From NCBI GenBank assembly GCA_025698895.1, contig JAILWO010000003.1, positions 434,001 through 498,000 on the forward strand: a DNA stretch of 64,000 nucleotides, given 5' to 3'. Each line of letters begins with the position of its first letter. Position 1 is the stretch's first letter. The notes under the pieces were generated by a model, which searched no databases, was not told the origin of the DNA, and saw only the letters and a program-made list of their open reading frames with translations. Shown one piece after another: positions 1 through 64,000 of the stretch. A program made the translations under genes and the position numbers. The DNA is from Rhizobiaceae bacterium (lineage in GTDB: Bacteria; Pseudomonadota; Alphaproteobacteria; Rhizobiales; Rhizobiaceae).

Positions 1-538
1 TGTCCGCGATCGCCTGCATGGTTTGCGGCGTCACGTCGGACCAGGCGTCGGTGCCGGCTCCGCTGCGCGTGGTCTCCTGTCCGAAGATCCGGTGAAGTCG
101 ATTGCCGAGGGGGTCGAGCACGTCCCACACGTAATAGACGATCGTGCCGTCCGGTTCGCGGCTGGCCGAGAAATATCCCTTCATGACATAGCCGATGCCC
201 GACGCACCCTCGCCGCGGAAGTCGATACGCTTCTCGCGGCCACGCGATTCAAGCCGTTCCGACAAAGGGGTCGCCGCTTCCAGCGTCGCGCCGACGGCTG
301 GCGCGAGCTGCACGCGCGCCATCGCGTTGGCGGCAGCCGTGCCCGATCCGCCATCCCCCTGCGGGGCGATCGCCACTTCGATATTGCCCGAGGGCAAGGT
401 CGCGGTCTCTGTGCCCACGATGGTCGTGGGCGGCGCGGAGCGGGCGCCTTCCGGATCCAGCGTCTCGGACGTGTTGCAGCCTGAAAGAAGCATCGCCGCC
501 GCGACGATCGACAGTCCGGCCAGCGGCGTCGGTTTCAT
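1..538 (-). CDS. Putative lipoprotein, 3' end beyond the window
   Basis: The reading frame opens at an ATG at 538 and is still open at base 1, so at least 179 residues are present and the C-terminus is missing. The N-terminus is a type II signal sequence: MKPTPLAGLSIVAAAM followed by a lipobox LLSGC, so Cys21 or so should be lipidated. The following 60 residues are Pro/Ala/Thr/Gly-rich and likely an exported spacer; the rest (around FSASREPDGTIVYYVWDVLD) looks like a compact beta-rich domain that I cannot name. It is the last visible gene of the minus-strand run that starts with lgt, the enzyme that would lipidate it, with a 113-base gap after the M24 gene. An AAAGGA stands 8 bases before the start. 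Function unknown. Confidence 0.75.
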   Translation of the reverse strand, partial: MKPTPLAGLSIVAAAMLLSGCNTSETLDPEGARSAPPTTIVGTETATLPSGNIEVAIAPQGDGGSGTAAANAMARVQLAPAVGATLEAATPLSERLESRGREKRIDFRGEGASGIGYVMKGYFSASREPDGTIVYYVWDVLDPLGNRLHRIFGQETTRSGAGTDAWSDVTPQTMQAIAD

Positions 539-651
539 CCTCCACATCCTTTCCCGAACGCCGGTCCGGCTTTCCCGGTCCGGCGAAAAGCATGTCCCCT
601 CAGACGGCGCTTCGCCACTGACGCAATCGGCGCGGTCCAGAAACTATGAAA

Positions 652-1803
652 TCAGCGAACGATCAAGTCGAGATCGTGACGCGACAATGCCTTCGGCTGG
701 GTGGATGTGGTCAGATAGGTGCGCCCCAGCGTCATTGCGGTATCGGTGTCGGAGTCCATGATGATCATGTGAGCGAACAGGGTCATGTCGGGCGCGATCT
801 GTTCGGGATTGCCCGAATAGAACATCGGCATGTCCATCCAGGACGGCGTGAAGCGCGCTCCCAGGGAATAGCCGCAGGCGTTGAGCCTGTGGCGGGTCAG
901 GCCGTGCTCCTCCATCACCCTGGCATGCGCGTCGAACACGTCACCGAACGTGTTGCCGGGGATCATGGCCTGTTCCACGGCCATCAGCGCGGCATGGGCG
1001 GCCTCGTAGAGTTCCTGGTGGCGTTTGGTAGCCTTGCCGACCAGCACGGTGCGCATCATGGCGGCGTGATAGTGATGATAGACGCCGGCCCATTCCAGCG
1101 TGAGCTGGTCGTTCTTGGTGAGCTTGCGGCGTCCGGACTTGTAGCGGCACAGAAGCGCGTCGGTCCCCGAGCCGATGATGAACTCGTTGGCGGGATAGTC
1201 GCCGCCGCCGGCGAAGATCGCGCCCTGCATGGCGGCCAGGATCGCGGCCTCGTCGCCGCCCTGCTTGATCAGCGGAAGCGCGGCGTCGAACGCGTCGTCG
1301 GCGAGCGCGGCCGCGCGCTCCACCTTCTTGATCTCCGCCGGGCTCTTCAGCAACCGCAGGCGTGATACGATGCCGGACGCATCCGAGATCTTGCCGAATG
1401 TCTGCAATTGCTCGTCGACCCTGCGGCCGTTGAAGGCGGTCAGGCCATGCGTGTCGTATTCCACGCCGATCTGACAGCCAAGCAGGTCCATGTCGTTGAG
1501 AAGGTTGCGCAGTTCCACGGCCGGGTTGACGCCGTCGCGGTCGGTCCACACGACGATGTTCTCGATCGTCGAGGTGTGGCGCGCCTGGCGCAGGTCGGCC
1601 GAGCGCGTCATCAGGGTCATCTGGCCGTCAGCCCCCAGGATGAGGCACTGGAAGAAGCAGAAGCCGAATGTGTCATAGCCCGTCAACCAGTACATGCTCT
1701 CCTGCGCGAACAGCAGAAGCGCGTCGAGCTTGCGCTCCGCCATCTCGATGACGAGACGGTCCTTGCGCGCGTCGAACTCGTTTCGGTCGAAATGAAGCGC
1801 CAT
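652..1803 (-). CDS. M24-fold (creatinase/prolidase-like) hydrolase without metal ligands
   Basis: About 383 residues with the two-domain layout of the M24 'pita-bread' family: an N-terminal creatinase-type domain (1-150) and a C-terminal catalytic fold. It resembles proteins annotated as Xaa-Pro peptidases, but the usual metal ligands are not there. The first Asp aligns with Glu237 (LTLEWAG), the second Asp of the DxxRT motif with Ala248 (AAMMRT), and the GHGIG His region reads GYSLG. Non-metal members such as creatinase and ectoine hydrolase (DoeA/EutD) use this fold for C-N bond hydrolysis, so an amidinohydrolase or ring-opening role is more likely than a dipeptidase role; that is inference. 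The ATG at 1803 overlaps the pgeF stop as TGATG; a GTG at 1806 is an alternative. Translationally coupled to pgeF. Confidence 0.8.
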   Translation of the reverse strand: MALHFDRNEFDARKDRLVIEMAERKLDALLLFAQESMYWLTGYDTFGFCFFQCLILGADGQMTLMTRSADLRQARHTSTIENIVVWTDRDGVNPAVELRNLLNDMDLLGCQIGVEYDTHGLTAFNGRRVDEQLQTFGKISDASGIVSRLRLLKSPAEIKKVERAAALADDAFDAALPLIKQGGDEAAILAAMQGAIFAGGGDYPANEFIIGSGTDALLCRYKSGRRKLTKNDQLTLEWAGVYHHYHAAMMRTVLVGKATKRHQELYEAAHAALMAVEQAMIPGNTFGDVFDAHARVMEEHGLTRHRLNACGYSLGARFTPSWMDMPMFYSGNPEQIAPDMTLFAHMIIMDSDTDTAMTLGRTYLTTSTQPKALSRHDLDLIVR

Positions 1804-2597
1804 CACATCGCCTCCAGCATGATGGCCGAAATCTGCCGGCCATAGTCGGGTTCGTTCAGATGGGTGGTGCGGCGATAGGAGAAGAACAGATCCTCCTCCT
1901 TGTACGTGCAGCGGCCGAGTTGCTCGGCCTGCACGCCCGCGCGCCGCAACCGTTCGATCGTATAGCCGGGCAGATCGAACATGGCGTGGCCCTCGCGGGC
2001 CGAAGGGCTGAACCAGCGCTGGTTCTCCTCGTCGGCCTCAAGCCAGCGCCTCACGAATTCCGGACCGACCTCGTAGCTTTCGCCGCGGATCGAGGGGCCT
2101 AGCGCCGCCACGATGCGTTCGCGTTTCGCGCCGAGCCCTTCCATCGCCTCGATGGTGGCTTCCAGGACGCCTGTCAGGGCGCCTTTCCAGCCGGCATGGG
2201 CGGCTCCGACCACGCGGGCCTCGCCGTCGGCAAACAGGATAGGGCCGCAATCGGCCGTGCCCACGCCGATCGCCACGCCCGGCGTCGCCGTCACGATTCC
2301 ATCGGCCTTGACGCGCTCGCCCGGAAACGGTCCGTCGACGACCACCGCTTCGGCGGAATGTATTTGGTAGGGCGTGACAAGCATCGACTCGTCGACACCC
2401 ATCGCCATGGCGACCCGACGCCGGTTTTCCGAAACGAGGGCTGGATCGTCCTTGGAGCCGATGCCCGTATTCAGGCTGGCATAGATGCCCCGGGATACCC
2501 CGCCGTGGCGCGTGAAGAAGCCATGACGTACGCCGTTTTTCAGCGCACGATCAATGAGTTGCGACCGGAGAGGTTCCGGCTTGGCGCTTTGCAGCAT
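1803..2597 (-). CDS. pgeF: Peptidoglycan editing factor PgeF (YfiH/laccase-domain family)
   Basis: 264 residues, the usual length of the YfiH/DUF152 family. Family marks are visible: HGG at 31-33, His80 in YQIHSAE, TADC at 114-117 and AHAGWKG at 133-139; His80, Cys117 and His134 form the zinc site. In E. coli the protein removes wrongly incorporated serine-containing muropeptide precursors; older names are polyphenol oxidase or laccase-domain protein. It sits between a MidA-type methyltransferase (57-base gap) and the M24 gene (overlap), in an operon led by lgt, which agrees with an envelope role. The ATG at 2597 gives MLQSAKPEPL. Confidence 0.92.
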   Translation of the reverse strand: MLQSAKPEPLRSQLIDRALKNGVRHGFFTRHGGVSRGIYASLNTGIGSKDDPALVSENRRRVAMAMGVDESMLVTPYQIHSAEAVVVDGPFPGERVKADGIVTATPGVAIGVGTADCGPILFADGEARVVGAAHAGWKGALTGVLEATIEAMEGLGAKRERIVAALGPSIRGESYEVGPEFVRRWLEADEENQRWFSPSAREGHAMFDLPGYTIERLRRAGVQAEQLGRCTYKEEDLFFSYRRTTHLNEPDYGRQISAIMLEAM

Positions 2598-2654
2598 GCT
2601 GTTAGGGGCGTCCCTGCTTCGGCGCGCGGAGAGTGGGGCAGGGGGCGAGGCAAG

Positions 2655-3737
2655 TCAATCCGATGGAGCGAACGGCGCAAGCTCCCGACCGGAGGGCAGA
2701 ACGGCCATCGCCTTGAACAGGGTACCCATCTGGTCCGGACCTGCCAGGCGCTCCACGGCACCCCGTATGTCCTCCCTTATTGTTTCGTCAGCCCTTGCCC
2801 CAAGGCTGCCTGCGCGTTCCAGCAGGCCCATGCCGAGCAGGAAATGCCCCTGCGTCATCATCTGGGCCGTCAATCCGCCTGCGCGTGCCGCGGCCGCGAG
2901 CGAAGCGAAGTCCACATGGCTGGTGAGATCGGCTTCGCCGGGATGAGCGAAGACGGCGTCATGGGCGTGACGGCGAACGGCTTGCAGCGTGTCGCCGAAG
3001 CCCGGCTCGATGTGGCCGTAGTCGAAGAAGAGGCCGGCGCCGCCGTGAAGAGATATGTGGCTGGCGATTTCCGCCATCAGCGCTTCGCGGGCCGGAGCGC
3101 TTTCCCATACCGAGCCCTTCGCCGCCGAGCGGGCATGGGCCGGCATGAACCGGTCCGGGATGGTTTGCGACCCTGCCACGAAGCGAAGCTCCCCCTCGGC
3201 CACGTCCACCATTCGTTCGCGCCAGCCTTCGGGCGTCCGCACGAATTGGCGGACGGGCAGTGCATCGAATATCTCGTTGCCGACGAGCAGCAATGGCTGT
3301 TTGGCCAGTTGGTCGACGCGCTCGAGCCAGGCGATGCGGTCGATATGCGCCAGCCGCTCCTGCTGGATCGTTCTCAGCCGCGGGCTCGCCTCGATCAGCG
3401 TGAGATGCGCGGCGTTGAGGAAATCGGGCGCGACCTTGGCCAATGTCCGCGTGATGTCGGCTGCGAGCGTCCCGCGGCCCGGGCCGATCTCGGCCAGCGT
3501 AACGGGCCGGGGTTGCCCGATCGCCTGCCACGCTTCGGCCAGCCAGACCGCGACGATCTCGCCGAACATCTGGCTGATTTCCGGCGCCGTGACGAAATCT
3601 CCGCTCCTGCCGAAGGGTTCACGCGTCGTGTAGTACCCATCCTGTGAATCGAACAGGCAGATCGCCATGTAGCGGTCGACGCCGATCGGGCCCTCTGCCT
3701 CGATCAGCTGCACGATCCGTTGTTTCAGCCGGGTCAC
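2655..3737 (-). CDS. MidA/NDUFAF7-family SAM-dependent methyltransferase
   Basis: 360 residues. The family signature [10 protein letters not shown] lies at 46-55 and the SAM-binding glycine motif EIGPGRGT at 83-90. The bacterial proteins are relatives of mitochondrial NDUFAF7, which methylates an arginine of the complex I subunit NDUFS2; the bacterial substrate is not settled. I chose the GTG at 3737, which overlaps the lgt stop codon by four bases (GTGA) and gives [10 protein letters not shown]; a longer frame running upstream to 4094 is only the antisense-like shadow inside lgt. Typical Hyphomicrobiales order lgt - this gene - pgeF. Confidence 0.88.
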
Positions 3738-4582
3738 GGAAGGGCGGGCTGCGTGTAGGGTTTCGCCCGCGCCATCGCCCAGATGCCCACCGCCACCATG
3801 GGCAGCGAAAGCACCATGCCCATGGTCAGCCATCCGCCGGCCAGGTAGCCGATATGGGCGTCCGGCTCGCGGAAGAATTCCGCGACGATGCGGGAAAGCC
3901 CATAGCCGGCTACGAACGCGCCCCCCACGAAGCCTGGGGTTTTCAGTTTCAGAGCCCGGTGCGTCAGCAGGCGCAGAACCACGAACAGCACCAGGCCTTC
4001 CAGCAGCGCCTCGTAGAGCTGGCTCGGATGGCGCGATTCTGGTCCGCCGTTCGGGAAGACAAACGCCCAGGGCACGTCGGTCGGCCGGCCCCACAGTTCG
4101 GAATTGATGAAGTTCGCGACCCGCACGAGGCCCAGCCCCACCGGAACGCTGGCGGCGACGACGTCGATCAGGCTCCAGCCATGGATGCCGCGTCGTCTGG
4201 CGAACAGCACCATCGCCAGGAAGACGCCGAGCAGCCCGCCGTGGAACGACATGCCGCCCTGCCAGATCGCCACCATGTCGAAGGGGTTTTCGATGTAGCG
4301 CGCGAGGTCATAGAACAGGATGTAACCGATCCTGCCCCCTGCCACGACACCGACCGCCGCCCAGACCACGAAGTCGTCGACATCCAGTGGCCGCATGGGC
4401 AGCTTGCCTTCCGTCCACAATGCCTGGTTGGTGACCAGCCGGCGCACATACCACCAGGCAAACAGGATGCCGATGACATAGCCCAGGCCGTACCAGTGGA
4501 TGGCCAGCGGCCCCAGCCGGACAATGACCGGATCGATGTTCGGGAAGGGCAGGGCGGCCAGTGGCTGCAGGAATTCGGTCAC
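3734..4582 (-). CDS. lgt: Prolipoprotein diacylglyceryl transferase
   Basis: 282 residues, multi-pass inner membrane enzyme that moves diacylglycerol from phosphatidylglycerol to the lipobox cysteine of prelipoproteins. Visible family marks are [11 protein letters not shown] around 109-119 (essential His), the Lgt signature around [15 protein letters not shown] (151-165), and HPSQLYEA at 185-192. The start is a GTG at 4582 ([14 protein letters not shown]); no ATG is available before the first conserved block, and the frame upstream of it has no Lgt-like sequence. First gene of the minus-strand envelope operon and divergent from ubiK. Confidence 0.94.
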
Positions 4583-4723
4583 GTTTCGGCCCGCGTCGTT
4601 GAAAATGCGCGGACCATGGTCAAGGTGGGCTGCCCGGTCAAGCGAGATTGGCGCCTCGCGTGGTTTCGGCTTGCAACGGACCCTTGAGCCTCCTACCTCG
4701 TTCAGGAACGGGAGAACGGGACC

Positions 4724-5038
4724 ATGACCAACGGACAGAACCGCATTCTCGACGAGTTCGCCAAGTTGATGACGGACATGGCCGGCGCGACCCAGGGCGT
4801 CCGGCGCGAGGTCGAGACGGCATTTCGGGCTCAGGCCGAGCGCATCCTCAATTCGATGGACGTCGTCCAGCGCGAGGAGTTCGAAGCCGTCCGCGAAATG
4901 GCGGCTAATGCGCGCGCCGAGAACGCGAAGCTGGAAAGGCGTATCGCCGAGCTCGAGGTGAGGTTTGGCGCGGGCGGGGCGTCCACCGAGAGCGGGCGGA
5001 CCGCCCGCGCGCCACGGGCTAAAAAAACCTCCGGCTGA
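4724..5038 (+). CDS. ubiK: UbiK/YqiC (BMFP) family accessory factor
   Basis: 104 residues. The N-terminal part ([20 protein letters not shown]) is an amphipathic helix and residues 65-88 form a short coiled coil ([16 protein letters not shown]), the two parts typical of the BMFP/DUF526 family; the tail is basic (RAPRAKK). In gammaproteobacteria UbiK helps aerobic ubiquinone synthesis and also fuses membranes in vitro. Divergently transcribed from lgt across a 141-base gap. A purine-rich GGAACGGGAGAAC stands before the ATG. Confidence 0.88.
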
Positions 5039-5346
5039 TTTTCCACAGCGCCGCACTCGCGAAAAGCGTGGCGCGAGAATCGGTTAGCGGCGTCCGATGA
5101 GAGCGCGATTCCGGCGCTGTCCACATACCATATGCCTGCTTCTGAAAAAGCTTTTGCGCCGCGACTCCCGATCAATAGACTGAATTTGCAGCATGATTCG
5201 GAAGCCGGATCATGACGGGGCAAGGCGATGCGGGGTAATGCACGCGGCTCCAGCCTGCGGAAAGTTGCGTGGTCCATTCTAGTCGCGTTCGCCCCTTGGC
5301 CTCAGGGAGCGTGCGGTGGCGCTCCCCCGGATACAGGAAGCCATTC
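5039..5346. other. Intergenic region between ubiK and the YbjN gene
   Basis: 308 bases without a supported gene. There are two imperfect inverted repeats: CTCGCG...CGCGAG near 5056-5078 just after ubiK, possibly its terminator although no T run follows, and ATTCGG-AAG-CCGGAT near 5195-5210. A TTTTCCACA and a TGTCCACA resemble weak DnaA boxes but are isolated. A TAGACT hexamer near 5176 could be the -10 element for the downstream gene. Confidence 0.4.
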
Positions 5347-5844
5347 ATGATGCTTGTCGAAGAAATCGTGCGCGACGCCCATCCGGTGGACGTGATCGAG
5401 AACGTGGCAAACGCAAATGACTGGGCCTTCGAGCGCACCGGGGACGACGAGATCGCGATCTCGGTTGCCGGCACATGGGCCGACTATCACGTCTCTTTTT
5501 CCTGGATGGAGGATTTCGAGGCGCTTCATCTGGCCTGCGCCTTCGACATCACCGTGCCGGAAAACCGGACGCTGGAGGTGATGCGGCTTCTGTCGCTCAT
5601 CAACGAGCAGATGCTGTTCGGCCATTTCGATCTGTGGGAGCAGGAGGGCGCCATCATGTTCCGCCAGTCGCTGCTGCTGGCGGGTGGGCTGGAGCCTTCC
5701 GCCCAGCAGGTCGAGGTTCTGCTGAACAGCGCGCTTGAGGCCTGCGAATGCTACTTCCAGGCCTTCCAGTTCGTCATCTGGTCGGGCGCCTCCGCGCGGG
5801 ACGCGCTTTCAGGCGTCCTGTTCGAGACTTACGGAACCGCATGA
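5347..5844 (+). CDS. YbjN domain-containing protein
   Basis: 165 residues with the YbjN/type III chaperone-like fold pattern: [29 protein letters not shown], then [17 protein letters not shown] and [17 protein letters not shown]. Proteins of this family are soluble and small; E. coli YbjN affects motility and stress tolerance, but the rhizobial member has no known role. The start is ATGATG at 5347/5350 with a GGAAG seven bases upstream. Its stop overlaps the csaA start by four bases (ATGA), so the two are coupled. Confidence 0.88.
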
Positions 5845-6197
5845 CTCCCTTGCCACGCAAGCCCGAGATCGGCTTTGCCGATTTCGAGAAGGTTGACATT
5901 CGCGCCGGCACCATCATGGAAGCCGAGCCGTTTCCGGAAGCGCGTAAGCCGGCGATTAAGCTCCGGATCGATTTCGGTCCGGAGATCGGCATCAAGAAGT
6001 CCTCTGCCCAGATCACCAAATACTACCGGCCCGAGGACCTGATCGGCCGCCAGGTCATGGCGGTCGTCAATTTTCCGCCGCGCCAGATCGGCAAGTTCAT
6101 GTCGGAGGTGCTGACCCTCGGCTTTCCGGATGAGGAAGGCGCCGTCGTTTTGGCGGCGATCGATCGCAAGGTGCCGGACGGCGGCGCGCTGTTCTGA
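5841..6197 (+). CDS. csaA: CsaA-like tRNA-binding domain protein
   Basis: 118 residues, one OB-fold of the EMAP II/tRNA-binding type. The pattern [14 protein letters not shown] near the N-terminus and [29 protein letters not shown] is diagnostic. B. subtilis CsaA is a chaperone associated with SecA; the domain also binds tRNA in other proteins. ATG at 5841 lies inside the stop of the YbjN gene. The gene converges on the histidine kinase gene with only seven bases between the stops. Confidence 0.88.
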
Positions 6198-6204
6198 GGT
6201 CCGT

Positions 6205-7617
6205 TCAGGCAGGCACCGTCACGACGGCGCGCAATCCGCCTAGCGGACTTTCCCCGAGCGACACGTCGCCGCCATGGCTGCGCGCGATGTCACGGGCGAT
6301 CGCGAGGCCGAGACCGGTGCCGCCTTCATCCTGATTGCGGGCGAGATCCAGTCGTACAAAGGGCTTGAACACTTCCTCGCGCATGTCCGGGGGGATGCCC
6401 GGCCCGTCGTCGTCTATGGTGACTGTCAGCATTCCGCCGCGATGTGTGGCCGATACCGCGACCGATCGGGCATAGCGGAACGCATTGCCGATCATATTGC
6501 CCAGCAGTCGCGAGAACGCGTTCGGCCGCACCTGAACCTCCGCCTCGCCTTCGAGTTGGGTTGTCAGGTTGCGCCTGCGCAAGCGTGCCTCTTCCTTCAT
6601 TCGATCGAAATAGGCCGCGAGGTCGAACCGGCCGGTGTCTTCGAGCGACTCGGCGCGCGCGAAGGCCAGATAGTCCTCCAGCATGGACTGCATGTCGGCG
6701 ATGTCCTGGTTGAGCGCCTCCGCCTCCTTTGGTGGCAGCGCAATCGCCAGTTGCAGCTTGAAGCGGGTGAGGATCGTGCGCAGGTCGTGGCTGACCCCGG
6801 TCAGCATGGCCGTTCGCTGCTCGATCTGGCGCTCGATGCGTTCGCGCATCTGGATGAAGGCCGTGCCCGCGCGCCGCACTTCCTCGGCGCCTCGGGGCCG
6901 GAAACCTTCCGGCATCGGCTGGCCCTTGCCGAAGCTCTCAGCCGCCTCGGCCAGACGCAGGATCGGCCGGATCTGATTGCGCAGGAAGGGGATCGCGATC
7001 ATCAACAGCACGATCGAGGTGCCCACCATCCATATCAGAAAGATATGGGTGTTGGACGCATAGGCCTGGCTGCGGCGCGCAAACACGCGCAGCACCTTGT
7101 CCTGCAGGCGGATGCGGATCTCGATGATCTTGGAATTGCCGACGGTGTCGACCCAGAACGGCCGGTTGATCTGTCGTGTGATCTCCGAACTGAGCGTCTG
7201 GTCGAGCAGCGAGAAGAACGGTTTCGGGCCTGGCGCGGGCAGGGGATCGGGCGGGAGGATATCGATCTTCAGCGCCATGCGCTCCTGTGCGATGCGAATG
7301 ACGTTCTGGTAGCCTTCGTCCTCGGGCCAGGTTTCGACCATGTCGATGATGGCGGCGATGTCGCGCGTCACGGCCTCGGACAGCCGTTGGGTCACTGTCT
7401 GCCAGTGTCGCTCCATGAAGACGAAGGCGATCACCGACTGGAGCAGGATCACCGGCGCGATGACGATGATCAGCGAGCGGGCATAGAGCCTTTTTGGCAT
7501 GAAATGCGAGACTGTGCGCCAGAATTGGCGCCAGCCGCTGCGAGCGGCGCCGAGAAGGCGCGCACGCTGTTCGCTCCTGGCCTTGTCGCGTGATGCTGGA
7601 ATATCGGTGCTCGCCAT
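6205..7617 (-). CDS. EnvZ-like sensor histidine kinase
   Basis: 470 residues from the ATG at 7617 (MASTDIPASRD). Order: cytosolic N-terminus, TM1 (YARSLIIVIAPVILLQSVI), a periplasmic sensor loop of about 110 residues, TM2 (IFLIWMVGTSIVLLMIAI), HAMP, then DHp with phospho-His in GVSHDLRTILTR, N box NMIGNAFRYA, G1 DDDGPGIPPD and G2 GGTGLGLAIA. The usual Pro after HDLRT is Ile. No response regulator is adjacent; the nearest OmpR-type gene is at 12120-12830 on the same strand, across the trehalose operon, and is a likely partner (inference). Upstream in-frame starts exist (MARMQAASRARH) but no start has a clear ribosome binding site. Confidence 0.87.
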   Translation of the reverse strand: MASTDIPASRDKARSEQRARLLGAARSGWRQFWRTVSHFMPKRLYARSLIIVIAPVILLQSVIAFVFMERHWQTVTQRLSEAVTRDIAAIIDMVETWPEDEGYQNVIRIAQERMALKIDILPPDPLPAPGPKPFFSLLDQTLSSEITRQINRPFWVDTVGNSKIIEIRIRLQDKVLRVFARRSQAYASNTHIFLIWMVGTSIVLLMIAIPFLRNQIRPILRLAEAAESFGKGQPMPEGFRPRGAEEVRRAGTAFIQMRERIERQIEQRTAMLTGVSHDLRTILTRFKLQLAIALPPKEAEALNQDIADMQSMLEDYLAFARAESLEDTGRFDLAAYFDRMKEEARLRRRNLTTQLEGEAEVQVRPNAFSRLLGNMIGNAFRYARSVAVSATHRGGMLTVTIDDDGPGIPPDMREEVFKPFVRLDLARNQDEGGTGLGLAIARDIARSHGGDVSLGESPLGGLRAVVTVPA

Positions 7618-7743
7618 ATGTCTCGCTCGGGATGCAGCCTGCATCCGCGCCATTGAATGTAGATCAGCCCGCCGCGATCGCAAAACGGGATCACGGACCA
7701 ACGGAGACTTGCTCTTGGCGGCACCATCCCTACTCTTGGCGCG

Positions 7744-8514
7744 ATGGACATGGAACTGCTGAAAGATCAGGGCGAGGCCGGACGAGGTGACCTGCCGGCT
7801 TCGGCCGCCGGACTCGCGCTTTTTCTCGATATCGACGGAACCTTGGTCGACATTGCGCCGACGCCCGACGCGGTGGCGGTCGAGCCTGGCCTGGCCGAAT
7901 CGCTCGGCCGTCTCGCCAGCCGGCTGGATGGTGCGGTCGCGCTGGTGACCGGCCGTCCGATCGAGGCCGTCGATGCATTGTTCGACGGTCTGCGCCTGCC
8001 GGTCTCGGGCCTGCACGGTGCTGAATGGCGGGACACGAGGGGTGACGTGTCCCGACCCGAACCGACCGACGCGTTCCTGCGTTCAAGAGAAAGGCTGCGC
8101 CGCGCCGTCGCCGGCTGGGAGGGGGTCGTTTTCGAGGACAAGGGTGTTGCCTTCGCGGCGCACTGGCGGCTTGCGCCGCTCCACGAGAAGGAGATCAGGG
8201 AATTGATGAGGGATATAGCCGCCAAGGTCGGTGAGGGGTGGACGCTGCAGGCTGGCAAATGCGTTCTGGAGCTTCGTCCGAAAGGGCGCGACAAGGGCGA
8301 CGCGTTGACCGGCTTCATGGCCGCGAAGCCCTTTGCCGGACGGCGTCCCCTGGCGATCGGAGACGATGTCACCGACGAGGCGATGTTCGCCGCGGCCAAT
8401 GCGATGGGCGGATTGTCGGTCAGAGTCGGAGACAACGGGCGGCCGACCGTCGCGTCCGGCAGCGTCGCCTCGCCGGCCGTTCTGCGGCGCTGGATCACAG
8501 GGGTCGCGGCGTGA
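7744..8514 (+). CDS. otsB: Trehalose-6-phosphate phosphatase
   Basis: 256 residues of the HAD superfamily. Motif I is FLDIDGTLVDIAP (27-39), motif II sits in ALVTGRPIEAVD, and motif III/IV GDDVTDEAMF near the C-terminus. It dephosphorylates trehalose-6-phosphate to trehalose. First gene of the plus-strand run otsB - GH15 - otsA; its TGA overlaps the GTG of the GH15 gene by four bases. Start may be 7744 or the second Met at 7750; no strong ribosome binding site is seen. Trehalose made here would serve osmotic and desiccation tolerance. Confidence 0.92.
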   Translation: MDMELLKDQGEAGRGDLPASAAGLALFLDIDGTLVDIAPTPDAVAVEPGLAESLGRLASRLDGAVALVTGRPIEAVDALFDGLRLPVSGLHGAEWRDTRGDVSRPEPTDAFLRSRERLRRAVAGWEGVVFEDKGVAFAAHWRLAPLHEKEIRELMRDIAAKVGEGWTLQAGKCVLELRPKGRDKGDALTGFMAAKPFAGRRPLAIGDDVTDEAMFAAANAMGGLSVRVGDNGRPTVASGSVASPAVLRRWITGVAA

Positions 8515-10307
8515 GCGCGCCCCGCCCGCCCTCGCTCGATCTCGGTGTGATCGGCAACTCCGCCGCCGCCGCCCTCGTCGATCCGGAAGCCACGATCGTC
8601 TGGATGTGCTCGCCGCGCATGGATGGCGACCCCGTCTTCTGCTCGCTGCTCGGTGACGGCTCCGTAGAGGGAGGCGACTGGGCGATCACGATCGAAGGCC
8701 TGGCCAGAAGCGAGCAGCGATACAAGCGCAACACCGCGATCCTCGAGACGCTGCTGACCGACGATCGTGGCAATCAGCTTCGCGTCACCGATTTCGCGCC
8801 GCGCTTCAAGGCGGCCGGCCGAATCTTCCGCCCGCAGACCATCGTGCGGCTGGTGGAGCCGGTGTCGGGGTCGCCACGCATGACGGTGAGGCTGCGCCCG
8901 CGATACGGCTATGGCGAGTTCGAGCCCGACATGACGCGGGGAACCAGCCATATCCGCTTCCTGCTTGGCGACCAGGTCCTGCGCATGACGACGGATGCTC
9001 CCGTCGAGTTCGTCCAGAAGGGCACCGCGTTTCTCGTCGACCGATCCTACGCCTTCATCCTGGGTCCCGACGAGCGCCTCGCCGACGCGCCGATGGAGAC
9101 GGCGCGCATCTTCCTTCGCGAGACACGCGACTACTGGATCGAGTGGGTGCGCTATCTTTCGCTCCCCATCGATTTCCAGGACGTGGTCATTCGTGCCGCC
9201 ATCACGCTGAAACTGTGCGCGCATGAAGAGACAGGCGGCATCGCGGCGGCGCTGACGACTTCGATACCGGAATATGGCGAGAGCGGCCGCACGTGGGATT
9301 ATCGCTTCTGCTGGTTGCGCGATTCCTATTTTACCGTGAAGGCGCTCAACTGGCTGGGTGCCACCAAGACAATGGAGGACTATCTGGGCTATGTCTCCGA
9401 CATCGCGGCCGGATCGCCCGACGGCTATCTCCAGCCGCTCTTCGGACTTGGCCTTGAGCGTGTGATCGACGAGAAGGTGGTCGGCACGCTGACCGGTTAT
9501 CGCGCGTATGGCCCCGTGCGCAGCGGCAATGCCGCCTACACGCAGGTTCAGAACGACGGCTACGGTTCTGTCATCCTGTCGATCACACAGGCCTTCTTCG
9601 ATGAACGGCTGCCGACCATGGGCGAGGAATCGCTGTTCAGGCGGCTCGAGCCGCTCGGTGAGCAGGCAGCGCGCCGCTGGGCCGAGCCGGACGCCGGCAT
9701 GTGGGAATTCCGCACCCGCAACGGCGTTCACACCCATTCCTCCATGATGTGCTGGGCCGCCTGCGATCGGCTCGCCAAGATTGCGGCCAAGCTGGACCTA
9801 CCCGACCGAACGGCGCGCTGGCGCGGCGAGGCCGACCGCATCCGTGAGGGCATCCTGGAGCGGGCCTGGAACGAGGACCTCAAGAGTTTCGTCTCGACCT
9901 TCGGCGGCGCGGATCTGGACGCCAGCTTGCTTTTGATGCCCGAGATCGGCCTGATCGAGGCACGCGATCCGCGCTTTCTGTCCACGCTCGCCGCCTGCGA
10001 GAGACATCTGCGCTTCGGTAACCACCTCTACCGCTACCGCGCGCCCGACGACTTCGGCGAGCCGGAGACGGCGTTCACCGCATGCACCTTCTGGCTGATC
10101 GACGCGCTGGCCAGGGCAGGGCGGTATGACGACGCGCGAGAGATTTTCGAGGACGTGCTGGCACACCGCAACCATCTCGGCCTTCTGTCGGAAGGCCTGC
10201 ATGTTGAAACCGGCGAACTGTGGGGCAATTTCCCCCAGACATATTCCATGGTCGGCCTGATCAACGCCGCCATGCATCTGTCGCGTCGCTGGGAGGACGT
10301 CCTGTGA
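8511..10307 (+). CDS. Glycoside hydrolase family 15 (trehalase/glucoamylase-like)
   Basis: 598 residues with the bacterial GH15 layout: N-terminal beta-sandwich (GVIGNSAAAALVDPEATIVWMC), then an (alpha/alpha)6 barrel with RTWDYRFCWLRDSYFT, the region holding the general acid (EPDAGMWEFRTRNGVHTHSS) and the general base in LLSEGLHVETGELWGNFPQTYS. Some bacterial GH15 enzymes are trehalases, others cleave dextrins; the sequence does not decide. It lies between otsB and otsA with four-base overlaps on both sides, so it is translated with the two biosynthetic enzymes; a turnover or quality-control role is an inference. Start is the GTG at 8511. Confidence 0.9.
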   Translation: MSAPRPPSLDLGVIGNSAAAALVDPEATIVWMCSPRMDGDPVFCSLLGDGSVEGGDWAITIEGLARSEQRYKRNTAILETLLTDDRGNQLRVTDFAPRFKAAGRIFRPQTIVRLVEPVSGSPRMTVRLRPRYGYGEFEPDMTRGTSHIRFLLGDQVLRMTTDAPVEFVQKGTAFLVDRSYAFILGPDERLADAPMETARIFLRETRDYWIEWVRYLSLPIDFQDVVIRAAITLKLCAHEETGGIAAALTTSIPEYGESGRTWDYRFCWLRDSYFTVKALNWLGATKTMEDYLGYVSDIAAGSPDGYLQPLFGLGLERVIDEKVVGTLTGYRAYGPVRSGNAAYTQVQNDGYGSVILSITQAFFDERLPTMGEESLFRRLEPLGEQAARRWAEPDAGMWEFRTRNGVHTHSSMMCWAACDRLAKIAAKLDLPDRTARWRGEADRIREGILERAWNEDLKSFVSTFGGADLDASLLLMPEIGLIEARDPRFLSTLAACERHLRFGNHLYRYRAPDDFGEPETAFTACTFWLIDALARAGRYDDAREIFEDVLAHRNHLGLLSEGLHVETGELWGNFPQTYSMVGLINAAMHLSRRWEDVL

Positions 10308-11701
10308 GTCGTCTGATTGTCGTTTCCAACCGTGTTCCGGACCTAGGCAAAAGCGCGCCGGCCGGTGGGCTGGCAGTGGCGCTCAAGGCCGCGCTGGAGC
10401 AGCGAGGCGGCATCTGGATGGGCTGGTCTGGCAAGTCGAGCGGCGCGAGCGAGCCCGGCAAACTCAGGATCAGCGAGCACGGTCGCATCACATTCGCGCT
10501 GACGGACCTGTCGAACCGCGACTTGTCGGAATATTATGAAGGCTTCGCCAACAGTGTCCTGTGGCCGCTTTGTCATTACCGGCTCGACCTGACCGACTAT
10601 GCCCGCAAGGACATGGCCGGCTATTTCCGGGTCAACCGCTTCTTCGCCGAGCGGCTCCATCCGCTGATCGAGCCGGACGATGTGCTGTGGATTCACGATT
10701 ACCACCTGATACCGATGGCGTCCGAACTCCGGCGAATGGGGGTGGAGAACCGCATTGGCTTCTTCATGCACATTCCTTGGCCGCCGCCTGACGTGTTCTT
10801 TACCCTGCCTGTCCACGAGGCCATCATCGGCGGGCTGACCGCCTATGATGTCGTCGGTTTCCAGACGAGGCACGACGTCGAGAACTTCGCGCTGGGCCTC
10901 AAGCGCGAGGGCATCGGCGGCGATGCCGGCGAAGGCTGGCTGGAGGCCTATGGCCGCAAGTTCCGCGCCGGCGCCTTTCCGATTGGCATCGCCACCGGCG
11001 AATTCGAGAAGATGGCACAGAGATCGGTCCGCAGCGCAGCCTTCAAGCGCATCATCGAGAGCTTCGAAGGCCGCGACCTGATCGTGGGCGTCGATCGCCT
11101 GGACTATTCCAAGGGACTGACCCACCGCATCGACGGCTATGAGCGCTTCCTCGTCGCCAATCCGGCCTATCGTGGCCGTACGACCCTGCTTCAGGTCACG
11201 CCGAAGTCGCGCACCGAGGTGCCGGGTTATGCCGAGATGCAGCGCGAGGTGGCCGAACATGCCGGCCGCGTCAACGGCGCGCTCGGCACGCTGGACTGGG
11301 TGCCGATCCGCTACGTCAACCGAGCCGTCGGACAGACCATGCTGGCCGGACTCCACCGCATCGCCAAGGTCGGCCTCGTCACCCCGCTGCGTGACGGCAT
11401 GAACCTGGTCGCCAAGGAATATCTCGCCGCCCAGGATCCGGAGAATCCCGGGGTGCTGGTGCTGTCGCGCTTCGCCGGCGCGGCGCGCGAGCTGGACGGG
11501 GCCCTGCTCGTCAATCCCTACGACATCGAGGCAGTGGGCAACGCGATTGCCCAGGCCCTGTCGATGCCGCTCGAGGCACGTCGGGAACGCTTCGCGCCGA
11601 TGCTCGAGCGGCTCCGTCACTACGACATCACGCGCTGGTGCGACGATTTCCTTGCCGCGATCGGTGTGGACCGGTCAGACCGCGCGTCTACAGCTCTATG
11701 A
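10304..11701 (+). CDS. otsA: Trehalose-6-phosphate synthase
   Basis: 465 residues, GT20 family. Visible marks: SNRVPD at the N-terminus, [11 protein letters not shown] for nucleotide-sugar binding, [30 protein letters not shown], and [18 protein letters not shown] near the C-terminus. It joins UDP-glucose (or another NDP-glucose) and glucose-6-phosphate. Start is the GTG at 10304, inside the GH15 stop, with GGGAGG seven bases upstream. The last 14 bases overlap the end of the convergent DUF1428 gene. Confidence 0.94.
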
Positions 11702-12041
11702 CGCTCTTGAAGCCGCCGAAGATCATGCGCTTGCCGTCAAAGGGCATGTTCTTCATGTCGTCCTGCAGCCGGGGATCGTCCATGACCTTCTTCATCACCT
11801 CGTCACGCTTCTCGCGCGACGGATAGGTGATCCACGAGAAGACGACGATCTCGTCGTCCTTTGCCTGCACGGCGCGCGGGAAGGACGTCACCTCGCCATA
11901 GGGAACGTCATCGGCGACGCATTCGACATAGGACAAGGCGCCGTGCTCCATCCAGACGTCGCCGGCCCGGCTGGCCTGGGCCTTGTAGTCCCCCAGCTTG
12001 TCCTTTGGAACGGCGAGAATAAAACCGTCGACGTACGACAT
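11688..12041 (-). CDS. DUF1428 family protein (ferredoxin-like dimeric barrel)
   Basis: 117 residues beginning MSYVDGFILAVPKDKLGDY, with VFSWITYPSREKRDEVMKKVMDDPRL and [18 protein letters not shown], the pattern of the DUF1428/YbaA family. Members are small cytosolic alpha/beta barrel proteins without known activity. ATG at 12041 follows GGAGAAG; a longer frame from 12071 has a poor N-terminus. It is convergent with otsA and lies 78 bases downstream of the response regulator stop, in the opposite reading block. Confidence 0.85.
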   Translation of the reverse strand: MSYVDGFILAVPKDKLGDYKAQASRAGDVWMEHGALSYVECVADDVPYGEVTSFPRAVQAKDDEIVVFSWITYPSREKRDEVMKKVMDDPRLQDDMKNMPFDGKRMIFGGFKSVIEL

Positions 12042-12119
12042 GCGGGCTTCTCCTTCGGTTGATGTATCCAAAGGACGGGCTTGCCACCCGGGTTCCGACA
12101 GCCCGAACGAATTTTTGCG

Positions 12120-12830
12120 CTACTCGACGCTCAGCCGATAGCCGACGCCGCGCACCGTCTGCAGCCACACCGGATTGGCCGGATCGCGTTCGATCTTGCG
12201 ACGCAGCCGATTGATCTGCACGTCGATCGTGCGTTCGCCCACCTCCGAGTCGTCGGAGACGAGTTCGTGACGCGGTATGGTGTCACCGGCCCGCTCCGCG
12301 AAAATGGCGAGAATCTCCTGTTCGCGATCGGTAAGCCTCACCGGAACGCCCCCCTTCTTCAGTTCGCGCCTGGCGATCTGGAAGGTGTAGGGGCCGAACA
12401 CGATCTGCTCGACCTTCGGCGTCGGAGAAGGGCCGCCGCGCCGCAGGATATTGTTGACGCGCAGGATCAGTTCGCGTGGGTCGAAAGGCTTGGGCAGATA
12501 GTCGTCGGCGCCTGCTTGGAGACCCTCGACCCGGCTGTCCGTTTCGCTCAGGGCCGTCAACATGAGGATCGGCACGTCGCGGGTCTCGCGCAGCGCCTTG
12601 GTCAGATCGACCCCGCTTTCGCCGGGCATCATCACGTCGAGCACAATCAGGTCGAAATCCAGTCCTTCGAGCCGTCGCCGCGCCTCGGCCGCGGTACCGG
12701 CCACGGTTACGCGAAAACCGTTGGTCCCGAGATACTGCTTGAGCAGGTTGCGGATGCGCGTGTCGTCGTCGACGACCAGAAGGTGGGGAGCGTCGTCATC
12801 CGGTGCACCATTGACTTCGGTTTCGGCCAT
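12120..12830 (-). CDS. OmpR-family response regulator
   Basis: 236 residues. Receiver domain at 16-130 with acidic pocket (LLVVDDDTRI), phospho-acceptor Asp in LIVLDVMMPGESG, Thr in MLTALSE and Lys in YLPKPFDPREL; then a winged-helix DNA-binding domain (VRLTDREQEILAIFAERAG to IRRK-type recognition helix and VRGVGYRLSVE). Transcribed with the MarR gene 28 bases upstream. The EnvZ-like kinase at 6205-7617 is the likely cognate sensor although separated by the ots block. Start at the ATG at 12830. Confidence 0.92.
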   Translation of the reverse strand: MAETEVNGAPDDDAPHLLVVDDDTRIRNLLKQYLGTNGFRVTVAGTAAEARRRLEGLDFDLIVLDVMMPGESGVDLTKALRETRDVPILMLTALSETDSRVEGLQAGADDYLPKPFDPRELILRVNNILRRGGPSPTPKVEQIVFGPYTFQIARRELKKGGVPVRLTDREQEILAIFAERAGDTIPRHELVSDDSEVGERTIDVQINRLRRKIERDPANPVWLQTVRGVGYRLSVE

Positions 12831-12858
12831 CGTCCTTACCCTCCCTTGCGTGCCGGGC

Positions 12859-13419
12859 TCAGGGCTCGGCCGAAAGATTGCCCGGCAACCGATCGATCTG
12901 CGGGCGCAGTTCGGTGTTGACCATCGCACGCAGGAACGTCTCGATCGCGGCGCGGTGCTCCGGTCCGGTCTGGCGCAATGCCTCGCGGATGCGGCGAGAC
13001 TGCGGCGCGGCGAGCCGGAGCGCAAGTTCGCGGCCGCGCGCGGAGGGGTAGAGTTCACGCTGGCGACGGTCGCGCGGACCCTGCACCTGCATGATGTAGC
13101 CGGAATCGATCAACTGCTTGAGAACCCGCGCCAGCGATTGCTTGGTGATCTGCAGGACATCGAGCAGTTCCGCGACCGTCAGGCCGGGCATGCGGTTGAC
13201 GAAATGGACGACGCGGTGATGCGCGCGGCCGAAATCCAGTTCGCCAAGGATTTCATCCGGATCCGACGTGAAGTCGCGGTAGGCGAAGAAGAACAGCTCG
13301 ATTATCGCGAAATCGATGCCGTCCTCGACCGACAGGGCGTCCTTAACGGGCGCGTCCGCCGCGGCGGGAACCCCGTGAACAGCGCGCGCGGCGTCGCTTC
13401 TGGAATTTATGTCAGTCAT
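12859..13419 (-). CDS. MarR-family transcriptional regulator
   Basis: 186 residues. The winged helix-turn-helix is clear: FGRAHHRVVHFVNRMPGLTVAELLDVLQITKQSLARVLKQLIDSGYI, followed by the wing with the DxRxR motif GPRDRRQRELYPS. About 40 extra N-terminal residues precede the first helix. It heads a minus-strand pair with the response regulator and is divergent from ilvE. An inverted repeat AGTCA-TGT-TGACT (13414-13426) covers its own start codon, which suggests autoregulation. Confidence 0.9.
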   Translation of the reverse strand: MTDINSRSDAARAVHGVPAAADAPVKDALSVEDGIDFAIIELFFFAYRDFTSDPDEILGELDFGRAHHRVVHFVNRMPGLTVAELLDVLQITKQSLARVLKQLIDSGYIMQVQGPRDRRQRELYPSARGRELALRLAAPQSRRIREALRQTGPEHRAAIETFLRAMVNTELRPQIDRLPGNLSAEP

Positions 13420-13426
13420 GTTGACT
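13414..13426. promoter_or_regulatory. Possible MarR operator over the marR start codon
   Basis: The bases AGTCA-TGT-TGACT form a perfect 5-base inverted repeat with a 3-base centre, and the marR start codon lies in it. MarR proteins usually bind short palindromes in their own promoters. Binding is inferred only. Confidence 0.3.
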
Positions 13427-13457
13427 TAATTTAGCCCCGGTGATAATTTTTGGCAAG

Positions 13458-13483
13458 CTTTTCGTCGGAGAGCGACCGAAAAG
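13458..13483. other. Stem-loop in the marR-ilvE divergent region
   Basis: CTTTTCG-TCG and CGA-C-CGAAAAG form a 10-base-pair stem with a single bulged C and a GAGAG loop. It could be an RNA hairpin in a leader or a DNA operator; it is not followed by a convincing T run on either strand. Confidence 0.4.
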
Positions 13484-13631
13484 GCTGCAAGCCACCGCGA
13501 TCGGGATGTTTCCTTTCAATGTGGTCGAACTTCTCAGCCTGTCGTTCGTCGGCTCCGCGGTCATGCTAGAATAGGCTGCTAAGGCCCCTGCCAACCAGAA
13601 CAAGCGGGCTTGCCCACCGGGAGAAACGAGG

Positions 13632-14522
13632 ATGGCATCTGTTCCCTTCGACCAGCTCGACGGCCACATCTGGATGAATGGCGCGTTCGTGAAGTGGGCC
13701 GACGCGAAAATCCACGTGTTGACGCACGGGCTTCATTACGCCAGCGCCGTGTTCGAAGGCGAGCGCGCCTATGGCGGCGAGATTTTCAAGCTGACCGAGC
13801 ACACCGAGCGCCTGCACGAATCGGGACGCATTCTCGGCTTCACCATCCCCTATTCGGTCGCCGAGATCGACGACGCCTGCCGCGAACTGCTCAAGATGCA
13901 GGGCCTTTCCGACGCCTATGTGAGGCCGATCGCCTGGCGCGGGTCGGAGATGATGGGCGTCTCGGCCCAGCACAACCGCATCAACTGCGCCATCGCCATC
14001 TGGCAATGGCCCAGCTATTTCGACCCCGCCCAGAAGCTCAAGGGCATCCGGCTGGACATCGCCGAGTATCGCCGTCCGGATCCACGCACCGCGCCATCTA
14101 GGTCCAAGGCCGCGGGACTGTACATGATCTGCACGCTGTCCAAACATGCAGCCGAATCAAAAGGGTATGCCGACGCACTGATGTTCGACTGGCGTGGTCA
14201 GGTCGCCGAGGCGACAGGCGCCAACGTGTTCTTCGTCAAGGATGGAGTGATCCACACGCCGACACCCGACTGCTTCCTCGACGGCATCACGCGCCGTACC
14301 GTAATCGATCTGGCCAGGCGCCGCGGCTATCAGGTCGTGGAGCGGGCCATCATGCCCGACGAATTGGAGGGTTTCGAGCAGTGCTTCCTCACGGGCACCG
14401 CCGCCGAGGTGACGCCAGTTTCGGAGATCGGTCCCCATCGTTTCGAGGTCGGCGAGATCGTGAAGACGCTGATGGAGGACTATTCGGCCGAAGTGCAGCC
14501 AAAGCAGCTGGCCGCCGAATAG
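13632..14522 (+). CDS. ilvE: Branched-chain amino acid aminotransferase
   Basis: 296 residues, class IV PLP aminotransferase of the IlvE type. Marks: HGLHYASAVFEGERAY near residue 35, YVRPIAWRGSEMMGV, the PLP lysine in SRSKAAGLYMICTLSKHAA, DALMFDWRGQVAEATGANVFFVKDG and the FLTGTAAEVTPVSEIG phosphate loop. Catalyses the last transamination in Leu/Ile/Val synthesis. GGGAGAAACGAGG precedes the ATG. A TAGAAT hexamer near 13567 is a plausible -10. Divergent from marR. Confidence 0.93.
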   Translation: MASVPFDQLDGHIWMNGAFVKWADAKIHVLTHGLHYASAVFEGERAYGGEIFKLTEHTERLHESGRILGFTIPYSVAEIDDACRELLKMQGLSDAYVRPIAWRGSEMMGVSAQHNRINCAIAIWQWPSYFDPAQKLKGIRLDIAEYRRPDPRTAPSRSKAAGLYMICTLSKHAAESKGYADALMFDWRGQVAEATGANVFFVKDGVIHTPTPDCFLDGITRRTVIDLARRRGYQVVERAIMPDELEGFEQCFLTGTAAEVTPVSEIGPHRFEVGEIVKTLMEDYSAEVQPKQLAAE

Positions 14523-14585
14523 GTCGGCACGCACTGTCGGCGGCCATCATGGCGAGGTGCTGACGGTGTTCGATACAGCAATTGG

Positions 14586-14605
14586 CGGGCGGCTTCGGCC
14601 GCCCG
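14586..14605 (+). terminator. Rho-independent terminator of ilvE
   Basis: An 8-base-pair perfect GC stem (CGGGCGGC / GCCGCCCG) closed by a TTCG tetraloop, followed by TTTCATTT, 64 bases after the ilvE stop. Confidence 0.8.
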
Positions 14606-14668
14606 TTTCATTTGACCCGGCTCGCTGTCGGCGGCTACACCGGCCAGGGTTCGGCAAGCGAGGCTTAC

Positions 14669-15310
14669 ATGGGACAGTTGAACGCGGCGATCGTCCAGGT
14701 GACTCCCTTCCAGCAGAACTGCACGATTCTGTTCGACGAGGAGACCAAGGCTGGCGTTGTCGTTGATCCGGGCGGCGAAGTCGGACGCATCGAGGATGCG
14801 CTCGCGCAGACCGGTGTTTTGCTTAAGGAAATCTGGCTCACTCACGGCCATATCGACCATGCCGGCGGAGCAATGGACCTGAAAGAGGCGCATGGCGTCG
14901 ACCTGATCGGCCCCCATGAGGCCGACCGGGAGATGCTGCTCAATCTGGAGACGCAGGCGCGCATGTTCGGCGTGATGGATGCGGTGCGCGATGTGACGCC
15001 TGACCGCTTTCTCACGGAAGGTGAGGCGGTTTCCTTTGGCGGTCATGTCTTCGAAGTGCTGCACTGCCCGGGCCATTCGCCGGGGCATGTCGTTTTCGTC
15101 AACCGGGCCGCGCGCTTCGCGCATGTTGGCGATGTGCTGTTTCGCGGCTCCGTCGGTCGCACAGATCTGCCGGGTGGCGATCACGCCGCCCTGATCGCCT
15201 CGATCCGGGACAAGCTCCTGCCGCTCGGCGACGATTTCGGATTCCTGTGCGGCCACGGGCCGGGTGGCCGCATCGGCGAGGAGCGCCTGACCAATCCCTT
15301 TATTCAGTAA
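14669..15310 (+). CDS. MBL-fold metallo-hydrolase (glyoxalase II-like)
   Basis: 213 residues of the metallo-beta-lactamase superfamily. The metal motif THGHIDHAGG is at about residues 58-67, then GHSPGHVVF, a bridging Asp in HVGDVLFRGSVGRTDLPGG, and the final His in CGHGPGG. The single-domain form lacking a substrate-binding extension is widely annotated as hydroxyacylglutathione hydrolase-like; the true thioester substrate is unknown. The ATG at 14669 follows AAGCGAGG. Single gene between ilvE and the convergent cold-shock gene. Confidence 0.87.
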   Translation: MGQLNAAIVQVTPFQQNCTILFDEETKAGVVVDPGGEVGRIEDALAQTGVLLKEIWLTHGHIDHAGGAMDLKEAHGVDLIGPHEADREMLLNLETQARMFGVMDAVRDVTPDRFLTEGEAVSFGGHVFEVLHCPGHSPGHVVFVNRAARFAHVGDVLFRGSVGRTDLPGGDHAALIASIRDKLLPLGDDFGFLCGHGPGGRIGEERLTNPFIQ

Positions 15311-15383
15311 GGCGTGAGGTTCGGCGGGAGACAGCGGCTAACGCATGTCGCCCGAAAGATCGAACCTGGTTTGGTGACACGCT

Positions 15384-15599
15384 TCAGCCGTTGACCTGCA
15401 GGTTGACCGCCTTGGGGCCCTTGCCGCGCTTGTCTGGCTCGGTGTCGAAGGAAACCTTTTGTCCGTCCTCCAGACCTGGCAGGCCGGATTGCTGGACGGC
15501 CGAGATGTGCACGAACACGTCCTTGCCGCCGTCATCGGGCGTGATGAAGCCGTAGCCCTTGGCGTGGTTGAAGAATTTGACGGTACCCTGCTGGGCCAT
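15384..15599 (-). CDS. Cold-shock domain protein 1
   Basis: 71 residues, a single CspA-type OB fold with RNP1 (KGYGFITP) and RNP2 (DVFVHISAV). It should bind single-stranded RNA and melt secondary structure. ATG at 15599 is preceded by AGGAG. Its leader is long: a 29-base element shared with the second csp gene lies 182 bases upstream of the start. No terminator is obvious before the convergent MBL gene. Confidence 0.93.
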
Positions 15600-15780
15600 G
15601 TGAAGCTCCTGTCTCCCGTGAGTTGCTTCGTGGCAAGCACAATCCATTGATTGCGAGTGTCGGTCGTTTACAGGAGGAGAAGAAGCAGCACGTTCCGCGC
15701 CGGGGTCTTGCCGATGCCCTCTCTTTTCGCGGACCTTCCGGGAGGCGGATATTTCCGTTCCTTTCCCGGGTCACGCCAGT

Positions 15781-15809
15781 CCAGTCTCCGGGCCGGCAAA
15801 TGCCCGAAC
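15781..15809 (-). promoter_or_regulatory. Shared csp leader element, copy 1
   Basis: A 29-base block (gene-strand core GTTCGGGCATTT, ending CCGGAGACTGG) found again at 16241-16269 with 26 of 29 bases equal. Three transitions separate the copies. In this copy CGGGC and GCCCG can pair around an 8-base loop. Because the two csp genes share little else upstream, the element is likely functional: a promoter/initial transcribed region or a cold-shock leader box. Confidence 0.55.
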
Positions 15810-15874
15810 CAGAAATTTGTCGTTCATTTTTGACGCAGGGGCAAGCGAAAGTTTCGCTGTCCGGACATGCGAAA

Positions 15875-15898
15875 GGCGCGCCGGTTGCCCGGCGCGCC
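15875..15898 (-). terminator. Terminator of the second cold-shock gene
   Basis: Perfect 10-base-pair GC-rich stem (GGCGCGCCGG / CCGGCGCGCC) with a TTGC loop, 30 bases after the stop at 15928. Read on the minus strand it is followed by only TTT, so termination may be partial. Confidence 0.6.
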
Positions 15899-15927
15899 TC
15901 GCGTCATTCTCGAAGTCCGTCGGCTTG

Positions 15928-16140
15928 TCAGGCGGCGCTGAGATTGACCGCCTTGGGGCCCTTGCCCATGCGGTCGGGCTCGACGTCGAAGGAAACCTTC
16001 TGACCGTCGACCAGCGTACGCAGGCCGGAGGCCTCTACCGCCGAAATGTGAACGAAAACGTCCTTGGAGCCACCATCGGGGGTGATGAAACCGAAGCCCT
16101 TGGTGGTATTGAAGAATTTGACCGTGCCGGTCTGTGCCAT
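15928..16140 (-). CDS. Cold-shock domain protein 2
   Basis: 70 residues, CspA type with KGFGFITP and DVFVHISAV, about 75 percent like the first copy by eye. [15 protein letters not shown] at the start. A GGAG lies in the AAGGAGTTTCCCC before the ATG at 16140. It lies upstream of csp 1 on the same strand with its own terminator, so the two are a tandem duplication with separate leaders; the shared element is 101 bases upstream of this start. Confidence 0.93.
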
Positions 16141-16240
16141 GGGGAAACTCCTTCGCCCTTTGCCTGTCTATGCATCCATGCACCTTGCGTGGATGCGAGT
16201 CGTCGAGTCTTCACGAAGGGAGAAGGTCGTCCGAAACGTT

Positions 16241-16269
16241 CCAGTCTCCGGGTCAGTAAATGCCCGAAC
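16241..16269 (-). promoter_or_regulatory. Shared csp leader element, copy 2
   Basis: Second copy of the 29-base element, 26 of 29 bases equal to 15781-15809. On the gene strand it is preceded by ATATATGTAGT, which may hold a -10 hexamer, placing the element at the very start of the transcript. Confidence 0.55.
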
Positions 16270-16311
16270 ACTACATATATCGCACGGAAGCCCGTTTTCC
16301 ACAAGCGGCGA

Positions 16312-17226
16312 TTACGGCACGACACGAATGGCCGCGGCTTGCCGTCCAAGTTGCCGTGCCGTCCGTGCAAGCAACGGTCGTCCGCCCGGTTGCCAGCCCA
16401 GCGCCTTCAGGCGCGTGCAATCCATGATGTTGAGCCCGGAAGGGTCCGCGGCCGGGGGCGGAGAAGAGGTGGTTGCAGCCACCTCGCGCAGGATGGCCAG
16501 CAGTTCGGAGCGGTCGAGCACGATATCGGAGACGTTGAACGTGCGGCGCGTGACGACCTCGATGGGCGCTGAAAGCATCAGCGAAACGGCGGTGGCGAGG
16601 TCGGTTCCGTGTACTTCGGTCGAAACCCGGGGCTCGATCGGTCGGCCAGCGAGAAAATCGTCGAACAGGCCGGACCATTTGTGGGCCTGTCCCGCTCCGG
16701 CCGGACCGTAGACGCCTGTGACGCGCAGGCTCGTGCCCGTGAAGCCAGCGCCGCAAAGCGCCGCCAACCGCCGTTCGGCAGCCAGCTTGATCTCGCCGTA
16801 GAGCGTGTCGGGCCGGGGCACGGTATCCTCGGTCAGCACGGCGCCGGCCGGCTGGGTGCCATAGACCGCGCGGGTCGAAATGAAGACCGTGCGGGCGACA
16901 CCGGCCGCCCTGGCGGCCTCGAAAAGGGCCGCGCTGCCGTCGAGATTGCGTTGCCGGAAGCCTTTCGGGTCCTCGCCCTCGCCACCGCGATACCGGCCCG
17001 GCAGATGATGGAAAGCGGCATGCACGAAGGCATCGACCCCTTCGAACAGCGCGCGCCAGTCGCGTCCGGTGCCCAGTTCGGCCGTCGCGAAGCCGACCGG
17101 ACGCGAAAAGAAGCCGTCGGCTGGCCGCGTGCGCCCAGTCACGACGACGTCATGGCCGGCCGCAAAGAGTTCCTCGGCGATGAAGCGGCCAACAAAGCCG
17201 GTTCCGCCCGAAATCAATACTTTCAT
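16312..17226 (-). CDS. sqdC: SqdC-like NAD-dependent epimerase/reductase, sulfolipid operon
   Basis: 304 residues, extended short-chain dehydrogenase. The NAD motif GGTGFVGRFIAEEL is at 7-20, the catalytic YGEIK near 141, and the C-terminal half carries a substrate lid. By itself this would be only an SDR; the operon (sqdB-sqdD-sqdC, with four-base overlaps) matches the sulfolipid genes of Sinorhizobium and Rhodobacter, where SqdC is a reductase-like accessory protein not strictly needed for sulfoquinovosyl diacylglycerol. Start ATG at 17226 overlaps the sqdD stop. Confidence 0.8.
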   Translation of the reverse strand: MKVLISGGTGFVGRFIAEELFAAGHDVVVTGRTRPADGFFSRPVGFATAELGTGRDWRALFEGVDAFVHAAFHHLPGRYRGGEGEDPKGFRQRNLDGSAALFEAARAAGVARTVFISTRAVYGTQPAGAVLTEDTVPRPDTLYGEIKLAAERRLAALCGAGFTGTSLRVTGVYGPAGAGQAHKWSGLFDDFLAGRPIEPRVSTEVHGTDLATAVSLMLSAPIEVVTRRTFNVSDIVLDRSELLAILREVAATTSSPPPAADPSGLNIMDCTRLKALGWQPGGRPLLARTARQLGRQAAAIRVVP

Positions 17227-18029
17227 GCCGGGTTCGTCAGGCAGTCAGGGTCGACGCTGCCGCCTTCATATACGCGCCGCCACAGATCGATCAGCGGTTT
17301 CAGCCGTCCCGTCTTGTCGTGACCATCCTGCCATGGCTTCTCGTACTGGTAGTGGATCACCCGCACCGAGTTCCAGTCCCACAGGCCGGGCAGGTTGAAC
17401 CAGACATATTGCAGCATGTTGTCGAAGACCGGGAGGCCGTGCCAGTCGGGGAAGAAGGTCTCGAGGAAAGTCTGGTCGGTTCGCCGCCAGAAGGCGTCCG
17501 GCTGGTCGATCCGGTCGAGCATTGCCTCGAAAGTATCCTCCGAGGGCTTGGCCACGAACACGCCGGAATTCAGCCGGTGGAAGTCGGCAAGGCTTTCATA
17601 GACGTTGGGCGCGGCCGAGAACTCGGGATAGGCGAAAAGCCTGTCGATGTTGCGGATCACCAGCGTGTCGGCATCGAGAAATACGATCCTGTCATATTCC
17701 GTCATCTGCCAGAGCCTCAGCTTGGCGAAATTGTCGAGCGGAGTATGGAATGCCGGCTTGCCTCCCTTGGTGAAGGGGGCCGCCGCGTGAAGCTTCGCGC
17801 GCGCATGGCGCTCGTTGAACCCGTCCGAAGTCGGCAGGAGTTCGACCAGCCTCGGCATTGCTCCCAGCTCGACGAGTGGCCGCAGTGAGTTTTCGGGCGC
17901 GGCGCCGGTGTACAGGACCACGATGTCGGCGTCGGCAAGGGTCAGCCTCAGCGAGCGTATCAGCGCCTCCGCCCCCATCGCGTAGTCCGCGTTGGTGACC
18001 AGCGTGGCGTAAGCGCGGCGGCCGTTCAT
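17223..18029 (-). CDS. sqdD: SqdD-like GT8 (glycogenin-type) glycosyltransferase
   Basis: 268 residues. YATLVTNADYAMGAEALIRSLR at the N-terminus and the metal-binding DxD in RIVFLDADTLVIRNID (about 110) are GT8 marks, followed by FNSGVF-type sequence (RLNSGVFVAKPS) and HYQYEKPW. In the bacterial sulfolipid pathway SqdD is the proposed UDP-sulfoquinovose:diacylglycerol sulfoquinovosyltransferase. The ATG at 18029 overlaps the sqdB stop by four bases (ATGA). Confidence 0.82.
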   Translation of the reverse strand: MNGRRAYATLVTNADYAMGAEALIRSLRLTLADADIVVLYTGAAPENSLRPLVELGAMPRLVELLPTSDGFNERHARAKLHAAAPFTKGGKPAFHTPLDNFAKLRLWQMTEYDRIVFLDADTLVIRNIDRLFAYPEFSAAPNVYESLADFHRLNSGVFVAKPSEDTFEAMLDRIDQPDAFWRRTDQTFLETFFPDWHGLPVFDNMLQYVWFNLPGLWDWNSVRVIHYQYEKPWQDGHDKTGRLKPLIDLWRRVYEGGSVDPDCLTNPA

Positions 18030-19246
18030 CCCACGCTCTTCAGCCGTTTTCCTTCCGGGTCGCGCTCGATCGTCGAGGCGATGTCCTTCGTCCACGCCGA
18101 CACGGCCGGAATGCGGCTGCGGTCGACGCGGTAGGCGAACTTCTTCGCCACGTCGACCACTTCGGCGAGCAGGCCTTCCTGCAGCGTAATCGGATCGAGC
18201 CCGAGTTCGAGGAACTGGTCGTTCTTCACGACCAGGTCGTTCTCGGCCGCTTCCTTGCGTGGATTGGGCAGGTAGGCAACCTTCGCGCCGGCGATCTTGG
18301 CTACCAGTTCCGCCAAATCGCGTACGCGATGCGTTTCCGTCATCTGGTTGAAGATCTTCACCCGCTCGCCGCGCATGGGCGGGCTCTTCAACGCCAGTTC
18401 GATGCAGCGCACCGAATCCTGGATATGGATGAAAGCGCGGGTCTGTCCGCCGGTTCCGTGCACGGTCAGCGGATAGCCGATCGCTGCCTGGATAAGGAAA
18501 CGGTTCAGCACCGTGCCGTAATCGCCGTCATAGTCGAAGCGGTTGACGAGCTGAGCGTGTCGCCGGGTCTGGTCGGTATGGGTTCCCCACACGATGCCCT
18601 GGTGCAGGTCAGTGATCCGCACCCCGTCATTCCTGGCGTAGAACTGGAACAGGAGTTGATCCAGGGATTTCGTCATGTGGTAGATAGAGCCCGGATTGGT
18701 CGGGTAGAGGATTTCGTGGCTGACGGTTTCGCCTCCCATCGTCTCGATCCCGACTGGCAGATATCCTTCGGGAATCGCCGCGCCCACGGTCGAATAGCCA
18801 TAGACACCCATCGTGCCGAGATGGACGAGATGCGCATCGAGATCGAGTTCGACCAGCGCGTTGAGCAGGTTGTGGGTCGCGTTGACGTTGTTGGAGACCG
18901 TGTAGTTCTTGTGCCGGTCCGATTTCATCGAATAGGGCGCGGCCCGCTGTTCGGCGAAATGAATGACCGCGTCGGGCCGGTGCTCGGCCAGCCAGCGCTT
19001 CAGTATCTCGTAGTCGCGGGCGAGGTCGATCAGGTGAAAATGGATGCGCCGTCCGGTCTCCTGATGCCAGATGCGGGTGCGTTCCTGGATGGAGTCCATC
19101 GGCGTCAGCGACTGTACGCCCAGTTCGGTGTCGATCCAGCGCCGCGACAGGTTATCGACGATATGAATCTCGTGACCCAGCTCAGAGAGATGGAGAGAAG
19201 TGGGCCAGCCCACGAAGCCGTCGCCGCCGAAAACCGCAATCTTCAT
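18026..19246 (-). CDS. sqdB: UDP-sulfoquinovose synthase
   Basis: 406 residues, the expected SQD1/SqdB size. The N-terminus MKIAVFGGDGFVGWPTSLHLSE and the following HIVDNLSRRWIDTELG are characteristic, as are HFAEQRAAPYSM, HLGTMGVYG and the catalytic YHMTK (NPGSIYHMTKSLDQ). It makes UDP-sulfoquinovose from UDP-glucose and sulfite, giving the head group of the anionic sulfolipid that replaces phosphatidylglycerol under phosphate limitation. First gene of the minus-strand operon, divergent from the ABC transporter at 19402 across 155 bases. No Pho-box is evident there by eye. Confidence 0.93.
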   Translation of the reverse strand: MKIAVFGGDGFVGWPTSLHLSELGHEIHIVDNLSRRWIDTELGVQSLTPMDSIQERTRIWHQETGRRIHFHLIDLARDYEILKRWLAEHRPDAVIHFAEQRAAPYSMKSDRHKNYTVSNNVNATHNLLNALVELDLDAHLVHLGTMGVYGYSTVGAAIPEGYLPVGIETMGGETVSHEILYPTNPGSIYHMTKSLDQLLFQFYARNDGVRITDLHQGIVWGTHTDQTRRHAQLVNRFDYDGDYGTVLNRFLIQAAIGYPLTVHGTGGQTRAFIHIQDSVRCIELALKSPPMRGERVKIFNQMTETHRVRDLAELVAKIAGAKVAYLPNPRKEAAENDLVVKNDQFLELGLDPITLQEGLLAEVVDVAKKFAYRVDRSRIPAVSAWTKDIASTIERDPEGKRLKSVG

Positions 19247-19401
19247 CGAATCGCTCTCCGCTCGCCTTTTCGCCCGCGCCTTAGCCGGCGTTTGTGACAG
19301 GAATTGCGAGGCAGGGAAACTGACACGAAGACCTGTCACGAAACTGAATCATTGCTCTGGTCTATCGCGCGCAATATCCCGGATCAGGAAAGGACCGTTC
19401 G

Positions 19402-20373
19402 ATGAAGACCATGCTCGCCGCCTTCGCCGCCATGTTCATGGCCACGACCGCCTCCTTCGCCGACAAGTTGGTGCTCTACACCAGCCAACCCAACTCCGAT
19501 GCGCAGCAGACGGTGGACGCCTTCATGGCCGCCAATCCCGATATCGAGGTCGAGTGGGTGCGCGAGGGCACGACCAAGCTGATGGCCAAGCTGGCCGCGG
19601 AGATGGAAGCGGGGCAAACGGCCGCCGACCTGCTCCTGATCGCCGACACGGTCACGCTGGAGGCCATGAAGCGCGAAGGCCGGCTCATGGCCTACAAGTC
19701 GCCGGAAGCCGCCAATTACGATGAAGCGCTCTACGACGCGGACGGCCACTATTATTCGACCAAGATGATCACCACAGGCATCATGTACAACACCGCCGCT
19801 AAGATGAAGCCGACCGGCTGGAGCGATCTGACCAGGCCGGAGGCCAAGGGCATGACCCGTATGCCCAGCCCGCTCACGTCGGGTGCCGCGCTCATCCACG
19901 CGGCGGCCTTGACCGGCATGGAGGAATTCGGCTGGGACTACTATCAGGCGCTCAAGGACAACGAGACCCAGGCCGGCGGCGGCAATGGCGACGTCTTCAA
20001 GGCCGTCGCGTCCGGCGAGAAGGCCTACGGCGTGGTCGTCGATTTCGTGCCGATCCGCGAGAAGGCGAAAGGCGCGCCGGTCGAGTTCGTCTTCCCCGAA
20101 GAGGGCGTCAGCGTCGTGACCGAGCCGGTGGCGATACTCGCCTCCGCGAAGAACCCCGATGCTGCCAGGAAGTTCGTCGACTTCCTGCTGTCCGAGCAAG
20201 GTCAGGAACTCGTCGTCTCGCAGGGCTATATCCCGGCCCGCAATGGCATTGCCCTGCCTGAAGGCTATCCGGCCCGCGACGAGATCAGGCTGCTTCCCTT
20301 CGACGCGGGACAGGCCTTGGAGAATGCCGAGGCGAACAAGCAGAAGTTTGCCGAAATCTTCGGAGCCGAGTAA
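19402..20373 (+). CDS. ABC transporter substrate-binding protein, Fe3+/phosphonate type
   Basis: 323 residues with a Sec signal peptide (MKTMLAAFAAMFMATTASFA, cleavage about residue 20) and the periplasmic binding protein fold of the FbpA/AfuA cluster (KLVLYTSQPNSDAQQTVDAFMAANPDIEVEWVREGTT, cut here only for description). Such proteins bind Fe3+, 2-aminoethylphosphonate, putrescine or other small anions; the iron-binding tyrosine pair at the C-terminal domain is not clear here, so the ligand is open. AGGAAAGGACC stands before the ATG. First gene of a three-gene importer operon. Confidence 0.88.
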   Translation: MKTMLAAFAAMFMATTASFADKLVLYTSQPNSDAQQTVDAFMAANPDIEVEWVREGTTKLMAKLAAEMEAGQTAADLLLIADTVTLEAMKREGRLMAYKSPEAANYDEALYDADGHYYSTKMITTGIMYNTAAKMKPTGWSDLTRPEAKGMTRMPSPLTSGAALIHAAALTGMEEFGWDYYQALKDNETQAGGGNGDVFKAVASGEKAYGVVVDFVPIREKAKGAPVEFVFPEEGVSVVTEPVAILASAKNPDAARKFVDFLLSEQGQELVVSQGYIPARNGIALPEGYPARDEIRLLPFDAGQALENAEANKQKFAEIFGAE

Positions 20374-20383
20374 ACGCCCGCGC

Positions 20384-22099
20384 ATGGCGCTGGCCGACGC
20401 GAAATCACTGCCATTGCGACACAGGGGGAACGGCCAGCCGGTCTGGCTGCTCCCCGCGCTCGTGGTCGTGGTCGGTCTGATCTGCGGTCTGCCGCTTCTG
20501 CGGCTGGCGTTTCGTGCGTCCGAGGCCGTCTTTGCCGGGGAGGGCGGTTCCGTTTTCCTCGATCCGATGACGTGGCGGGCAACCCGCAACACGCTCATCG
20601 TCTCCATCGTGGGCACGGTCATCTCGATCGTGCTCGGTGCCCTGTTCGCCATCCCGGTCGCGCTGACGGACATTCGCGGTCGCGCGGCGCTGGCGCTGGC
20701 TTTCATGCTGCCGATGATGATCCCGCCTCAGATCACCGCGCTCGCCTGGGTGCAGATGACCGGCCCGTCGAGCGCGCTTCTCAACGCGATCGCACTGGCG
20801 CCGCCGCTGGGCTCGCCGCAGCCGCTCTACTCGCGCGGGGGTATCGCCTTGTTGATCGGCGTCCAGAACGCCCCTCTGGTCTTTTTGTCGATGATGGCCG
20901 GGCTTACGGCCGTGCCGCGCGATCTCGTGGAAGCCGCCCGCCTGGCTGGCGCACGCCAGCGCGAAGTGCTGGCCTCGATTGCCCTGCCGCTCGCGTTGCC
21001 GGGCCTGGTCGCGGGCGCGGCGCTTGCCTTCGTGTCCGGCGTCGGCAATTTCGGCATCCCGGCGATCCTCGGCCTGCCGTCCTCGATCCTCACCCTGCCG
21101 ACTCTCATCTATGTCAGGCTGGCTTCCTTCGGCACCGGCACGCTGGGTGACATGGCGCTGCTCTCCGGCCTTGTCGCGGCGCTGGCAATATTCGGCATCT
21201 GGGTTCAGACACGCGCCATGCGCGGACGATCGCTGCGCACGGTCGGCCATGCCGGTCGTCCGGTCAGGTTCGAACTCGGCGCGGGGAAGCTGCCTGTGCA
21301 ACTGCTTCTGTGGTTCGTTCTGTTCTTCATCCTCGTGGCGCCGTTCCTGGCCCTGGTCTCCACTTCACTGCTTCCGACCTACGGGGTGAGACTCACGCTT
21401 GAAACCGCGTCCCTGGCCGCCTATCGCGCGGTCTTGTTCACCCAATCGATGACTGTGTCGGCCTTCACGAATTCCTTCCTGCTCGCCGGTCTTGCCGCAT
21501 TCGGGCTGCTGCTCGTCACGCTGCCGCTCGGCTGGTACCTGGCGCGCGGGCGGTCGCGGCTTTCGGGTCTGCTTGCATCCACTATCGAGGTTCCCTATGC
21601 GTTGCCGGGCATCGTGGTGGCGGTAGCCTGTATTCTCCTGTTTGCCGCGCCGCTGCCCGTGATCGGCGTGTCGCTTTACGGAACCTTGTGGATCATCCTG
21701 TTCGCCTACCTTGCGAGTTTCATGGCGGTCAGCCTCAAGCCGGTCGCGGCGGCGTTCTCGCAGATCGATCCGGCACTGGAGGAGGCGGCGCGCCTCACCG
21801 GTGCCGGTTTCGTCCGGCGCATGACCACCATCACCCTGCCGCTCGCGGCGCCAGCGGCCGGTGCGGCGGTCATTCTCGTCTTTCTGATCGCGGTCAACGA
21901 ACTCACCATTTCCGCCCTCCTGTGGTCTGCGGGCACCCAGACGCTCGGCGTTGCCGTCTTCAACCTCGACGACAGCGGCGAGGCGACGCTGGCCGCCGCC
22001 CTGTCGGTCATCATCGTCATCATGGTTCTGGCGCTGATGCTGGCGCTCGACCGGCTGGCCGCGCGTCTGCCGAAAGGTGTGGTGCCGTGGCGCGTCTGA
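20384..22099 (+). CDS. ABC transporter permease, fused two-domain (FbpB type)
   Basis: 571 residues made of two homologous permease halves of about 6 transmembrane helices each, the arrangement of FbpB/ThiP-like iron and phosphonate importers. Each half has an EAA loop that contacts the ATPase: LVEAARLAGARQREVLASIALPLALPG in the first and LEEAARLTGAGFVRRMTTITLPLA in the second. Starts at ATG 20384, ten bases after the binding-protein stop; the end overlaps the ATPase gene by 13 bases. Confidence 0.9.
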   Translation: MALADAKSLPLRHRGNGQPVWLLPALVVVVGLICGLPLLRLAFRASEAVFAGEGGSVFLDPMTWRATRNTLIVSIVGTVISIVLGALFAIPVALTDIRGRAALALAFMLPMMIPPQITALAWVQMTGPSSALLNAIALAPPLGSPQPLYSRGGIALLIGVQNAPLVFLSMMAGLTAVPRDLVEAARLAGARQREVLASIALPLALPGLVAGAALAFVSGVGNFGIPAILGLPSSILTLPTLIYVRLASFGTGTLGDMALLSGLVAALAIFGIWVQTRAMRGRSLRTVGHAGRPVRFELGAGKLPVQLLLWFVLFFILVAPFLALVSTSLLPTYGVRLTLETASLAAYRAVLFTQSMTVSAFTNSFLLAGLAAFGLLLVTLPLGWYLARGRSRLSGLLASTIEVPYALPGIVVAVACILLFAAPLPVIGVSLYGTLWIILFAYLASFMAVSLKPVAAAFSQIDPALEEAARLTGAGFVRRMTTITLPLAAPAAGAAVILVFLIAVNELTISALLWSAGTQTLGVAVFNLDDSGEATLAAALSVIIVIMVLALMLALDRLAARLPKGVVPWRV

Positions 22100-23130
22100 T
22101 CCTCGATGCTATCACGCGCCGCTTTGGCGCCGACCAGCCGGCCGTCGATGCCGTGTCGCTCGACATCGCGCCGGGCACCTTCCTGGCCCTGCTCGGCCCG
22201 TCCGGCTGCGGCAAGACCACGACCCTGCGCCTCGTCGCCGGCTTCGAGACGCCGGATTCGGGTCGTATCCTGCTTGGCGACCGCCTGCTGGCCGAAGGCG
22301 CGCGCGCCGTCCCGCCCGAAGACCGAAACATGGCGATGGTCTTCCAGAGCCACGCGCTGTGGCCGCATATGTCGGTCGCCGAGAATGTCGGCTACCCGCT
22401 CAAGGTGCGCGGCCTGCCTTCCGCCGAGCGCGCCGCCCGCATCGCCCACGCGCTGGACACGGTCGACCTCGGCGGGTTCCGCGACCGCGCTCCGGCCGAA
22501 CTGTCCGGTGGCCAGCGTCAGCGCGTGGCGCTGGCGCGCTGCCTCGTCACCGATCCGGACGTGATCCTGTTCGACGAGCCGCTGGCGAGCCTCGACCGTC
22601 ATCTCAAGGCCTCGCTGGAAGATGCCTTTCGCGCCTTTCACCGCCGCACCGGCGCCACCATCGTCTATGTCACTCATGATCAGGCGGAGGCGATGGCTTT
22701 GGCCGACACCGTGGCTGTCATGGACCGCGGGCGCATCGCCCAGGCCGGCGCGCCGGAATCGATCTACCGCCATCCGCAAACGCGGGCGGTCGCCGCACTG
22801 ATCGGGCAGGGCGCGATCCTCGACCTGCCGTGCCGCTTCGATAGCTCGTCGCGCGAGATCGGCCGTGACGCGCTGCATGCGGCATTCCTCGCTCCCGCCG
22901 CTTCCGCCGGGTCGACCGTCCCGGTTCTGGTGCGGCCGGAGGACGTGGTGGCCGATCCGGCCGAGGGGATCGAATTCACCGTGTCGGATTGTGTCTTTCG
23001 CGGCGAACGCTATGGCCTCGCGCTCGTTCATGCATCCGACAGGCGCGTTTTCGCTTGGTCGGCTGTCGCCGCCACCATCGGCGAGACGGTTCGATATTCA
23101 CTGGTGCGGGGCCGGCTTTTGGAAGGTTAG
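22087..23130 (+). CDS. ABC transporter ATP-binding protein (FbpC/PotA type)
   Basis: 347 residues. Walker A GPSGCGKTT near 37, Q-loop MVFQSHALWPHMSV, signature [15 protein letters not shown], Walker B VILFDEPLASLD, switch His in VTHDQAEAM, then a TOBE-type C-terminal domain (VLVRPEDVVADPAEG). Start is the GTG at 22087 inside the permease gene, so the two are coupled. Energises import with the two upstream genes. Confidence 0.9.
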   Translation: MARLILDAITRRFGADQPAVDAVSLDIAPGTFLALLGPSGCGKTTTLRLVAGFETPDSGRILLGDRLLAEGARAVPPEDRNMAMVFQSHALWPHMSVAENVGYPLKVRGLPSAERAARIAHALDTVDLGGFRDRAPAELSGGQRQRVALARCLVTDPDVILFDEPLASLDRHLKASLEDAFRAFHRRTGATIVYVTHDQAEAMALADTVAVMDRGRIAQAGAPESIYRHPQTRAVAALIGQGAILDLPCRFDSSSREIGRDALHAAFLAPAASAGSTVPVLVRPEDVVADPAEGIEFTVSDCVFRGERYGLALVHASDRRVFAWSAVAATIGETVRYSLVRGRLLEG

Positions 23131-23200
23131 CCGCGCGGGGGACGCTGCCCGCTCGTCTTTCCGGGCGAGAAGAAGGCTCGCACCGGATACCCCTGACCCA

Positions 23201-23821
23201 TCATGATACGCCGGGATAGACGCTCATCCTCAGCAACCGTGCCAGATGCGCGGCGTTGGACGCGGCCATGTCGAGGGTCTGGCGAACCTTTTCGGGCGTC
23301 GTTTCCAGGTCCTTGTAGTCGACGGAACCCATCGCCTCGCCGACCCAGTAGCAGCCGGCATTGGCGGGGATGGTGAATCCGACGTCATTGAGCGACTGGA
23401 AGCAGGCGGCGTGGCAGTGATGCGCGCCGTCCTCGTTGCCGACCACCGCCACCAACGCCACCTTGCCGGCGGCGGGCATGCGGCCCTTGTCGTCGGCCTC
23501 GCCCAGGAAGGCGTCGAGCCGTTCCAGTACACGCTTGGCCACGGAGGAGGGCTGTCCCATCCAGATCGGCGTGCCGAGAATGAAGATGTCGGCGGCCACG
23601 ATCTTTTCGCGCAGGGCGGGCCAGCCGTCCCCATCGCCCATGTCGCTTTCGACGCCCGGCTTCACGTCATGATCGAGCACGCGCTCGACCTCGCCGGTCA
23701 CGCCGCGCGGTTCCAGCGCGGCCAGCAGATCGGCGATCATCCGGTCGGTGGAGGAGGCTTCGCTCGCCGAGGACGGTTTCAGTGAGCAGTTGAGGGCAAA
23801 CGCGGTCAATGTGTCAGGCAT
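23201..23821 (-). CDS. Flavodoxin-fold NAD(P)H-dependent oxidoreductase
   Basis: 206 residues. LTAFALNCSLKPSSASEASSTDRMI at the N-terminus is the FMN phosphate loop region of the NADPH-dependent FMN reductase/flavodoxin-like family, and IFILGTPIWMGQPSSVAKRVLERLD and VVGNEDGAHHCHA complete the flavin site. Likely an FMN-binding quinone or nitro reductase, substrate unknown. ATG at 23821 is preceded by AAGGACG. Convergent with the ABC operon. Confidence 0.85.
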   Translation of the reverse strand: MPDTLTAFALNCSLKPSSASEASSTDRMIADLLAALEPRGVTGEVERVLDHDVKPGVESDMGDGDGWPALREKIVAADIFILGTPIWMGQPSSVAKRVLERLDAFLGEADDKGRMPAAGKVALVAVVGNEDGAHHCHAACFQSLNDVGFTIPANAGCYWVGEAMGSVDYKDLETTPEKVRQTLDMAASNAAHLARLLRMSVYPGVS

Positions 23822-23941
23822 GGGAACGTCCTTGCGCGGTGGGGATTGCAACGGCAACGCGTCGTTCCCCCCGACGGTTGCGCCCGCCACTGGAACCGGT
23901 TCCCACGTCGCGCATTCTGTCCGGCAAGTGAGGGAAGAGCC

Positions 23942-24769
23942 GTGTCAACAACAGTCCCGCGGGACAGATCCGCAAGCCAGCTCAGGCGCTGGTTCAGGCC
24001 GCTGGCGCGCGCGGGCTATGCCGCACGCGGCCTGATCTACCTGGTTATCGGCCTCTTCGCCGCGCTCGCCGCTACAGGCGCGGGGCAGACAATGGGCTCG
24101 CGCGACGCTCTCGAGCGTCTGATGAATACGGGCGGCGGCGTGGCCATCGCATGGCTGCTCGCGGCCGCGCTTGCCTTTCACGCGCTGTGGCGGCTTGTGC
24201 AGGCGGGTTTCGACACCGACGATCACGGCGTCGACGCCAAGGGCCTGGCCGTTCGCGGCGGACTGCTCGTTTCCGGCGTGACCTACCTCGCACTGACGGC
24301 CTACACCATCTCGCGCGCTCGCGGGGTGGGCGGCGGCGATGGAGACGACGGCGGCAACGTGGCCCGCTGGCTCGCGGCTTTTGTCGGTACGACGTTCGCC
24401 GGCGCTACGATTGCCGCGGCTCTTGTGGGCGCGGGCGTGGCACATGTGGTCAAGGCGCTGCGCGAGCGCTATGCACGCCATATGGAGGCCTCTCCATCGA
24501 TGATGCGGATCGTGCATCCGATCGCGAAGGTCGGGCTGATCGCGCGCGGCGCCGTTTTCGCGGTTGCCGGCTTCATGCTCGGCCTGAATGCACTGCGTGG
24601 CGGTGGAGGCGGTGACCCCCCAGGCTCGGCCGAAGCGCTGCAATACATACAGGATCTCCCATTCGGCGCCCTGTTGCTCGCCGCGACCGGTATGGGCCTC
24701 GTCCTGTTTGCCGCCTATTCCTTCGCCGAGGCACTCCTGCGCCGCATCAATGTCGAGGACGCGGTCTAA
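23942..24769 (+). CDS. DUF1206 family membrane protein
   Basis: 275 residues with about six hydrophobic segments arranged as three similar two-helix units (ARAGYAARGLIYLVIGLFAALA; VRGGLLVSGVTYLALTAY; AKVGLIARGAVFAVAGFMLGL), the triple repeat that defines DUF1206. Inner membrane; function unknown. Start is a GTG at 23942 after AGGGAAGAG. Its end overlaps the stop of the convergent GFA gene by four bases. A glycine-rich loop (GVGGGDGDDGG) separates repeats. Confidence 0.85.
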   Translation: MSTTVPRDRSASQLRRWFRPLARAGYAARGLIYLVIGLFAALAATGAGQTMGSRDALERLMNTGGGVAIAWLLAAALAFHALWRLVQAGFDTDDHGVDAKGLAVRGGLLVSGVTYLALTAYTISRARGVGGGDGDDGGNVARWLAAFVGTTFAGATIAAALVGAGVAHVVKALRERYARHMEASPSMMRIVHPIAKVGLIARGAVFAVAGFMLGLNALRGGGGGDPPGSAEALQYIQDLPFGALLLAATGMGLVLFAAYSFAEALLRRINVEDAV

Positions 24770-25113
24770 AGGGCGTTCCTGCCGTCGAACTCGATGAGCG
24801 GCAGGACGGCCGGATCGAAATCCTCCAGGCACCGCAGATTGACATAGGCGCTGCGTTCCGGCCCTTCCGCCGCATCCTCGCCATAGGGATGGATGCCGCA
24901 GGTCGGGCAGAAGCGATGCACGATCTGATGCTTGTTGAAGGTGTAGGCCTTGCCGGCTTCGGGCGTCGTCACCCGCAGGCTGGCGTGCGGCACGGCTGCC
25001 AGCAACGGCGCCTTGCGCGCGCAGATCGAGCAGTTGCAAGACAGCGCGCTGTCGAATTCGGCCTCCACCTCATAGGCCACGGTGCCGCAATGGCAGCTTC
25101 CGCGATAGATCAT
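24766..25113 (-). CDS. GFA (CENP-V/glutathione-dependent formaldehyde-activating) family protein
   Basis: 115 residues with the zinc cysteines of the GFA fold: CHCG at 8-11, CNCSIC at 28-33 and CPTCGIHPYG at about 69-78. Only one founding member activates formaldehyde with glutathione; most homologues have unknown substrates. ATG at 25113; lies 23 bases after the VOC gene on the same strand, so the two probably form an operon. Confidence 0.87.
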   Translation of the reverse strand: MIYRGSCHCGTVAYEVEAEFDSALSCNCSICARKAPLLAAVPHASLRVTTPEAGKAYTFNKHQIVHRFCPTCGIHPYGEDAAEGPERSAYVNLRCLEDFDPAVLPLIEFDGRNAL

Positions 25114-25136
25114 GCGATCGTCCTCCCGACCCGGTC

Positions 25137-25571
25137 TCACGCCTTCGGCGCGTTCATCGCCCACAGGACGCCGAACGGATCGCGCATCGATCCCCAGCGG
25201 TCGCCCCAGAACATCTCCTGGAGCGGCATTTCCACCGTGCAGCCGGCATCGACCGCGCGCTGCCAGGCCGCGTCTATCGCGTCGGCCGCGTAGTGTAGCT
25301 GCAACGTGTAGCCGGCCGCCGGCTGATGCGGATGGCCATAGTCGGGATAAGGGTCGCCCAGCATCAGCGACGAACCGTTGACATAGAGATGCACATGCAT
25401 CGTGCGCCCCTGCTCGTCGGGCGGCACCCGATAGACGGTGTTCGCGCCGAACGCCTTCGCGTAGAAATCGGCTGCCTTCAGGGCGCCGTCCACTTCAAGG
25501 TAGGGATTCATGCCGCCGGTGGGCGCGGGCATCGCGGGGGCGTCGGTTGTGGCTTCGGCTGCGGTTGTCAT
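25137..25571 (-). CDS. VOC-superfamily (glyoxalase/PhnB-like) protein
   Basis: 144 residues with the PhnB-like pattern: NPYLEVDGALKAADFYAKAFGA, MHVHLYVNGSSLMLGDPYPDYG, and a C-terminal GDRWGSMRDPFGVLWAMN. Single-domain members form dimers with a shared cleft. Function not known; annotated elsewhere as glyoxalase/bleomycin resistance-like. ATG at 25571 (MTTAAEATTDAPA). Confidence 0.85.
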   Translation of the reverse strand: MTTAAEATTDAPAMPAPTGGMNPYLEVDGALKAADFYAKAFGANTVYRVPPDEQGRTMHVHLYVNGSSLMLGDPYPDYGHPHQPAAGYTLQLHYAADAIDAAWQRAVDAGCTVEMPLQEMFWGDRWGSMRDPFGVLWAMNAPKA

Positions 25572-25647
25572 TCGGATTCTCCACACGGGCTGTCGATGGA
25601 TCGAGGACGATCAAGTCCGCTCCGGGCCGACAGCGCGCTCGAAAAAT

Positions 25648-26259
25648 CTATCGGCGGTTGACGAGGTCGAGGATTAGCTTGTGGACGTTGCCGCCCTTGC
25701 TCATTTCGACCCGGTCGAAATCGCGGCTTTTGCGACGCTGCTCCTCCGAGGCCGCGATCAGCGGCTTCTTGATCTCCTCACGGATCTTGCGACAGCCAGG
25801 GTCGTCGGGCACCGTCAGCCCGGTCGTAGTATCGAGAATGCGGTCGACCATATCGCGCATATGCTGGCCATGTACCTTCTCATGCGCCGTCATCCCGTCG
25901 ATGAAACGCGTCCACAGCCGCGCGGTGGGCTCCGGCAGAGCCTTCGCGGGCTTGGGCAGATTGTAGGTGATCGTCATGAAGGGGAGGGCGGACACGAGCA
26001 TGCACGAGCCATCCGGCTGAGGTCGGTAGTCGCGCCGCCATTTCAGGTCGAAGCTCGTATAGGCGATCGCCCGCGACGAACCGCCCAGCAACGGCCCCTT
26101 GGCGCCGATCTCCTCGTAAAGCTCGATCGGGGTCGTGCCGGAGATCGAGTAGGTCTTCACGATCTCGTTGGCCTGCCAGTCGGCGGCGAGGGCGGAGAAC
26201 GAGGCCAGCATTGCCGCGACGGCTGCCGGGAGGAAGGAGCAACGCGCTGTTGATGTCAT
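25648..26259 (-). CDS. Exported DUF922 putative zinc protease
   Basis: 203 residues. Signal peptide at 1-25 (SFLPAAVAAMLASFSALA). The DUF922 domain carries HEKVH (HExxH) in DGMTAHEKVHGQHMRD about residue 125, the zinc protease signature. Probably periplasmic. The start overlaps the end of the YdeI-family gene by four bases (ATGA), so it is coupled to it. No partner substrate suggested. Confidence 0.82.
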   Translation of the reverse strand: MTSTARCSFLPAAVAAMLASFSALAADWQANEIVKTYSISGTTPIELYEEIGAKGPLLGGSSRAIAYTSFDLKWRRDYRPQPDGSCMLVSALPFMTITYNLPKPAKALPEPTARLWTRFIDGMTAHEKVHGQHMRDMVDRILDTTTGLTVPDDPGCRKIREEIKKPLIAASEEQRRKSRDFDRVEMSKGGNVHKLILDLVNRR

Positions 26260-26855
26260 GTCTTGCCTTGCGGATAGATCGTCTCGCCGCGCTTCAGCAT
26301 CTCGACGAAGGCCGCGATCCGCCTCAGCCGCGCCGTCTCGGTCTTGAGGTTATGCAGCCGGAAGAGAAGCGCGAAGCGGTTTTGCGCCGAGAGCCTTGTG
26401 AACATTGCCCTGGCGTCGGGCTCGGCATCGATGGCAGCCTGGAGGTCCGGTGGGACGGTCATGTCCTTTGAGCCGCTATAGGCGCGGTCCCAGCGGCCAT
26501 CGGTCTTAGCCGCCTCGACATGCCGGAGGCCGTGCTCAGTCATCCGGCCTTCTTCGACCAACCGGGCGACATTTTCGACGTTGATCCTGCTCCAGATGCT
26601 CTTGCGGCCGCGCGGCGTATAGCGCTGGAGATAGCTCTTCTCGTCCAGCCCCTTGCGGATGGCATCGATCCAGCCCCAGCACAGGCAGACGTCGACCGCT
26701 TGCTTCGGCTGGATCGAAGGGACACCCGACGCAACCTTGAAGATGCGGATCCAGACCTCGTCGGCAGTGTCGTGGTTCTCGCCCAGCCACGCGTGGAAGG
26801 CGTCGGCGCTTAAGAACTCTCGGACTTTGGCGGGGTCGACTTTGACAGGGGCCAC
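26256..26855 (-). CDS. YdeI/OmpD-associated family protein
   Basis: 199 residues: FHAWLGENHDTADEVWIRIFKVASG, then VDVCLCWGWIDAIRKGLDEKSYLQRYTPRGRKSIWSRINVE (quoted in part) and a C-terminal YdeI domain with LKTETARLRRIAAFVEML. YdeI family members were linked to peptide and bacteriocin resistance in Salmonella, but this is not a proven activity here. Six bases after the uvrB stop on the same strand. Confidence 0.85.
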   Translation of the reverse strand: MAPVKVDPAKVREFLSADAFHAWLGENHDTADEVWIRIFKVASGVPSIQPKQAVDVCLCWGWIDAIRKGLDEKSYLQRYTPRGRKSIWSRINVENVARLVEEGRMTEHGLRHVEAAKTDGRWDRAYSGSKDMTVPPDLQAAIDAEPDARAMFTRLSAQNRFALLFRLHNLKTETARLRRIAAFVEMLKRGETIYPQGKT

Positions 26856-26861
26856 GACGTC

Positions 26862-29800
26862 CTACCGCCCCGGCCGTCCGGTCTTGCCGGGCCGCCGTTT
26901 GCGCTGCCGTTCGTCCGCGGGGTCTTCATAGGAACCCAGACCGATGCGCTCCCGTCGGATTGGCCTGGCATAGTCGGCGCCGGCGGGCTTTTCGGTGCGC
27001 CGTACCGTCATCTCGTCCAGGGAGTTCTTGCGGAACAGCGATGTCTGCCCACGCGCGCCGTCGCCTTCACCGGGCGTGCCGTAGTCGGAGCCGTGCGCCT
27101 CCCTGTGCGTCTGCTTGCGGAAGAGTGACCGGTCGACGGCGCCGGCCGGTGTCGCGTGGTCGCCGCTCGTTCCCATGGCATCGAGGTCGGGCTTGGCGAA
27201 CAGCGCCTTCCCCTTGGAACCCGTTTTGCCGCGCGCCTTGTCGCGCCGGCTCTCCTTCGTGTTCTCCACCCCGACATCGCGCGCCAGCGGGTCGTCCATG
27301 ACGGCCAGTTCGGTCTCGCGCAGGCGCTTGATCTCGTCGCGCAACCGCGCCGCTCGCTCGAAATCGAGATCGGCGGCCGCGTCACGCATCTCCTTTTCGA
27401 GATGATCGAGATGGGCCTTGAGATTGTTGCCCACCAGCGCGCCCGCATCCTTCGACACCGACGAGATGTCTGCCCGCACATGGTCGCGTTCGTAGACCGA
27501 GTCGAGGATGTCGGCGATCCGCGACTTCACGCTCTCGGGCGTGATGCCGTGGGCGGCGTTGTATTCGAGCTGCTTTTCGCGCCGGCGGTTGGTCTCCGCC
27601 ATCGCCCGCTCCATCGAGCCGGTGATCTGGTCGGCATAGAGCATGACGCGCCCGTCGACATTGCGCGCCGCGCGCCCGATCGTCTGGATCAGGGAGGTCT
27701 CCGAGCGCAGGAAACCCTCCTTGTCGGCGTCGAGGATCGCCACCAGCCCGCATTCGGGAATGTCGAGGCCCTCGCGCAGGAGATTGATCCCCACCAGAAC
27801 GTCGAAGGCGCCCAGCCTGAGGTCGCGGATGATCTCGATGCGCTCCAGCGTGTCGATGTCGGAGTGCATGTAGCGCACGCGGATGCCCTGCTCGTGCAGG
27901 TATTCCGTCAGATCCTCGGCCATGCGCTTGGTCAGCACCGTTACCAGCGTGCGGTAGCCCTTCGCCGATGTCTCGCGGATCTCCGCCAGCACGTCGTCGA
28001 CCTGGCTCTTGGCGGGTCGGACCTCGACGGGAGGGTCGATCAGTCCGGTGGGGCGGATCACCTGCTCGGCGAACACGCCGCCGGACTGGTCCATCTCCCA
28101 GCCGCCAGGCGTGGCCGACACCGCGATCGTGGTCGGGCGCATGGCGTCCCATTCCTCGAAGCGCAGCGGACGGTTGTCCATGCAGGACGGCAGGCGGAAG
28201 CCGTATTCGGCCAGCGTCGCCTTGCGGCGGAAGTCGCCGCGATACATGCCGCCGATCTGGGGCACGGTGACATGGCTCTCGTCTATGAAGACAATCGCAT
28301 CGTCGGGAATGTATTCGAACAGCGTTGGCGGCGGCTCGCCGGGCGCACGGCCGGTGAGATAGCGCGAATAGTTCTCGATGCCGGCGCACGAGCCCGTCGC
28401 CTCGAGCATTTCCAGGTCGTATCGCGTGCGCTGCTCCAGCCGCTGCGCCTCCAGGAGACGTCCAGTCCTTTCAAGCTCTTCCAGTCGGAATTTGAGTTCT
28501 TCCTTGATGGATTTGATGGCCTGAGTCAGTGTCGGTCGCGGCGTCACATAGTGCGAATTGGCGTAGATCTTGACGCTTTTCAGCGCGCCGGTCTTCTGTC
28601 CGGTCAGCGGATCGAACTCGTCGATCGCGTCGATCTCGTCACCGAACAGCGAGATGCGCCAGGCGCGATCCTCCAGGTGGGCGGGAAAGATCTCGATCGT
28701 GTCGCCGCGCACCCGGAAGGAGCCCCGAACGAAATTGATGTCCTGGCGCTTGTATTGCTGCGCCACGAGGTCGGCGAGAAGCTGGCGCTGGTCCAGCCGG
28801 TCGCCGACCGTCATCTGGAAGGTCATCGCCGTATAGGTCTCGACCGAGCCGATACCGTAGATGCAGGACACCGAGGCGACGATGATGACGTCGTCACGTT
28901 CCAGCAGCGATCGTGTCGCTGAGTGGCGCATGCGATCGATCTGTTCGTTGATCGACGACTCCTTCTCGATGAAGGTGTCTGTCCGGGGCACATAGGCCTC
29001 GGGCTGATAATAGTCGTAATAGGAGACGAAATATTCGACGGCGTTGTTGGGGAAGAACTGCTTGAACTCGCCGTAGAGCTGGGCGGCCAGCGTCTTGTTG
29101 GGCGCCAGGATCAGTGCAGGGCGCTGCGTCTCCTCGATCACCTTGGCCATGGTGAACGTCTTGCCGGAGCCGGTGACGCCAAGCAGCACCTGGGTCCGTT
29201 CGGCCGAACCAACCCCTTCGACCAGGTCCTTGATCGCCGTTGGCTGATCGCCGGACGGCTTGTATTCCGTCTCCATGCGGATCGCGATGCCGCCTTCCGA
29301 CTTTTCGGGTCGGGCGGGCCGGTGCGGCGTCCAGATCTGGCCGTTCTTGTGCAGCGGATTGCCGCTTTCGATCAGGTCGGACAGCGCCTTGACCGTCGCG
29401 GTAACGCCGGATGCGGCAAGGCTGCCGGCGTCTTCCAGCGAAATGTCGAGCCCGGCTACCGGATTGAGGCCGGCGGCCGCGCGCTCCTTCGCGCTTGCCG
29501 CTCCCCCCATGGAGGTGCCGCGCGCCGTCCTGGTCGGCGCGGCCGAACGTTCGGGTACACGTTTGGGTGTCTTTCTGTCCTGCGTCGCCGCGTCGCCGCC
29601 CGCCCGCATCCGGTGCTTGCCCGCCTCGGAGCGGATCGCACGCATCTCCGCCTTGCGCGCGTCCTCTTCGGCCGCCCGTTCAAGGTCGCGCGCCCAGTCT
29701 CTTACCGAGCCGGAATAGGGTACGCCTTCGAGCGGCGCCTGCGGCGCCTCTCCGAATCCGGCGGCGTCCGCGCCCTCTTCGAGCGGTTCGGAGGCGTCGA

Positions 29801-29864
29801 GATAATCGGTCAGGGGGCTGCGCCGCTTGCGCGCGGCGCCGGAACTGTCGGAACGTCTGGCCAT
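26862..29864 (-). CDS. uvrB: Excinuclease ABC subunit B, extended form
   Basis: 1000 residues against about 670 in E. coli. The helicase core begins near residue 197: Walker A GVTGSGKT, beta-hairpin [20 protein letters not shown], Walker [12 protein letters not shown], motif VI with [13 protein letters not shown]. The UVR domain [20 protein letters not shown], which binds UvrA/UvrC, follows. A basic, Ala/Arg-rich, low-complexity N-terminal extension of about 195 residues and a C-terminal tail of about 120 residues ([14 protein letters not shown]... to [15 protein letters not shown]) are extra. Long UvrB forms are known in rhizobia. DNA damage recognition and loading of UvrC. Confidence 0.95.
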
Positions 29865-29973
29865 GCGCCGAATATGGGCGGAGTCCGCGCTGATGGAAAG
29901 GGGAACCGTCGAGAGTTCTCCGCCTGCTGACAGGCTGGTGTCAGCAGCGGGGTCAAAGAGCGCCTGCCCGCTG

Positions 29974-30210
29974 TCAGGCCTTTATCGCGTCGAGTCCGCC
30001 ACTCACCAGGTTGAGAGGAAGACGGTGCCCGTGTCGCCACGAGGCCACGACTCCTGATGCAACCCGCTGGCGCCGCAGATCCCATTCGCCGGACAAACCG
30101 AGTTCGTCGCATACCGCGTCGATCGCGCCCTCGATGTCGGCGCGCTCGGCATCGTCCAGATCGAAATCAAGAACCGGCGGCCCTTGGACCTTGCCATCCC
30201 TGTTCGTCAT
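29974..30210 (-). CDS. Small acidic hypothetical protein
   Basis: 78 residues: [20 protein letters not shown] then [20 protein letters not shown] and a more basic C-terminus ending GGLDAIKA. An AGGAGG stands seven bases before the ATG at 30210, strong support for translation. The acidic N-terminal half is followed by one predicted helix-turn-helix-sized region, but no family is recognised. It stands alone between uvrB and the enolase-superfamily gene. Confidence 0.65.
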
Positions 30211-30291
30211 TGCCAGCCTCCTGTCCGCATTGCGCGGCCGGTCTGACATGCCAGCCTTGACAGACAGCAAATCATTGAATCGCGTCCGCGT

Positions 30292-30327
30292 AATGGTGGA
30301 CCGCATCACATTTGATGTCGGACCATT
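30292..30327. promoter_or_regulatory. Extended inverted repeat, possible GntR-type operator
   Basis: AATGGT and ACCATT flank CATCA-CATT-TGATG, giving an imperfect palindrome of about 36 bases with CC/GG pairs between. The TGGTnnACC core is like sites of GntR-family regulators. It lies in the 246-base gap between the small gene at 29974 and the enolase-superfamily gene, where both neighbours are on the minus strand. Confidence 0.3.
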
Positions 30328-30456
30328 TACCATTCGCGATGCCAGGCCTGCGCGTCTCGCCGGCACGGGTGCTCGAATGGCGGCGGAGATGCGTCAAAGC
30401 GATGCCCGATCGCACCAGATGCGAACGCGTCGATGCGTCCCCGCCAGCATCCGCTG

Positions 30457-31671
30457 CTAGGACATCAGCGGCGTCTGCATCATCTGCAAGTGGAGATGCG
30501 GTCCGTCATAGGGATGAGCCTCGGCCACGGCCTCGTCGAGTTCCACGCCGATGCCGGGCTCGGTCGACGGGATGACCCAGCCGTCTTCCCAGGTGATCTT
30601 CTTTTTCAGCAGCTTCGCGTGGAATCCGTCCCATTGCTTGAGCGATTCCAGGATCAGGAAGTTCGGCAGCGTCACCGCGAGCTGGATATTCGCCGCGCCG
30701 ACGATCGGGCCGCAATAGCAGTGCGGCGCCACCTGGATGTGCCAGGCTTCGGCCATCGCCGCGATCTTCTTGGTTTCCAGGATACCGCCCGAGCGGCCGA
30801 GATCGGGCTGCAGAATCGTGGCCGCCCGTGTCTCGATCACGCGCGCGAACTCGGCCTTGGTTGTCAGCCGCTCGCCGGTCGCGATGGGAATGGACGTCTG
30901 CCGCGCGACCTGCGCCATCACTTCGGGCATGTCCGGCGGGACCGGCTCCTCGAACCACAACGGATCGTAAGGCTCTATGGCGCGGGCAAGCCTCAGCGCG
31001 CCGGACGCGGTGAACTGACCATGCGTGCCGAACAGTATGTCGGCTCGCGTTCCCACGGCCTCGCGGATTGCCCTGACCATGGAGGCCGAGGTCTCGATGT
31101 CCGTGAGCCGGGGCTGATGGCCGTCAAAAGCCGTGTAGGGGCCGGCCGGGTCGAGTTTCACGGCATTGAAACCCTGCGCCACATATTCCGCCGCGCATTG
31201 AGCCGCCAGTTCCGGATCGTTGTAGACATTGCGCCCGTCCGGCGCGTCCTCCGAATGCACGCTGCCCTCATGCGGGTAGAGATAGGTGTAGGAGCGCAGT
31301 CTCTCGTGCACGCGCCCCCCCAGCAGCATGTAGACCGGCTTGTCCGCCTCCTTGCCGATGATGTCCCAGCAGGCGATCTCCAGCGCCGAGAAACATCCCA
31401 TCACCGACACGTCAGGACGCTGCGTGAAGCCGGACGAATAGCAGCGGCGAAAGAAGTTCTCGATGTCGTGCGGGTCGTGGCCGATGAAGTAGCGTTCGGC
31501 CAGGTCCTCGATCATCCGTGCCGTCACATGGGCCGAGAAAGTCGCCGCATAGGCCTCGCCATAGCCGCGTATGCCTGAATCCGTGGTCAGCCGCACGAAG
31601 ATGAAATACTTTCCGCCGATGCCGGGCGGTGGATTGCCCACGACCCAGGTCTTCACGTCGGTAATCTTCAT
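30457..31671 (-). CDS. Enolase-superfamily (mandelate racemase/muconate lactonizing) enzyme
   Basis: 404 residues. N-terminal capping domain (1-120), then a TIM barrel: VKLDP at 171-175, the barrel strand DILFGTHGQFT at 211-221, WFEEP (Glu241), ATGER (Glu267) and the catalytic dyad Asp290 / His317 (APHCYC). The first metal ligand, normally Asp on that strand (VDFHGR in galactonate dehydratase), is Gly215 here, though His217 is kept. Sugar-acid dehydratase or cycloisomerase activity is likely; the substrate is unknown. 59 bases downstream of a Zn alcohol dehydrogenase on the same strand, perhaps one catabolic unit. Confidence 0.85.
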   Translation of the reverse strand: MKITDVKTWVVGNPPPGIGGKYFIFVRLTTDSGIRGYGEAYAATFSAHVTARMIEDLAERYFIGHDPHDIENFFRRCYSSGFTQRPDVSVMGCFSALEIACWDIIGKEADKPVYMLLGGRVHERLRSYTYLYPHEGSVHSEDAPDGRNVYNDPELAAQCAAEYVAQGFNAVKLDPAGPYTAFDGHQPRLTDIETSASMVRAIREAVGTRADILFGTHGQFTASGALRLARAIEPYDPLWFEEPVPPDMPEVMAQVARQTSIPIATGERLTTKAEFARVIETRAATILQPDLGRSGGILETKKIAAMAEAWHIQVAPHCYCGPIVGAANIQLAVTLPNFLILESLKQWDGFHAKLLKKKITWEDGWVIPSTEPGIGVELDEAVAEAHPYDGPHLHLQMMQTPLMS

Positions 31672-31730
31672 GTGCCGGTCTCGCGCGTTGAATCGGGTTC
31701 CTGGCTCAAGCCTCTATCATCATTCGCCAT

Positions 31731-32831
31731 TCACCCGAACACGATCACGTTGCGGAGCGCCTTGCCCTCATTGACCGCGGCGATCGCCTCGTTGATCCGG
31801 TCGAGCGGGTATCGCGCGCTCACAAGCTCGTCGAGCTTCAGCCGTCCCGCTCGATAGTGCTCGACCAGCATGGGGATATCGTGGGCGATGACGGCTTCGC
31901 CCATCTTGGAGCCGAGGATCTTCTGGTTCCAGGCCGCCATGGTGCCCGGATCGTAGCTCGCGAACACGCCCGAGGGCGGCATGCCGACGATGACGACGGC
32001 GCCGTTTTTCGTCAGGTAGGAAAACGCACCCTCGAAGGCCGCCTTGGCGCCGACGGTGACGAAGACGAAGTCCACGCCCCGATTTTCAGTCAGCGCCATG
32101 ATCGCCGCGGCCGTGTCCGCGTTTGCCGGGTTGAAGGCATGGGTCGCGCCGAAAGCGCGCGCGGCCTCGAGCTTGTCGGCCGACAGGTCGAGCGCGACGA
32201 TGGTCGAGGCGCCGGCGATCGCGGCCGCCTGCACTGAGTTCAGGCCGACCCCGCCACAGCCCACCACCGCGACGGTCTGGCCCTGCCGCACCTTGGCCGT
32301 ATTGGCGACCGCGCCGTAGCCGGTGATGACGCCGCAGGCCAACAGGCAGGCCGAAGCGAACGGCATGTCGGCCGGCACCGCGACCGCCTGGCTTTCATGC
32401 ACCACGATCTTCTCGGCGAAGGCGCCCGTGCGCATCGATTGCACTAGTCTTTCGCCGCCAGCGGCGGTGAGCGGGCCGATCTCGTCCAGCGGGAACACTT
32501 CCTCGCACATGACGCGGCTGCCGCGACCGCAATAATGGCAGGTGCCACAGGATCGAATCAGCGTCGCGACGACGTGGTCGCCCGGCCTGAGGCTTTCGAC
32601 GCCCGGCCCGACGCGCGAGACCACGCCGGCGGCCTCGTGACCATAGACGGCGGGAAGGGGTCCACCCCAGGCGCCTTCCGCATAGGATATGTCCGAATGG
32701 CAGATCGCGCAGGCGCGGAGATCGACCATGATCTCGCCCGGTCCCGGATCGGCGATATGGATATCCTCAATAGTCAGCGGCTCGCCGAAGGCCCGGCATA
32801 TGGCTGCCTTGATGGTCGTCACGTCGGTCAC
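31731..32831 (-). CDS. Zinc-dependent alcohol dehydrogenase
   Basis: 366 residues of the medium-chain dehydrogenase family. Catalytic zinc: CHSDI (Cys41 region) and GHEAAGVV; structural zinc: four Cys in SCGTCHYCGRGSRVMC; NAD-binding GCGGVGLNSVQ. The ordering and EVFPLDEIGPLTAAGG loop resemble the class III/aryl-alcohol group. Start is one of two GTGs, 32831 or 32822, neither with a good ribosome binding site. Next to the enolase-superfamily gene; both may degrade a sugar or aromatic alcohol (inference). Confidence 0.88.
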   Translation of the reverse strand: MTDVTTIKAAICRAFGEPLTIEDIHIADPGPGEIMVDLRACAICHSDISYAEGAWGGPLPAVYGHEAAGVVSRVGPGVESLRPGDHVVATLIRSCGTCHYCGRGSRVMCEEVFPLDEIGPLTAAGGERLVQSMRTGAFAEKIVVHESQAVAVPADMPFASACLLACGVITGYGAVANTAKVRQGQTVAVVGCGGVGLNSVQAAAIAGASTIVALDLSADKLEAARAFGATHAFNPANADTAAAIMALTENRGVDFVFVTVGAKAAFEGAFSYLTKNGAVVIVGMPPSGVFASYDPGTMAAWNQKILGSKMGEAVIAHDIPMLVEHYRAGRLKLDELVSARYPLDRINEAIAAVNEGKALRNVIVFG

Positions 32832-32985
32832 CTCTGGCTGGCGCCGCGTAAACCTAAGGAAGGCGCGCGAGGCGGCGAGCCGGAATCGCGACCTCGCGCG
32901 TCGTGTTTGTGGTGTCGACGGTGAGGCCGGCTTGCCCGATCGCGCGGCGCGCAATAGGGCTGGCTGGAGAGCGGAAAGGAACGAT

Positions 32986-33375
32986 ATGAACGCGCATGAA
33001 GCCACCCCCTTGGGCGAACTCACGCTGAGGACGCTGGCAATGCCGGCCGACGCCAATGCCGCGGGCGACATTTTCGGCGGCTGGGTCATGGCCCAGATGG
33101 ATCTCGCCTGCGGCATTCGCGCGGCAGAGCGCGCCAAGGGTCGCGTCGTCACCGCCGCCGTCAAGGAGATGGCCTTCGCCAAGCCGATGAAGGTCGGCGA
33201 CACGCTATGCATCTACACCCACATCGAGCGCGTCGGCCGCACGTCGATGGTGCTCAAGGTCGAGGCGTGGGCGCAGCGCTATCTTTCGGATCTGATGGAG
33301 CGCGTCACCCATGCCGACATCATCATGGTCGCGCTCGATGAGGCAGGAAAGCCGAAGCCCGTGCCGGCGGAATAG
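32986..33375 (+). CDS. YciA-like acyl-CoA thioesterase
   Basis: 129 residues, hotdog fold of the Acot/YciA type: LRTLAMPADANAAGDIFGGWVMAQMDLA (AGDIFGG is the family motif), then AVKEMAFAKPMKVGDTL and VKVEAWA-type strand. Hydrolyses short to medium acyl-CoAs. GGAAAGGA stands nine bases before the ATG at 32986. The stop meets the stop of the convergent HxlR gene without a gap. Confidence 0.9.
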   Translation: MNAHEATPLGELTLRTLAMPADANAAGDIFGGWVMAQMDLACGIRAAERAKGRVVTAAVKEMAFAKPMKVGDTLCIYTHIERVGRTSMVLKVEAWAQRYLSDLMERVTHADIIMVALDEAGKPKPVPAE

Positions 33376-33771
33376 TCAGGTTCCGCTGTTGGCCGCGTCG
33401 TAGGCGTCGCGCGCTGCCTCTACGCGCGCCATGTTCTCCCGCGCCCACGTGCCCAGCGCCCGCACCGGCACCTGCAGTTCACGGCCAAGTTCCGTCAGTT
33501 CATAGTCCACGCGCGGCGGGATCGTCGGCGTCACCGTGCGCCTGACGAAGCCGTCGCGCTCCAGTCCGCGCAGCGTCGTCGTCAGCATCTTCTGCGAGAT
33601 GCCGCCGATGGCGCGCATCAGTTCGGTGAAGCGCATCGGCCCGTCGCTGAGCAGTTCCACCACCAGGACGGTCCATTTGTCGCCGATGCGTGACAGCATC
33701 GAACTCACCGCCTTGCAGGACGGGCTGTCGAGATCGTGCGTGGCGGTTACGTCAGGGTGACCCTGTGTCAA
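33376..33771 (-). CDS. HxlR-family transcriptional regulator
   Basis: 131 residues, winged-helix: SSMLSRIGDKWTVLVVELLSDGPMRFTELMRAIGGISQKMLTTTL (in part), the HxlR pattern. An upstream in-frame ATG exists at 33804, but an ideal AAGGAGG (33779-33785) stands seven bases before a TTG at 33771, so I chose the TTG (LTQGHPDVTATHD). HxlR members are often redox sensors through an N-terminal Cys; here Cys at SPSCKAV (about residue 19) is well placed. Divergent from an FMN reductase, its likely target. Confidence 0.85.
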   Translation of the reverse strand: MTQGHPDVTATHDLDSPSCKAVSSMLSRIGDKWTVLVVELLSDGPMRFTELMRAIGGISQKMLTTTLRGLERDGFVRRTVTPTIPPRVDYELTELGRELQVPVRALGTWARENMARVEAARDAYDAANSGT

Positions 33772-33818
33772 GAAAGTGCCTCCTTGCGTGAACCTTTTCC
33801 GCATTCCTATGTAGTGTC

Positions 33819-33835
33819 GGTATCTTTTGGATACC
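33819..33835. promoter_or_regulatory. Probable HxlR operator
   Basis: GGTATC-TTTTG-GATACC is a perfect 6-base inverted repeat with a 5-base centre in the 105-base divergent region between the HxlR gene and the FMN reductase. HxlR-type regulators bind such palindromes with GTA..TAC arms. A second partial copy (ATATACC) lies about 15 bases downstream. Confidence 0.5.
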
Positions 33836-33876
33836 AGATATCACTCATATACCAAGATTACCGCAGGAGAGTACCA

Positions 33877-34476
33877 ATGTCCAAGCCCCGCATCGGCATC
33901 ATCGTCGGATCCGTGCGTCCCAACCGCTTCGCCGACAAGCCGGCCAGCTGGATCGCCGAAATCGCGTCCGCCCGCGATGATCTCGAGGTCGAGACGATCG
34001 ACCTGAAGGATTTCCCGCTGCCGCTCTTCGACGAGCCCGTGTCACCCGCCTGGAAGCCTTCCCAGAACGAGGTCGCCCGGCGCTGGCAGGAGACGGTCGA
34101 CCGCTTCGACGGCTTCATCGTGACGGCGGCCGAATACAATCACGGCCCGGCGCCCGCCATGAAGAACGCGTTGGACTATGCCTACAAGGAATGGAACCGC
34201 AAGCCGGTCGCCTTTGTCGGCTATGGCGGTGTCGGTGGCGCGCGCGCCGTCGAGCAGCTCCGCCTCCATGCCGTCGAACTGCAGATGGCGTCGACCAAGA
34301 ACGCCGTGCACATCGTATGGGCCGACATGGCGCCGGTCATGAACGGCGAGAAGTCGCTGTCCGACTTTGATCACCTCAACAAGTCGGCCGAAGCCACGCT
34401 CGACGAACTCGCCTGGTGGGCGAAGGTTCTGAAGGATGCGCGCGAAGCCGATGGCGTGCAGGCGAAGGCCGCCTGA
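33877..34476 (+). CDS. NADPH-dependent FMN reductase (ArsH/ChrR-like flavoprotein)
   Basis: 199 residues. KPRIGIIVGSVRPNRFADKPASWI (in part) is the FMN phosphate loop, then GFIVTAAEYNHGPAPAMKNALDYAYKEWNRKPVAFVGYGGVGG carries the PxYNH-type flavin loop and the NAD(P)H site. Such enzymes reduce quinones, azo dyes or chromate. GCAGGAG precedes the ATG at 33877. Divergent from the HxlR gene, consistent with a quinone- or electrophile-inducible pair. Confidence 0.9.
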   Translation: MSKPRIGIIVGSVRPNRFADKPASWIAEIASARDDLEVETIDLKDFPLPLFDEPVSPAWKPSQNEVARRWQETVDRFDGFIVTAAEYNHGPAPAMKNALDYAYKEWNRKPVAFVGYGGVGGARAVEQLRLHAVELQMASTKNAVHIVWADMAPVMNGEKSLSDFDHLNKSAEATLDELAWWAKVLKDAREADGVQAKAA

Positions 34477-34482
34477 CCGGCC

Positions 34483-35805
34483 TCAGCCGGTTCGCGCCGT
34501 GTCGGCCTGCCTGTGCAGGCCGACCAGACGCGATGCCAGCACCTTGTCGATCCGGCGCCCGTCGAGGTCGACGACCTCGAAGCGCCAGCCGAGCGCGTCC
34601 ACCGTCTCGCCGGTCTCGGGCAGGTGATGCAGATGCGAGAGTATGAAGCCGGCAACGGTTTCGTAGTCGCGCTTTTCGGGCAGCATGAAGCCGAGCGTGT
34701 CGGCCATCTCGTCCACGGGCATGTGGCCGGCGAGCAGCCAGGAGCCGTCGGCCCGCTCGATCGCCGGCGGTTCCTCGCCCGCCTCGAGATCCGACCGGAA
34801 GACGCCGGCGATGGTCTCCAGGATATCGGCTGGGGTCACCACTCCCTCGAAATTCCCGTACTCGTCGTGGATCAGCGCCATCGGCACCTCGGCCTCGCGC
34901 AGCGTCGCCAGCACGTCGATCGCGTCGGCGCGGTCGTGCACGATCGGGGCCGGGCGTACATGCGCCTTCGGGTCGAATGCCTTGCCGTTCAGAAGGTCGG
35001 CCAGGATCTGACGCGTCTGGACCACGCCGACCAGCTCGTCGACGGAGCCGTCGCCGGCCGGCAGGCGCGAATGCGAGGTCTCCGACAGCGCCCGCCGCAT
35101 CGTCTCCTCGTCGGCCTTGATGTTGATCCAGTCCACTTCCGTGCGAGGGGTCATGACGGCCGTCACCGAGCGGTCGCCAAGCCGCATCACGCCGGCGATC
35201 ATGCTTCGCTCGGCGGACTCGATCACGCCGCCGGCCTCGGCCTCCGCCACGAGCGACTTGATTTCGTCGTCCGTGACCTTCGATCCCTCTTCAGCATGCT
35301 GGCCAAGAAGCCACAGCACCAGATCGCCCGAATTGTCGAGCAGCCAGACAAGCGGCGCGGCGATTTTCGACAGGACGGTCATCAGGGGCGCGACGCGGAC
35401 CGAGACGCCCTCGGGGTCTTTCAGCGCGATCTGCTTGGGCACCAGTTCGCCGATGATCAGCGAGCCGTATGTGATCGTGGCGACGACGAGCCCCACGCCT
35501 AAAGTGCCGGCGAGGCCGGCCGGAACACCCAGCGCGATCAGCCAGTTCGACAGCCTCAGGCCCAGCGTGGCGCCGGAGAAGGCTCCCGACAGCACGCCCA
35601 CCAGCGTGATGCCGATCTGCACCGTCGAGAGGAAGCGGCCCGGATCACCTGAAAGCGCCAGCGCTCGCCGGGCGCCTGACACTCCACGGTCGGCCATCGC
35701 TTTGAGCCGGGCCGGCCGCGCCGACACGATCGCAAGCTCGGACATCGCGAGCAGGCCGTTCAGGCAGATAAGGACGACGACGATCGCGATTTCGAGATAG
35801 AGCAT
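34483..35805 (-). CDS. CNNM/HlyC-CorC family membrane protein
   Basis: 440 residues: DUF21 domain with about four membrane helices (MLYLEIAIVVVLICLNGLLAMSELAIVSA in part; TYGSLIIGELVPKQIAL), two CBS domains (VMTPRTEVDWINI; ALIHDEYGNFEGVVTPADIL) and a C-terminal CorC_HlyC domain (WLLAGHMPVDEMADTLGF to VVDLDGRRIDKVLASR). The older name is hemolysin; many members export or sense Mg2+. Nothing here shows toxin function. The gene ends seven bases from the stop of the FMN reductase gene. Confidence 0.92.
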   Translation of the reverse strand: MLYLEIAIVVVLICLNGLLAMSELAIVSARPARLKAMADRGVSGARRALALSGDPGRFLSTVQIGITLVGVLSGAFSGATLGLRLSNWLIALGVPAGLAGTLGVGLVVATITYGSLIIGELVPKQIALKDPEGVSVRVAPLMTVLSKIAAPLVWLLDNSGDLVLWLLGQHAEEGSKVTDDEIKSLVAEAEAGGVIESAERSMIAGVMRLGDRSVTAVMTPRTEVDWINIKADEETMRRALSETSHSRLPAGDGSVDELVGVVQTRQILADLLNGKAFDPKAHVRPAPIVHDRADAIDVLATLREAEVPMALIHDEYGNFEGVVTPADILETIAGVFRSDLEAGEEPPAIERADGSWLLAGHMPVDEMADTLGFMLPEKRDYETVAGFILSHLHHLPETGETVDALGWRFEVVDLDGRRIDKVLASRLVGLHRQADTARTG

Positions 35806-35933
35806 GAAGGATTGTTAGCATCGGGCCGGAGGATTGGCGACAAGTGGTGCCTGCCGCTCTCGCATCCCATGCATGCCGTCTTGCCAGCCGGCCCTGCGGC
35901 GGCGATGTCGTGTTTCCGGCCTCGAGCGGCGTC

Positions 35934-36689
35934 TCACCGGCAGGCGCGGTAGCCGTTCCTGCGATCCTTGATGTCGAAGTGGAAGTGGTCGGCATGGGCG
36001 GCGTCGTAGCCTGGCCCCAGCACGGTCGTGAAATACTGGCAGCCGTCGTTGCGCACCGACTTCAAGAGGCCGCGCTCGCGAAAGGCGAACCAGCCCGGTT
36101 TCCTCACATCGATGTCCTTGCCGCTCTTTAACTCGATGCGCATCACGTCCAGCGCGTTGCCCTTGGAATGTTCGGACGCGGTCGACGTGCCGGCGATGCG
36201 CCGGCATGAATAGCTCGAACCCTGGTGGATCGTCTTGACGCCGGAGAAATAGCGCCAGCGCGCGGCGGGTGCCAACTCGTTCTTCGTCCATTTCGCGAAG
36301 GCCGCGGCCATGTCGCATGACAGCGTCGCGGCCGGCTTCATACCGATATTGCCGGACAGCCCCGTGACTTCGACCGGCCAGTCGATGCGACACGCGCCGC
36401 CGTCATTTATGGGCGCGATGTCGCGATACTTCACGCCAAGCCGCTTGAGTTCGCGACGGCAGGCCACTTCGTCCGGCGGCATGACAGCGCGCTCGGTCAT
36501 CGGCGCGTTGAAGCGCGGAAACCCGACCATCATCGGGTTCGACGGGACAAGCCTCGCCAGACCGCGTTGGGTGGATATCGAATCGGTGCGCGCGCCGACA
36601 TCGACGGACGGGCTCATCACGTCGGTCACCGTGCAGGCGGCGGCAAGCGCGCTCATGGCCAGCGCGGCGGCGAGAAGGGTCGTACGCAT
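35934..36689 (-). CDS. Extensin-family protein (lipoprotein), copy 2
   Basis: 251 residues. MRTTLLAAALAMSALAAAC is a signal sequence with a weak lipobox (LAAAC). The C-terminal extensin-like domain holds SEHSKGNALDVM and the final AHADHFHFDIKDRRNGYRACR, the same His/Asp layout as the neighbouring copy, which probably binds zinc. Bacterial members are periplasmic, and the fold is related to D-Ala-D-Ala carboxypeptidases of the LAS type. Start at ATG 36689. Tandem paralogue of 36792-37649, same strand, 102 bases apart. Confidence 0.85.
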   Translation of the reverse strand: MRTTLLAAALAMSALAAACTVTDVMSPSVDVGARTDSISTQRGLARLVPSNPMMVGFPRFNAPMTERAVMPPDEVACRRELKRLGVKYRDIAPINDGGACRIDWPVEVTGLSGNIGMKPAATLSCDMAAAFAKWTKNELAPAARWRYFSGVKTIHQGSSYSCRRIAGTSTASEHSKGNALDVMRIELKSGKDIDVRKPGWFAFRERGLLKSVRNDGCQYFTTVLGPGYDAAHADHFHFDIKDRRNGYRACR

Positions 36690-36791
36690 TACAAAAGTCC
36701 CCGGGTCCCTCGTCCCGAGGCTAGGGCAAAGGCGTAAACGAAAGCTCAGCGCCTCCGTTCGCACCTGTGGCCGAAATCGGGCGCGGGAACC

Positions 36792-37649
36792 TCAGCGGCA
36801 ATAGGTCGAGCCGTTGCGCCTTTCGGCCAGGTCGAAGTGGAAATGATCCGCATGGTCGGCATCCGTGCCGGGGCCCAGCACCGTCTTGAAAGGGCCGCAG
36901 GCAGCGTGCCTCAGCCGGGCGAAGAAGCGCCCGACTTTCACATCCTGTGTTTTCGAAGCAGCGATCTCGCGGCCGTCCTCGAGTACGAACCCGCCGAAGT
37001 CGATCGCGTTTCCGGTCGCGTGTTCGGAGATTGTGTCGGTGCCGCGGCGCGGGCGGCAGACATAGCCGGAGACCTGGCGCACGGTTGTGAGCCCGGAACC
37101 GAGCAGTTCGCTTGCCAGCGGCGCGACGTGCTCCTGCGCGAACCGCGCGGTCGCCTCCGCGGTCGCGCAGTTGACCAGGGCGGCGGGTTCGATGGCGATT
37201 CCTGCGCCCAGCGTCTCCATCGAGACGGGAAACGGCAGCGGGCAGTCGGCATCGTCAAGTTCGGGCGGGCGCGTCTGGAAGCGAACCCCGAGTTCGCTCA
37301 ATCGCGCCCGGCAGGCCATTTCCTCCGGCGGCACGATCGTGCCCTCGACCGGACGGGCATCGTCTTCCTCCGGCGTGGCATCTCCCCTCGCGTCTTCTCC
37401 AGAATCGTCAGAACGCTTGGCATCGGGGGCTGGTGCATGGGGCTCGTCCATCTGGGGCATTTCCGCGGGCGGGATAATGCGGCCTTCGCTCGGGCGCGGC
37501 GCGGGCAAGGGGAACTCCTCCGCCGGCGGGGCTTTCTCCTCCTCCCGCAGGATCTCAGGCACCCCAACCCGTTCAGGCAGGTCCGGAGACTGCGAAAACG
37601 CAGCACCAGCCGCGATCGTTGCAGACAGGAAGGGGAGGAGGCGCTTCAT
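36792..37649 (-). CDS. Extensin-family protein, copy 1
   Basis: 285 residues. Signal peptide MKRLLPFLSATIAAGAAFS, then a Pro/Glu-rich linker (residues 25-110, with repeated EGRIIPPAEM and EGTIVPPEEM-like motifs), then the extensin domain with SEHATGNAIDFGG and DHADHFHFDLAERRNG, paralogous to the next gene. ATG at 37649 is preceded by GGGGAGGAG. Likely cell-wall hydrolase or binding protein. Confidence 0.85.
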   Translation of the reverse strand: MKRLLPFLSATIAAGAAFSQSPDLPERVGVPEILREEEKAPPAEEFPLPAPRPSEGRIIPPAEMPQMDEPHAPAPDAKRSDDSGEDARGDATPEEDDARPVEGTIVPPEEMACRARLSELGVRFQTRPPELDDADCPLPFPVSMETLGAGIAIEPAALVNCATAEATARFAQEHVAPLASELLGSGLTTVRQVSGYVCRPRRGTDTISEHATGNAIDFGGFVLEDGREIAASKTQDVKVGRFFARLRHAACGPFKTVLGPGTDADHADHFHFDLAERRNGSTYCR

Positions 37650-37727
37650 CAACCGAAACTGGTCCGGCTGCGGCGAAGCGGCAAGCAGGGCGCGAATCAC
37701 GAAGGGTAACGCGGCGTGTCGAATCTC

Positions 37728-38153
37728 TCAGGCCACGATCGCCTGAAGCCCTTCCTCCAGCCAGTCGCCGAGCATCGGGATGCCCATCAGATAGTCGCCG
37801 GTCCGGGCTCCGACCCGGTTGCGGGCCTCGGCGATCGCGTCCGACCACTCCGACGCGTCATAGTCGCCTCGCCCGATGAACATGAGCGCGATCAGTTCCG
37901 CCTTCTCGTCGACATTGAGATCGCCGATGAGTTCGCGCAGTTCCACCGCCGTCAGGTTCTCGGTCTCTTCCTCCGCCAGCCCGTCATGCATGTGCCCGTC
38001 GGCGCTGTCGCCGTCGAACTCGACCTCGTGCTCATGGCCGTCGACATAATCATCGCGGACGTCCGCCGAGACGGCGCGCGCCTTTTCGATCAGCAGCCGG
38101 ACCATATCCGGGCCGATCGTCAGTTCCCATTCGCGCTCGAGCGGCTTCTGCAT
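37728..38153 (-). CDS. DUF3775 domain-containing protein
   Basis: 141 residues: MQKPLEREWELTIGPDMVRLLIEKARAVSADV then a His/Asp-rich acidic stretch (DYVDGHEHEVEFDGDSADGHMHD) and the DUF3775 core LNVDEKAELIALMFIGRGDYDASEW. Cytosolic, function unknown. Start at ATG 38153 or an upstream one at 38180. Confidence 0.82.
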   Translation of the reverse strand: MQKPLEREWELTIGPDMVRLLIEKARAVSADVRDDYVDGHEHEVEFDGDSADGHMHDGLAEEETENLTAVELRELIGDLNVDEKAELIALMFIGRGDYDASEWSDAIAEARNRVGARTGDYLMGIPMLGDWLEEGLQAIVA

Positions 38154-38259
38154 CGTCCTGTCTCGTCGAACCGGCGCCACAATAGCCTATTTCCCGCCCG
38201 TTGACAGGCCGTGTGACGCGTCGCATGGAGGCATTCCCGCCCTCCCGGTATTCCGATCT

Positions 38260-38610
38260 ATGTCGATCCTGCTGTCGCCCAAGGTCGCGCCGATCCTTCT
38301 GCTCGTCGCGTCCAACGTCTTCATGACCTTTGCCTGGTACGGCCATCTGAAGTTCAAGACCTCGCCGCTGTGGCTCGCGGTGATGGCAAGTTGGTCGATC
38401 GCCTTCATGGAATATTGGCTGGCCGTACCGGCAAACCGCATCGGCCACGCGGTTTTTTCGGCGGCCGAGTTGAAGACGATGCAGGAGGTCATCACGCTGG
38501 TGGTGTTCGCTGTCTTCTCGGTTTTCTATCTCAAGGAAAACCTGACGATGAACCATGTTCTCGGCTTCATGCTGATCGCCGGTGGCGCCGCGCTCGTCTT
38601 CAGGGGCTGA
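38260..38610 (+). CDS. DMT family membrane protein (DUF486)
   Basis: 116 residues with four hydrophobic helices: VAPILLLVASNVFMTFAWYGHL, LWLAVMASWSIAFMEYWLAV, VITLVVFAVFSVFYL and VLGFMLIAGGAALVF. MFM-type small DMT proteins such as this probably function as dimers like small multidrug resistance proteins. Its last 11 bases overlap the end of the convergent EamA gene. Confidence 0.85.
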   Translation: MSILLSPKVAPILLLVASNVFMTFAWYGHLKFKTSPLWLAVMASWSIAFMEYWLAVPANRIGHAVFSAAELKTMQEVITLVVFAVFSVFYLKENLTMNHVLGFMLIAGGAALVFRG

Positions 38611-39481
38611 CGCGCTGCCGGTTCGGCACGATTTCCACCGAAAGGATCGCCGCGAAGATCAGCGCGCAGCCGGCCAGCCCGATAGGCGGCAAGCGCTCGC
38701 CAAGCAGGATGGCTCCGAACAGAGCTGCGAAGACGGCTTCCGTCGACAGGAACAGCGCCGCCTGCGAGGCCGTCGTGTATCGCTGACCGATCACCTGTAG
38801 CGTGAACGCTATCCCGCCCGAGACGATGCCGGCGTAAAGCACCTCCGGCAGTGCCTGCAGGATGGGACCCGTCTCGAAGGGTTCGAGGGGGAGCGCGACC
38901 GCGAACCCGAGCCCGGCGCAGACCGCGAACTGTGTGACCGCCAGGGTGACCGGCCTGCCTGAATCGCCCACGAAGCGGGCGATGAAGATCATCTGAAGCG
39001 CGCAGAAGAGCGCGCACAGGATCGTCAGCCAATCCCCCGTCGTCAGCCGCTCCATGTTCCCGCCTGACAGCATGAATATCCCCGCGAGCGCCGACAGCGA
39101 GGCCGGCCACACCACCCGATGCGGCCATTCGCGGAACAGGCCGACCGCCAGCAGCGGCACCATCACCACGTAAAGGCCGGTCAGGAAGCCTGAATTGGTC
39201 ACGCTGGTGGTCATCAGACCGACCTGCTGCGTTGCAATGGCGGCGAACAGGAGGATGCCGATCACCGCGAACTGCCGCCATTGATGGCGCGCGACAACGG
39301 GAGTCGCCCGCCGTCCTTCCCAAACCGCGAAGGGCAGCATGGCGAGCGTGGCCACCAGGAACCGCAGCGCGATGAAGGTGAACGGTCCGATCGCCTCCAT
39401 CGCCGTGGACTGCGCCACGAAGCCCATGCCCCAAAGCGCGCCGGCGAGAAGAAGCACCGCATTGGCCTGATGTCGCGTCAT
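38600..39481 (-). CDS. EamA-family DMT transporter
   Basis: 293 residues and ten hydrophobic segments in two EamA repeats (NAVLLLAGALWGMGFVAQSTAM; TILCALFCALQMIFIARFVG; ALFLSTEAVFAALFGAILLGERL). The second repeat ends in LGERLPP, the hallmark of this family. Exporter of metabolites or amino acids; substrate unknown. Start at ATG 39481. Confidence 0.88.
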   Translation of the reverse strand: MTRHQANAVLLLAGALWGMGFVAQSTAMEAIGPFTFIALRFLVATLAMLPFAVWEGRRATPVVARHQWRQFAVIGILLFAAIATQQVGLMTTSVTNSGFLTGLYVVMVPLLAVGLFREWPHRVVWPASLSALAGIFMLSGGNMERLTTGDWLTILCALFCALQMIFIARFVGDSGRPVTLAVTQFAVCAGLGFAVALPLEPFETGPILQALPEVLYAGIVSGGIAFTLQVIGQRYTTASQAALFLSTEAVFAALFGAILLGERLPPIGLAGCALIFAAILSVEIVPNRQRVSP

Positions 39482-39813
39482 GTCCTTACCCGGTTCCGGT
39501 CGCGCCCTGCGGCGACGCGCGACCGCAATAGCATCCGACGCGCGGCGCGAAAGGTGCAGCCGAAGCCTGCCTGTTGGAACAATGGGCCGGACGGAAGGTT
39601 TTGCCGCGCCGGGGGCCTTGCCCGTTGCCTTTGGGAAACCCGGTCTGAGGCTTTTCGGGTCACTTTTTTCGTGAAATCGGGCCGTGGCGCTGCTATATTG
39701 GCGTATCAGGAGACGACGGTTCCGTCTGCCGGGGAGGCGACGGGCCGTTTTTCTTTTGTCCGGCGTGGTGTCTCCCAGGCCACGCGGGCGTCGAATTTGG
39801 AAGGACAAGGTCG
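39482..39813. other. Intergenic region holding the greA promoter and leader
   Basis: 332 bases. Besides the divergent EamA start, it holds a -10-like TATATT at 39694-39699 and the leader terminator described separately. No open frame with a ribosome binding site is convincing. Confidence 0.6.
39717..39757 (+). terminator. Strong intrinsic terminator inside the greA leader
   Basis: The stem CGG, U (wobble), CCGUC, bulged U, GCC pairs with GGC, GACGG, G, CCG around a GGGGA loop and is followed directly by TTTTTCTTTT (39748-39757). It lies about 50 bases after a likely start point downstream of the TATATT (39694) and 56 bases before the greA ATG. This would produce a short leader RNA, as the gene's GraL leader does in E. 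coli; homology is not claimed. Confidence 0.7.
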
Positions 39814-40287
39814 ATGAACAAGGTTCCGATGACCGGTGGCGGATTCGCATCGCTGCAGGAGGAACTCCGCTGGCGCCAGCAGGAAGAGCGTCCGCGCATC
39901 ATCGAAGCGATTTCAGAAGCGCGCGCGCATGGCGACCTGTCGGAAAACGCGGAATATCACTCTGCCAAGGAGGCGCAGAGCCACAATGAAGGACGCATCG
40001 CCGAACTCGAGGACCTGATCGCGCGCGCCGAGGTGATCGACGTCAGCAAGCTGTCGGGCGACAAGATCAAGTTCGGCGCCACGGTCGTTCTCGTCGACGA
40101 GGAGACCGAGGAGGAGAAGACCTACCAGATCGTCGGTGACCAGGAGGCCGACGTGAAGTCGGGCCGCATCTCCATCTCCTCGCCGATCGCGCGGGCGTTG
40201 ATCGGCAAGGAGGTCGGCGACACGATCGAGGTCAACGCTCCCGGCGGTGCCCGCGGCTACGAGATCGTGAACTTGCGCTTCGCGTGA
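39814..40287 (+). CDS. greA: Transcription elongation factor GreA
   Basis: 157 residues. N-terminal coiled coil with the acidic tip ([39 protein letters not shown], in part), then the C-terminal FKBP-like domain ([31 protein letters not shown]). Stimulates RNA polymerase cleavage of backtracked transcripts. AAGGACAAGG precedes the ATG. Leads the block greA - LPS glycosyltransferases - lrp - trxB - lsrB; the same synteny is known in Sinorhizobium. The LPS gene starts inside its stop codon. Confidence 0.95.
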
Positions 40288-41405
40288 GCGCGCGCCGTGC
40301 GTCCGCGACGGCGGTGAGCGCCGGGGCGAAGGTTCCGGCCGGCAAGGCAGGTGTCGACATGGGCGCGGTTGAGGTGATCGCGCCCAATTTCAAGCGCCGT
40401 CTGTCTGGCGTCACCTCCACCATCGTCCAGCTCGTGCCGCTGCAGGCCCGGCGACTCGGCATCGCGACCCTTGGTCCCGGCCTGCCCGATGCCTTGCCGA
40501 AAATGCGCGCGCGCGATCTCGCCGGATTGTGGCGACGTCCTCGCGGCAGGCCCTTCCGCGTCTGGCACGCGCGCCGCAACGTCGAGATGCTGGCCGGCCT
40601 GGTGCTGCGCGACCTCCTGCGCGCGCCGCTCCGGCTTGTCTTCACGTCGGCGTCGCAGCGGCGCCACACCGCCTGGACACGCTTTCTGATCGGCCGCATG
40701 GACGCGGTCGTGGCCACCAGCGCGCGCACCGGCGCCTATCTGTCCGTGCCGCATCGCGTCGTCCTGCACGGCATCGATGCCGCGCGTTTCTCGCCCCCCG
40801 CCGACCGCGCCGAGGCCTGCCTGGCCGTCGGTCTCGATCCGGCCTTGTCATGGGTCGGGTGCTTCGGTCGTGTGCGCCGGCAGAAGGGCACGGATCTGTT
40901 TGTCGACGCTGTGATCGCGCTCCTGCCGTCGCGTCCCCGCTGGGGCGCGGTGATCGCCGGGCGTGCGACCGCCGACCACAGATCGTTCGAGGACGAACTC
41001 AAAAAACGTGTCGAACAGGCTGGACTTGCGGGCAGAATTCGTTTCGTCGGGGAACATGCCGACATCCCGCCCTGGTATCGCGCCCTGTCGCTGTTCGTCG
41101 CGCCGCAGAGGTGGGAAGGTTTTGGGCTCACGCCGCTGGAGGCGATGGCGTCGGGCGTCCCTGTCGTCGCCACCGATGTCGGCGCCTTCTCCGAACTGGT
41201 CGTCGAAGGCGAGACGGGCACCATCGTTCCGCCCGACGATCTCGCGGCCATGACGAGCGCTGCCACGCGTTTCATGGACGACGACGGTTTGCGCGACCGT
41301 GCGGGAAGTGCTGCCATTTCTCATGTCAGGCGCAATTTCCCGCTCGAGCGCGAGGCCGGCGAGCTGGCCGAAATCTACGAAGCATTGTGGGCGGGCGCGA
41401 GATGA
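40284..41405 (+). CDS. lpsB: GT4 glycosyltransferase, LPS core (LpcC/LpsB-like)
   Basis: 373 residues. [26 protein letters not shown] at about 28-53 is the N-terminus typical of LpcC/LpsB LPS-core mannosyltransferases, and the C-terminal Rossmann domain has [19 protein letters not shown] and [29 protein letters not shown] (E-x7-E motif). Overlaps greA by four bases with a GTG start at 40284; the ATG at 40359 is an alternative start nearer the conserved block. Assigned from family and position. Confidence 0.85.
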
Positions 41406-42277
41406 CGGCGCCACCGAAAAGCCCGGCCGCTGCCGGTCGCGTCACGCTGGTCACCGTCTCCTACAACAGCGCCGCGGCTCTGCCCGGCCTGCTTGGTTCG
41501 ATCCCTCGCGGCGTCGAGGCGATCCTCGTCGACAATGGCAGCGTTGACGACACCTCCGCCCTGGCCAAGCGACACGGCGCACGTCTTGCGCGGCTCGACA
41601 CGAACCAGGGCTTCGGGCGCGGCTGCAATGCCGGTGCGCGCCTGTCCGGGCGTGAATTCCTGTTCTTCGTCAATCCCGATGCCGTGCTGGCCGAAGGCTG
41701 CGTGGAACGTCTCGTCGCGGCGTCCGACGCGATGCCGGATGCCGCGGCTTTCAATCCGACGATCCTCGACGGCGGCGGTCGCCGGCGAAAGATCCGCGCC
41801 CGCACGGTCCTCGCGCGCCCGCTCGCCGATCCGCACCCGGTCAACGGCCTTCTGCCGGTGCCGACACTCAATGGCGGCGCGCTTTTTTGCCGTCGCGCCG
41901 CTTTCGAGGCTGTCGGCGGCTTCGATCCGGCGATTTTCCTCTATCACGAGGACGACGATCTCGCCGTGCGTCTGGCGCAGGAGGTCGGGCCGCTTTTCAT
42001 CATGCCTGAAGCGGTCGTGCACCATGCCGGCGGCCATTCGTCGGGCCGTTCGGCGGCTGTTTCGCGTTTCAAGGGCTATCACATGGCCCGCGCCCGCGCC
42101 TATGTCATGGCCAAGCACGGACATGCGCTGGCGGCGCCACGAACCGTCATGCGCGCGCTGGCCGAACTGGCACTGCCGCATAATCTTCTGTCCTCGCGAC
42201 GGCGTGCCAAGCATCTGGGCCAGCTCGCCGGCGCCTGGTCGGCGCTCGCCGACGGAGGAGCCTTCCACGATGCGTAA
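41402..42277 (+). CDS. GT2 glycosyltransferase (rhamnosyltransferase-like)
   Basis: 291 residues. VTLVTVSYNSAAALPGLL is the GT2 N-terminus; the DxD-equivalent is in EFLFFVNPDAVL, and GGFDPAIFLYHEDDDLAVRL supplies the catalytic ED. Probably adds a sugar to LPS core or O-chain. Start overlaps the previous stop (ATGA); its end overlaps the FkbM gene start by eight bases, so the three are co-translated. Confidence 0.88.
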   Translation: MTAPPKSPAAAGRVTLVTVSYNSAAALPGLLGSIPRGVEAILVDNGSVDDTSALAKRHGARLARLDTNQGFGRGCNAGARLSGREFLFFVNPDAVLAEGCVERLVAASDAMPDAAAFNPTILDGGGRRRKIRARTVLARPLADPHPVNGLLPVPTLNGGALFCRRAAFEAVGGFDPAIFLYHEDDDLAVRLAQEVGPLFIMPEAVVHHAGGHSSGRSAAVSRFKGYHMARARAYVMAKHGHALAAPRTVMRALAELALPHNLLSSRRRAKHLGQLAGAWSALADGGAFHDA

Positions 42278-43033
42278 CGCCTTTCGTGACTTCTTCCGCC
42301 GCCGCCGGGTCGCGCGCCATCTGGCCGAGCATGGGCCGGTCTTTGACTATCATGGGCTGACGGTCACCGTCCCGCCCGAGGCGGGGCTGTCGGCGATGAA
42401 CGCGCTGATCCGTGGCAAATACGAGCGCGACGAGGCGGCGCTGATCCTGAAACATCTGCCTTCCGATCAACCGGTGATCGAACTGGGCGGTTCGCTGGGC
42501 GTGGTGTCGAAGCTCGCGGCGTCGCGTCTTGCGCCCGGTACGCCGCATCTTATCGTCGAGGCGAACGAGGATCTCCTGCCCGCCTGCCGCGCCAATGCGG
42601 GCGAGGGGCTACGGTCGTCCATGCCGCGCTCGCCTATGACGGGCCGACGGCGCGTTTCCGCGTTGGCCCGGAAATCCACGCCAGCGCGCTCGACGCAGGG
42701 CTGGCCGGCGGCGATTTGCGCGACGTGCCGGCGGTCACGCTCGCGGACCTGCTCGAACGGATCGGCGATCCGCCGTCCTTCACGCTGATCGCCGACATCG
42801 AAGGGGCTGAACTCGCCCTGTTCGAGCGCGAGGCGGAGGCGCTTTCACGCTGTGGGCTGGCGATCGTGGAAATCCATCCGAAGCTGTTTACGGCGGCCGG
42901 CCGCGACGAGCGCGGGTTCCTGACGCTTGCCGCCGAGGCCGGGCTGGTTCCGGTCGACCGCAGCGCCGATGTTCTCGCGCTGGCGCGCCGCGATCACTCT
43001 TCCGGCAGGTCGGGCGTTTCCTCCAGCCGGTAG
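42270..43033 (+). pseudogene. FkbM-family methyltransferase broken by a -1 frameshift
   Basis: Read in one frame from the ATG at 42270 the sequence runs MRNAFRDFFRRRRVARHLAEH ... VIELGGSLGVVSKLA ... VEANEDLLPACRANAGEG and then loses sense, stopping at 42788. From about 42608 the frame one base back resumes the same protein: ATVVHAALAYDGPTARF ... VTLADLLERIGDPPSFTLIADIEGAEL ... VEIHPKLF, to a stop at 43033. The shift lies in GGGG at 42605-42608. One missing G (or a sequencing error, or true -1 slippage) would explain it. A complete product would be 254 residues. The start overlaps the GT2 stop and follows GGAGGA. Confidence 0.75.
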
Positions 43034-43788
43034 AGCATCGCCTCGGTCAGGAAGACGTAGACGGCAAGCATCCCGGCATAGATCAGCCCCGGCCGCCCGC
43101 ACAGGAAATAGCGCTGGAGCAGATAGCTCTTCAGGAAGCGCCCGGCCGGATTGAGCCCGATCGAGGCCAGGCTCGCGCGCCGGCCCGAAGCATGCAGGGC
43201 GCGCGCCTTGAGTCGTGCATAATTGGCGATCTTGGGCGTTTCCTCCGAGATTGAGATCAGGCGGTCGTGGAGTATGCGTCCGGTCGTGATCTTCCCGACC
43301 CTTCCGTCGAGAATGAACCCTTCATGCACGGCCTGCGACGTGTCGTAGCGCGCGCGGCTCCCATGCACCAGCTTCACGAGCGAGCGCACATGCACGCCCC
43401 TGGGCGGATAGCCATAGCCTGGAAGCCAGTCGGCGCGCCGCACGGCATAGGCCGCCACGCCGGGCATGTCGGTGGGTAGCGCGTGGATCGCGGCCCGTAG
43501 CGCATCGTCCAGCTTCTCGTCGGCGTCGAGGTTGAGGCACCAGTCGTGCCGGCACTGCTCCAGCGCGAACTGCTTCTGGGCCGCATAGCCCGGCCAGTCG
43601 CGCTCGAACAGGCGGATCGGCATGCCTGACGTGGCGAGTTCCCGCACGATATCGAGCGTGCCGTCGGTCGAACCCGAATCCACCACCACGATATCGTCGA
43701 AACCGGCAAGGCTTTCCAGGCAGGCGCCGATCGTGCGCGCCTCGTCCTTGCAGATCACGAAGGCGGAGAGGGGCTTGCGGCTATCCAT
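42994..43788 (-). CDS. GT2 glycosyltransferase (WaaE/KdtX-like)
   Basis: 264 residues. FVICKDEARTIGACLESLAG, VVVDSGSTDGTLDIV and WCLNLDADEKLDDAL (DxD) are the WaaE/KdtX-like GT2 marks; PRGVHVRSLVKLVHGSRARYDTSQAVHEGF matches the acceptor side. The tail has a short hydrophobic stretch (LIYAGMLAVYVFLTEAM). Transcribed opposite to its neighbours; its 3' end overlaps the FkbM pseudogene tail by 40 bases. ATG at 43788. Confidence 0.87.
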   Translation of the reverse strand: MDSRKPLSAFVICKDEARTIGACLESLAGFDDIVVVDSGSTDGTLDIVRELATSGMPIRLFERDWPGYAAQKQFALEQCRHDWCLNLDADEKLDDALRAAIHALPTDMPGVAAYAVRRADWLPGYGYPPRGVHVRSLVKLVHGSRARYDTSQAVHEGFILDGRVGKITTGRILHDRLISISEETPKIANYARLKARALHASGRRASLASIGLNPAGRFLKSYLLQRYFLCGRPGLIYAGMLAVYVFLTEAMLYRLEETPDLPEE

Positions 43789-43903
43789 CGGTCCTCGCTG
43801 GCGCGGTTGACCGTGCTGTAGCCGCACGCGGATCGCCGGTCAAAATCTGCTTTTGCGCCGCGTGGCGGTGTGCCATTCATCAGAGCGAGAGGGGGAGGGG
43901 ATC

Positions 43904-44848
43904 ATGGCGGGACGCCTCAAATCCTTGGAACGCGGATTGCGGGGATCGCGCGACCGTCTGCTGCGTTGGCTGTTTTCCGGCCGTCGCGGTCACAAGCTTG
44001 TGCTCGACGCCCTGAGCCACGACATCACTGCCATCACGATGGATTGTGGCGACCACGTCATCTCCTTCTCTCCGAAAGAGTTGGTCGGTCGCCATCTTTA
44101 CGTGAAGGGCCATTTCGATCGCGACCGGGTCGAGGCCCTCCTCGGGATGCTCGAGGGCGCGGGGAGGATACCCGCCGGCGGGGCGACCGTGCTCGACATC
44201 GGCGCCAATATCGGGACCCAGAGCGTCTATTTCGCGAAGTCAGGCAAGGTCGCGCGTGTGCTGGCGATCGAGCCCGATCCGCGCAATCTTGCCCTTTTGA
44301 GGCGCAACGTCGCCGAGAACCGGCTGGAGGCGATCGTCACCGTCATACCCCTCGCCATCGCCGATTTCGAGGGCACGGCACAACTCTTCCGCAAGGCCGG
44401 AAATCATGGCGAGTCGAGCCTGTTGCCCGGTGCGCATGACGAGACGCCGGTCGACATCGTGGTTCGCCCGCTCGGTCCGGTCCTTGCCGATGCCGGTATC
44501 GCCGAAGACGCTGTCGATCTCGTCTGGATGGACATAGAGGGCGCCGAGCCGATGGCGTGCCGGTCGATGGAGGCGCTTCTGTCGCGCGGCGTGCCCTTGA
44601 TGATGGAGTTTTCGCCCGCGCTTTATGGCGAGAACGAAAGCCGCGAATTCGTTGCCTTTCTCGCCGGCTTCTACGGTCGCGCCATCGTCTTCGACCGTGC
44701 AGGTCACCGCGAAATCGCGCCTGCGGAGATTCCCCTCACCGGTCGCCAGTTCGACGTGCTGCTCATCGGCCAAGCCGCCACTGCTCAGCCCATCATCCCT
44801 GCCAACCTTTCCTCCGTCGATTCAATGGCCATGAGCCCGGTTCCCTAA
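43904..44848 (+). CDS. FkbM-family SAM-dependent methyltransferase
   Basis: 314 residues. ATVLDIGANIGTQSVYFAKSG is the SAM motif I, VLAIEPDPRNLALLRRNV motif II, and LVWMDIEGAEPMACRSMEALLSRGVPLMMEFSP (in part) completes the FkbM pattern. Probably methylates a surface sugar. GGGGGAGGGG precedes the ATG at 43904. An intact member of the same family as the broken gene 1 kb upstream, though only distantly alike. Confidence 0.87.
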   Translation: MAGRLKSLERGLRGSRDRLLRWLFSGRRGHKLVLDALSHDITAITMDCGDHVISFSPKELVGRHLYVKGHFDRDRVEALLGMLEGAGRIPAGGATVLDIGANIGTQSVYFAKSGKVARVLAIEPDPRNLALLRRNVAENRLEAIVTVIPLAIADFEGTAQLFRKAGNHGESSLLPGAHDETPVDIVVRPLGPVLADAGIAEDAVDLVWMDIEGAEPMACRSMEALLSRGVPLMMEFSPALYGENESREFVAFLAGFYGRAIVFDRAGHREIAPAEIPLTGRQFDVLLIGQAATAQPIIPANLSSVDSMAMSPVP

Positions 44849-45036
44849 GAAACGAAGCGCCACCCACTCGGCCTGGCTTCGCCGCTTCTCGTCGCCAAGG
44901 TGTTGGATAGCCAGCCAGTGTTTTGGGGCACTCATGCCCGAATCCCGGGTGTCGGAGGTGCCGAGGAAAGAAAATCTATCAACACCCCCTCGCACCGCCC
45001 CGATAATCCCAGCGCCTAAGGAGGGCCGGAGGAACG

Positions 45037-45474
45037 ATGGGACGGATAGGCTGGAACGTTGAGGAGGTGGAGCGCAACCGGGTCGTGCTGGAACGCATCC
45101 TGGCGTTCCTTCTCGCGCTGGCCGCGCTCGCCGACCGCGTTGCCGGCCTGCCCACGCCGATCCGCCTGCCCGTGCTTGCCATCCTCGGTCGCGGCGAGGC
45201 CGCCGCGCGATCCCTGGTCACGGGGCTCGCGCATGAGTTGGGCGTGCCGGCCTGTCCCGTCGCCGAATTACCGGCGGTCGATGAGGCCGGGCGGCTTGCC
45301 ACAAGCTTCCGGGTGCTGGCGCTGATGCTGGGCGCGATCCTGGCCTGGGTCTCGTGCCTCGCCCGCTCGCTTCCTTGCGCCGGCGGTGGTCAGAGCAGCG
45401 CGCCTGTGCCGTGGCCCGTGCCCACCGCCCTGCAAGCGTCTCCCGCGCCGCCACGCGCGCCCGACACGTCATAG
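45037..45474 (+). CDS. Hypothetical membrane protein
   Basis: 145 residues: WNVEEVERNRVVLERILAFLLALAALADRVAGLPTPIRLPVLAIL and FRVLALMLGAILAWVSCLARSLP suggest two membrane helices, followed by a Pro-rich tail. GGAGG lies five bases before the ATG, supporting translation. No named family; conserved-looking small membrane proteins of this kind are common in the order, but I cannot assign one. Confidence 0.6.
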   Translation: MGRIGWNVEEVERNRVVLERILAFLLALAALADRVAGLPTPIRLPVLAILGRGEAAARSLVTGLAHELGVPACPVAELPAVDEAGRLATSFRVLALMLGAILAWVSCLARSLPCAGGGQSSAPVPWPVPTALQASPAPPRAPDTS

Positions 45475-45618
45475 TGACGGGACTTGTCGCCTTCCTCGCC
45501 ATGCTCCTATAGCCGCGCGATTGTTTTGACCGTGCGGGCGGCATGAGATCACGGTTGCGGATATTCCGTTGCCGGCAGGCGGCTTGTCGTGCTGTTCGCC
45601 GGCGCGCCTGTCCATCGC

Positions 45619-46095
45619 TCAGCTTCCGATCTGCACCAGCCCTTCCTCCTTGACCTGACGGATAGTCAGCGCGGTGCGCACCGTGTCCACGTTCGGTGCC
45701 GAGGTCAGCTTTTCGATGACGAATGTCTGCATCGTCGCCAGGTCGGGTGCGACGCAGTGCAGCAGGAAGTCGGAATCGCCCGACACCATCCAGGCCTGCC
45801 GCACGATCGGTTCATCCGCGATGCGCCGCGAGAAGGTGTTGAGCTCGTTCTCGGACTGGTGATGCAGGCCGATCATGCAGAACGCCACCACGTCCATACC
45901 GAGCGCCTCGCCGTTCAGCAGGGCGCGGTAGCCGCGGATGATGCCGCGCTCCTCGAGCTTCTTCATGCGCCTAAGGCAGGGCGGCGCCGAAATGCCGACC
46001 CGGCGGGCCAGCTCGACATTGGTCATGCGCCCGTCGTCCTGGAGTTCTTTCAGGATCTTCCAGTCGATTGCGTCGAGGTCGGCGGCCAGCGGCAT
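45619..46095 (-). CDS. lrp: Lrp/AsnC-family regulator
   Basis: 158 residues. The helix-turn-helix (DAIDWKILKELQDDGRMTNVELARRVGISAPPCLRRMKKLEERGII) and the C-terminal RAM domain (VAFCMIGLHHQSENELNTFSRRI; DFLLHCVAPDLATMQTFV) are clear. Binds an amino acid and controls divergent genes; trxB is 180 bases away in the opposite direction, as in Sinorhizobium. ATG at 46095. Confidence 0.92.
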   Translation of the reverse strand: MPLAADLDAIDWKILKELQDDGRMTNVELARRVGISAPPCLRRMKKLEERGIIRGYRALLNGEALGMDVVAFCMIGLHHQSENELNTFSRRIADEPIVRQAWMVSGDSDFLLHCVAPDLATMQTFVIEKLTSAPNVDTVRTALTIRQVKEEGLVQIGS

Positions 46096-46275
46096 GGAAT
46101 GTTCCGGAAATCGTATGCTACGACAACAAAGTTTCGCGCACGCTACGCGACTCGGGTCCGGCGGCCAAGCTTTGCGGTGGGAATGGCAAATCGCCGCCTT
46201 GCGCCGCCTTCGGGCCACACCCTACATTGGCGATGGTCCGAGAAGGCCGCAGCCCGTCCCACAAGGATTTCTTTC

Positions 46276-47265
46276 ATGAGCGCCGTGCACGCCCCCGTCG
46301 TCATCATCGGCTCCGGCCCGGCCGGCTACACGGCCGCCATCTACGCCGCGCGCGCCATGCTCAAGCCCGTCCTGATCGCCGGCCTGCAGCAGGGTGGACA
46401 GCTCACCATCACCACCGATGTCGAGAACTATCCGGGCTTCGCCGATCCGATCCAAGGCCCGTGGCTGATGGAGCAGATGCTCAAGCAGGCCGAACATGTC
46501 GGCACGACCATCGTCAACGACCTCGTCACGGCGGTCGATCTCGACCACCGCCCCTTCACGCTCACCTGCGATTCGGGCGCGGTCTATACCTGCGACGCGC
46601 TGGTCATCGCCACCGGCGCCCAGGCCAAATGGCTCGGCGTGCCGGGCGAGCAGGACTATATGGGCTTCGGTGTTTCGGCCTGCGCCACCTGCGACGGCTT
46701 CTTCTATCGCAACAAGGACGTCGTGGTGGTCGGCGGCGGCAACACCGCCGTCGAGGAGGCCCTTTATCTCTCCAACCTGGCCAGATCGGTCACGGTCGTG
46801 CACCGTCGCGACGAGTTTCGCGCCGAACGCATCCTGCAGGAGCGGCTGTTCGCGAAGGACAATATCCATGTCCTGTGGAACACGGTGGTGGACGAGATCG
46901 TCGGCAAGCCCGCCAAGCTGCCGCTGCCGGCCTCGGCCACCGGCCTCAGGCTGCGCGATACGGTGACCGGCGAGATATCCGAGCATGAAACCGACGGCGT
47001 CTTCGTCGCGATCGGGCACGCGCCGGCGGTCGAGCTTTTCAAGGGCAAGCTGAAGCAGAAGCCGAACGGCTATCTATGGACCGCGCCCGACTCCACGAAG
47101 ACCGATATCGAGGGCGTCTTCGCGGCGGGCGACGTGACCGACGACATCTATCGCCAGGCGGTGACCGCGGCCGGCCTGGGCTGCATGGCGGCGCTCGAGG
47201 CTGAGAAATATCTCGCAGAACGCGAGGCGCTTGAGAGTGCACAGACGCGCGAGGCCGCCGAATAG
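46276..47265 (+). CDS. trxB: Thioredoxin reductase
   Basis: 329 residues. FAD site GSGPAGYTAAIYAARA, NADPH site VGGGNTAVEEALYLSN, redox active CATC in SACATCDGFFYRNKDV and the second FAD motif GVFAAGDVTDDIYRQAVTAAG. Reduces thioredoxin with NADPH. ATG at 46276 after AAGGA. The divergent partner of lrp; lsrB lies 52 bases downstream, so the two may be co-transcribed. Confidence 0.95.
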   Translation: MSAVHAPVVIIGSGPAGYTAAIYAARAMLKPVLIAGLQQGGQLTITTDVENYPGFADPIQGPWLMEQMLKQAEHVGTTIVNDLVTAVDLDHRPFTLTCDSGAVYTCDALVIATGAQAKWLGVPGEQDYMGFGVSACATCDGFFYRNKDVVVVGGGNTAVEEALYLSNLARSVTVVHRRDEFRAERILQERLFAKDNIHVLWNTVVDEIVGKPAKLPLPASATGLRLRDTVTGEISEHETDGVFVAIGHAPAVELFKGKLKQKPNGYLWTAPDSTKTDIEGVFAAGDVTDDIYRQAVTAAGLGCMAALEAEKYLAEREALESAQTREAAE

Positions 47266-47317
47266 ATCACGGCCGCCGCGACAAGCGGCGACAATGAACG
47301 GCGCTCGAGGGGAACGC

Positions 47318-48214
47318 ATGGCGCTCGATTGGGACAAGTTACGCGTGTTTCATGCCGCGGCCGAGGCCGGGTCGTTCACGCACGCGGCCGAGTCCTTGAA
47401 ACTCTCGCAATCGGCCATTTCCCGGCAGGTCAGCGCGCTGGAGCAGGATGTCGGCGTGCCGCTGTTCCATCGACACGCGCGCGGCCTGGTGCTGACCGAG
47501 CAGGGGGAGATTCTCTACCGGACCGCGCATGACGTCCTCATGAAGCTCGAGAACGTGCGCGTGCGGCTGACTGAGGCCAAGGACCTGCCGTCGGGGTCGC
47601 TGCGCGTCACCACCACTGTCGGGCTAGGCTCGGGCTGGCTCACCGAGCGCATCCAGGAGTTCCTCGACCTCTATCCCGACATCCAGCTCCAGCTCATCCT
47701 TGCCAACGAGGAACTGGACCTGACCATGCGCCAGGCCGATTGCGCCATACGCCTGCGTCAGCCGCAGCAGCCGGACCTGATCCAGCGCCGGCTGTTCACC
47801 GTCCATTTCCACCTCTACGCCTCGCCCGGCTACATCGCCAAGCACGGCAGGCCGTCCTCGATCGCGGATCTCGACAATCACCGCATCGTCACCTTCGGCG
47901 AACCCGTGCCTGGCCATCTGGCCGACATGAATTGGCTGGAGACGGCCGGCAGGCCCGAAGGTTCGAAGCGGCTGGCCAACCTCCAGATCAACAACATATT
48001 GTCGATCAAGGTGGCGGTGCAGCGCGGGGCGGGCATCGCGATGCTGCCCGACTACATGGTCGAGAAGGATTCGGGCCTCGTCCAGCTCATGCCCGAAACC
48101 GCGGTCCCGTCTTTCGACACCTATTTCGCCTATCCCGACACGATGCGAAATCAGGTCCGGCTGCACGTATTCCGCGATTTCCTCATCGCCAAGGCACGAA
48201 GCTGGGCCTATTGA
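47318..48214 (+). CDS. lsrB: LysR-family regulator LsrB-like
   Basis: 298 residues. Helix-turn-helix at 9-50 (KLRVFHAAAEAGSFTHAAESLKLSQSAISRQVSALE, in part) and a LysR substrate domain with VTTTVGLGSGWLTERI. It sits after trxB exactly where LsrB, a redox-related regulator of LPS and oxidative stress genes in Sinorhizobium, is found. The protein has one Cys only (Cys142). ATG at 47318; a GAGGGGAACG stands before it. Confidence 0.85.
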   Translation: MALDWDKLRVFHAAAEAGSFTHAAESLKLSQSAISRQVSALEQDVGVPLFHRHARGLVLTEQGEILYRTAHDVLMKLENVRVRLTEAKDLPSGSLRVTTTVGLGSGWLTERIQEFLDLYPDIQLQLILANEELDLTMRQADCAIRLRQPQQPDLIQRRLFTVHFHLYASPGYIAKHGRPSSIADLDNHRIVTFGEPVPGHLADMNWLETAGRPEGSKRLANLQINNILSIKVAVQRGAGIAMLPDYMVEKDSGLVQLMPETAVPSFDTYFAYPDTMRNQVRLHVFRDFLIAKARSWAY

Positions 48215-48269
48215 TATTGCTTGGTTTTCGCGCAGGAGGGCGCGGCAAGTGCGGGCATCTGCCCGACCC

Positions 48270-48284
48270 ATGCAGTAATTGCAT
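48270..48284. promoter_or_regulatory. Inverted repeat upstream of the sRNA promoter
   Basis: ATGCA-GTAAT-TGCAT is a perfect 5-base inverted repeat, about 60 bases upstream of the likely start of the mmgR-like RNA and 55 bases after the lsrB stop. It has the spacing of a regulator binding site; the protein is unknown. Confidence 0.35.
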
Positions 48285-48306
48285 AGGGGGTGTGCAATGG
48301 TGACGC

Positions 48307-48336
48307 TTGATTATGCAGTCCTCGGCGACCATATCA
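48307..48336 (+). promoter_or_regulatory. Candidate sigma-70 promoter of the mmgR-like sRNA
   Basis: TTGATT (48307-48312) and ATATCA (48331-48336) at 18 bases spacing fit the alphaproteobacterial housekeeping promoter and place the transcript start near 48342, just before the first hairpin. Confidence 0.45.
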
Positions 48337-48341
48337 CGGTC

Positions 48342-48457
48342 ATCTCCTCGGCGCGTTTCTCCTCCCATTAGCGCCGGTGAGTGTTCCCCTCTGGAGGTTC
48401 AGCCTTTTTAGGCACTTCCATTCAACTCAGCCGGGTCCTTGCGGATCCGGCTTTTTT
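48342..48457 (+). ncRNA. mmgR: mmgR-like small RNA (alpha-r14/suhB type)
   Basis: Three stem-loops and a terminator in about 115 bases. Hairpin 1: CGGCGC (48349-48354) pairs with GCGCCG (48371-48376); its 16-base loop holds CTCCTCCC, an anti-Shine-Dalgarno sequence. Hairpin 2 (around GCCT-TTTT-AGGC near 48402-48413) carries CTCTGGAGG upstream. Hairpin 3, GCCGGGTCC-TTGC-GGATCCGGC (48430-48451) followed by T6, is an intrinsic terminator. I recognise this layout and its place after lsrB as those of the mmgR/suhB sRNA, from memory; exact ends are not known. Confidence 0.7.
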
Positions 48458-48617
48458 GTTGCCCGCTCGAAGATCAGGGGTTGTAACCCTCGCGTTACCT
48501 GCCGTTACCTGCGCAGGCGAGCGCATCCATGCCAATGGAAGAACAAGGACGCGGCTTCGCCAGGTCCGGTTCGAGTGGGGGCACTCGGAGCGGACCGGCG
48601 CGGGCCGCGTTCGGCCG

Positions 48618-50669
48618 TCAGGCTGCCTTGCCGTGCGACTGGATCGCCTCATCGGCCAGCCGGCCGCTGAGTTCGGCCATGTGGTCGAAGCGGGCCTTGA
48701 AGTTGGCCACGCCGGCCGTCGCCGAGCGCAGTTCCACGATCAGGCTGCCGATCGAGGCCTGTGGCATCATCGCCTCCACGACATCCCAGCCCGGCCAGCC
48801 GGGCCGAGCATCGAAGCCGAGGATCTGTCCGCGCCTTTGCGGCACGATCGCCGTTACCTTCGCCGTGGCATCGGACGGCGTGGCGATCTCCACCTTCATC
48901 ATCGGTTCCAGCAGGATCGGCTGGGCCTGCGCCATCGCCTCCTTCATGGCCAGTCGCGCTGCCATCTGGAATGCCATGTCGGAACTGTCGACCGAATGGT
49001 AGGAGCCGTCGGACAGGTTGACCGCGATGTCGACGACGGGGAAGCCGAAGGGGCCGCTCTTGAGATAGTCGCGCACGCCCGCTTCGACCGAGGGAATGTA
49101 CTGCTTGGGGACCACACCGCCGGTGATCGTATCGGTGAACTCGAAGCCCGAGCCGCGTGGACGTGGCTTGATCTCCAGCACGACGTCGCCGAACTGCCCG
49201 TGTCCGCCGGACTGCTTCTTATGGCGGCCGCGCTGGGTCGCCGGTTTGCGGATCGTCTCGCGGTAGGGCACGACCGGATCGTGGGCCTCGACCGGAATCT
49301 GGTATTTGCCTTCCAGCCGCTCGATCGTAACGCGCAGATGCATCTCGCCATGGCCCGACAGCAATGTCTCGCCGGTGTCCTGGTTCTGCTCCAGAAGCAG
49401 CGACGGGTCTTCCTCGCAGAGCCTGGCCAGCGCTGCCGACAACCTCACCTCGTCCTTGCGTTCGCGCGGCCTAAGCGCGGTCGCCACAACGGGATAGGGC
49501 CGTTCAGGCTCGATCAGCGGCTTCGGCGTGGACTTGCCGGTGGCTACCGTCTCGCCGGTCGTAACACCTTCCAGCTTACCCAGTGCGACTGTGTCTCCGG
49601 CCGAGGCCGAAGCGAGCTTGGTCTGGTCCTTGCCCATCATCGCATAGAGGCCCGACACGCGCTCGGTCTTGCCGGATGATGCGATGATTTCCGCCCCGTC
49701 GGCGATTTTACCCGACAGGATGCGCGCGACCGACAGCTTGCCGCCGTGCGGGGTGTGGATCGTCTTCATCACATGGGCGAGGAAGTCGCCGCTGTCGGCC
49801 ACGCCCATGCGCTCGCGCGTCTCGGCCACGTCAGGCGCGTCATGCCGGATCGCCTTCAGCAGGCGCAGCACGCCATTGCCCTTCTCGGCCGTACCGATCA
49901 GCACAGGGGTGACGGCGCCGTCGCGCAGGTCGGCGCCGAGATCGTCGAAGACGGCATCCCGCGGCGGCTCGATCTCGGTCAGGAGTTGTTCCATCAACTC
50001 GTCGTCGTGATCGGCGAGCGTCTCCAGCATGGAAAAGCGCGCCTCGATCTCGCGCGCCTTGTCGTCGTCTGGAATGGCCGCGATCTCGCTGGCGGCATGC
50101 TCGCGCCAGACATAGGCACGCTCCAGCGCCAGGTCGATCGAGCCGACCACCACGCCGTCCTTGCGTAACGGGATCTGGCGCAGCAGCAACGGCGTCTGGC
50201 TGGCCGGCTGCAGGAGCTTCAGCGTGTCACGGACGCCCGCGCCGATCCGGTCGACCTTGTTGAGGAACAACATGCGGGGGATACCGCGCTCCTCGAGCTG
50301 GCGCATGATGAGCTGAAGGGCCGGTATCTTCTTCTCGTCCGCCTCGGCCACGACGACCGCCAGGTCGCAGCCGGTCAACACGGCCTCCGCCTCGAACGCG
50401 AACTCGATCGAGCCGGGACAATCGATGAAGGTGATCTGCTCGCCCATGAACTCGGCCGTGGCGATGCTCGCCTCGACGCTCATCTGGTGGGCGCGGGCCT
50501 CGGGACTATGATCCCCGACGGTGTTGCCTGACGTCACCGTGCTCTGTCGCGGGATGGCGTCCATGCGCGCCAGAAGCGCTTCCAGCAGTGTCGTCTTGCC
50601 GCTTGCGAAGGGACCGACAATGGCAATGCATTTCGGCCCCGTGCGTCTGTCTCCGGCGCGTCGTCCCAT
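48618..50669 (-). CDS. EF-G-like protein with degenerate GTPase motifs
   Basis: 683 residues with all EF-G domains; domain IV-V (GYHSVDSSDMAFQMAARLAMKEA; LEPMMKVEIATPSDATAKV) match EF-G. Yet the GTPase centre differs: P-loop GPFASGKT at 19-26 instead of AHIDAGKT, switch I HQMSV instead of RGITI, and DCPGSIEF at 83-90 where EF-G has DTPGHVDF, losing the catalytic His. NKVD (137-140) is kept, so GTP may still bind. Some second EF-G copies bind GTP without ribosome-dependent hydrolysis. Function open; ribosome association is an inference. Confidence 0.88.
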   Translation of the reverse strand: MGRRAGDRRTGPKCIAIVGPFASGKTTLLEALLARMDAIPRQSTVTSGNTVGDHSPEARAHQMSVEASIATAEFMGEQITFIDCPGSIEFAFEAEAVLTGCDLAVVVAEADEKKIPALQLIMRQLEERGIPRMLFLNKVDRIGAGVRDTLKLLQPASQTPLLLRQIPLRKDGVVVGSIDLALERAYVWREHAASEIAAIPDDDKAREIEARFSMLETLADHDDELMEQLLTEIEPPRDAVFDDLGADLRDGAVTPVLIGTAEKGNGVLRLLKAIRHDAPDVAETRERMGVADSGDFLAHVMKTIHTPHGGKLSVARILSGKIADGAEIIASSGKTERVSGLYAMMGKDQTKLASASAGDTVALGKLEGVTTGETVATGKSTPKPLIEPERPYPVVATALRPRERKDEVRLSAALARLCEEDPSLLLEQNQDTGETLLSGHGEMHLRVTIERLEGKYQIPVEAHDPVVPYRETIRKPATQRGRHKKQSGGHGQFGDVVLEIKPRPRGSGFEFTDTITGGVVPKQYIPSVEAGVRDYLKSGPFGFPVVDIAVNLSDGSYHSVDSSDMAFQMAARLAMKEAMAQAQPILLEPMMKVEIATPSDATAKVTAIVPQRRGQILGFDARPGWPGWDVVEAMMPQASIGSLIVELRSATAGVANFKARFDHMAELSGRLADEAIQSHGKAA

Positions 50670-50867
50670 GATGTCCAGCCTCCTCTCGAACGTTTCCCTT
50701 CGAGCGGCGGCCGGCCTGCGGCCGTCGCGTGGCCGTGGCAGGTCTGCCGCCCGCCGGAGGCCGTCATTTCATCGTCACATGGCTTGGACTCAAGGGCAAG
50801 AGCCCAAACCCGCGACCGCTTCGCGGCGCGGTTCGTGATATGATCACGGATCGATTCTCACTGGAAA

Positions 50868-51686
50868 ATGCATGTGAGGGAACACCCAGCCGCGATCTCG
50901 CTGGAACGGCGTTCCGACGGAAGTGCCGTCGCGCTGTTCGACGGGTGCGAACTCATGTCCGCCTTTCAGCCCATATGGGCGTTTCCGGCGACCGACAAAC
51001 GACCCCAGCCGGTCGCCGCCGTCGCCTATGAGGGTCTGCTGCGCGTCGTCGGCGAGCGGGGAGAGGTCTCCCCCAAGGCATTTCTCTCCGGCCTCGTGCC
51101 GGACATGCGGGCGCGCGTCGAGACGGTGTCGCGCGCGCTCCATCTGATCAACGCGGCAGTCAGCCTTCCGGAGGAGGCGCTGGTCTTCGTCAATATCGAC
51201 CCGTCGCTGGTCGACGGCCCGCGAGCGGTCGCCCGCATCTTGCGCGAGATGCGCCTTGCGCTGCGCGAGTCCGAGCTGCCCGCCGCTCGCGTCGTGTGCG
51301 AACTGACAGAGCAGCCGGCGGGAAGCGATGCCGCGCTTGCCGAGCTGGCCGCCGCCTTGCGTGTCCAGGGGCACCGCATCGCGGTCGACGACTATGGTGC
51401 GCAAGCTTCGGACGCCGCCCGCGTCGATCTCGTCGGGCCCGACATCGTCAAGTTCGACGCCGACTGGATCCGCAGGCACATGGACAGCCCGGCCGGCTTC
51501 GCCCTGCTTGTGGACCTCGTGGAACGTCTGGCCGCGCGCGACATCGCCACCGTATTCGAGGGCATGGAGGAGGGCTGGCAGATCGAGCTTGCTGAACGCG
51601 CGGGCGCCACCATGGTCCAGGGCTATGGTCTCGCGCGTCCCGCCATCGCCGCTGCACGGGATCGCGGCGCGGTTCCGCGGCGATAG
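50868..51686 (+). CDS. EAL-domain c-di-GMP phosphodiesterase, complete motifs
   Basis: 272 residues, EAL domain alone with no sensor or GGDEF. The catalytic set is present: YEGLLR (EAL variant), NID in VFVNIDPSL, CELTEQ, VDDYG, VKFD and FEGMEE, then VQGYG near the end. Loop 6 reads DDYGAQASD instead of DDFGTGYSS, so activity may be changed. Should hydrolyse c-di-GMP. Followed 103 bases later by a degenerate sister gene on the same strand. Confidence 0.82.
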   Translation: MHVREHPAAISLERRSDGSAVALFDGCELMSAFQPIWAFPATDKRPQPVAAVAYEGLLRVVGERGEVSPKAFLSGLVPDMRARVETVSRALHLINAAVSLPEEALVFVNIDPSLVDGPRAVARILREMRLALRESELPAARVVCELTEQPAGSDAALAELAAALRVQGHRIAVDDYGAQASDAARVDLVGPDIVKFDADWIRRHMDSPAGFALLVDLVERLAARDIATVFEGMEEGWQIELAERAGATMVQGYGLARPAIAAARDRGAVPRR

Positions 51687-51788
51687 CAAACGGCCGCTCC
51701 GGATGTGTCCGTTTCCGAAACCATTTGGTGACGGCTGCGCGCCGATAATGCGCTGGTTAAACCGCATCGCGACGACCGACCAGCTGCA

Positions 51789-52631
51789 ATGCCTGAACAA
51801 GGCGCAATCGACAAACTGATCATCCATGATGAGATCGGCCTTGCCTCCGGTCTCCTGGACGACGTCCGCATTCGCAGTGTCTATCGCACGGTTTTCGCAC
51901 GCAGGGGCGAGTTTCTCCTGCCCGTTGCAATCGAGGCGAGCGCCGTGCCGACTCGGCAAGCGTTGCCGCTCGAGCCGCGCGCCTTTCTTGCCGGGCTCGA
52001 TCCGGTCAGACGGGATGCCGCCGCGCACCTGGCGACGTGTCTGGCGATCGCCAATTTCGCCCTGCTCGACAATCCTTCCCTGCCGCTGGTCGTCAACGTC
52101 TTTCCCCGGTGGATCGTCGCCTTTGACCCGTTTCTCGCCGACATAGGACGTTATGCCGGCGAAGCCGGGCTGGACCCTCGCGGCATAATCTTCTCGGTCA
52201 ACACTGCCGGCGCGGTCGATCCGGCCGTTCTCGTCACCTTCACGAACGCCATGCGGTCGAGGGGCGCGTCCATCGCCTTCGACGACTTCGATGCCGGCGA
52301 ATCCTCGCTCGCTTTGGTTCGTCAGGTTCGTCCGAGCTGGGTCGGCATCGAGGCGTCGCGCTTTGCTCACCTCGATGCCGCGCCGGCCGGGCGTGCGCTG
52401 CTTGCATCGATGACAGGTGGCCTCCGGGAACTTGGCGCGACGCCGTTCGCAGGCGGGATCGATTCTCCCGCGCTGCTCGACTTCATGCTGTCCAGCGGGA
52501 TTCGCCACGTGCGCGGCGATCTTTTCGGCAAGCCGGTGGGCGCGGGCGAATTCGTCCTGCCTGGCCCGCATGCGACAAGCCGGTTCGGTGGTGGGCGCTC
52601 GAACGTTCATCCACTGCGCGCGGTGCATTGA
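51789..52631 (+). CDS. Degenerate EAL-like protein
   Basis: 280 residues with the EAL fold but lost active site: AIEASAV replaces the EAL motif, FSVNTAG replaces ELTE, VGIEASRF lacks the catalytic Lys, FAGGIDS lacks the Glu of EGVE, and HVRGDLF lacks the Gln. Only the FDDFDAGESS loop remains. Such proteins usually sense or bind rather than degrade c-di-GMP. The pairing with the intact gene suggests partner functions; not proven. Confidence 0.75.
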   Translation: MPEQGAIDKLIIHDEIGLASGLLDDVRIRSVYRTVFARRGEFLLPVAIEASAVPTRQALPLEPRAFLAGLDPVRRDAAAHLATCLAIANFALLDNPSLPLVVNVFPRWIVAFDPFLADIGRYAGEAGLDPRGIIFSVNTAGAVDPAVLVTFTNAMRSRGASIAFDDFDAGESSLALVRQVRPSWVGIEASRFAHLDAAPAGRALLASMTGGLRELGATPFAGGIDSPALLDFMLSSGIRHVRGDLFGKPVGAGEFVLPGPHATSRFGGGRSNVHPLRAVH

Positions 52632-52682
52632 TGCTTCGGAAGCGCTCTTTCGTCGCCTAATCAACAGATTCCCGCTTCCGAA

Positions 52683-52699
52683 CCTGCCGCTGCGGCAGG
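52683..52699 (+). terminator. Inverted repeat after the second EAL gene
   Basis: CCTGCCG-CTG-CGGCAGG is a perfect 7-base-pair stem 52 bases after the stop. No U run follows, so it may stabilise the 3' end or be Rho-dependent. Confidence 0.4.
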
Positions 52700-52818
52700 T
52701 CGGCGCGGCGCCACGCAGCGAGCCGATTCCAACGCGACTGCTTGCTGCGCAGCGCGTTTTCGCTTAGCCGGCGAGCCAAACGCGCGCTCTTTTCGCTTGA
52801 CCTGCGAATTGCTAGCGT

Positions 52819-52836
52819 TTGTCATGCGATCGTAAC
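52819..52836 (+). promoter_or_regulatory. Candidate Pho box for the ugp operon
   Basis: TTGTCAT-GCGA-TCGTAAC resembles the PhoB box (two CTGTCAT-like 7-mers, 4 bases apart): 6 of 7 and 5 of 7 positions fit. It lies about 62 bases before the ugpB start. PhoB control of ugp is known in other bacteria. Confidence 0.5.
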
Positions 52837-52897
52837 AAACCGCATCCAATAGAACGACCATCCTGCACAAAGGGATGGCAACAGGGAGAACGACCAG

Positions 52898-54226
52898 ATG
52901 ACATTCAGGACACTCGTACTGGCAGCGGCAGCGGCGTCGATGCTCACGCCCGTAGGCGTCGCGCAGGCGCAGACGCAGATCCAGTGGTGGCACGCGATGG
53001 GCGGAGAACTCGGCTCCAAGCTCGAGGAAATCGCCAAGGGCTTCAACGATACGCAGGACGAGTACGAGATCGTTCCCGTCTACAAGGGCACCTATCCGGA
53101 GACGCTGACGGCCGCCATCGCCGCCTTCCGCGCTAAGGAACAGCCTGCCATCGTGCAGGTCTTCGAGGTCGGCACCGGCACGATGATGGCCGCCGAAGGC
53201 GCTGTCTATCCGGTCTACAAGCTGATGGAAGACCAGGGCGAACCGTGGGATGCGTCGGGCTTCCTCGGTGCCGTGGTCGGCTACTACGCAGACGAGGAGG
53301 GCAACATCCTGTCGATGCCGTTCAACTCCTCGACGCCGATCATGTATTACAACAAGGACGCCTTCGAGAAGGCCGGCCTGGACCCTGAAAGCCCGCCCGC
53401 GACCTGGGGCGAGCTCGAGGATGCGATGAACAAGATCGTCGAGTCCGGCGCCGCGAAGTGCGGCCTTTCCAGCGCCTGGATTTCGTGGGTGCAGCTCGAG
53501 AACCTCACCGCCATTCACGACCAGCCCTACGGCACGAAGGAAAACGGCTTCGGCGGCTTCGACACCGAGTTCACCTTCAATGGCGATGTGCAGGTCAAGC
53601 ACTGGGAAAATCTGAAGAAGTGGGCAGACGCCGGCCTCTTCAAATATGGCGGTCCCGTCGGTGGCACCGATGCTCCGCCGATGTTCTATTCGGGCGAATG
53701 CGCTGTCTACATGAACTCCTCGGCGGCACGCGCGGGCGTTCTCAACAACGTCAAGGACTTCGAGGTCGGCTTCGCTCCGCTGCCCTATTATGAGGACGTC
53801 ATCGAAGAGCCGAAGAATTCGATCATCGGCGGTGCCACGCTGTGGGTCCTCAACGGCAAGTCGGACGAGGAATATGCCGGTGCCGCCAAGTTCTTCACCT
53901 ATCTGTCCAGCCCCGAGGTCCAGGCCGACTGGCACCAGTTCACTGGCTACCTGCCGATCACCAACGCCGCCTACGAACTAGGCAAGGAGCAGGGCTACTA
54001 TGAGGAGAATCCGGGCTCCGAGGTGGCGATCAAGCAAATGACCCGCACCGAGCCCACCGCCAATTCGCGTGGCCTGCGCTTCGGCAATCTGACCCAGGTC
54101 CGTGATGTCATCGACAGCGAGTTCGAGGCGATGCTGTCCGGCAACAAGACCGCCAAGGAAGCGCTCGATGCGGCCGTTGAAGGCGGCAACCAGATCCTGC
54201 GCGACTTCGAAGCCGCCAACAACTGA
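52898..54226 (+). CDS. ugpB: sn-glycerol-3-phosphate ABC transporter substrate-binding protein
   Basis: 442 residues. Signal peptide MTFRTLVLAAAAASMLTPVGVAQA (cleaved after AQA). The mature N-terminus TQIQWWHAMGGELGSKLEEIAKGFNDTQ is that of UgpB, with VVPVYKGTYPETLTAAIAAFR-like region, a KCGLSSAWISWVQLENL motif and C-terminal DWHQFTGYLPITNAA. Binds glycerol-3-phosphate or its diesters. GGGAGAACG precedes the ATG. First gene of ugpBAEC. Confidence 0.93.
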   Translation: MTFRTLVLAAAAASMLTPVGVAQAQTQIQWWHAMGGELGSKLEEIAKGFNDTQDEYEIVPVYKGTYPETLTAAIAAFRAKEQPAIVQVFEVGTGTMMAAEGAVYPVYKLMEDQGEPWDASGFLGAVVGYYADEEGNILSMPFNSSTPIMYYNKDAFEKAGLDPESPPATWGELEDAMNKIVESGAAKCGLSSAWISWVQLENLTAIHDQPYGTKENGFGGFDTEFTFNGDVQVKHWENLKKWADAGLFKYGGPVGGTDAPPMFYSGECAVYMNSSAARAGVLNNVKDFEVGFAPLPYYEDVIEEPKNSIIGGATLWVLNGKSDEEYAGAAKFFTYLSSPEVQADWHQFTGYLPITNAAYELGKEQGYYEENPGSEVAIKQMTRTEPTANSRGLRFGNLTQVRDVIDSEFEAMLSGNKTAKEALDAAVEGGNQILRDFEAANN

Positions 54227-54242
54227 CGATCCAGGTCGTCGT

Positions 54243-54268
54243 CGGGGCCTGCTTTCGCGCAGGCCCCG
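54243..54268 (+). other. Stem-loop between ugpB and ugpA
   Basis: CGGGGCCTGC (54243-54252) and GCAGGCCCCG (54259-54268) form a perfect 10-base-pair stem with TTTCGC as loop, 17 bases after the ugpB stop. Such elements often protect the binding-protein mRNA and give higher expression of ugpB than of the permease genes. Confidence 0.6.
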
Positions 54269-54320
54269 ATCACTCCTGTTGTGACCTATATCCGTATTTT
54301 ATTGAGGTGGGCGGGGCCGC

Positions 54321-55205
54321 ATGCAGACCAAGCGAACCGTCTTTCCCAACAAGGCGCTGCCCTATTTCCTGCTGCTGCCGCAGCTGGCGGTGACTGGAAT
54401 TTTCTTTCTGTGGCCCGCATGGCAGGCCATCTGGTTCTCGTTCCTGCGAGAGGACGCGTTCGGTTTCAAATCGACCTTCGTGTGGCTCGAAAACTACGCG
54501 CGCCTGTTCAACAGCGCGTCCTATATCAATTCAATCTCGATCACCTTCACGTTCGCCTTCGCGGTGGCCTTCCTGTCGATGGCGGTGGCGCTTCTGTTCG
54601 CCGTCAATGTCAATTCCATGATCCGCTCCCGTAACGCCTACACGACGCTGCTTGTGTGGCCTTACGCCGTCGCGCCGGCCGTGGCAGGCATATTGTGGTG
54701 GTTCCTGTTCAACCCTTCGATTGGAATCCTGCCCTATCTGCTTTCGATGGCGGAAATCCGCTGGAACCACCGCACCTCTCAGGCCGACGCCATGACACTT
54801 GTTGTCATCGCCGCGAGCTGGAAGCAGATCTCCTACAATTTCCTGTTCTTCCTCGCCGGCCTGCAGGCCATCCCCAACTCGCTCATCGAGGCGGCCGCGA
54901 TCGACGGGGCGGGGCCTTTCAAGCGCTTCCGCACCATTGTCTTCCCGCTTCTTTCACCGACGACCTTCTTCCTGCTCGTCGTCAACGTCGTCTACGCCAT
55001 GTTCGACACCTTCGGCATCATCCACGCCACCACTGAAGGCGGACCGGCCGGCGGCACCAACATCATGGTATACAAGGTCTATGCGGATGGGGTGATCGGA
55101 CTGAACCTCGGCTCGTCGTCGGCGCAGTCGGTCGTCCTGATGTGCGTGGTTATCTTCCTGACGGTCATCCAGTTCCGCTACATCGAGCGGCGTGTACAGT
55201 ACTGA
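54321..55205 (+). CDS. ugpA: Glycerol-3-phosphate ABC transporter permease UgpA
   Basis: 294 residues, MalF-like permease with about six helices ([21 protein letters not shown] at the N-terminus) and the EAA loop [26 protein letters not shown] near 210. Forms the channel with UgpE. ATG at 54321, after GGTGGGCGGGGCCGC, weak ribosome binding site; ten bases separate it from ugpE. Confidence 0.93.
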
Positions 55206-55215
55206 GGACGGATAG

Positions 55216-56064
55216 ATGGTCGAAAACCGCCCCTTCCTCACTTTCCTGTCGCACCTGGTGCTGATCCTCGGCTTGCTGGTCGTCTTCCTGCCGGTCTACA
55301 TCGCGCTGATTGCCTCCACGCGTGGGCCGACCGAGTTCCTGTCGGGTATCGTGCCGCTGCTGCCGGGTGACCACACGATCGCCAACTATCGTGCGATGCT
55401 GCAGTCGGGCCTGTCGACCTCCGGCGCGCCGCCGCTGTTTCCGATGATGATGAATTCACTGATCATGGCGCTGGCGATCGCCATCGGCAAGATCGTGATC
55501 TCGATCATCTCGGCCTATGCGATCGTCTATTTCCGCTTCCCATTCAGGGCGCTGGCCTTCTGGGCGATCTTCGTCACGCTGATGCTGCCGGTGGAGGTGC
55601 GGATCATCCCTACATTCGAGGTGGTGGCCAACCTGTCCATGCTCAATTCCTATGCGGGCCTGACCATTCCGCTGATCGCATCGGCCACCGCGACGTTCCT
55701 GTTCCGGCAGTTCTTTCTCACGGTGCCGGAGGAATTGATCGAGGCGGCTCGCGTCGACGGGGCGGGACCGATCAAGTTCTTCTGGGATATATTGCTGCCG
55801 CTCAGCCGCACCAATATTGCGGCCCTGTTCGTGATCCTGTTCATCTACGGCTGGAACCAGTATCTGTGGCCGCTGCTGATCACGACCGACACCCGCTATT
55901 ATACCGTCGTCATGGGCATTAAGCGCATGGCCGCCTATGCCGATGCCGAGCCGCTATGGAACTTGGTCATGGCGGCGGTCATGCTTGCCGCGATACCGCC
56001 CGTGATCGTCATCATCTTCATGCAGCGCCTGTTCATCAAGGGCCTGGTCGAAACGGAAAAGTAA
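55216..56064 (+). CDS. ugpE: Glycerol-3-phosphate ABC transporter permease UgpE
   Basis: 282 residues, MalG-like, six helices, with EAA loop [27 protein letters not shown]. Ends with the C-terminal KGLVETEK. Ribosome binding site GAGGACGG before the ATG. Forms the membrane pore with UgpA. Confidence 0.93.
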
Positions 56065-56068
56065 GCGC

Positions 56069-57157
56069 ATGGCGACCGTCGAACTCAAGGACGTGAAGAA
56101 GACCTATGCCGGCGGCGTCGAGGCCGTGAAGGGGGTGTCGATCGACATTCCCGACGGCCAGATGTGCGTGCTGGTCGGCCCATCGGGCTGCGGCAAGTCC
56201 ACGCTTTTGCGGATGGTCGCCGGGCTGGAGACAATCACCGCTGGCGACGTCTTGATCGACAACAATGTCGTCAACCGGCTCGGGCCGGCCGAGCGCGATA
56301 TCGCAATGGTTTTCCAGAATTACGCGCTCTATCCGCACATGAAGGTCTACGACAACATGGCCTATGGCCTGCGCAATCGCGGCATGCCCAGGCCCGAGAT
56401 CGACCAGCGGGTTCGTGAGGCGGCCGCCACGCTCGGCCTGGCCGAGCTGCTGGAGCGCAAGCCGCGCGAATTGTCGGGCGGCCAGCGCCAGCGCGTCGCC
56501 ATGGGACGCGCCATCGTGCGCAGTCCCAAGGCCTTTCTGTTCGACGAGCCGCTCAGCAATCTGGACGCCAAGCTGCGTGGCCAGATGCGCATCGAGATCA
56601 AGGCCATCCAGCGCCGCTTCGGCGTCACCTCGATCTACGTCACGCATGACCAGGTCGAGGCGATGACCTTAGCCGACATCCTCGTCGTGATGAATGCGGG
56701 GCTGGCCGAGCAGATCGGCACGCCGCTTTCCATCTATGAGAGGCCAGCCACCACCTTCGTCGCCGGCTTCATCGGTTCGCCCTCCATGAACCTCATGAAG
56801 GCTGTCGCGCAGGGTGCCAAGGGGCTTCAACTGGCCGATGGCGGTTCGGTCGTCAAGCCACGCGACACCGAACTGCCGCAAGGTGGTCGCGAGGTTCTGC
56901 TGGGCGTTCGACCCGAACACTTCACGCTGGTCAAGGACGGCAAGAATGCCGATCTGGAACTGTCGGTCACGGCGGTCGAGACGCTCGGCGCCGACACGCT
57001 GGCACATGGCCGCCCGTCCGGATCGAACGGAAGCGGCGGCGAGATCATCGCGCGCCTGCCGGGCGCCTCGCGCATTGATGAGGGCGATGTCCTGCCGCTG
57101 GCCATTGATCCGGGGCTGGCGCATCTGTTCGATGCCGCCAGCGGTCAACGCATCTGA
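56069..57157 (+). CDS. ugpC: Glycerol-3-phosphate ABC transporter ATP-binding protein UgpC
   Basis: 362 residues. Walker [10 protein letters not shown] near 37, Q-loop [14 protein letters not shown], signature [16 protein letters not shown], Walker [12 protein letters not shown] and switch His [10 protein letters not shown], followed by the OB-type regulatory C-terminal domain (VRPEHFTLV). Four bases after the ugpE stop. Powers uptake; E. coli UgpC is also inhibited by phosphate. Confidence 0.94.
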
Positions 57158-57254
57158 CGGTCGATCGAGCGATTCCACGCCTTCATGATACGGCTGGACC
57201 TTCGACGCGGTTCGGCCATATCCTGTCTTATCGCATGCATCATGGAGGCGTCCG

Positions 57255-57554
57255 ATGAGACTCCTGGCCATCCTCCTCGCGCTGACGACGCTGTCGGCGC
57301 CCGCTCACGCCACTTCCCGTTATGTCTCGACCAGCATGACCTGCGGCGAAGCGCAGGACCGTGTGCTGAGGGAAGGGGAGGTCGTCCTGCGCTGGACCTC
57401 GGCGCGAAACCCGGGTCTGCCGCTCTATAACCGCTACGTCGCCGACCGCTCATTCTGCCAGCCGACCGAGGCGCTCTATTATGAGTACATCCCCACCAGC
57501 GACACCGACCAATGCCCGGTCGTGACCTGCAAGGAGATCCTCTACGACGACTGA
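57255..57554 (+). CDS. Small secreted protein, cysteine-containing
   Basis: 99 residues. Signal peptide MRLLAILLALTTLSAPAHA, mature part starting TSRYVSTSMTCG. Four Cys (MTCG, SFCQP, CPVVTC) could form two disulfides in the periplasm. Family not recognised. Lies between ugpC and the convergent WD40 gene, seven bases from its stop. Confidence 0.7.
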   Translation: MRLLAILLALTTLSAPAHATSRYVSTSMTCGEAQDRVLREGEVVLRWTSARNPGLPLYNRYVADRSFCQPTEALYYEYIPTSDTDQCPVVTCKEILYDD

Positions 57555-57560
57555 CGGTGC

Positions 57561-59102
57561 TCACTCCAGGGCGCCGATGACCGCGCCCATCTGGTCACCT
57601 CGTGTCGACCAGACACGTATGGCGCGGTCGCTGCCGGCTGTGATCAGCGTGCCGTCAGGGCCGAAGCGTACCGCATAGACAGGTCCGTCATGCCCGATGA
57701 ACTGGGCCGTCTCCTGACCCGTTTCGAGGTTCCACAGCCGCGCGGTTCCGTCGAGTGACGCCGTGGCGAGGGACGTGCCGTCTTCCGATAGATCGAGCGC
57801 GTATACCGTGCCCGAATGCCCGACCATCAGTCGCAGCTCCTGTCCGGATGCGAGGTCCCAGACTTTTATCGTCCGATCGCCGCTGCCGGTGATGGCGTGC
57901 TTTCCGTCGGGCGTGAACACAGCGCCGTAAATCCCGCGCCCGTGGGCCTTGCCGACTCGCAGCATCTGCCCGGTTTCGAGGTCCCAAAGTTTCATCTCGC
58001 CATCGATGCTGCCTGTCAGGGCGTGGCTTCCGTCCGGGGAAACTGCTACACCGCTGGCCGGCCAGCCGTGAGCCGGCAGGACGTGTCTTGCCGTCCGCTC
58101 CACCAGGTCCCAGACGATCGCGCGGCCGCTTTCGTGCGCACTGACAGCGACGGTACCGTTCTGATCGATCGCCAGGTCGCGCGCGGCGCCGTGATCCGAT
58201 GCGGAAAAGACATGAAGCGGCGCGGCATCCGCCAGCCGCCGCAGCACCACTTCGCCATCGTCGCCCGCCGTTAGCGCGGTGTTGCCGTCGGGGAGGAAAA
58301 TCGCCGCCCGCGCCATGTCCTTGTGGCGACCGACATCCCGGATCAGCGAGCGCGTTTCCAGGTCCCACAGCTTTATCGAGAAATCGATGCTCGCCGTCAT
58401 TACGCTCCGCCCGTCGGGCGAAACGTCGAGAAAGTCGATACCGTCCGTATGCCCGACCTGGCTCGGCTGCGCCTGCGGTTCGATCTGGAGCGGCGGTGCG
58501 ACGGTCGTTGGCGCCGCCACGGCAGGGGCCGGTTCTACGGCCTGCGGCTCCGGTTCGGACAGTGCGGCAATCTCCGCCGCCGCATCAGGTGTTGGCGGGT
58601 CCGCTTGCGTAGCCTGCCGCTCGGCCACGGGGGGCGCCTCCTCGACCGCCACCTCCGCCGCGGCCACGGCTCCCCCAGCCTCCTCTTCGTCCTCGTCGAC
58701 GGCATCCCGAGCTACTACTACGGCTTCCGTTGCCGGAACGGGCCGGCCTGGCGAAAGGGCGAGATCGGCTGCGATCACCGCGATGGCAGCAATTGCGGCG
58801 CCCAACGTTGTGGGCTGGATCCGCGTGGTACGGACCACTTTCAGCGTGCCTGAACGCCCGAAGCGCGGCGCTTCGAGCCGCGGTCGGGCCGAGCCGGATG
58901 CAAGAACCCGACGGACCGCGACCAGGCAAGCGATCGCCGCACCCGCCAGCACGAATGCACGAACGCTTCCCGGCAACGGCGACTCGCTGATCACGCGCCC
59001 TGCGACCGTCCATCGAACGACCGACACGAACAGCCAGCCCAGCGCCGACAGCGCGATCGCCACCAGCGCCACGACGAGCATTCCATCGCTGATCCGCCTC
59101 AT
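57561..59102 (-). CDS. Membrane-anchored seven-blade WD40 repeat protein
   Basis: 513 residues. Three hydrophobic segments (8-30, 47-63, 99-117) anchor the N-terminus, then an acidic Ala/Pro/Glu-rich linker to about 215 and seven WD40 repeats (GHTDGIDFLDVSPDGRSVMT to GHDGPVYAVRFGPDGT), each with the GH...WD pattern, probably one complete beta propeller. Without an enzymatic domain; could act as a scaffold on the periplasmic or cytoplasmic face. Bacterial WD40 proteins are common in Planctomycetes and cyanobacteria but less so in this order. Confidence 0.85.
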   Translation of the reverse strand: MRRISDGMLVVALVAIALSALGWLFVSVVRWTVAGRVISESPLPGSVRAFVLAGAAIACLVAVRRVLASGSARPRLEAPRFGRSGTLKVVRTTRIQPTTLGAAIAAIAVIAADLALSPGRPVPATEAVVVARDAVDEDEEEAGGAVAAAEVAVEEAPPVAERQATQADPPTPDAAAEIAALSEPEPQAVEPAPAVAAPTTVAPPLQIEPQAQPSQVGHTDGIDFLDVSPDGRSVMTASIDFSIKLWDLETRSLIRDVGRHKDMARAAIFLPDGNTALTAGDDGEVVLRRLADAAPLHVFSASDHGAARDLAIDQNGTVAVSAHESGRAIVWDLVERTARHVLPAHGWPASGVAVSPDGSHALTGSIDGEMKLWDLETGQMLRVGKAHGRGIYGAVFTPDGKHAITGSGDRTIKVWDLASGQELRLMVGHSGTVYALDLSEDGTSLATASLDGTARLWNLETGQETAQFIGHDGPVYAVRFGPDGTLITAGSDRAIRVWSTRGDQMGAVIGALE

Positions 59103-59219
59103 TGGGGTATCCTGGAACCGAAGGTGCTGCGGAACCTACCACTCTGCCTTTAATGGGGCGTCAGGCGATCGGCAGTGAAACGGTTCTCAGTCGGCTCTGC
59201 CGAAGAAAGCCGACGTCCG

Positions 59220-60197
59220 TCAGTCGCGGGCCACCGTGTCGGCCACATAGGCGCCGCGCTCGCCCATGGGCTTGGGCTCGCCGGTCGTGGTGTCACGGGC
59301 AGTTTGCCTTTCCATTTCGGCATTCAGCTCCGCCCCGATCAGCAGGATCAGCACCGACAGCCATGTCCAGATCATGAAACCGATGACCGCGCCCAGCGAG
59401 CCGTAGGTGGCGTTGTAGTTGGCGAAGTTCTGCAGATACCACGAGAAGCCGATCGAGCAGGCGATCCACACCAGCGTGGCCACCACGGCGCCCGGGCTCA
59501 GCCAGCGCCAGTTCGCCGGCTCGCGGTTCGGCCCGAAACGATAGAGCAGGGAAATGCCGGTGACGATGAAGACAAGCAGAAGCGGCCAGCGTCCCAGCCA
59601 TATCAGGACTTCCGCCCAGGCATCCAGCCTGAGGAAGGCCAGCACGGCCGGCACGATGCCGACCGCCAGCAGCATGAGCACGCCGATCAGCATCGCGGCC
59701 AGCGTGAACATGCCCGACGCCAGATTCAGCTTGAGGAAGCTGCGCCTTTCGGGCTCCTCATAGGCGATGTTCATCGCGTCGAAGAGCGTCTTGACGCCGG
59801 TATTGGCGCTCCACAGCGCCACGGCCAATCCGATCGCGAAGCCGAGGCTGAGCCGGTCCGGATCCTGCGAGGCGAGGGCGTCAAGCTGGGCTTCGATGAT
59901 TTCAAGTCCGCCCCGTGGGAGCAACCCGCCCAGGAAGGCGATCTGGTCGGCGATCGTTGTGGGATCGGCGACGAACCCGTAGAGCGACACGAAGGCAGCG
60001 AGCGCGGGAAACAGCGCCAGCAGCAGATAGAACGCGCCGCCGGCGGCGACCAGCATCACCCGGTCTTCCTGCGATTCCGAATAGACGCGTTTGAGGATTG
60101 CCCACCAGGCCCGCAGTGTGAAGTGGCTCGGGCGTGTGGCGTTATGGCCCGATGTTTGGCGGTGTTTCGTCTGTCCTCGGTCTTCAGGTGCGGTCAT
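59220..60197 (-). CDS. YihY/BrkB-family inner membrane protein
   Basis: 325 residues with about six membrane helices (VMLVAAGGAFYLLLALFPALAAFVSLYG; GFMIWTWLSVLILLIGAELNAEME). The YihY/RbN pattern is clear; names such as ribonuclease BN are historic. Function unknown. Basic N-terminus (RSHFTLRAWWAILKRVY). Start at ATG 60197 after CACGGGACG. Confidence 0.88.
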   Translation of the reverse strand: MTAPEDRGQTKHRQTSGHNATRPSHFTLRAWWAILKRVYSESQEDRVMLVAAGGAFYLLLALFPALAAFVSLYGFVADPTTIADQIAFLGGLLPRGGLEIIEAQLDALASQDPDRLSLGFAIGLAVALWSANTGVKTLFDAMNIAYEEPERRSFLKLNLASGMFTLAAMLIGVLMLLAVGIVPAVLAFLRLDAWAEVLIWLGRWPLLLVFIVTGISLLYRFGPNREPANWRWLSPGAVVATLVWIACSIGFSWYLQNFANYNATYGSLGAVIGFMIWTWLSVLILLIGAELNAEMERQTARDTTTGEPKPMGERGAYVADTVARD

Positions 60198-60205
60198 CGT
60201 CCCGG

Positions 60206-61120
60206 TCAGATCGGGTTGTTGAACGTGTCGCAGTCACCGATGCGCCCGCTTTCCATCCCGCGCGCGAACCATGTCCGGCGCTGCTGCGAGGTGCCGTGAT
60301 TGAAGGTCTCGGGAACGACGTAGCCCTGGGTGCGCCGTTGCAGCGTGTCGTCTCCGATCTGGGTCGCCGCGTTCAGCGCCTCTTCCACATCGCCTTCCTC
60401 GAGCAGGCCCCTGCGGTCGGTATAGTGGGCCCAGATGCCGGCGAAGCAGTCGGCCTGGAGTTCGACCCGCACCGACATGCGGTTGGCTTCGGCCTCGTCC
60501 ATCGAGCGCCGCATCTCGTTGAATCGTGGCAGGACGCCGATGAGATTCTGCACGTGGTGCCCGACTTCGTGCGCGATGACATAGGCGCGCGCGAAGTCGC
60601 CCGTCGCCTCGAAACGCCGCGCCAGCTCGTTGAAGAAGCCGAGGTCCAGATAGAGCTTGCTGTCAGCAGGGCAATAGAACGGGCCGGACGCTGCCGAGGC
60701 GAAGCCGCAGCCCGAGCCCGTCTGGCCGGTAAACAGCACCATCCCGGGTTCTTCGTAGCGGCTGCCTTGCGCCTGCATGATTCCATGCCAGATGTCCTCG
60801 GTCTCCGCCAGAACGGTCGCGGCGAACTGTGCCATCTCGTCCTCGGCCGGGCTGGTCTGCTGGCGCGTCACCTGACCCCCGCCACCCGGGACGCCATCGC
60901 CGCCGGCCAGGATATCGAGCGGATCAATCCCGCAGGCGCGCAGTGCGAGGAACAGCACAACGATGAGAATGATGCCCGACAGCCCGCCGCCGCCCGCCGC
61001 CCGTCCTATCGGTATGCGAATGCCGCCGCCACGACCGAGACCGCCCGGGCCGCGCGCAAAGCCGCCCCGACCCCGACGGTCCTCGACATTGGAACTTTGA
61101 CGGCGTCCTCGCCAGCGCAT
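60206..61120 (-). CDS. YpfJ-family neutral zinc metallopeptidase
   Basis: 304 residues. Gly/Arg-rich N-terminus, one membrane helix (LSGIILIVVLFLALRACGI), then the metallopeptidase domain with YVIAHEVGHHVQNLIGVLP (HExxH at about 181-185) and VELQADCFAGIWAHYTDRRG carrying the third ligand. Start ATG 61120 with GGAGG nine bases upstream; an ATG at 61138 is an alternative. Family activity is poorly defined. The adjacent YihY gene lies eight bases beyond its stop on the same strand. Confidence 0.87.
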   Translation of the reverse strand: MRWRGRRQSSNVEDRRGRGGFARGPGGLGRGGGIRIPIGRAAGGGGLSGIILIVVLFLALRACGIDPLDILAGGDGVPGGGGQVTRQQTSPAEDEMAQFAATVLAETEDIWHGIMQAQGSRYEEPGMVLFTGQTGSGCGFASAASGPFYCPADSKLYLDLGFFNELARRFEATGDFARAYVIAHEVGHHVQNLIGVLPRFNEMRRSMDEAEANRMSVRVELQADCFAGIWAHYTDRRGLLEEGDVEEALNAATQIGDDTLQRRTQGYVVPETFNHGTSQQRRTWFARGMESGRIGDCDTFNNPI

Positions 61121-61232
61121 ATCCGCGTTCCTCCGCATGAGATGTCGGGGTTCCGGCGTGGATCGCGCGGTCCGCCGACGGCAACGCCACGCTAGCCGAA
61201 GGGTTGCGTGCGGTCACCGGAAATATCGGCGA

Positions 61233-63956
61233 CTACCCCGCCTTGCGCGGGCGGTTGAGGCGCAGGTGGTTTTCGAAGTCCTGGGCGTTCAGGGGCTTTG
61301 AGAACGCGTATCCCTGCAGCAGGTCGCAGCCCATCTTGCGCAGCAGTCGGGCATGCTCCAGCGTCTCGACGCCTTCGGCCACCACCTCGATGTCCAAGGA
61401 CTTGCCGATTTCGATGATCGACTGCACCAGGTGACGCTGGCCCGGTGCCCCGGCGATCGGCGTGATCAACTGGCGGTCGATCTTCAACCGGCGAGGTTTC
61501 AGCTTGAGCAAGCTGACGATCGAGGCATAGCCCGTTCCGAAATCATCGATCTCGACGTCGATGCCGAGGTCCTTCACGCGATCCACGTTCCACGCGATTA
61601 CTTCGTCGCCTTCATCGAGGAAGATGGATTCCACGAGCTCGAAGGAAAGCGCGTTCTTTGGAATGTTCATCTGCCTCAATGATCCGATCAGATCATCCTC
61701 GGCCAGCCGCCGCGCCGAGACGTTGACCGAGACCCGCAGGTCACCCAGGCCGGCCCGCGACCAGACCTGCCGCTGCACGAGCGCCTGTTCGAGCACCACA
61801 CGGTCGATGGCGCTCACCACGTTCAGTTCCTCTGCGATCTTGAGGAAGGCCGCGGGCGGCAGGACACCACGTTCCGGATGGTTCCACCGCGCCAGGGCCT
61901 CGTAGCCCGTGACGGCGAATGTGCGGGCGCAGACTTGCGGCTGGTACCAGGCTACGAACTCGCCGCGCTCCAGCCCCGACAGGATCTCGTCGGCCAGGCG
62001 CTTGGTCTGTACGATCTCGGCCTCGAGTGAGGCGGTGAAGAACTCGAATCTGTTGCGGCCGCGGCTCTTGGCCCGGTAGAGCGCGATATCGGCATCGACC
62101 ATCAGCTTGGCGGGATCGAAATGCGGCCCCGTCGTGCCGGAGGCGATGCCGATCGACACGCCGAAGCGGCACTCGTGCCCCTCGAAAGGAACCGGTTGGC
62201 GCATGGCGTCCACCAGCCTTTCGGCGCGCAGTGCCAGCCTGTATTCGTCGGCCGCCGAGCGGCACAGCATCACGAATTCGTCGCCGCCGACCCGTGCGAC
62301 GAGGTCATCCGCGCCGGCCTTGTCGCGCAGCACGGTTGCCGTATGGACCAGCATCGCGTCGCCCGCCGCATGGCCCAGCGTGTCATTGATCTGCTTGAAC
62401 CGGTCGAGATCGAGATGCAGCAGTGCTACCGCGCCGCCGGGTTCAGCGGCGCGCACGGCCGCCAGCGTCTCGTCCAGGCTGCGTCGGTTAGGGAGGCCGG
62501 TCAGCGGGTCGTGCAGTGCGTTATAAGCGATCTGGCGGTTGGCAGCCTCCAGTTCGGCGCTGCGCGTTTCAGCCAGCGTCTTGGCCCGCTCGAGCGCCTT
62601 GTTGAGGACGACCTCTTCCGTCACGTCCCATTCGGCGCCGATCATGCGGCGCGAACCGTCGGCGCCGACATGGATGGTGGCGCGTGCAGCGAGGTGGCGC
62701 TCCGTGCCATCGGCCCGGACGATGCGGAACTGCGAGGAGTAGGGCTTGCCGTGGTCGACGGCGTTGCTGAAGTCGATCATGGCCTGCGCCAGGTCGTCCG
62801 GATGAACCGCCCGGTCCCAATCGGCGAAGGTCTTCGGCGCAGGATCGTAGGGAATGCCGTATATCTCGTGCAGCCGATGGTCCCAGTATATCTCATTACG
62901 CGACAGGTCCATTTCCCACACGCCTATGTGGGAGGTCTCGAGCGCCAGGCCGAGCCGTTGCGACAGGTCTTCCAGTTCACTTTCCCGCCGCCGCAGCGCG
63001 TCGACCGAAAGCTTGCGCTGCGCGCTGTAATGTCCGGCCGCGAGCAGGGGCACAGCGATCGCCAGGCCAACCAGCGCCATGAGGCCGCGCAGCCTCCACG
63101 GCGCGTGCGAATGACTCCAGCCGCCCCGTGGCCGCGCGGCCATCAGCCATGATCCGGAAGGCAGATAAACACGCGCGAGCACGGGATCGTCGGCCATGAT
63201 CGCGTCATCGCCGAAGAAGACTTCGCCGCCGCCGCGCCCGCCGCTGCGTCCGCCGTCACGGCCCGCGATCGCCACGTCGAGGTTCAGGTCGGTGGCCGTA
63301 AGGCCGCTGTCGCTGTAAAGGCTGTTGGCGTCGATGACGACCGAAAGCAGGCCCCAGAAGCCGCCAATGGTTTGGCCCTGGTCGACGAAGACCGGAAAGC
63401 GGCCGATAAAGCCCGTTCCGCCCTGCACGAGATTCACGGGGCCCGCCAGGACCAGATTGCCGGAGACGCGGGTGCGCAGGGCCGCGTCGCGCTGGGCTTC
63501 ATTGGTCCGGTAGTCGAGTCCGATCGCGGCCTCGTTGCCCTTGAAGGGGTGCACCATCGTGACCACGAGATCGGGCGCAGCCGCGACATTGATGATCTGC
63601 CGGCTCTGGCGGACCAGTTGTCCGGCAAGTTGGTCGAAGCGCTTCTGGTCCATGTCGGGCTCGGTCGCCATCACCGCGACCAGTCCGCGCACAAGCTGGA
63701 TGTCGGCGCTGATATTGCCCTCCAACCGCGCCCTCAGCAGGCCGAGTTCGTTCTGGGCGGCCGCGCGCTCCCGCTCGCGCGCAAGGGTCTGGTTCTGGCT
63801 CTCGAAATGGACGGCGAAACCGATGACAGCCAGGCACGCCAGGAGCGCCGGCAGATAGGCCGGCAGAAAGAGCGTTCGACGCAAACGGTGCAAGGCGGAC
63901 GAAAGGGTCAATTCTGGCTTTCGGGGCCGGGACGCGACAATCGACCCTATGTCCAA
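61233..63956 (-). CDS. CHASE-PAS-GGDEF-EAL c-di-GMP enzyme
   Basis: 907 residues. TM1 about 29-50, a periplasmic CHASE domain to about 290, TM2 (GLMALVGLAIAVPLLAAGHY), a PAS domain (GLALETSHIGVWEMDL to GAEWDVTEEV), then GGDEF with the intact site (VGGDEFVML) preceded by the DLDRFKQINDTLGH motif, then EAL with YEALARW, SFELVES, EIDDFGTGYAS, LKIDR, AEGVET and LQGYAF. All catalytic residues appear present, so both synthesis and hydrolysis are possible. The ligand of the CHASE domain is unknown. Confidence 0.92.
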   Translation of the reverse strand: MDIGSIVASRPRKPELTLSSALHRLRRTLFLPAYLPALLACLAVIGFAVHFESQNQTLARERERAAAQNELGLLRARLEGNISADIQLVRGLVAVMATEPDMDQKRFDQLAGQLVRQSRQIINVAAAPDLVVTMVHPFKGNEAAIGLDYRTNEAQRDAALRTRVSGNLVLAGPVNLVQGGTGFIGRFPVFVDQGQTIGGFWGLLSVVIDANSLYSDSGLTATDLNLDVAIAGRDGGRSGGRGGGEVFFGDDAIMADDPVLARVYLPSGSWLMAARPRGGWSHSHAPWRLRGLMALVGLAIAVPLLAAGHYSAQRKLSVDALRRRESELEDLSQRLGLALETSHIGVWEMDLSRNEIYWDHRLHEIYGIPYDPAPKTFADWDRAVHPDDLAQAMIDFSNAVDHGKPYSSQFRIVRADGTERHLAARATIHVGADGSRRMIGAEWDVTEEVVLNKALERAKTLAETRSAELEAANRQIAYNALHDPLTGLPNRRSLDETLAAVRAAEPGGAVALLHLDLDRFKQINDTLGHAAGDAMLVHTATVLRDKAGADDLVARVGGDEFVMLCRSAADEYRLALRAERLVDAMRQPVPFEGHECRFGVSIGIASGTTGPHFDPAKLMVDADIALYRAKSRGRNRFEFFTASLEAEIVQTKRLADEILSGLERGEFVAWYQPQVCARTFAVTGYEALARWNHPERGVLPPAAFLKIAEELNVVSAIDRVVLEQALVQRQVWSRAGLGDLRVSVNVSARRLAEDDLIGSLRQMNIPKNALSFELVESIFLDEGDEVIAWNVDRVKDLGIDVEIDDFGTGYASIVSLLKLKPRRLKIDRQLITPIAGAPGQRHLVQSIIEIGKSLDIEVVAEGVETLEHARLLRKMGCDLLQGYAFSKPLNAQDFENHLRLNRPRKAG

Positions 63957-64000
63957 TCCTTTAAATTAGGCTTGCCGCAAACTCCCTGATTTTCCGGACC

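Follow-up and report, generated by a model that had tools for sequence, protein, structure and literature searches.

The stretch of DNA considered here (64,000 nucleotides, hereafter the window) comes from a Rhizobiaceae bacterium close to Aquamicrobium, and its centre of interest is a short intergenic segment behind two genes on the plus strand. The first, a trxB-like gene (46276–47265), is an open reading frame encoding a pyridine nucleotide-disulphide oxidoreductase of 329 aa with a PF07992 domain, and the second, lsrB (also named vtlR; 47318–48214), encodes a LysR-type regulator of 298 aa with PF00126 and PF03466 domains. The two are separated by a 52-nt gap and probably form one operon, as has been described for trxB-lsrB in Rhizobiales (PMC11975290). 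Among named genomes, the nearest LsrB proteins come from Aquamicrobium, Mesorhizobium and related Rhizobiaceae, the best being that of Aquamicrobium sp. LC103 at 89% identity, and the top match in the PDB is 9hh1 (E 1.7e-142), the structure of LsrB from A. tumefaciens (PMC11975290). Downstream of lsrB lies a small RNA (sRNA) gene of about 116 nt on the plus strand (48342–48457, start inferred), followed by a convergent gene resembling that for EF-G, so that the order reads trxB-lsrB-sRNA. An open frame of 432 aa on the plus strand (48381–49679) overlaps the sRNA, runs antisense to the EF-G-like gene and is probably an artefact of high G+C. Farther along, two consecutive plus-strand genes (50868–51686 and 51789–52631; 272 and 280 aa) both carry EAL domains and thus make up a pair of cyclic-di-GMP-type signalling genes.

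The LsrB protein of the window has a single cysteine, C142, which aligns with C144 of the A. tumefaciens protein, and carries alanine at residue 271 where A. tumefaciens has C273. Substitution of C273 in A. tumefaciens LsrB is reported to increase sensitivity to peroxide (PMC11975290). This position is cysteine in 41 and alanine in 40 of the 81 LsrB proteins compared, so redox sensing by a cysteine pair may vary within the group.

The segment 48342–48457 matches the Rfam family ar15 (RF02345), the family of the AbcR sRNAs, with 44.9 bits, narrowly over the gathering cut-off of 40, and an E value of 6.2e-06 for the whole window, in which it is the sole Rfam match above cut-off. Two further marks of AbcR are its position after lsrB and the linker motif UUCCCCUC, discussed below. 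Searched with a model of 45 sequences, that of the window among them, the bacterium's own genome yields one copy (119.8 bits); no second ar15 copy, which is usual in the model species though not defining, was found in that genome. Single copies are also common elsewhere: an ar15 search of 61 genomes gave a match in 33, 24 of them with a single match, and the 45-sequence model matches at least 150 of 199 genomes of the family. On these sequence grounds we put the probability that 48342–48457 is an lsrB-linked AbcR (ar15) sRNA gene at about 90%. The identification itself is ordinary, adding one member to a known family.

A sequence-only reading of this DNA had correctly placed an sRNA gene directly after lsrB and had assigned it to an "alpha-r14/mmgR (suhB)" family linked to polyhydroxybutyrate control. 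That label merges separate families, as MmgR (77 nt) is alpha-r8, AbcR1/2 are alpha-r15 and NfeR1 is Smr14C2 (PMC7143759). The search with the suhB model that the same reading had proposed as a check (RF00519, titled 'Makes More Granules Regulator RNA (mmgR)' in Rfam) returned 32.9 bits at the sRNA locus, below the cut-off of 41, and the ar14/NfeR1 model (RF02344) returned 21.3 bits there, below 58.8. Elsewhere in the genome the suhB/mmgR model has a match over cut-off, at C1:139945 (63.9 bits), and the ar14 model has three, all away from the sRNA locus. Two of these overlap on the same strand at C2:1130433–1130637, which suggests a repeated hairpin unit in that ar14 locus. The length of the sRNA from inferred start to terminator, about 116 nt, is not the approximately 77 nt of mmgR (PMC7143759), and the motif CTCCTCCC occurs once in the gene, whereas NfeR1 has three identical anti-Shine-Dalgarno motifs (PMC8844928). 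That the sRNA is an mmgR/suhB or ar14 (NfeR1) RNA tuning polyhydroxybutyrate storage or nitrogen metabolism is thus rejected as a family assignment by the curated Rfam cut-offs and is very improbable as a reading, since the sub-threshold suhB score, the loop CUCCUCCC common to these families and the single Rfam clan that unites suhB with ar15 are set against failing scores, full matches at other loci and a linker and position that mark AbcR. Because the family is AbcR, the link to polyhydroxybutyrate does not carry over.

The predicted fold of 48340–48457 has the three hairpins that had been noticed in the bare sequence, with a minimum free energy of -48.6 kcal/mol against a mean of -29.79 for shuffled sequences (z -6.09; 0 of 200 shuffles as low). 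Stem-loop 1 (48341–48383), whose outermost pair falls one base ahead of the inferred start, exposes CTCCTCCC at 48359–48366 in its loop (48355–48370), as had been pointed out; this is the first anti-Shine-Dalgarno motif, aSD1 (CUCCUCCC). It is followed by the linker with the second, aSD2 or M2 (UUCCCCUC, 48384–48391), by stem-loop 2 (48392–48420), for which covariation is weak, and by an intrinsic terminator with its U tail (48429–48457), all on the plus strand. The terminator, described earlier as perfect, is present and nearly so: its stem (48429–48452) comprises 10 pairs, including one G-U, and a T-run follows. By count it is unremarkable, as a simple scan of 48100–48600 finds one terminator-like site against 0.8 expected from shuffled sequences.

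Conservation of this fold was assessed in an alignment of 45 sequences, composed of the window and 44 relatives' rows picked by hand from 71 distinct ones. Those 71 rows were required to hold both the loop and the linker motif, so the invariance of the motifs within the alignment is uninformative; selection by the loop motif only, however, gives 46 sequences, and all 46 have the linker TGTTCCCCTCTGGAG. The three-hairpin structure keeps 93.8% of the alignment cells paired, and 48 cells are changed on both sides, where shuffles average 14.4 and none of 500 attains 48. Kinship of the rows weakens the shuffle test, but a slide control, in which shifted partners reduce pairing to 45.0% or less, gives the same answer. 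Most of the covariation comes from the first hairpin and the terminator, and a consensus based on energy and covariation favours another pairing for the middle hairpin.

Loop and linker motifs occur together downstream of lsrB in 76 of 80 named lsrB loci, within 700 bases in 45 and at 0.7 kb or more, up to 2.6 kb, in 31, and each genome of the remaining four loci has one match to the model. In Mesorhizobium sp. L-8-3, three AbcR copies stand in tandem after lsrB (L049, 3996–4676). For M. huakuii 7653R, AbcR1/2 have been reported as not discovered (PMC5596092).

Directly upstream of the sRNA lies a plus-strand region with the features of an LsrB-dependent promoter. The repeat ATGCA-N5-TGCAT, located exactly at 48270–48284 as had been read from the sequence (-72 to -58), equals TGCA-N6-GCAT (T-N11-A) and would form the distal half of an LsrB operator. 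The sequence-only reading took this repeat to be undescribed, but TGCA-N6-GCAT is a published LsrB-binding motif: gel shifts and reporter assays show that LsrB requires it at the nfeR1 promoter of S. meliloti, and its close resemblance to the LsrB site in the abcR1 promoter has been noted (PMC10746234). The accompanying proposal that the repeat sets expression of the sRNA is probable. It overlaps an AbcR1-type LsrB box, GCAT-N3-TG-N3-T (48281–48293, -61 to -49), which has one mismatch (T8 to G). The abcR1 box of S. meliloti occupies -61 to -49, and an abcR1 promoter without the LsrB motif loses more than 22-fold of its activity (PMC8844928). The start at 48342 follows from setting the first base of the window's box at -61, and is the same as the first base of the ar15 match. 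Because one of the fixed positions of the published consensus is not kept in the window's box, how strongly LsrB binds there is uncertain. The box is followed by sigma-70-like elements, a -35 CTTGAT (48306–48311) and, after 17 nt, a -10 CCATAT (48329–48334) or CATATC (48330–48335). The promoter spacer contains another copy of ATGCAGT (48313–48319), which follows the first at a distance of 43 bases; it may offer LsrB an additional contact close to the -35 element or be a chance occurrence.

These elements recur in relatives. Among 45 distinct promoters, namely that of the window and those of loci whose loop motif lies at most 700 bases away, the box-anchored footprint reads ATGC...TGCATgGGTGcatTGCAA, and CTTG-N20-CATAT is found in 30, in line with the earlier suggestion that the sRNA has a promoter of its own. 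The box GCAT-N3-TG-N3-T occurs in 38 of the 45, against 2.09 expected by shuffling. The distal motif with the exact N6 spacing is present in four, and the looser TGC(A/G)-N4-6-GCAT in 33, against 4.89 expected. When the relatives' extended box was searched in the whole 4.76-Mb genome, the best site was 48279–48297, with one mismatch, and 27 other sites had three, giving 28 matches at three or fewer mismatches as opposed to 15 for the reversed pattern. A generic scan for promoters of the E. coli type did not list this plus-strand promoter and listed one on the minus strand.

By analogy with relatives, LsrB, encoded directly upstream, would most likely bind the tandem TGCA half-sites at 48270–48297 and activate the sigma-70-type promoter, from which an RNA would most likely start near 48342. 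The abcR1 gene of S. meliloti is activated by LsrB, and in reporter assays the two anti-Shine-Dalgarno motifs of its sRNA repress transporter mRNAs by pairing at their start regions (PMC8844928). The RNA of the window exposes the corresponding two motifs in its predicted fold, CUCCUCCC in loop 1 and UUCCCCUC in the linker, and these are expected to pair with the start regions of mRNAs, mainly for transporters, and to lower their translation. It would be expected to work with Hfq, and an hfq gene was found in the genome. Transcription of the gene, its activation by LsrB, its use of Hfq and its silencing of targets are thus predicted from work in related species.

As suggested earlier, the loop could occlude Shine-Dalgarno sites. 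In the genome, GGGAGGAG stands 3–10 bases before an ATG at 44 distinct places (46 entries). An open reading frame of at least 100 aa begins at 37 of these 44 sites complementary to CUCCUCCC, which are accordingly candidate targets. Parts of transporters, picked by eye among the 37, number ten, and Pfam agreed for all ten: seven binding proteins, two permeases and one ATPase, where an NMT1-like protein is presumably a binding protein and is counted among the seven. Several sites with the exact GAGGGGAA before an ATG begin, as judged by eye, genes for enolase-like and other non-transporter proteins, so the regulon need not consist of transporters only.

One proposed target of the linker is the regulator itself. 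The ribosome-binding site of lsrB, GAGGGGAACGC (47307–47317, plus strand), forms 11 contiguous pairs with the linker, one of them G-U (-22.8 kcal/mol), and lsrB is one of 15 entries in a genome search for complements of the linker motif near start codons. In linker pairing it ranks first among 322 sampled genes with up to eight starts each, the next reaching -18.7; this sample came from a rough gene caller applied to 464 kb, window included, and part of the genes were missed. We therefore consider a conserved negative feedback, in which LsrB would activate the AbcR sRNA and the linker UUCCCCUC would pair with GAGGGGAACGC of lsrB, silencing its own activator. Such a loop would serve to keep both LsrB and the transporter regulon at a fixed level. 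As a prediction from sequence it is tentative, and we give it somewhat less than an even chance of being correct.

Comparison of leaders bears on this proposal. The search for leaders covered 111 sequences, the window and 110 loci, and placed those of lsrB in 103 (89 distinct), of trxB in 81 (78 distinct), of lrp in 81 (77 distinct) and of the EF-G-like gene in 24 (22 distinct). Only the unpaired segments of the sRNA were used for pairing, as long gapped duplexes swamp the signal when the whole sRNA is used. Exact GAGGGGAA occurs in 40 of the 89 distinct lsrB leaders, compared with 0/78 for trxB, 0/77 for lrp and 0/22 for the EF-G-like gene, and linker pairing of -12 kcal/mol or lower is reached by 80/89, 10/78, 7/77 and 4/22, respectively. 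None of 300 permutations of the 12-nt linker attains the observed mean pairing. The complementarity is strongest around Aquamicrobium, Mesorhizobium and Aminobacter and weaker in the rest of the family: in 107 family genomes, exact GAGGGGAA is found in 18 and -12 kcal/mol is reached in 75, while the leader pattern was unmatched in 92 of 199 genomes; it passes over leaders that have a T at 25 bases upstream, or that use different start codons or different codons. In the deepest group, with 13 distinct leaders, the exact 8-mer is found in none and -12 is reached by 11. Genomes with a listed sRNA near lsrB have leaders with a mean pairing of -14.43 (65 genomes), against -11.90 for those without (42 genomes; one-sided p 0.0055), a weak comparison because relatedness is ignored, the sRNA is counted among the matches listed and the 92 genomes outside the leader pattern drop out. 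Duplex energies of the whole sRNA were uninformative, with -39.4 for lsrB of the window (z -1.57) and z below -2 in 5/73 lsrB leaders (mean z -0.82), 4/74 trxB, 5/73 lrp and 0/22 EF-G-like leaders. The lsrB leader around the site is about as stable as its shuffles (z 0.35), which leaves the site open and shows no selected structure.

The match between linker and leader could also act in cis, if the segment chiefly served the trxB-lsrB mRNA as its 3' untranslated region and terminator, with the linker acting on the lsrB start and a free sRNA being secondary. The 11-pair match would suit such an arrangement, as would the fact that the only terminator-like site in 48100–48600 is that of the sRNA, leaving the interval from the lsrB stop (48214) to the sRNA free of such sites. 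This is nevertheless improbable, given the conserved promoter, with LsrB box and -35 and -10 elements, directly before the RNA, the distance of 0.7 kb or more, up to 2.6 kb, from lsrB to the RNA in 31 of 76 loci, and three loci (L039, L040 and L041) without the motif pair in 3 kb on either side of lsrB whose genomes each have one match.

A competitor of the feedback between AbcR and lsrB is that the G-rich ribosome-binding site of lsrB is simply an inherited Shine-Dalgarno variant, whose match to the linker is coincidental and regulates nothing; we regard the odds of this as even. The neighbouring genomes are related, so that counts among them are not independent, and the restriction of exact GAGGGGAA to 18/107 genomes, the 75/107 that reach -12 and the absence of the 8-mer from the deepest group are compatible with inheritance of a variant. 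Nor is linker pairing of -12 kcal/mol rare among the 322 background genes, where it is reached by 32 if the first start is used, by 53 if the start is chosen for the strongest pairing with 16S rRNA and by 79 if up to eight starts are tried and the best is kept. The lsrB leaders also pair better with the 16S tail (-10.06) than those of trxB (-7.51) and lrp (-5.73), and part of their G-richness is therefore that of a working ribosome site. On the other hand, leaders of the EF-G-like gene pair still better with the 16S tail (-16.93) and less well with the linker (-10.95, against -15.23 for lsrB), so strength of the Shine-Dalgarno sequence alone does not give linker pairing. The 80/89 lsrB leaders and 11/13 deep leaders that reach -12, and the 0/300 scrambled linkers, likewise argue against coincidence.

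A route of feedback other than the AbcR-lsrB loop is known, since for A. tumefaciens autoregulation of the trxB-lsrB operon by LsrB is reported, in a passage that names no sRNA (PMC11975290). In the text passages of the open-licence papers searched, we found no report of the lsrB leader as an AbcR target or of a loop between AbcR and lsrB. For S. meliloti, we take SMc01225 to be the locus tag of lsrB. This tag is absent from the main text of PMC8844928, which also makes no mention of feedback, autoregulation, lsrB mRNA or trxB.

In its known parts, the locus resembles established AbcR systems. It shares with S. meliloti AbcR1 (alpha-r15) the lsrB neighbour, the three hairpins, the CUCCUCCC loop and the UUCCCCUC linker (PMC8844928, PMC3712013), as well as the LsrB box at -61 to -49 and a sigma-70 signature (PMC8844928), while differing from the tandem abcR1-abcR2 of that species in the one copy found and in one position of the box. 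The gene order corresponds to the trxB-vtlR-abcR order of A. tumefaciens, where VtlR controls abcR1 directly and, unlike here, two tandem sRNAs, AbcR1 and AbcR2, are present (PMC7486931). The M1 CUCCCA and M2 GUUCCC motifs of Brucella AbcR1/2 are both present in the window, with one copy found here in place of the two AbcR sRNAs of Brucella (PMC5461406). NfeR1 (ar14) of S. meliloti has a comparable LsrB site, TGCA-N6-GCAT, between about -72 and -60, and feeds back on ntrBC, a regulator of its own promoter, offering a candidate parallel for the sRNA here; it belongs to another RNA family, however, and the object of its feedback is NtrBC, with NtrC as a repressor of NfeR1, rather than LsrB (PMC10746234).

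The identification corrects a wrong family name, and the feedback is a concrete prediction. Work in S. meliloti, A. tumefaciens and Brucella has addressed the LsrB/VtlR activator and the targets of AbcR, and feedback from AbcR onto lsrB is the part of the present analysis that may be new, the rest being of a known kind. If it is true, the sRNA of the AbcR system would also control the regulator that makes it, and the reading of both LsrB mutants and AbcR mutants would change.
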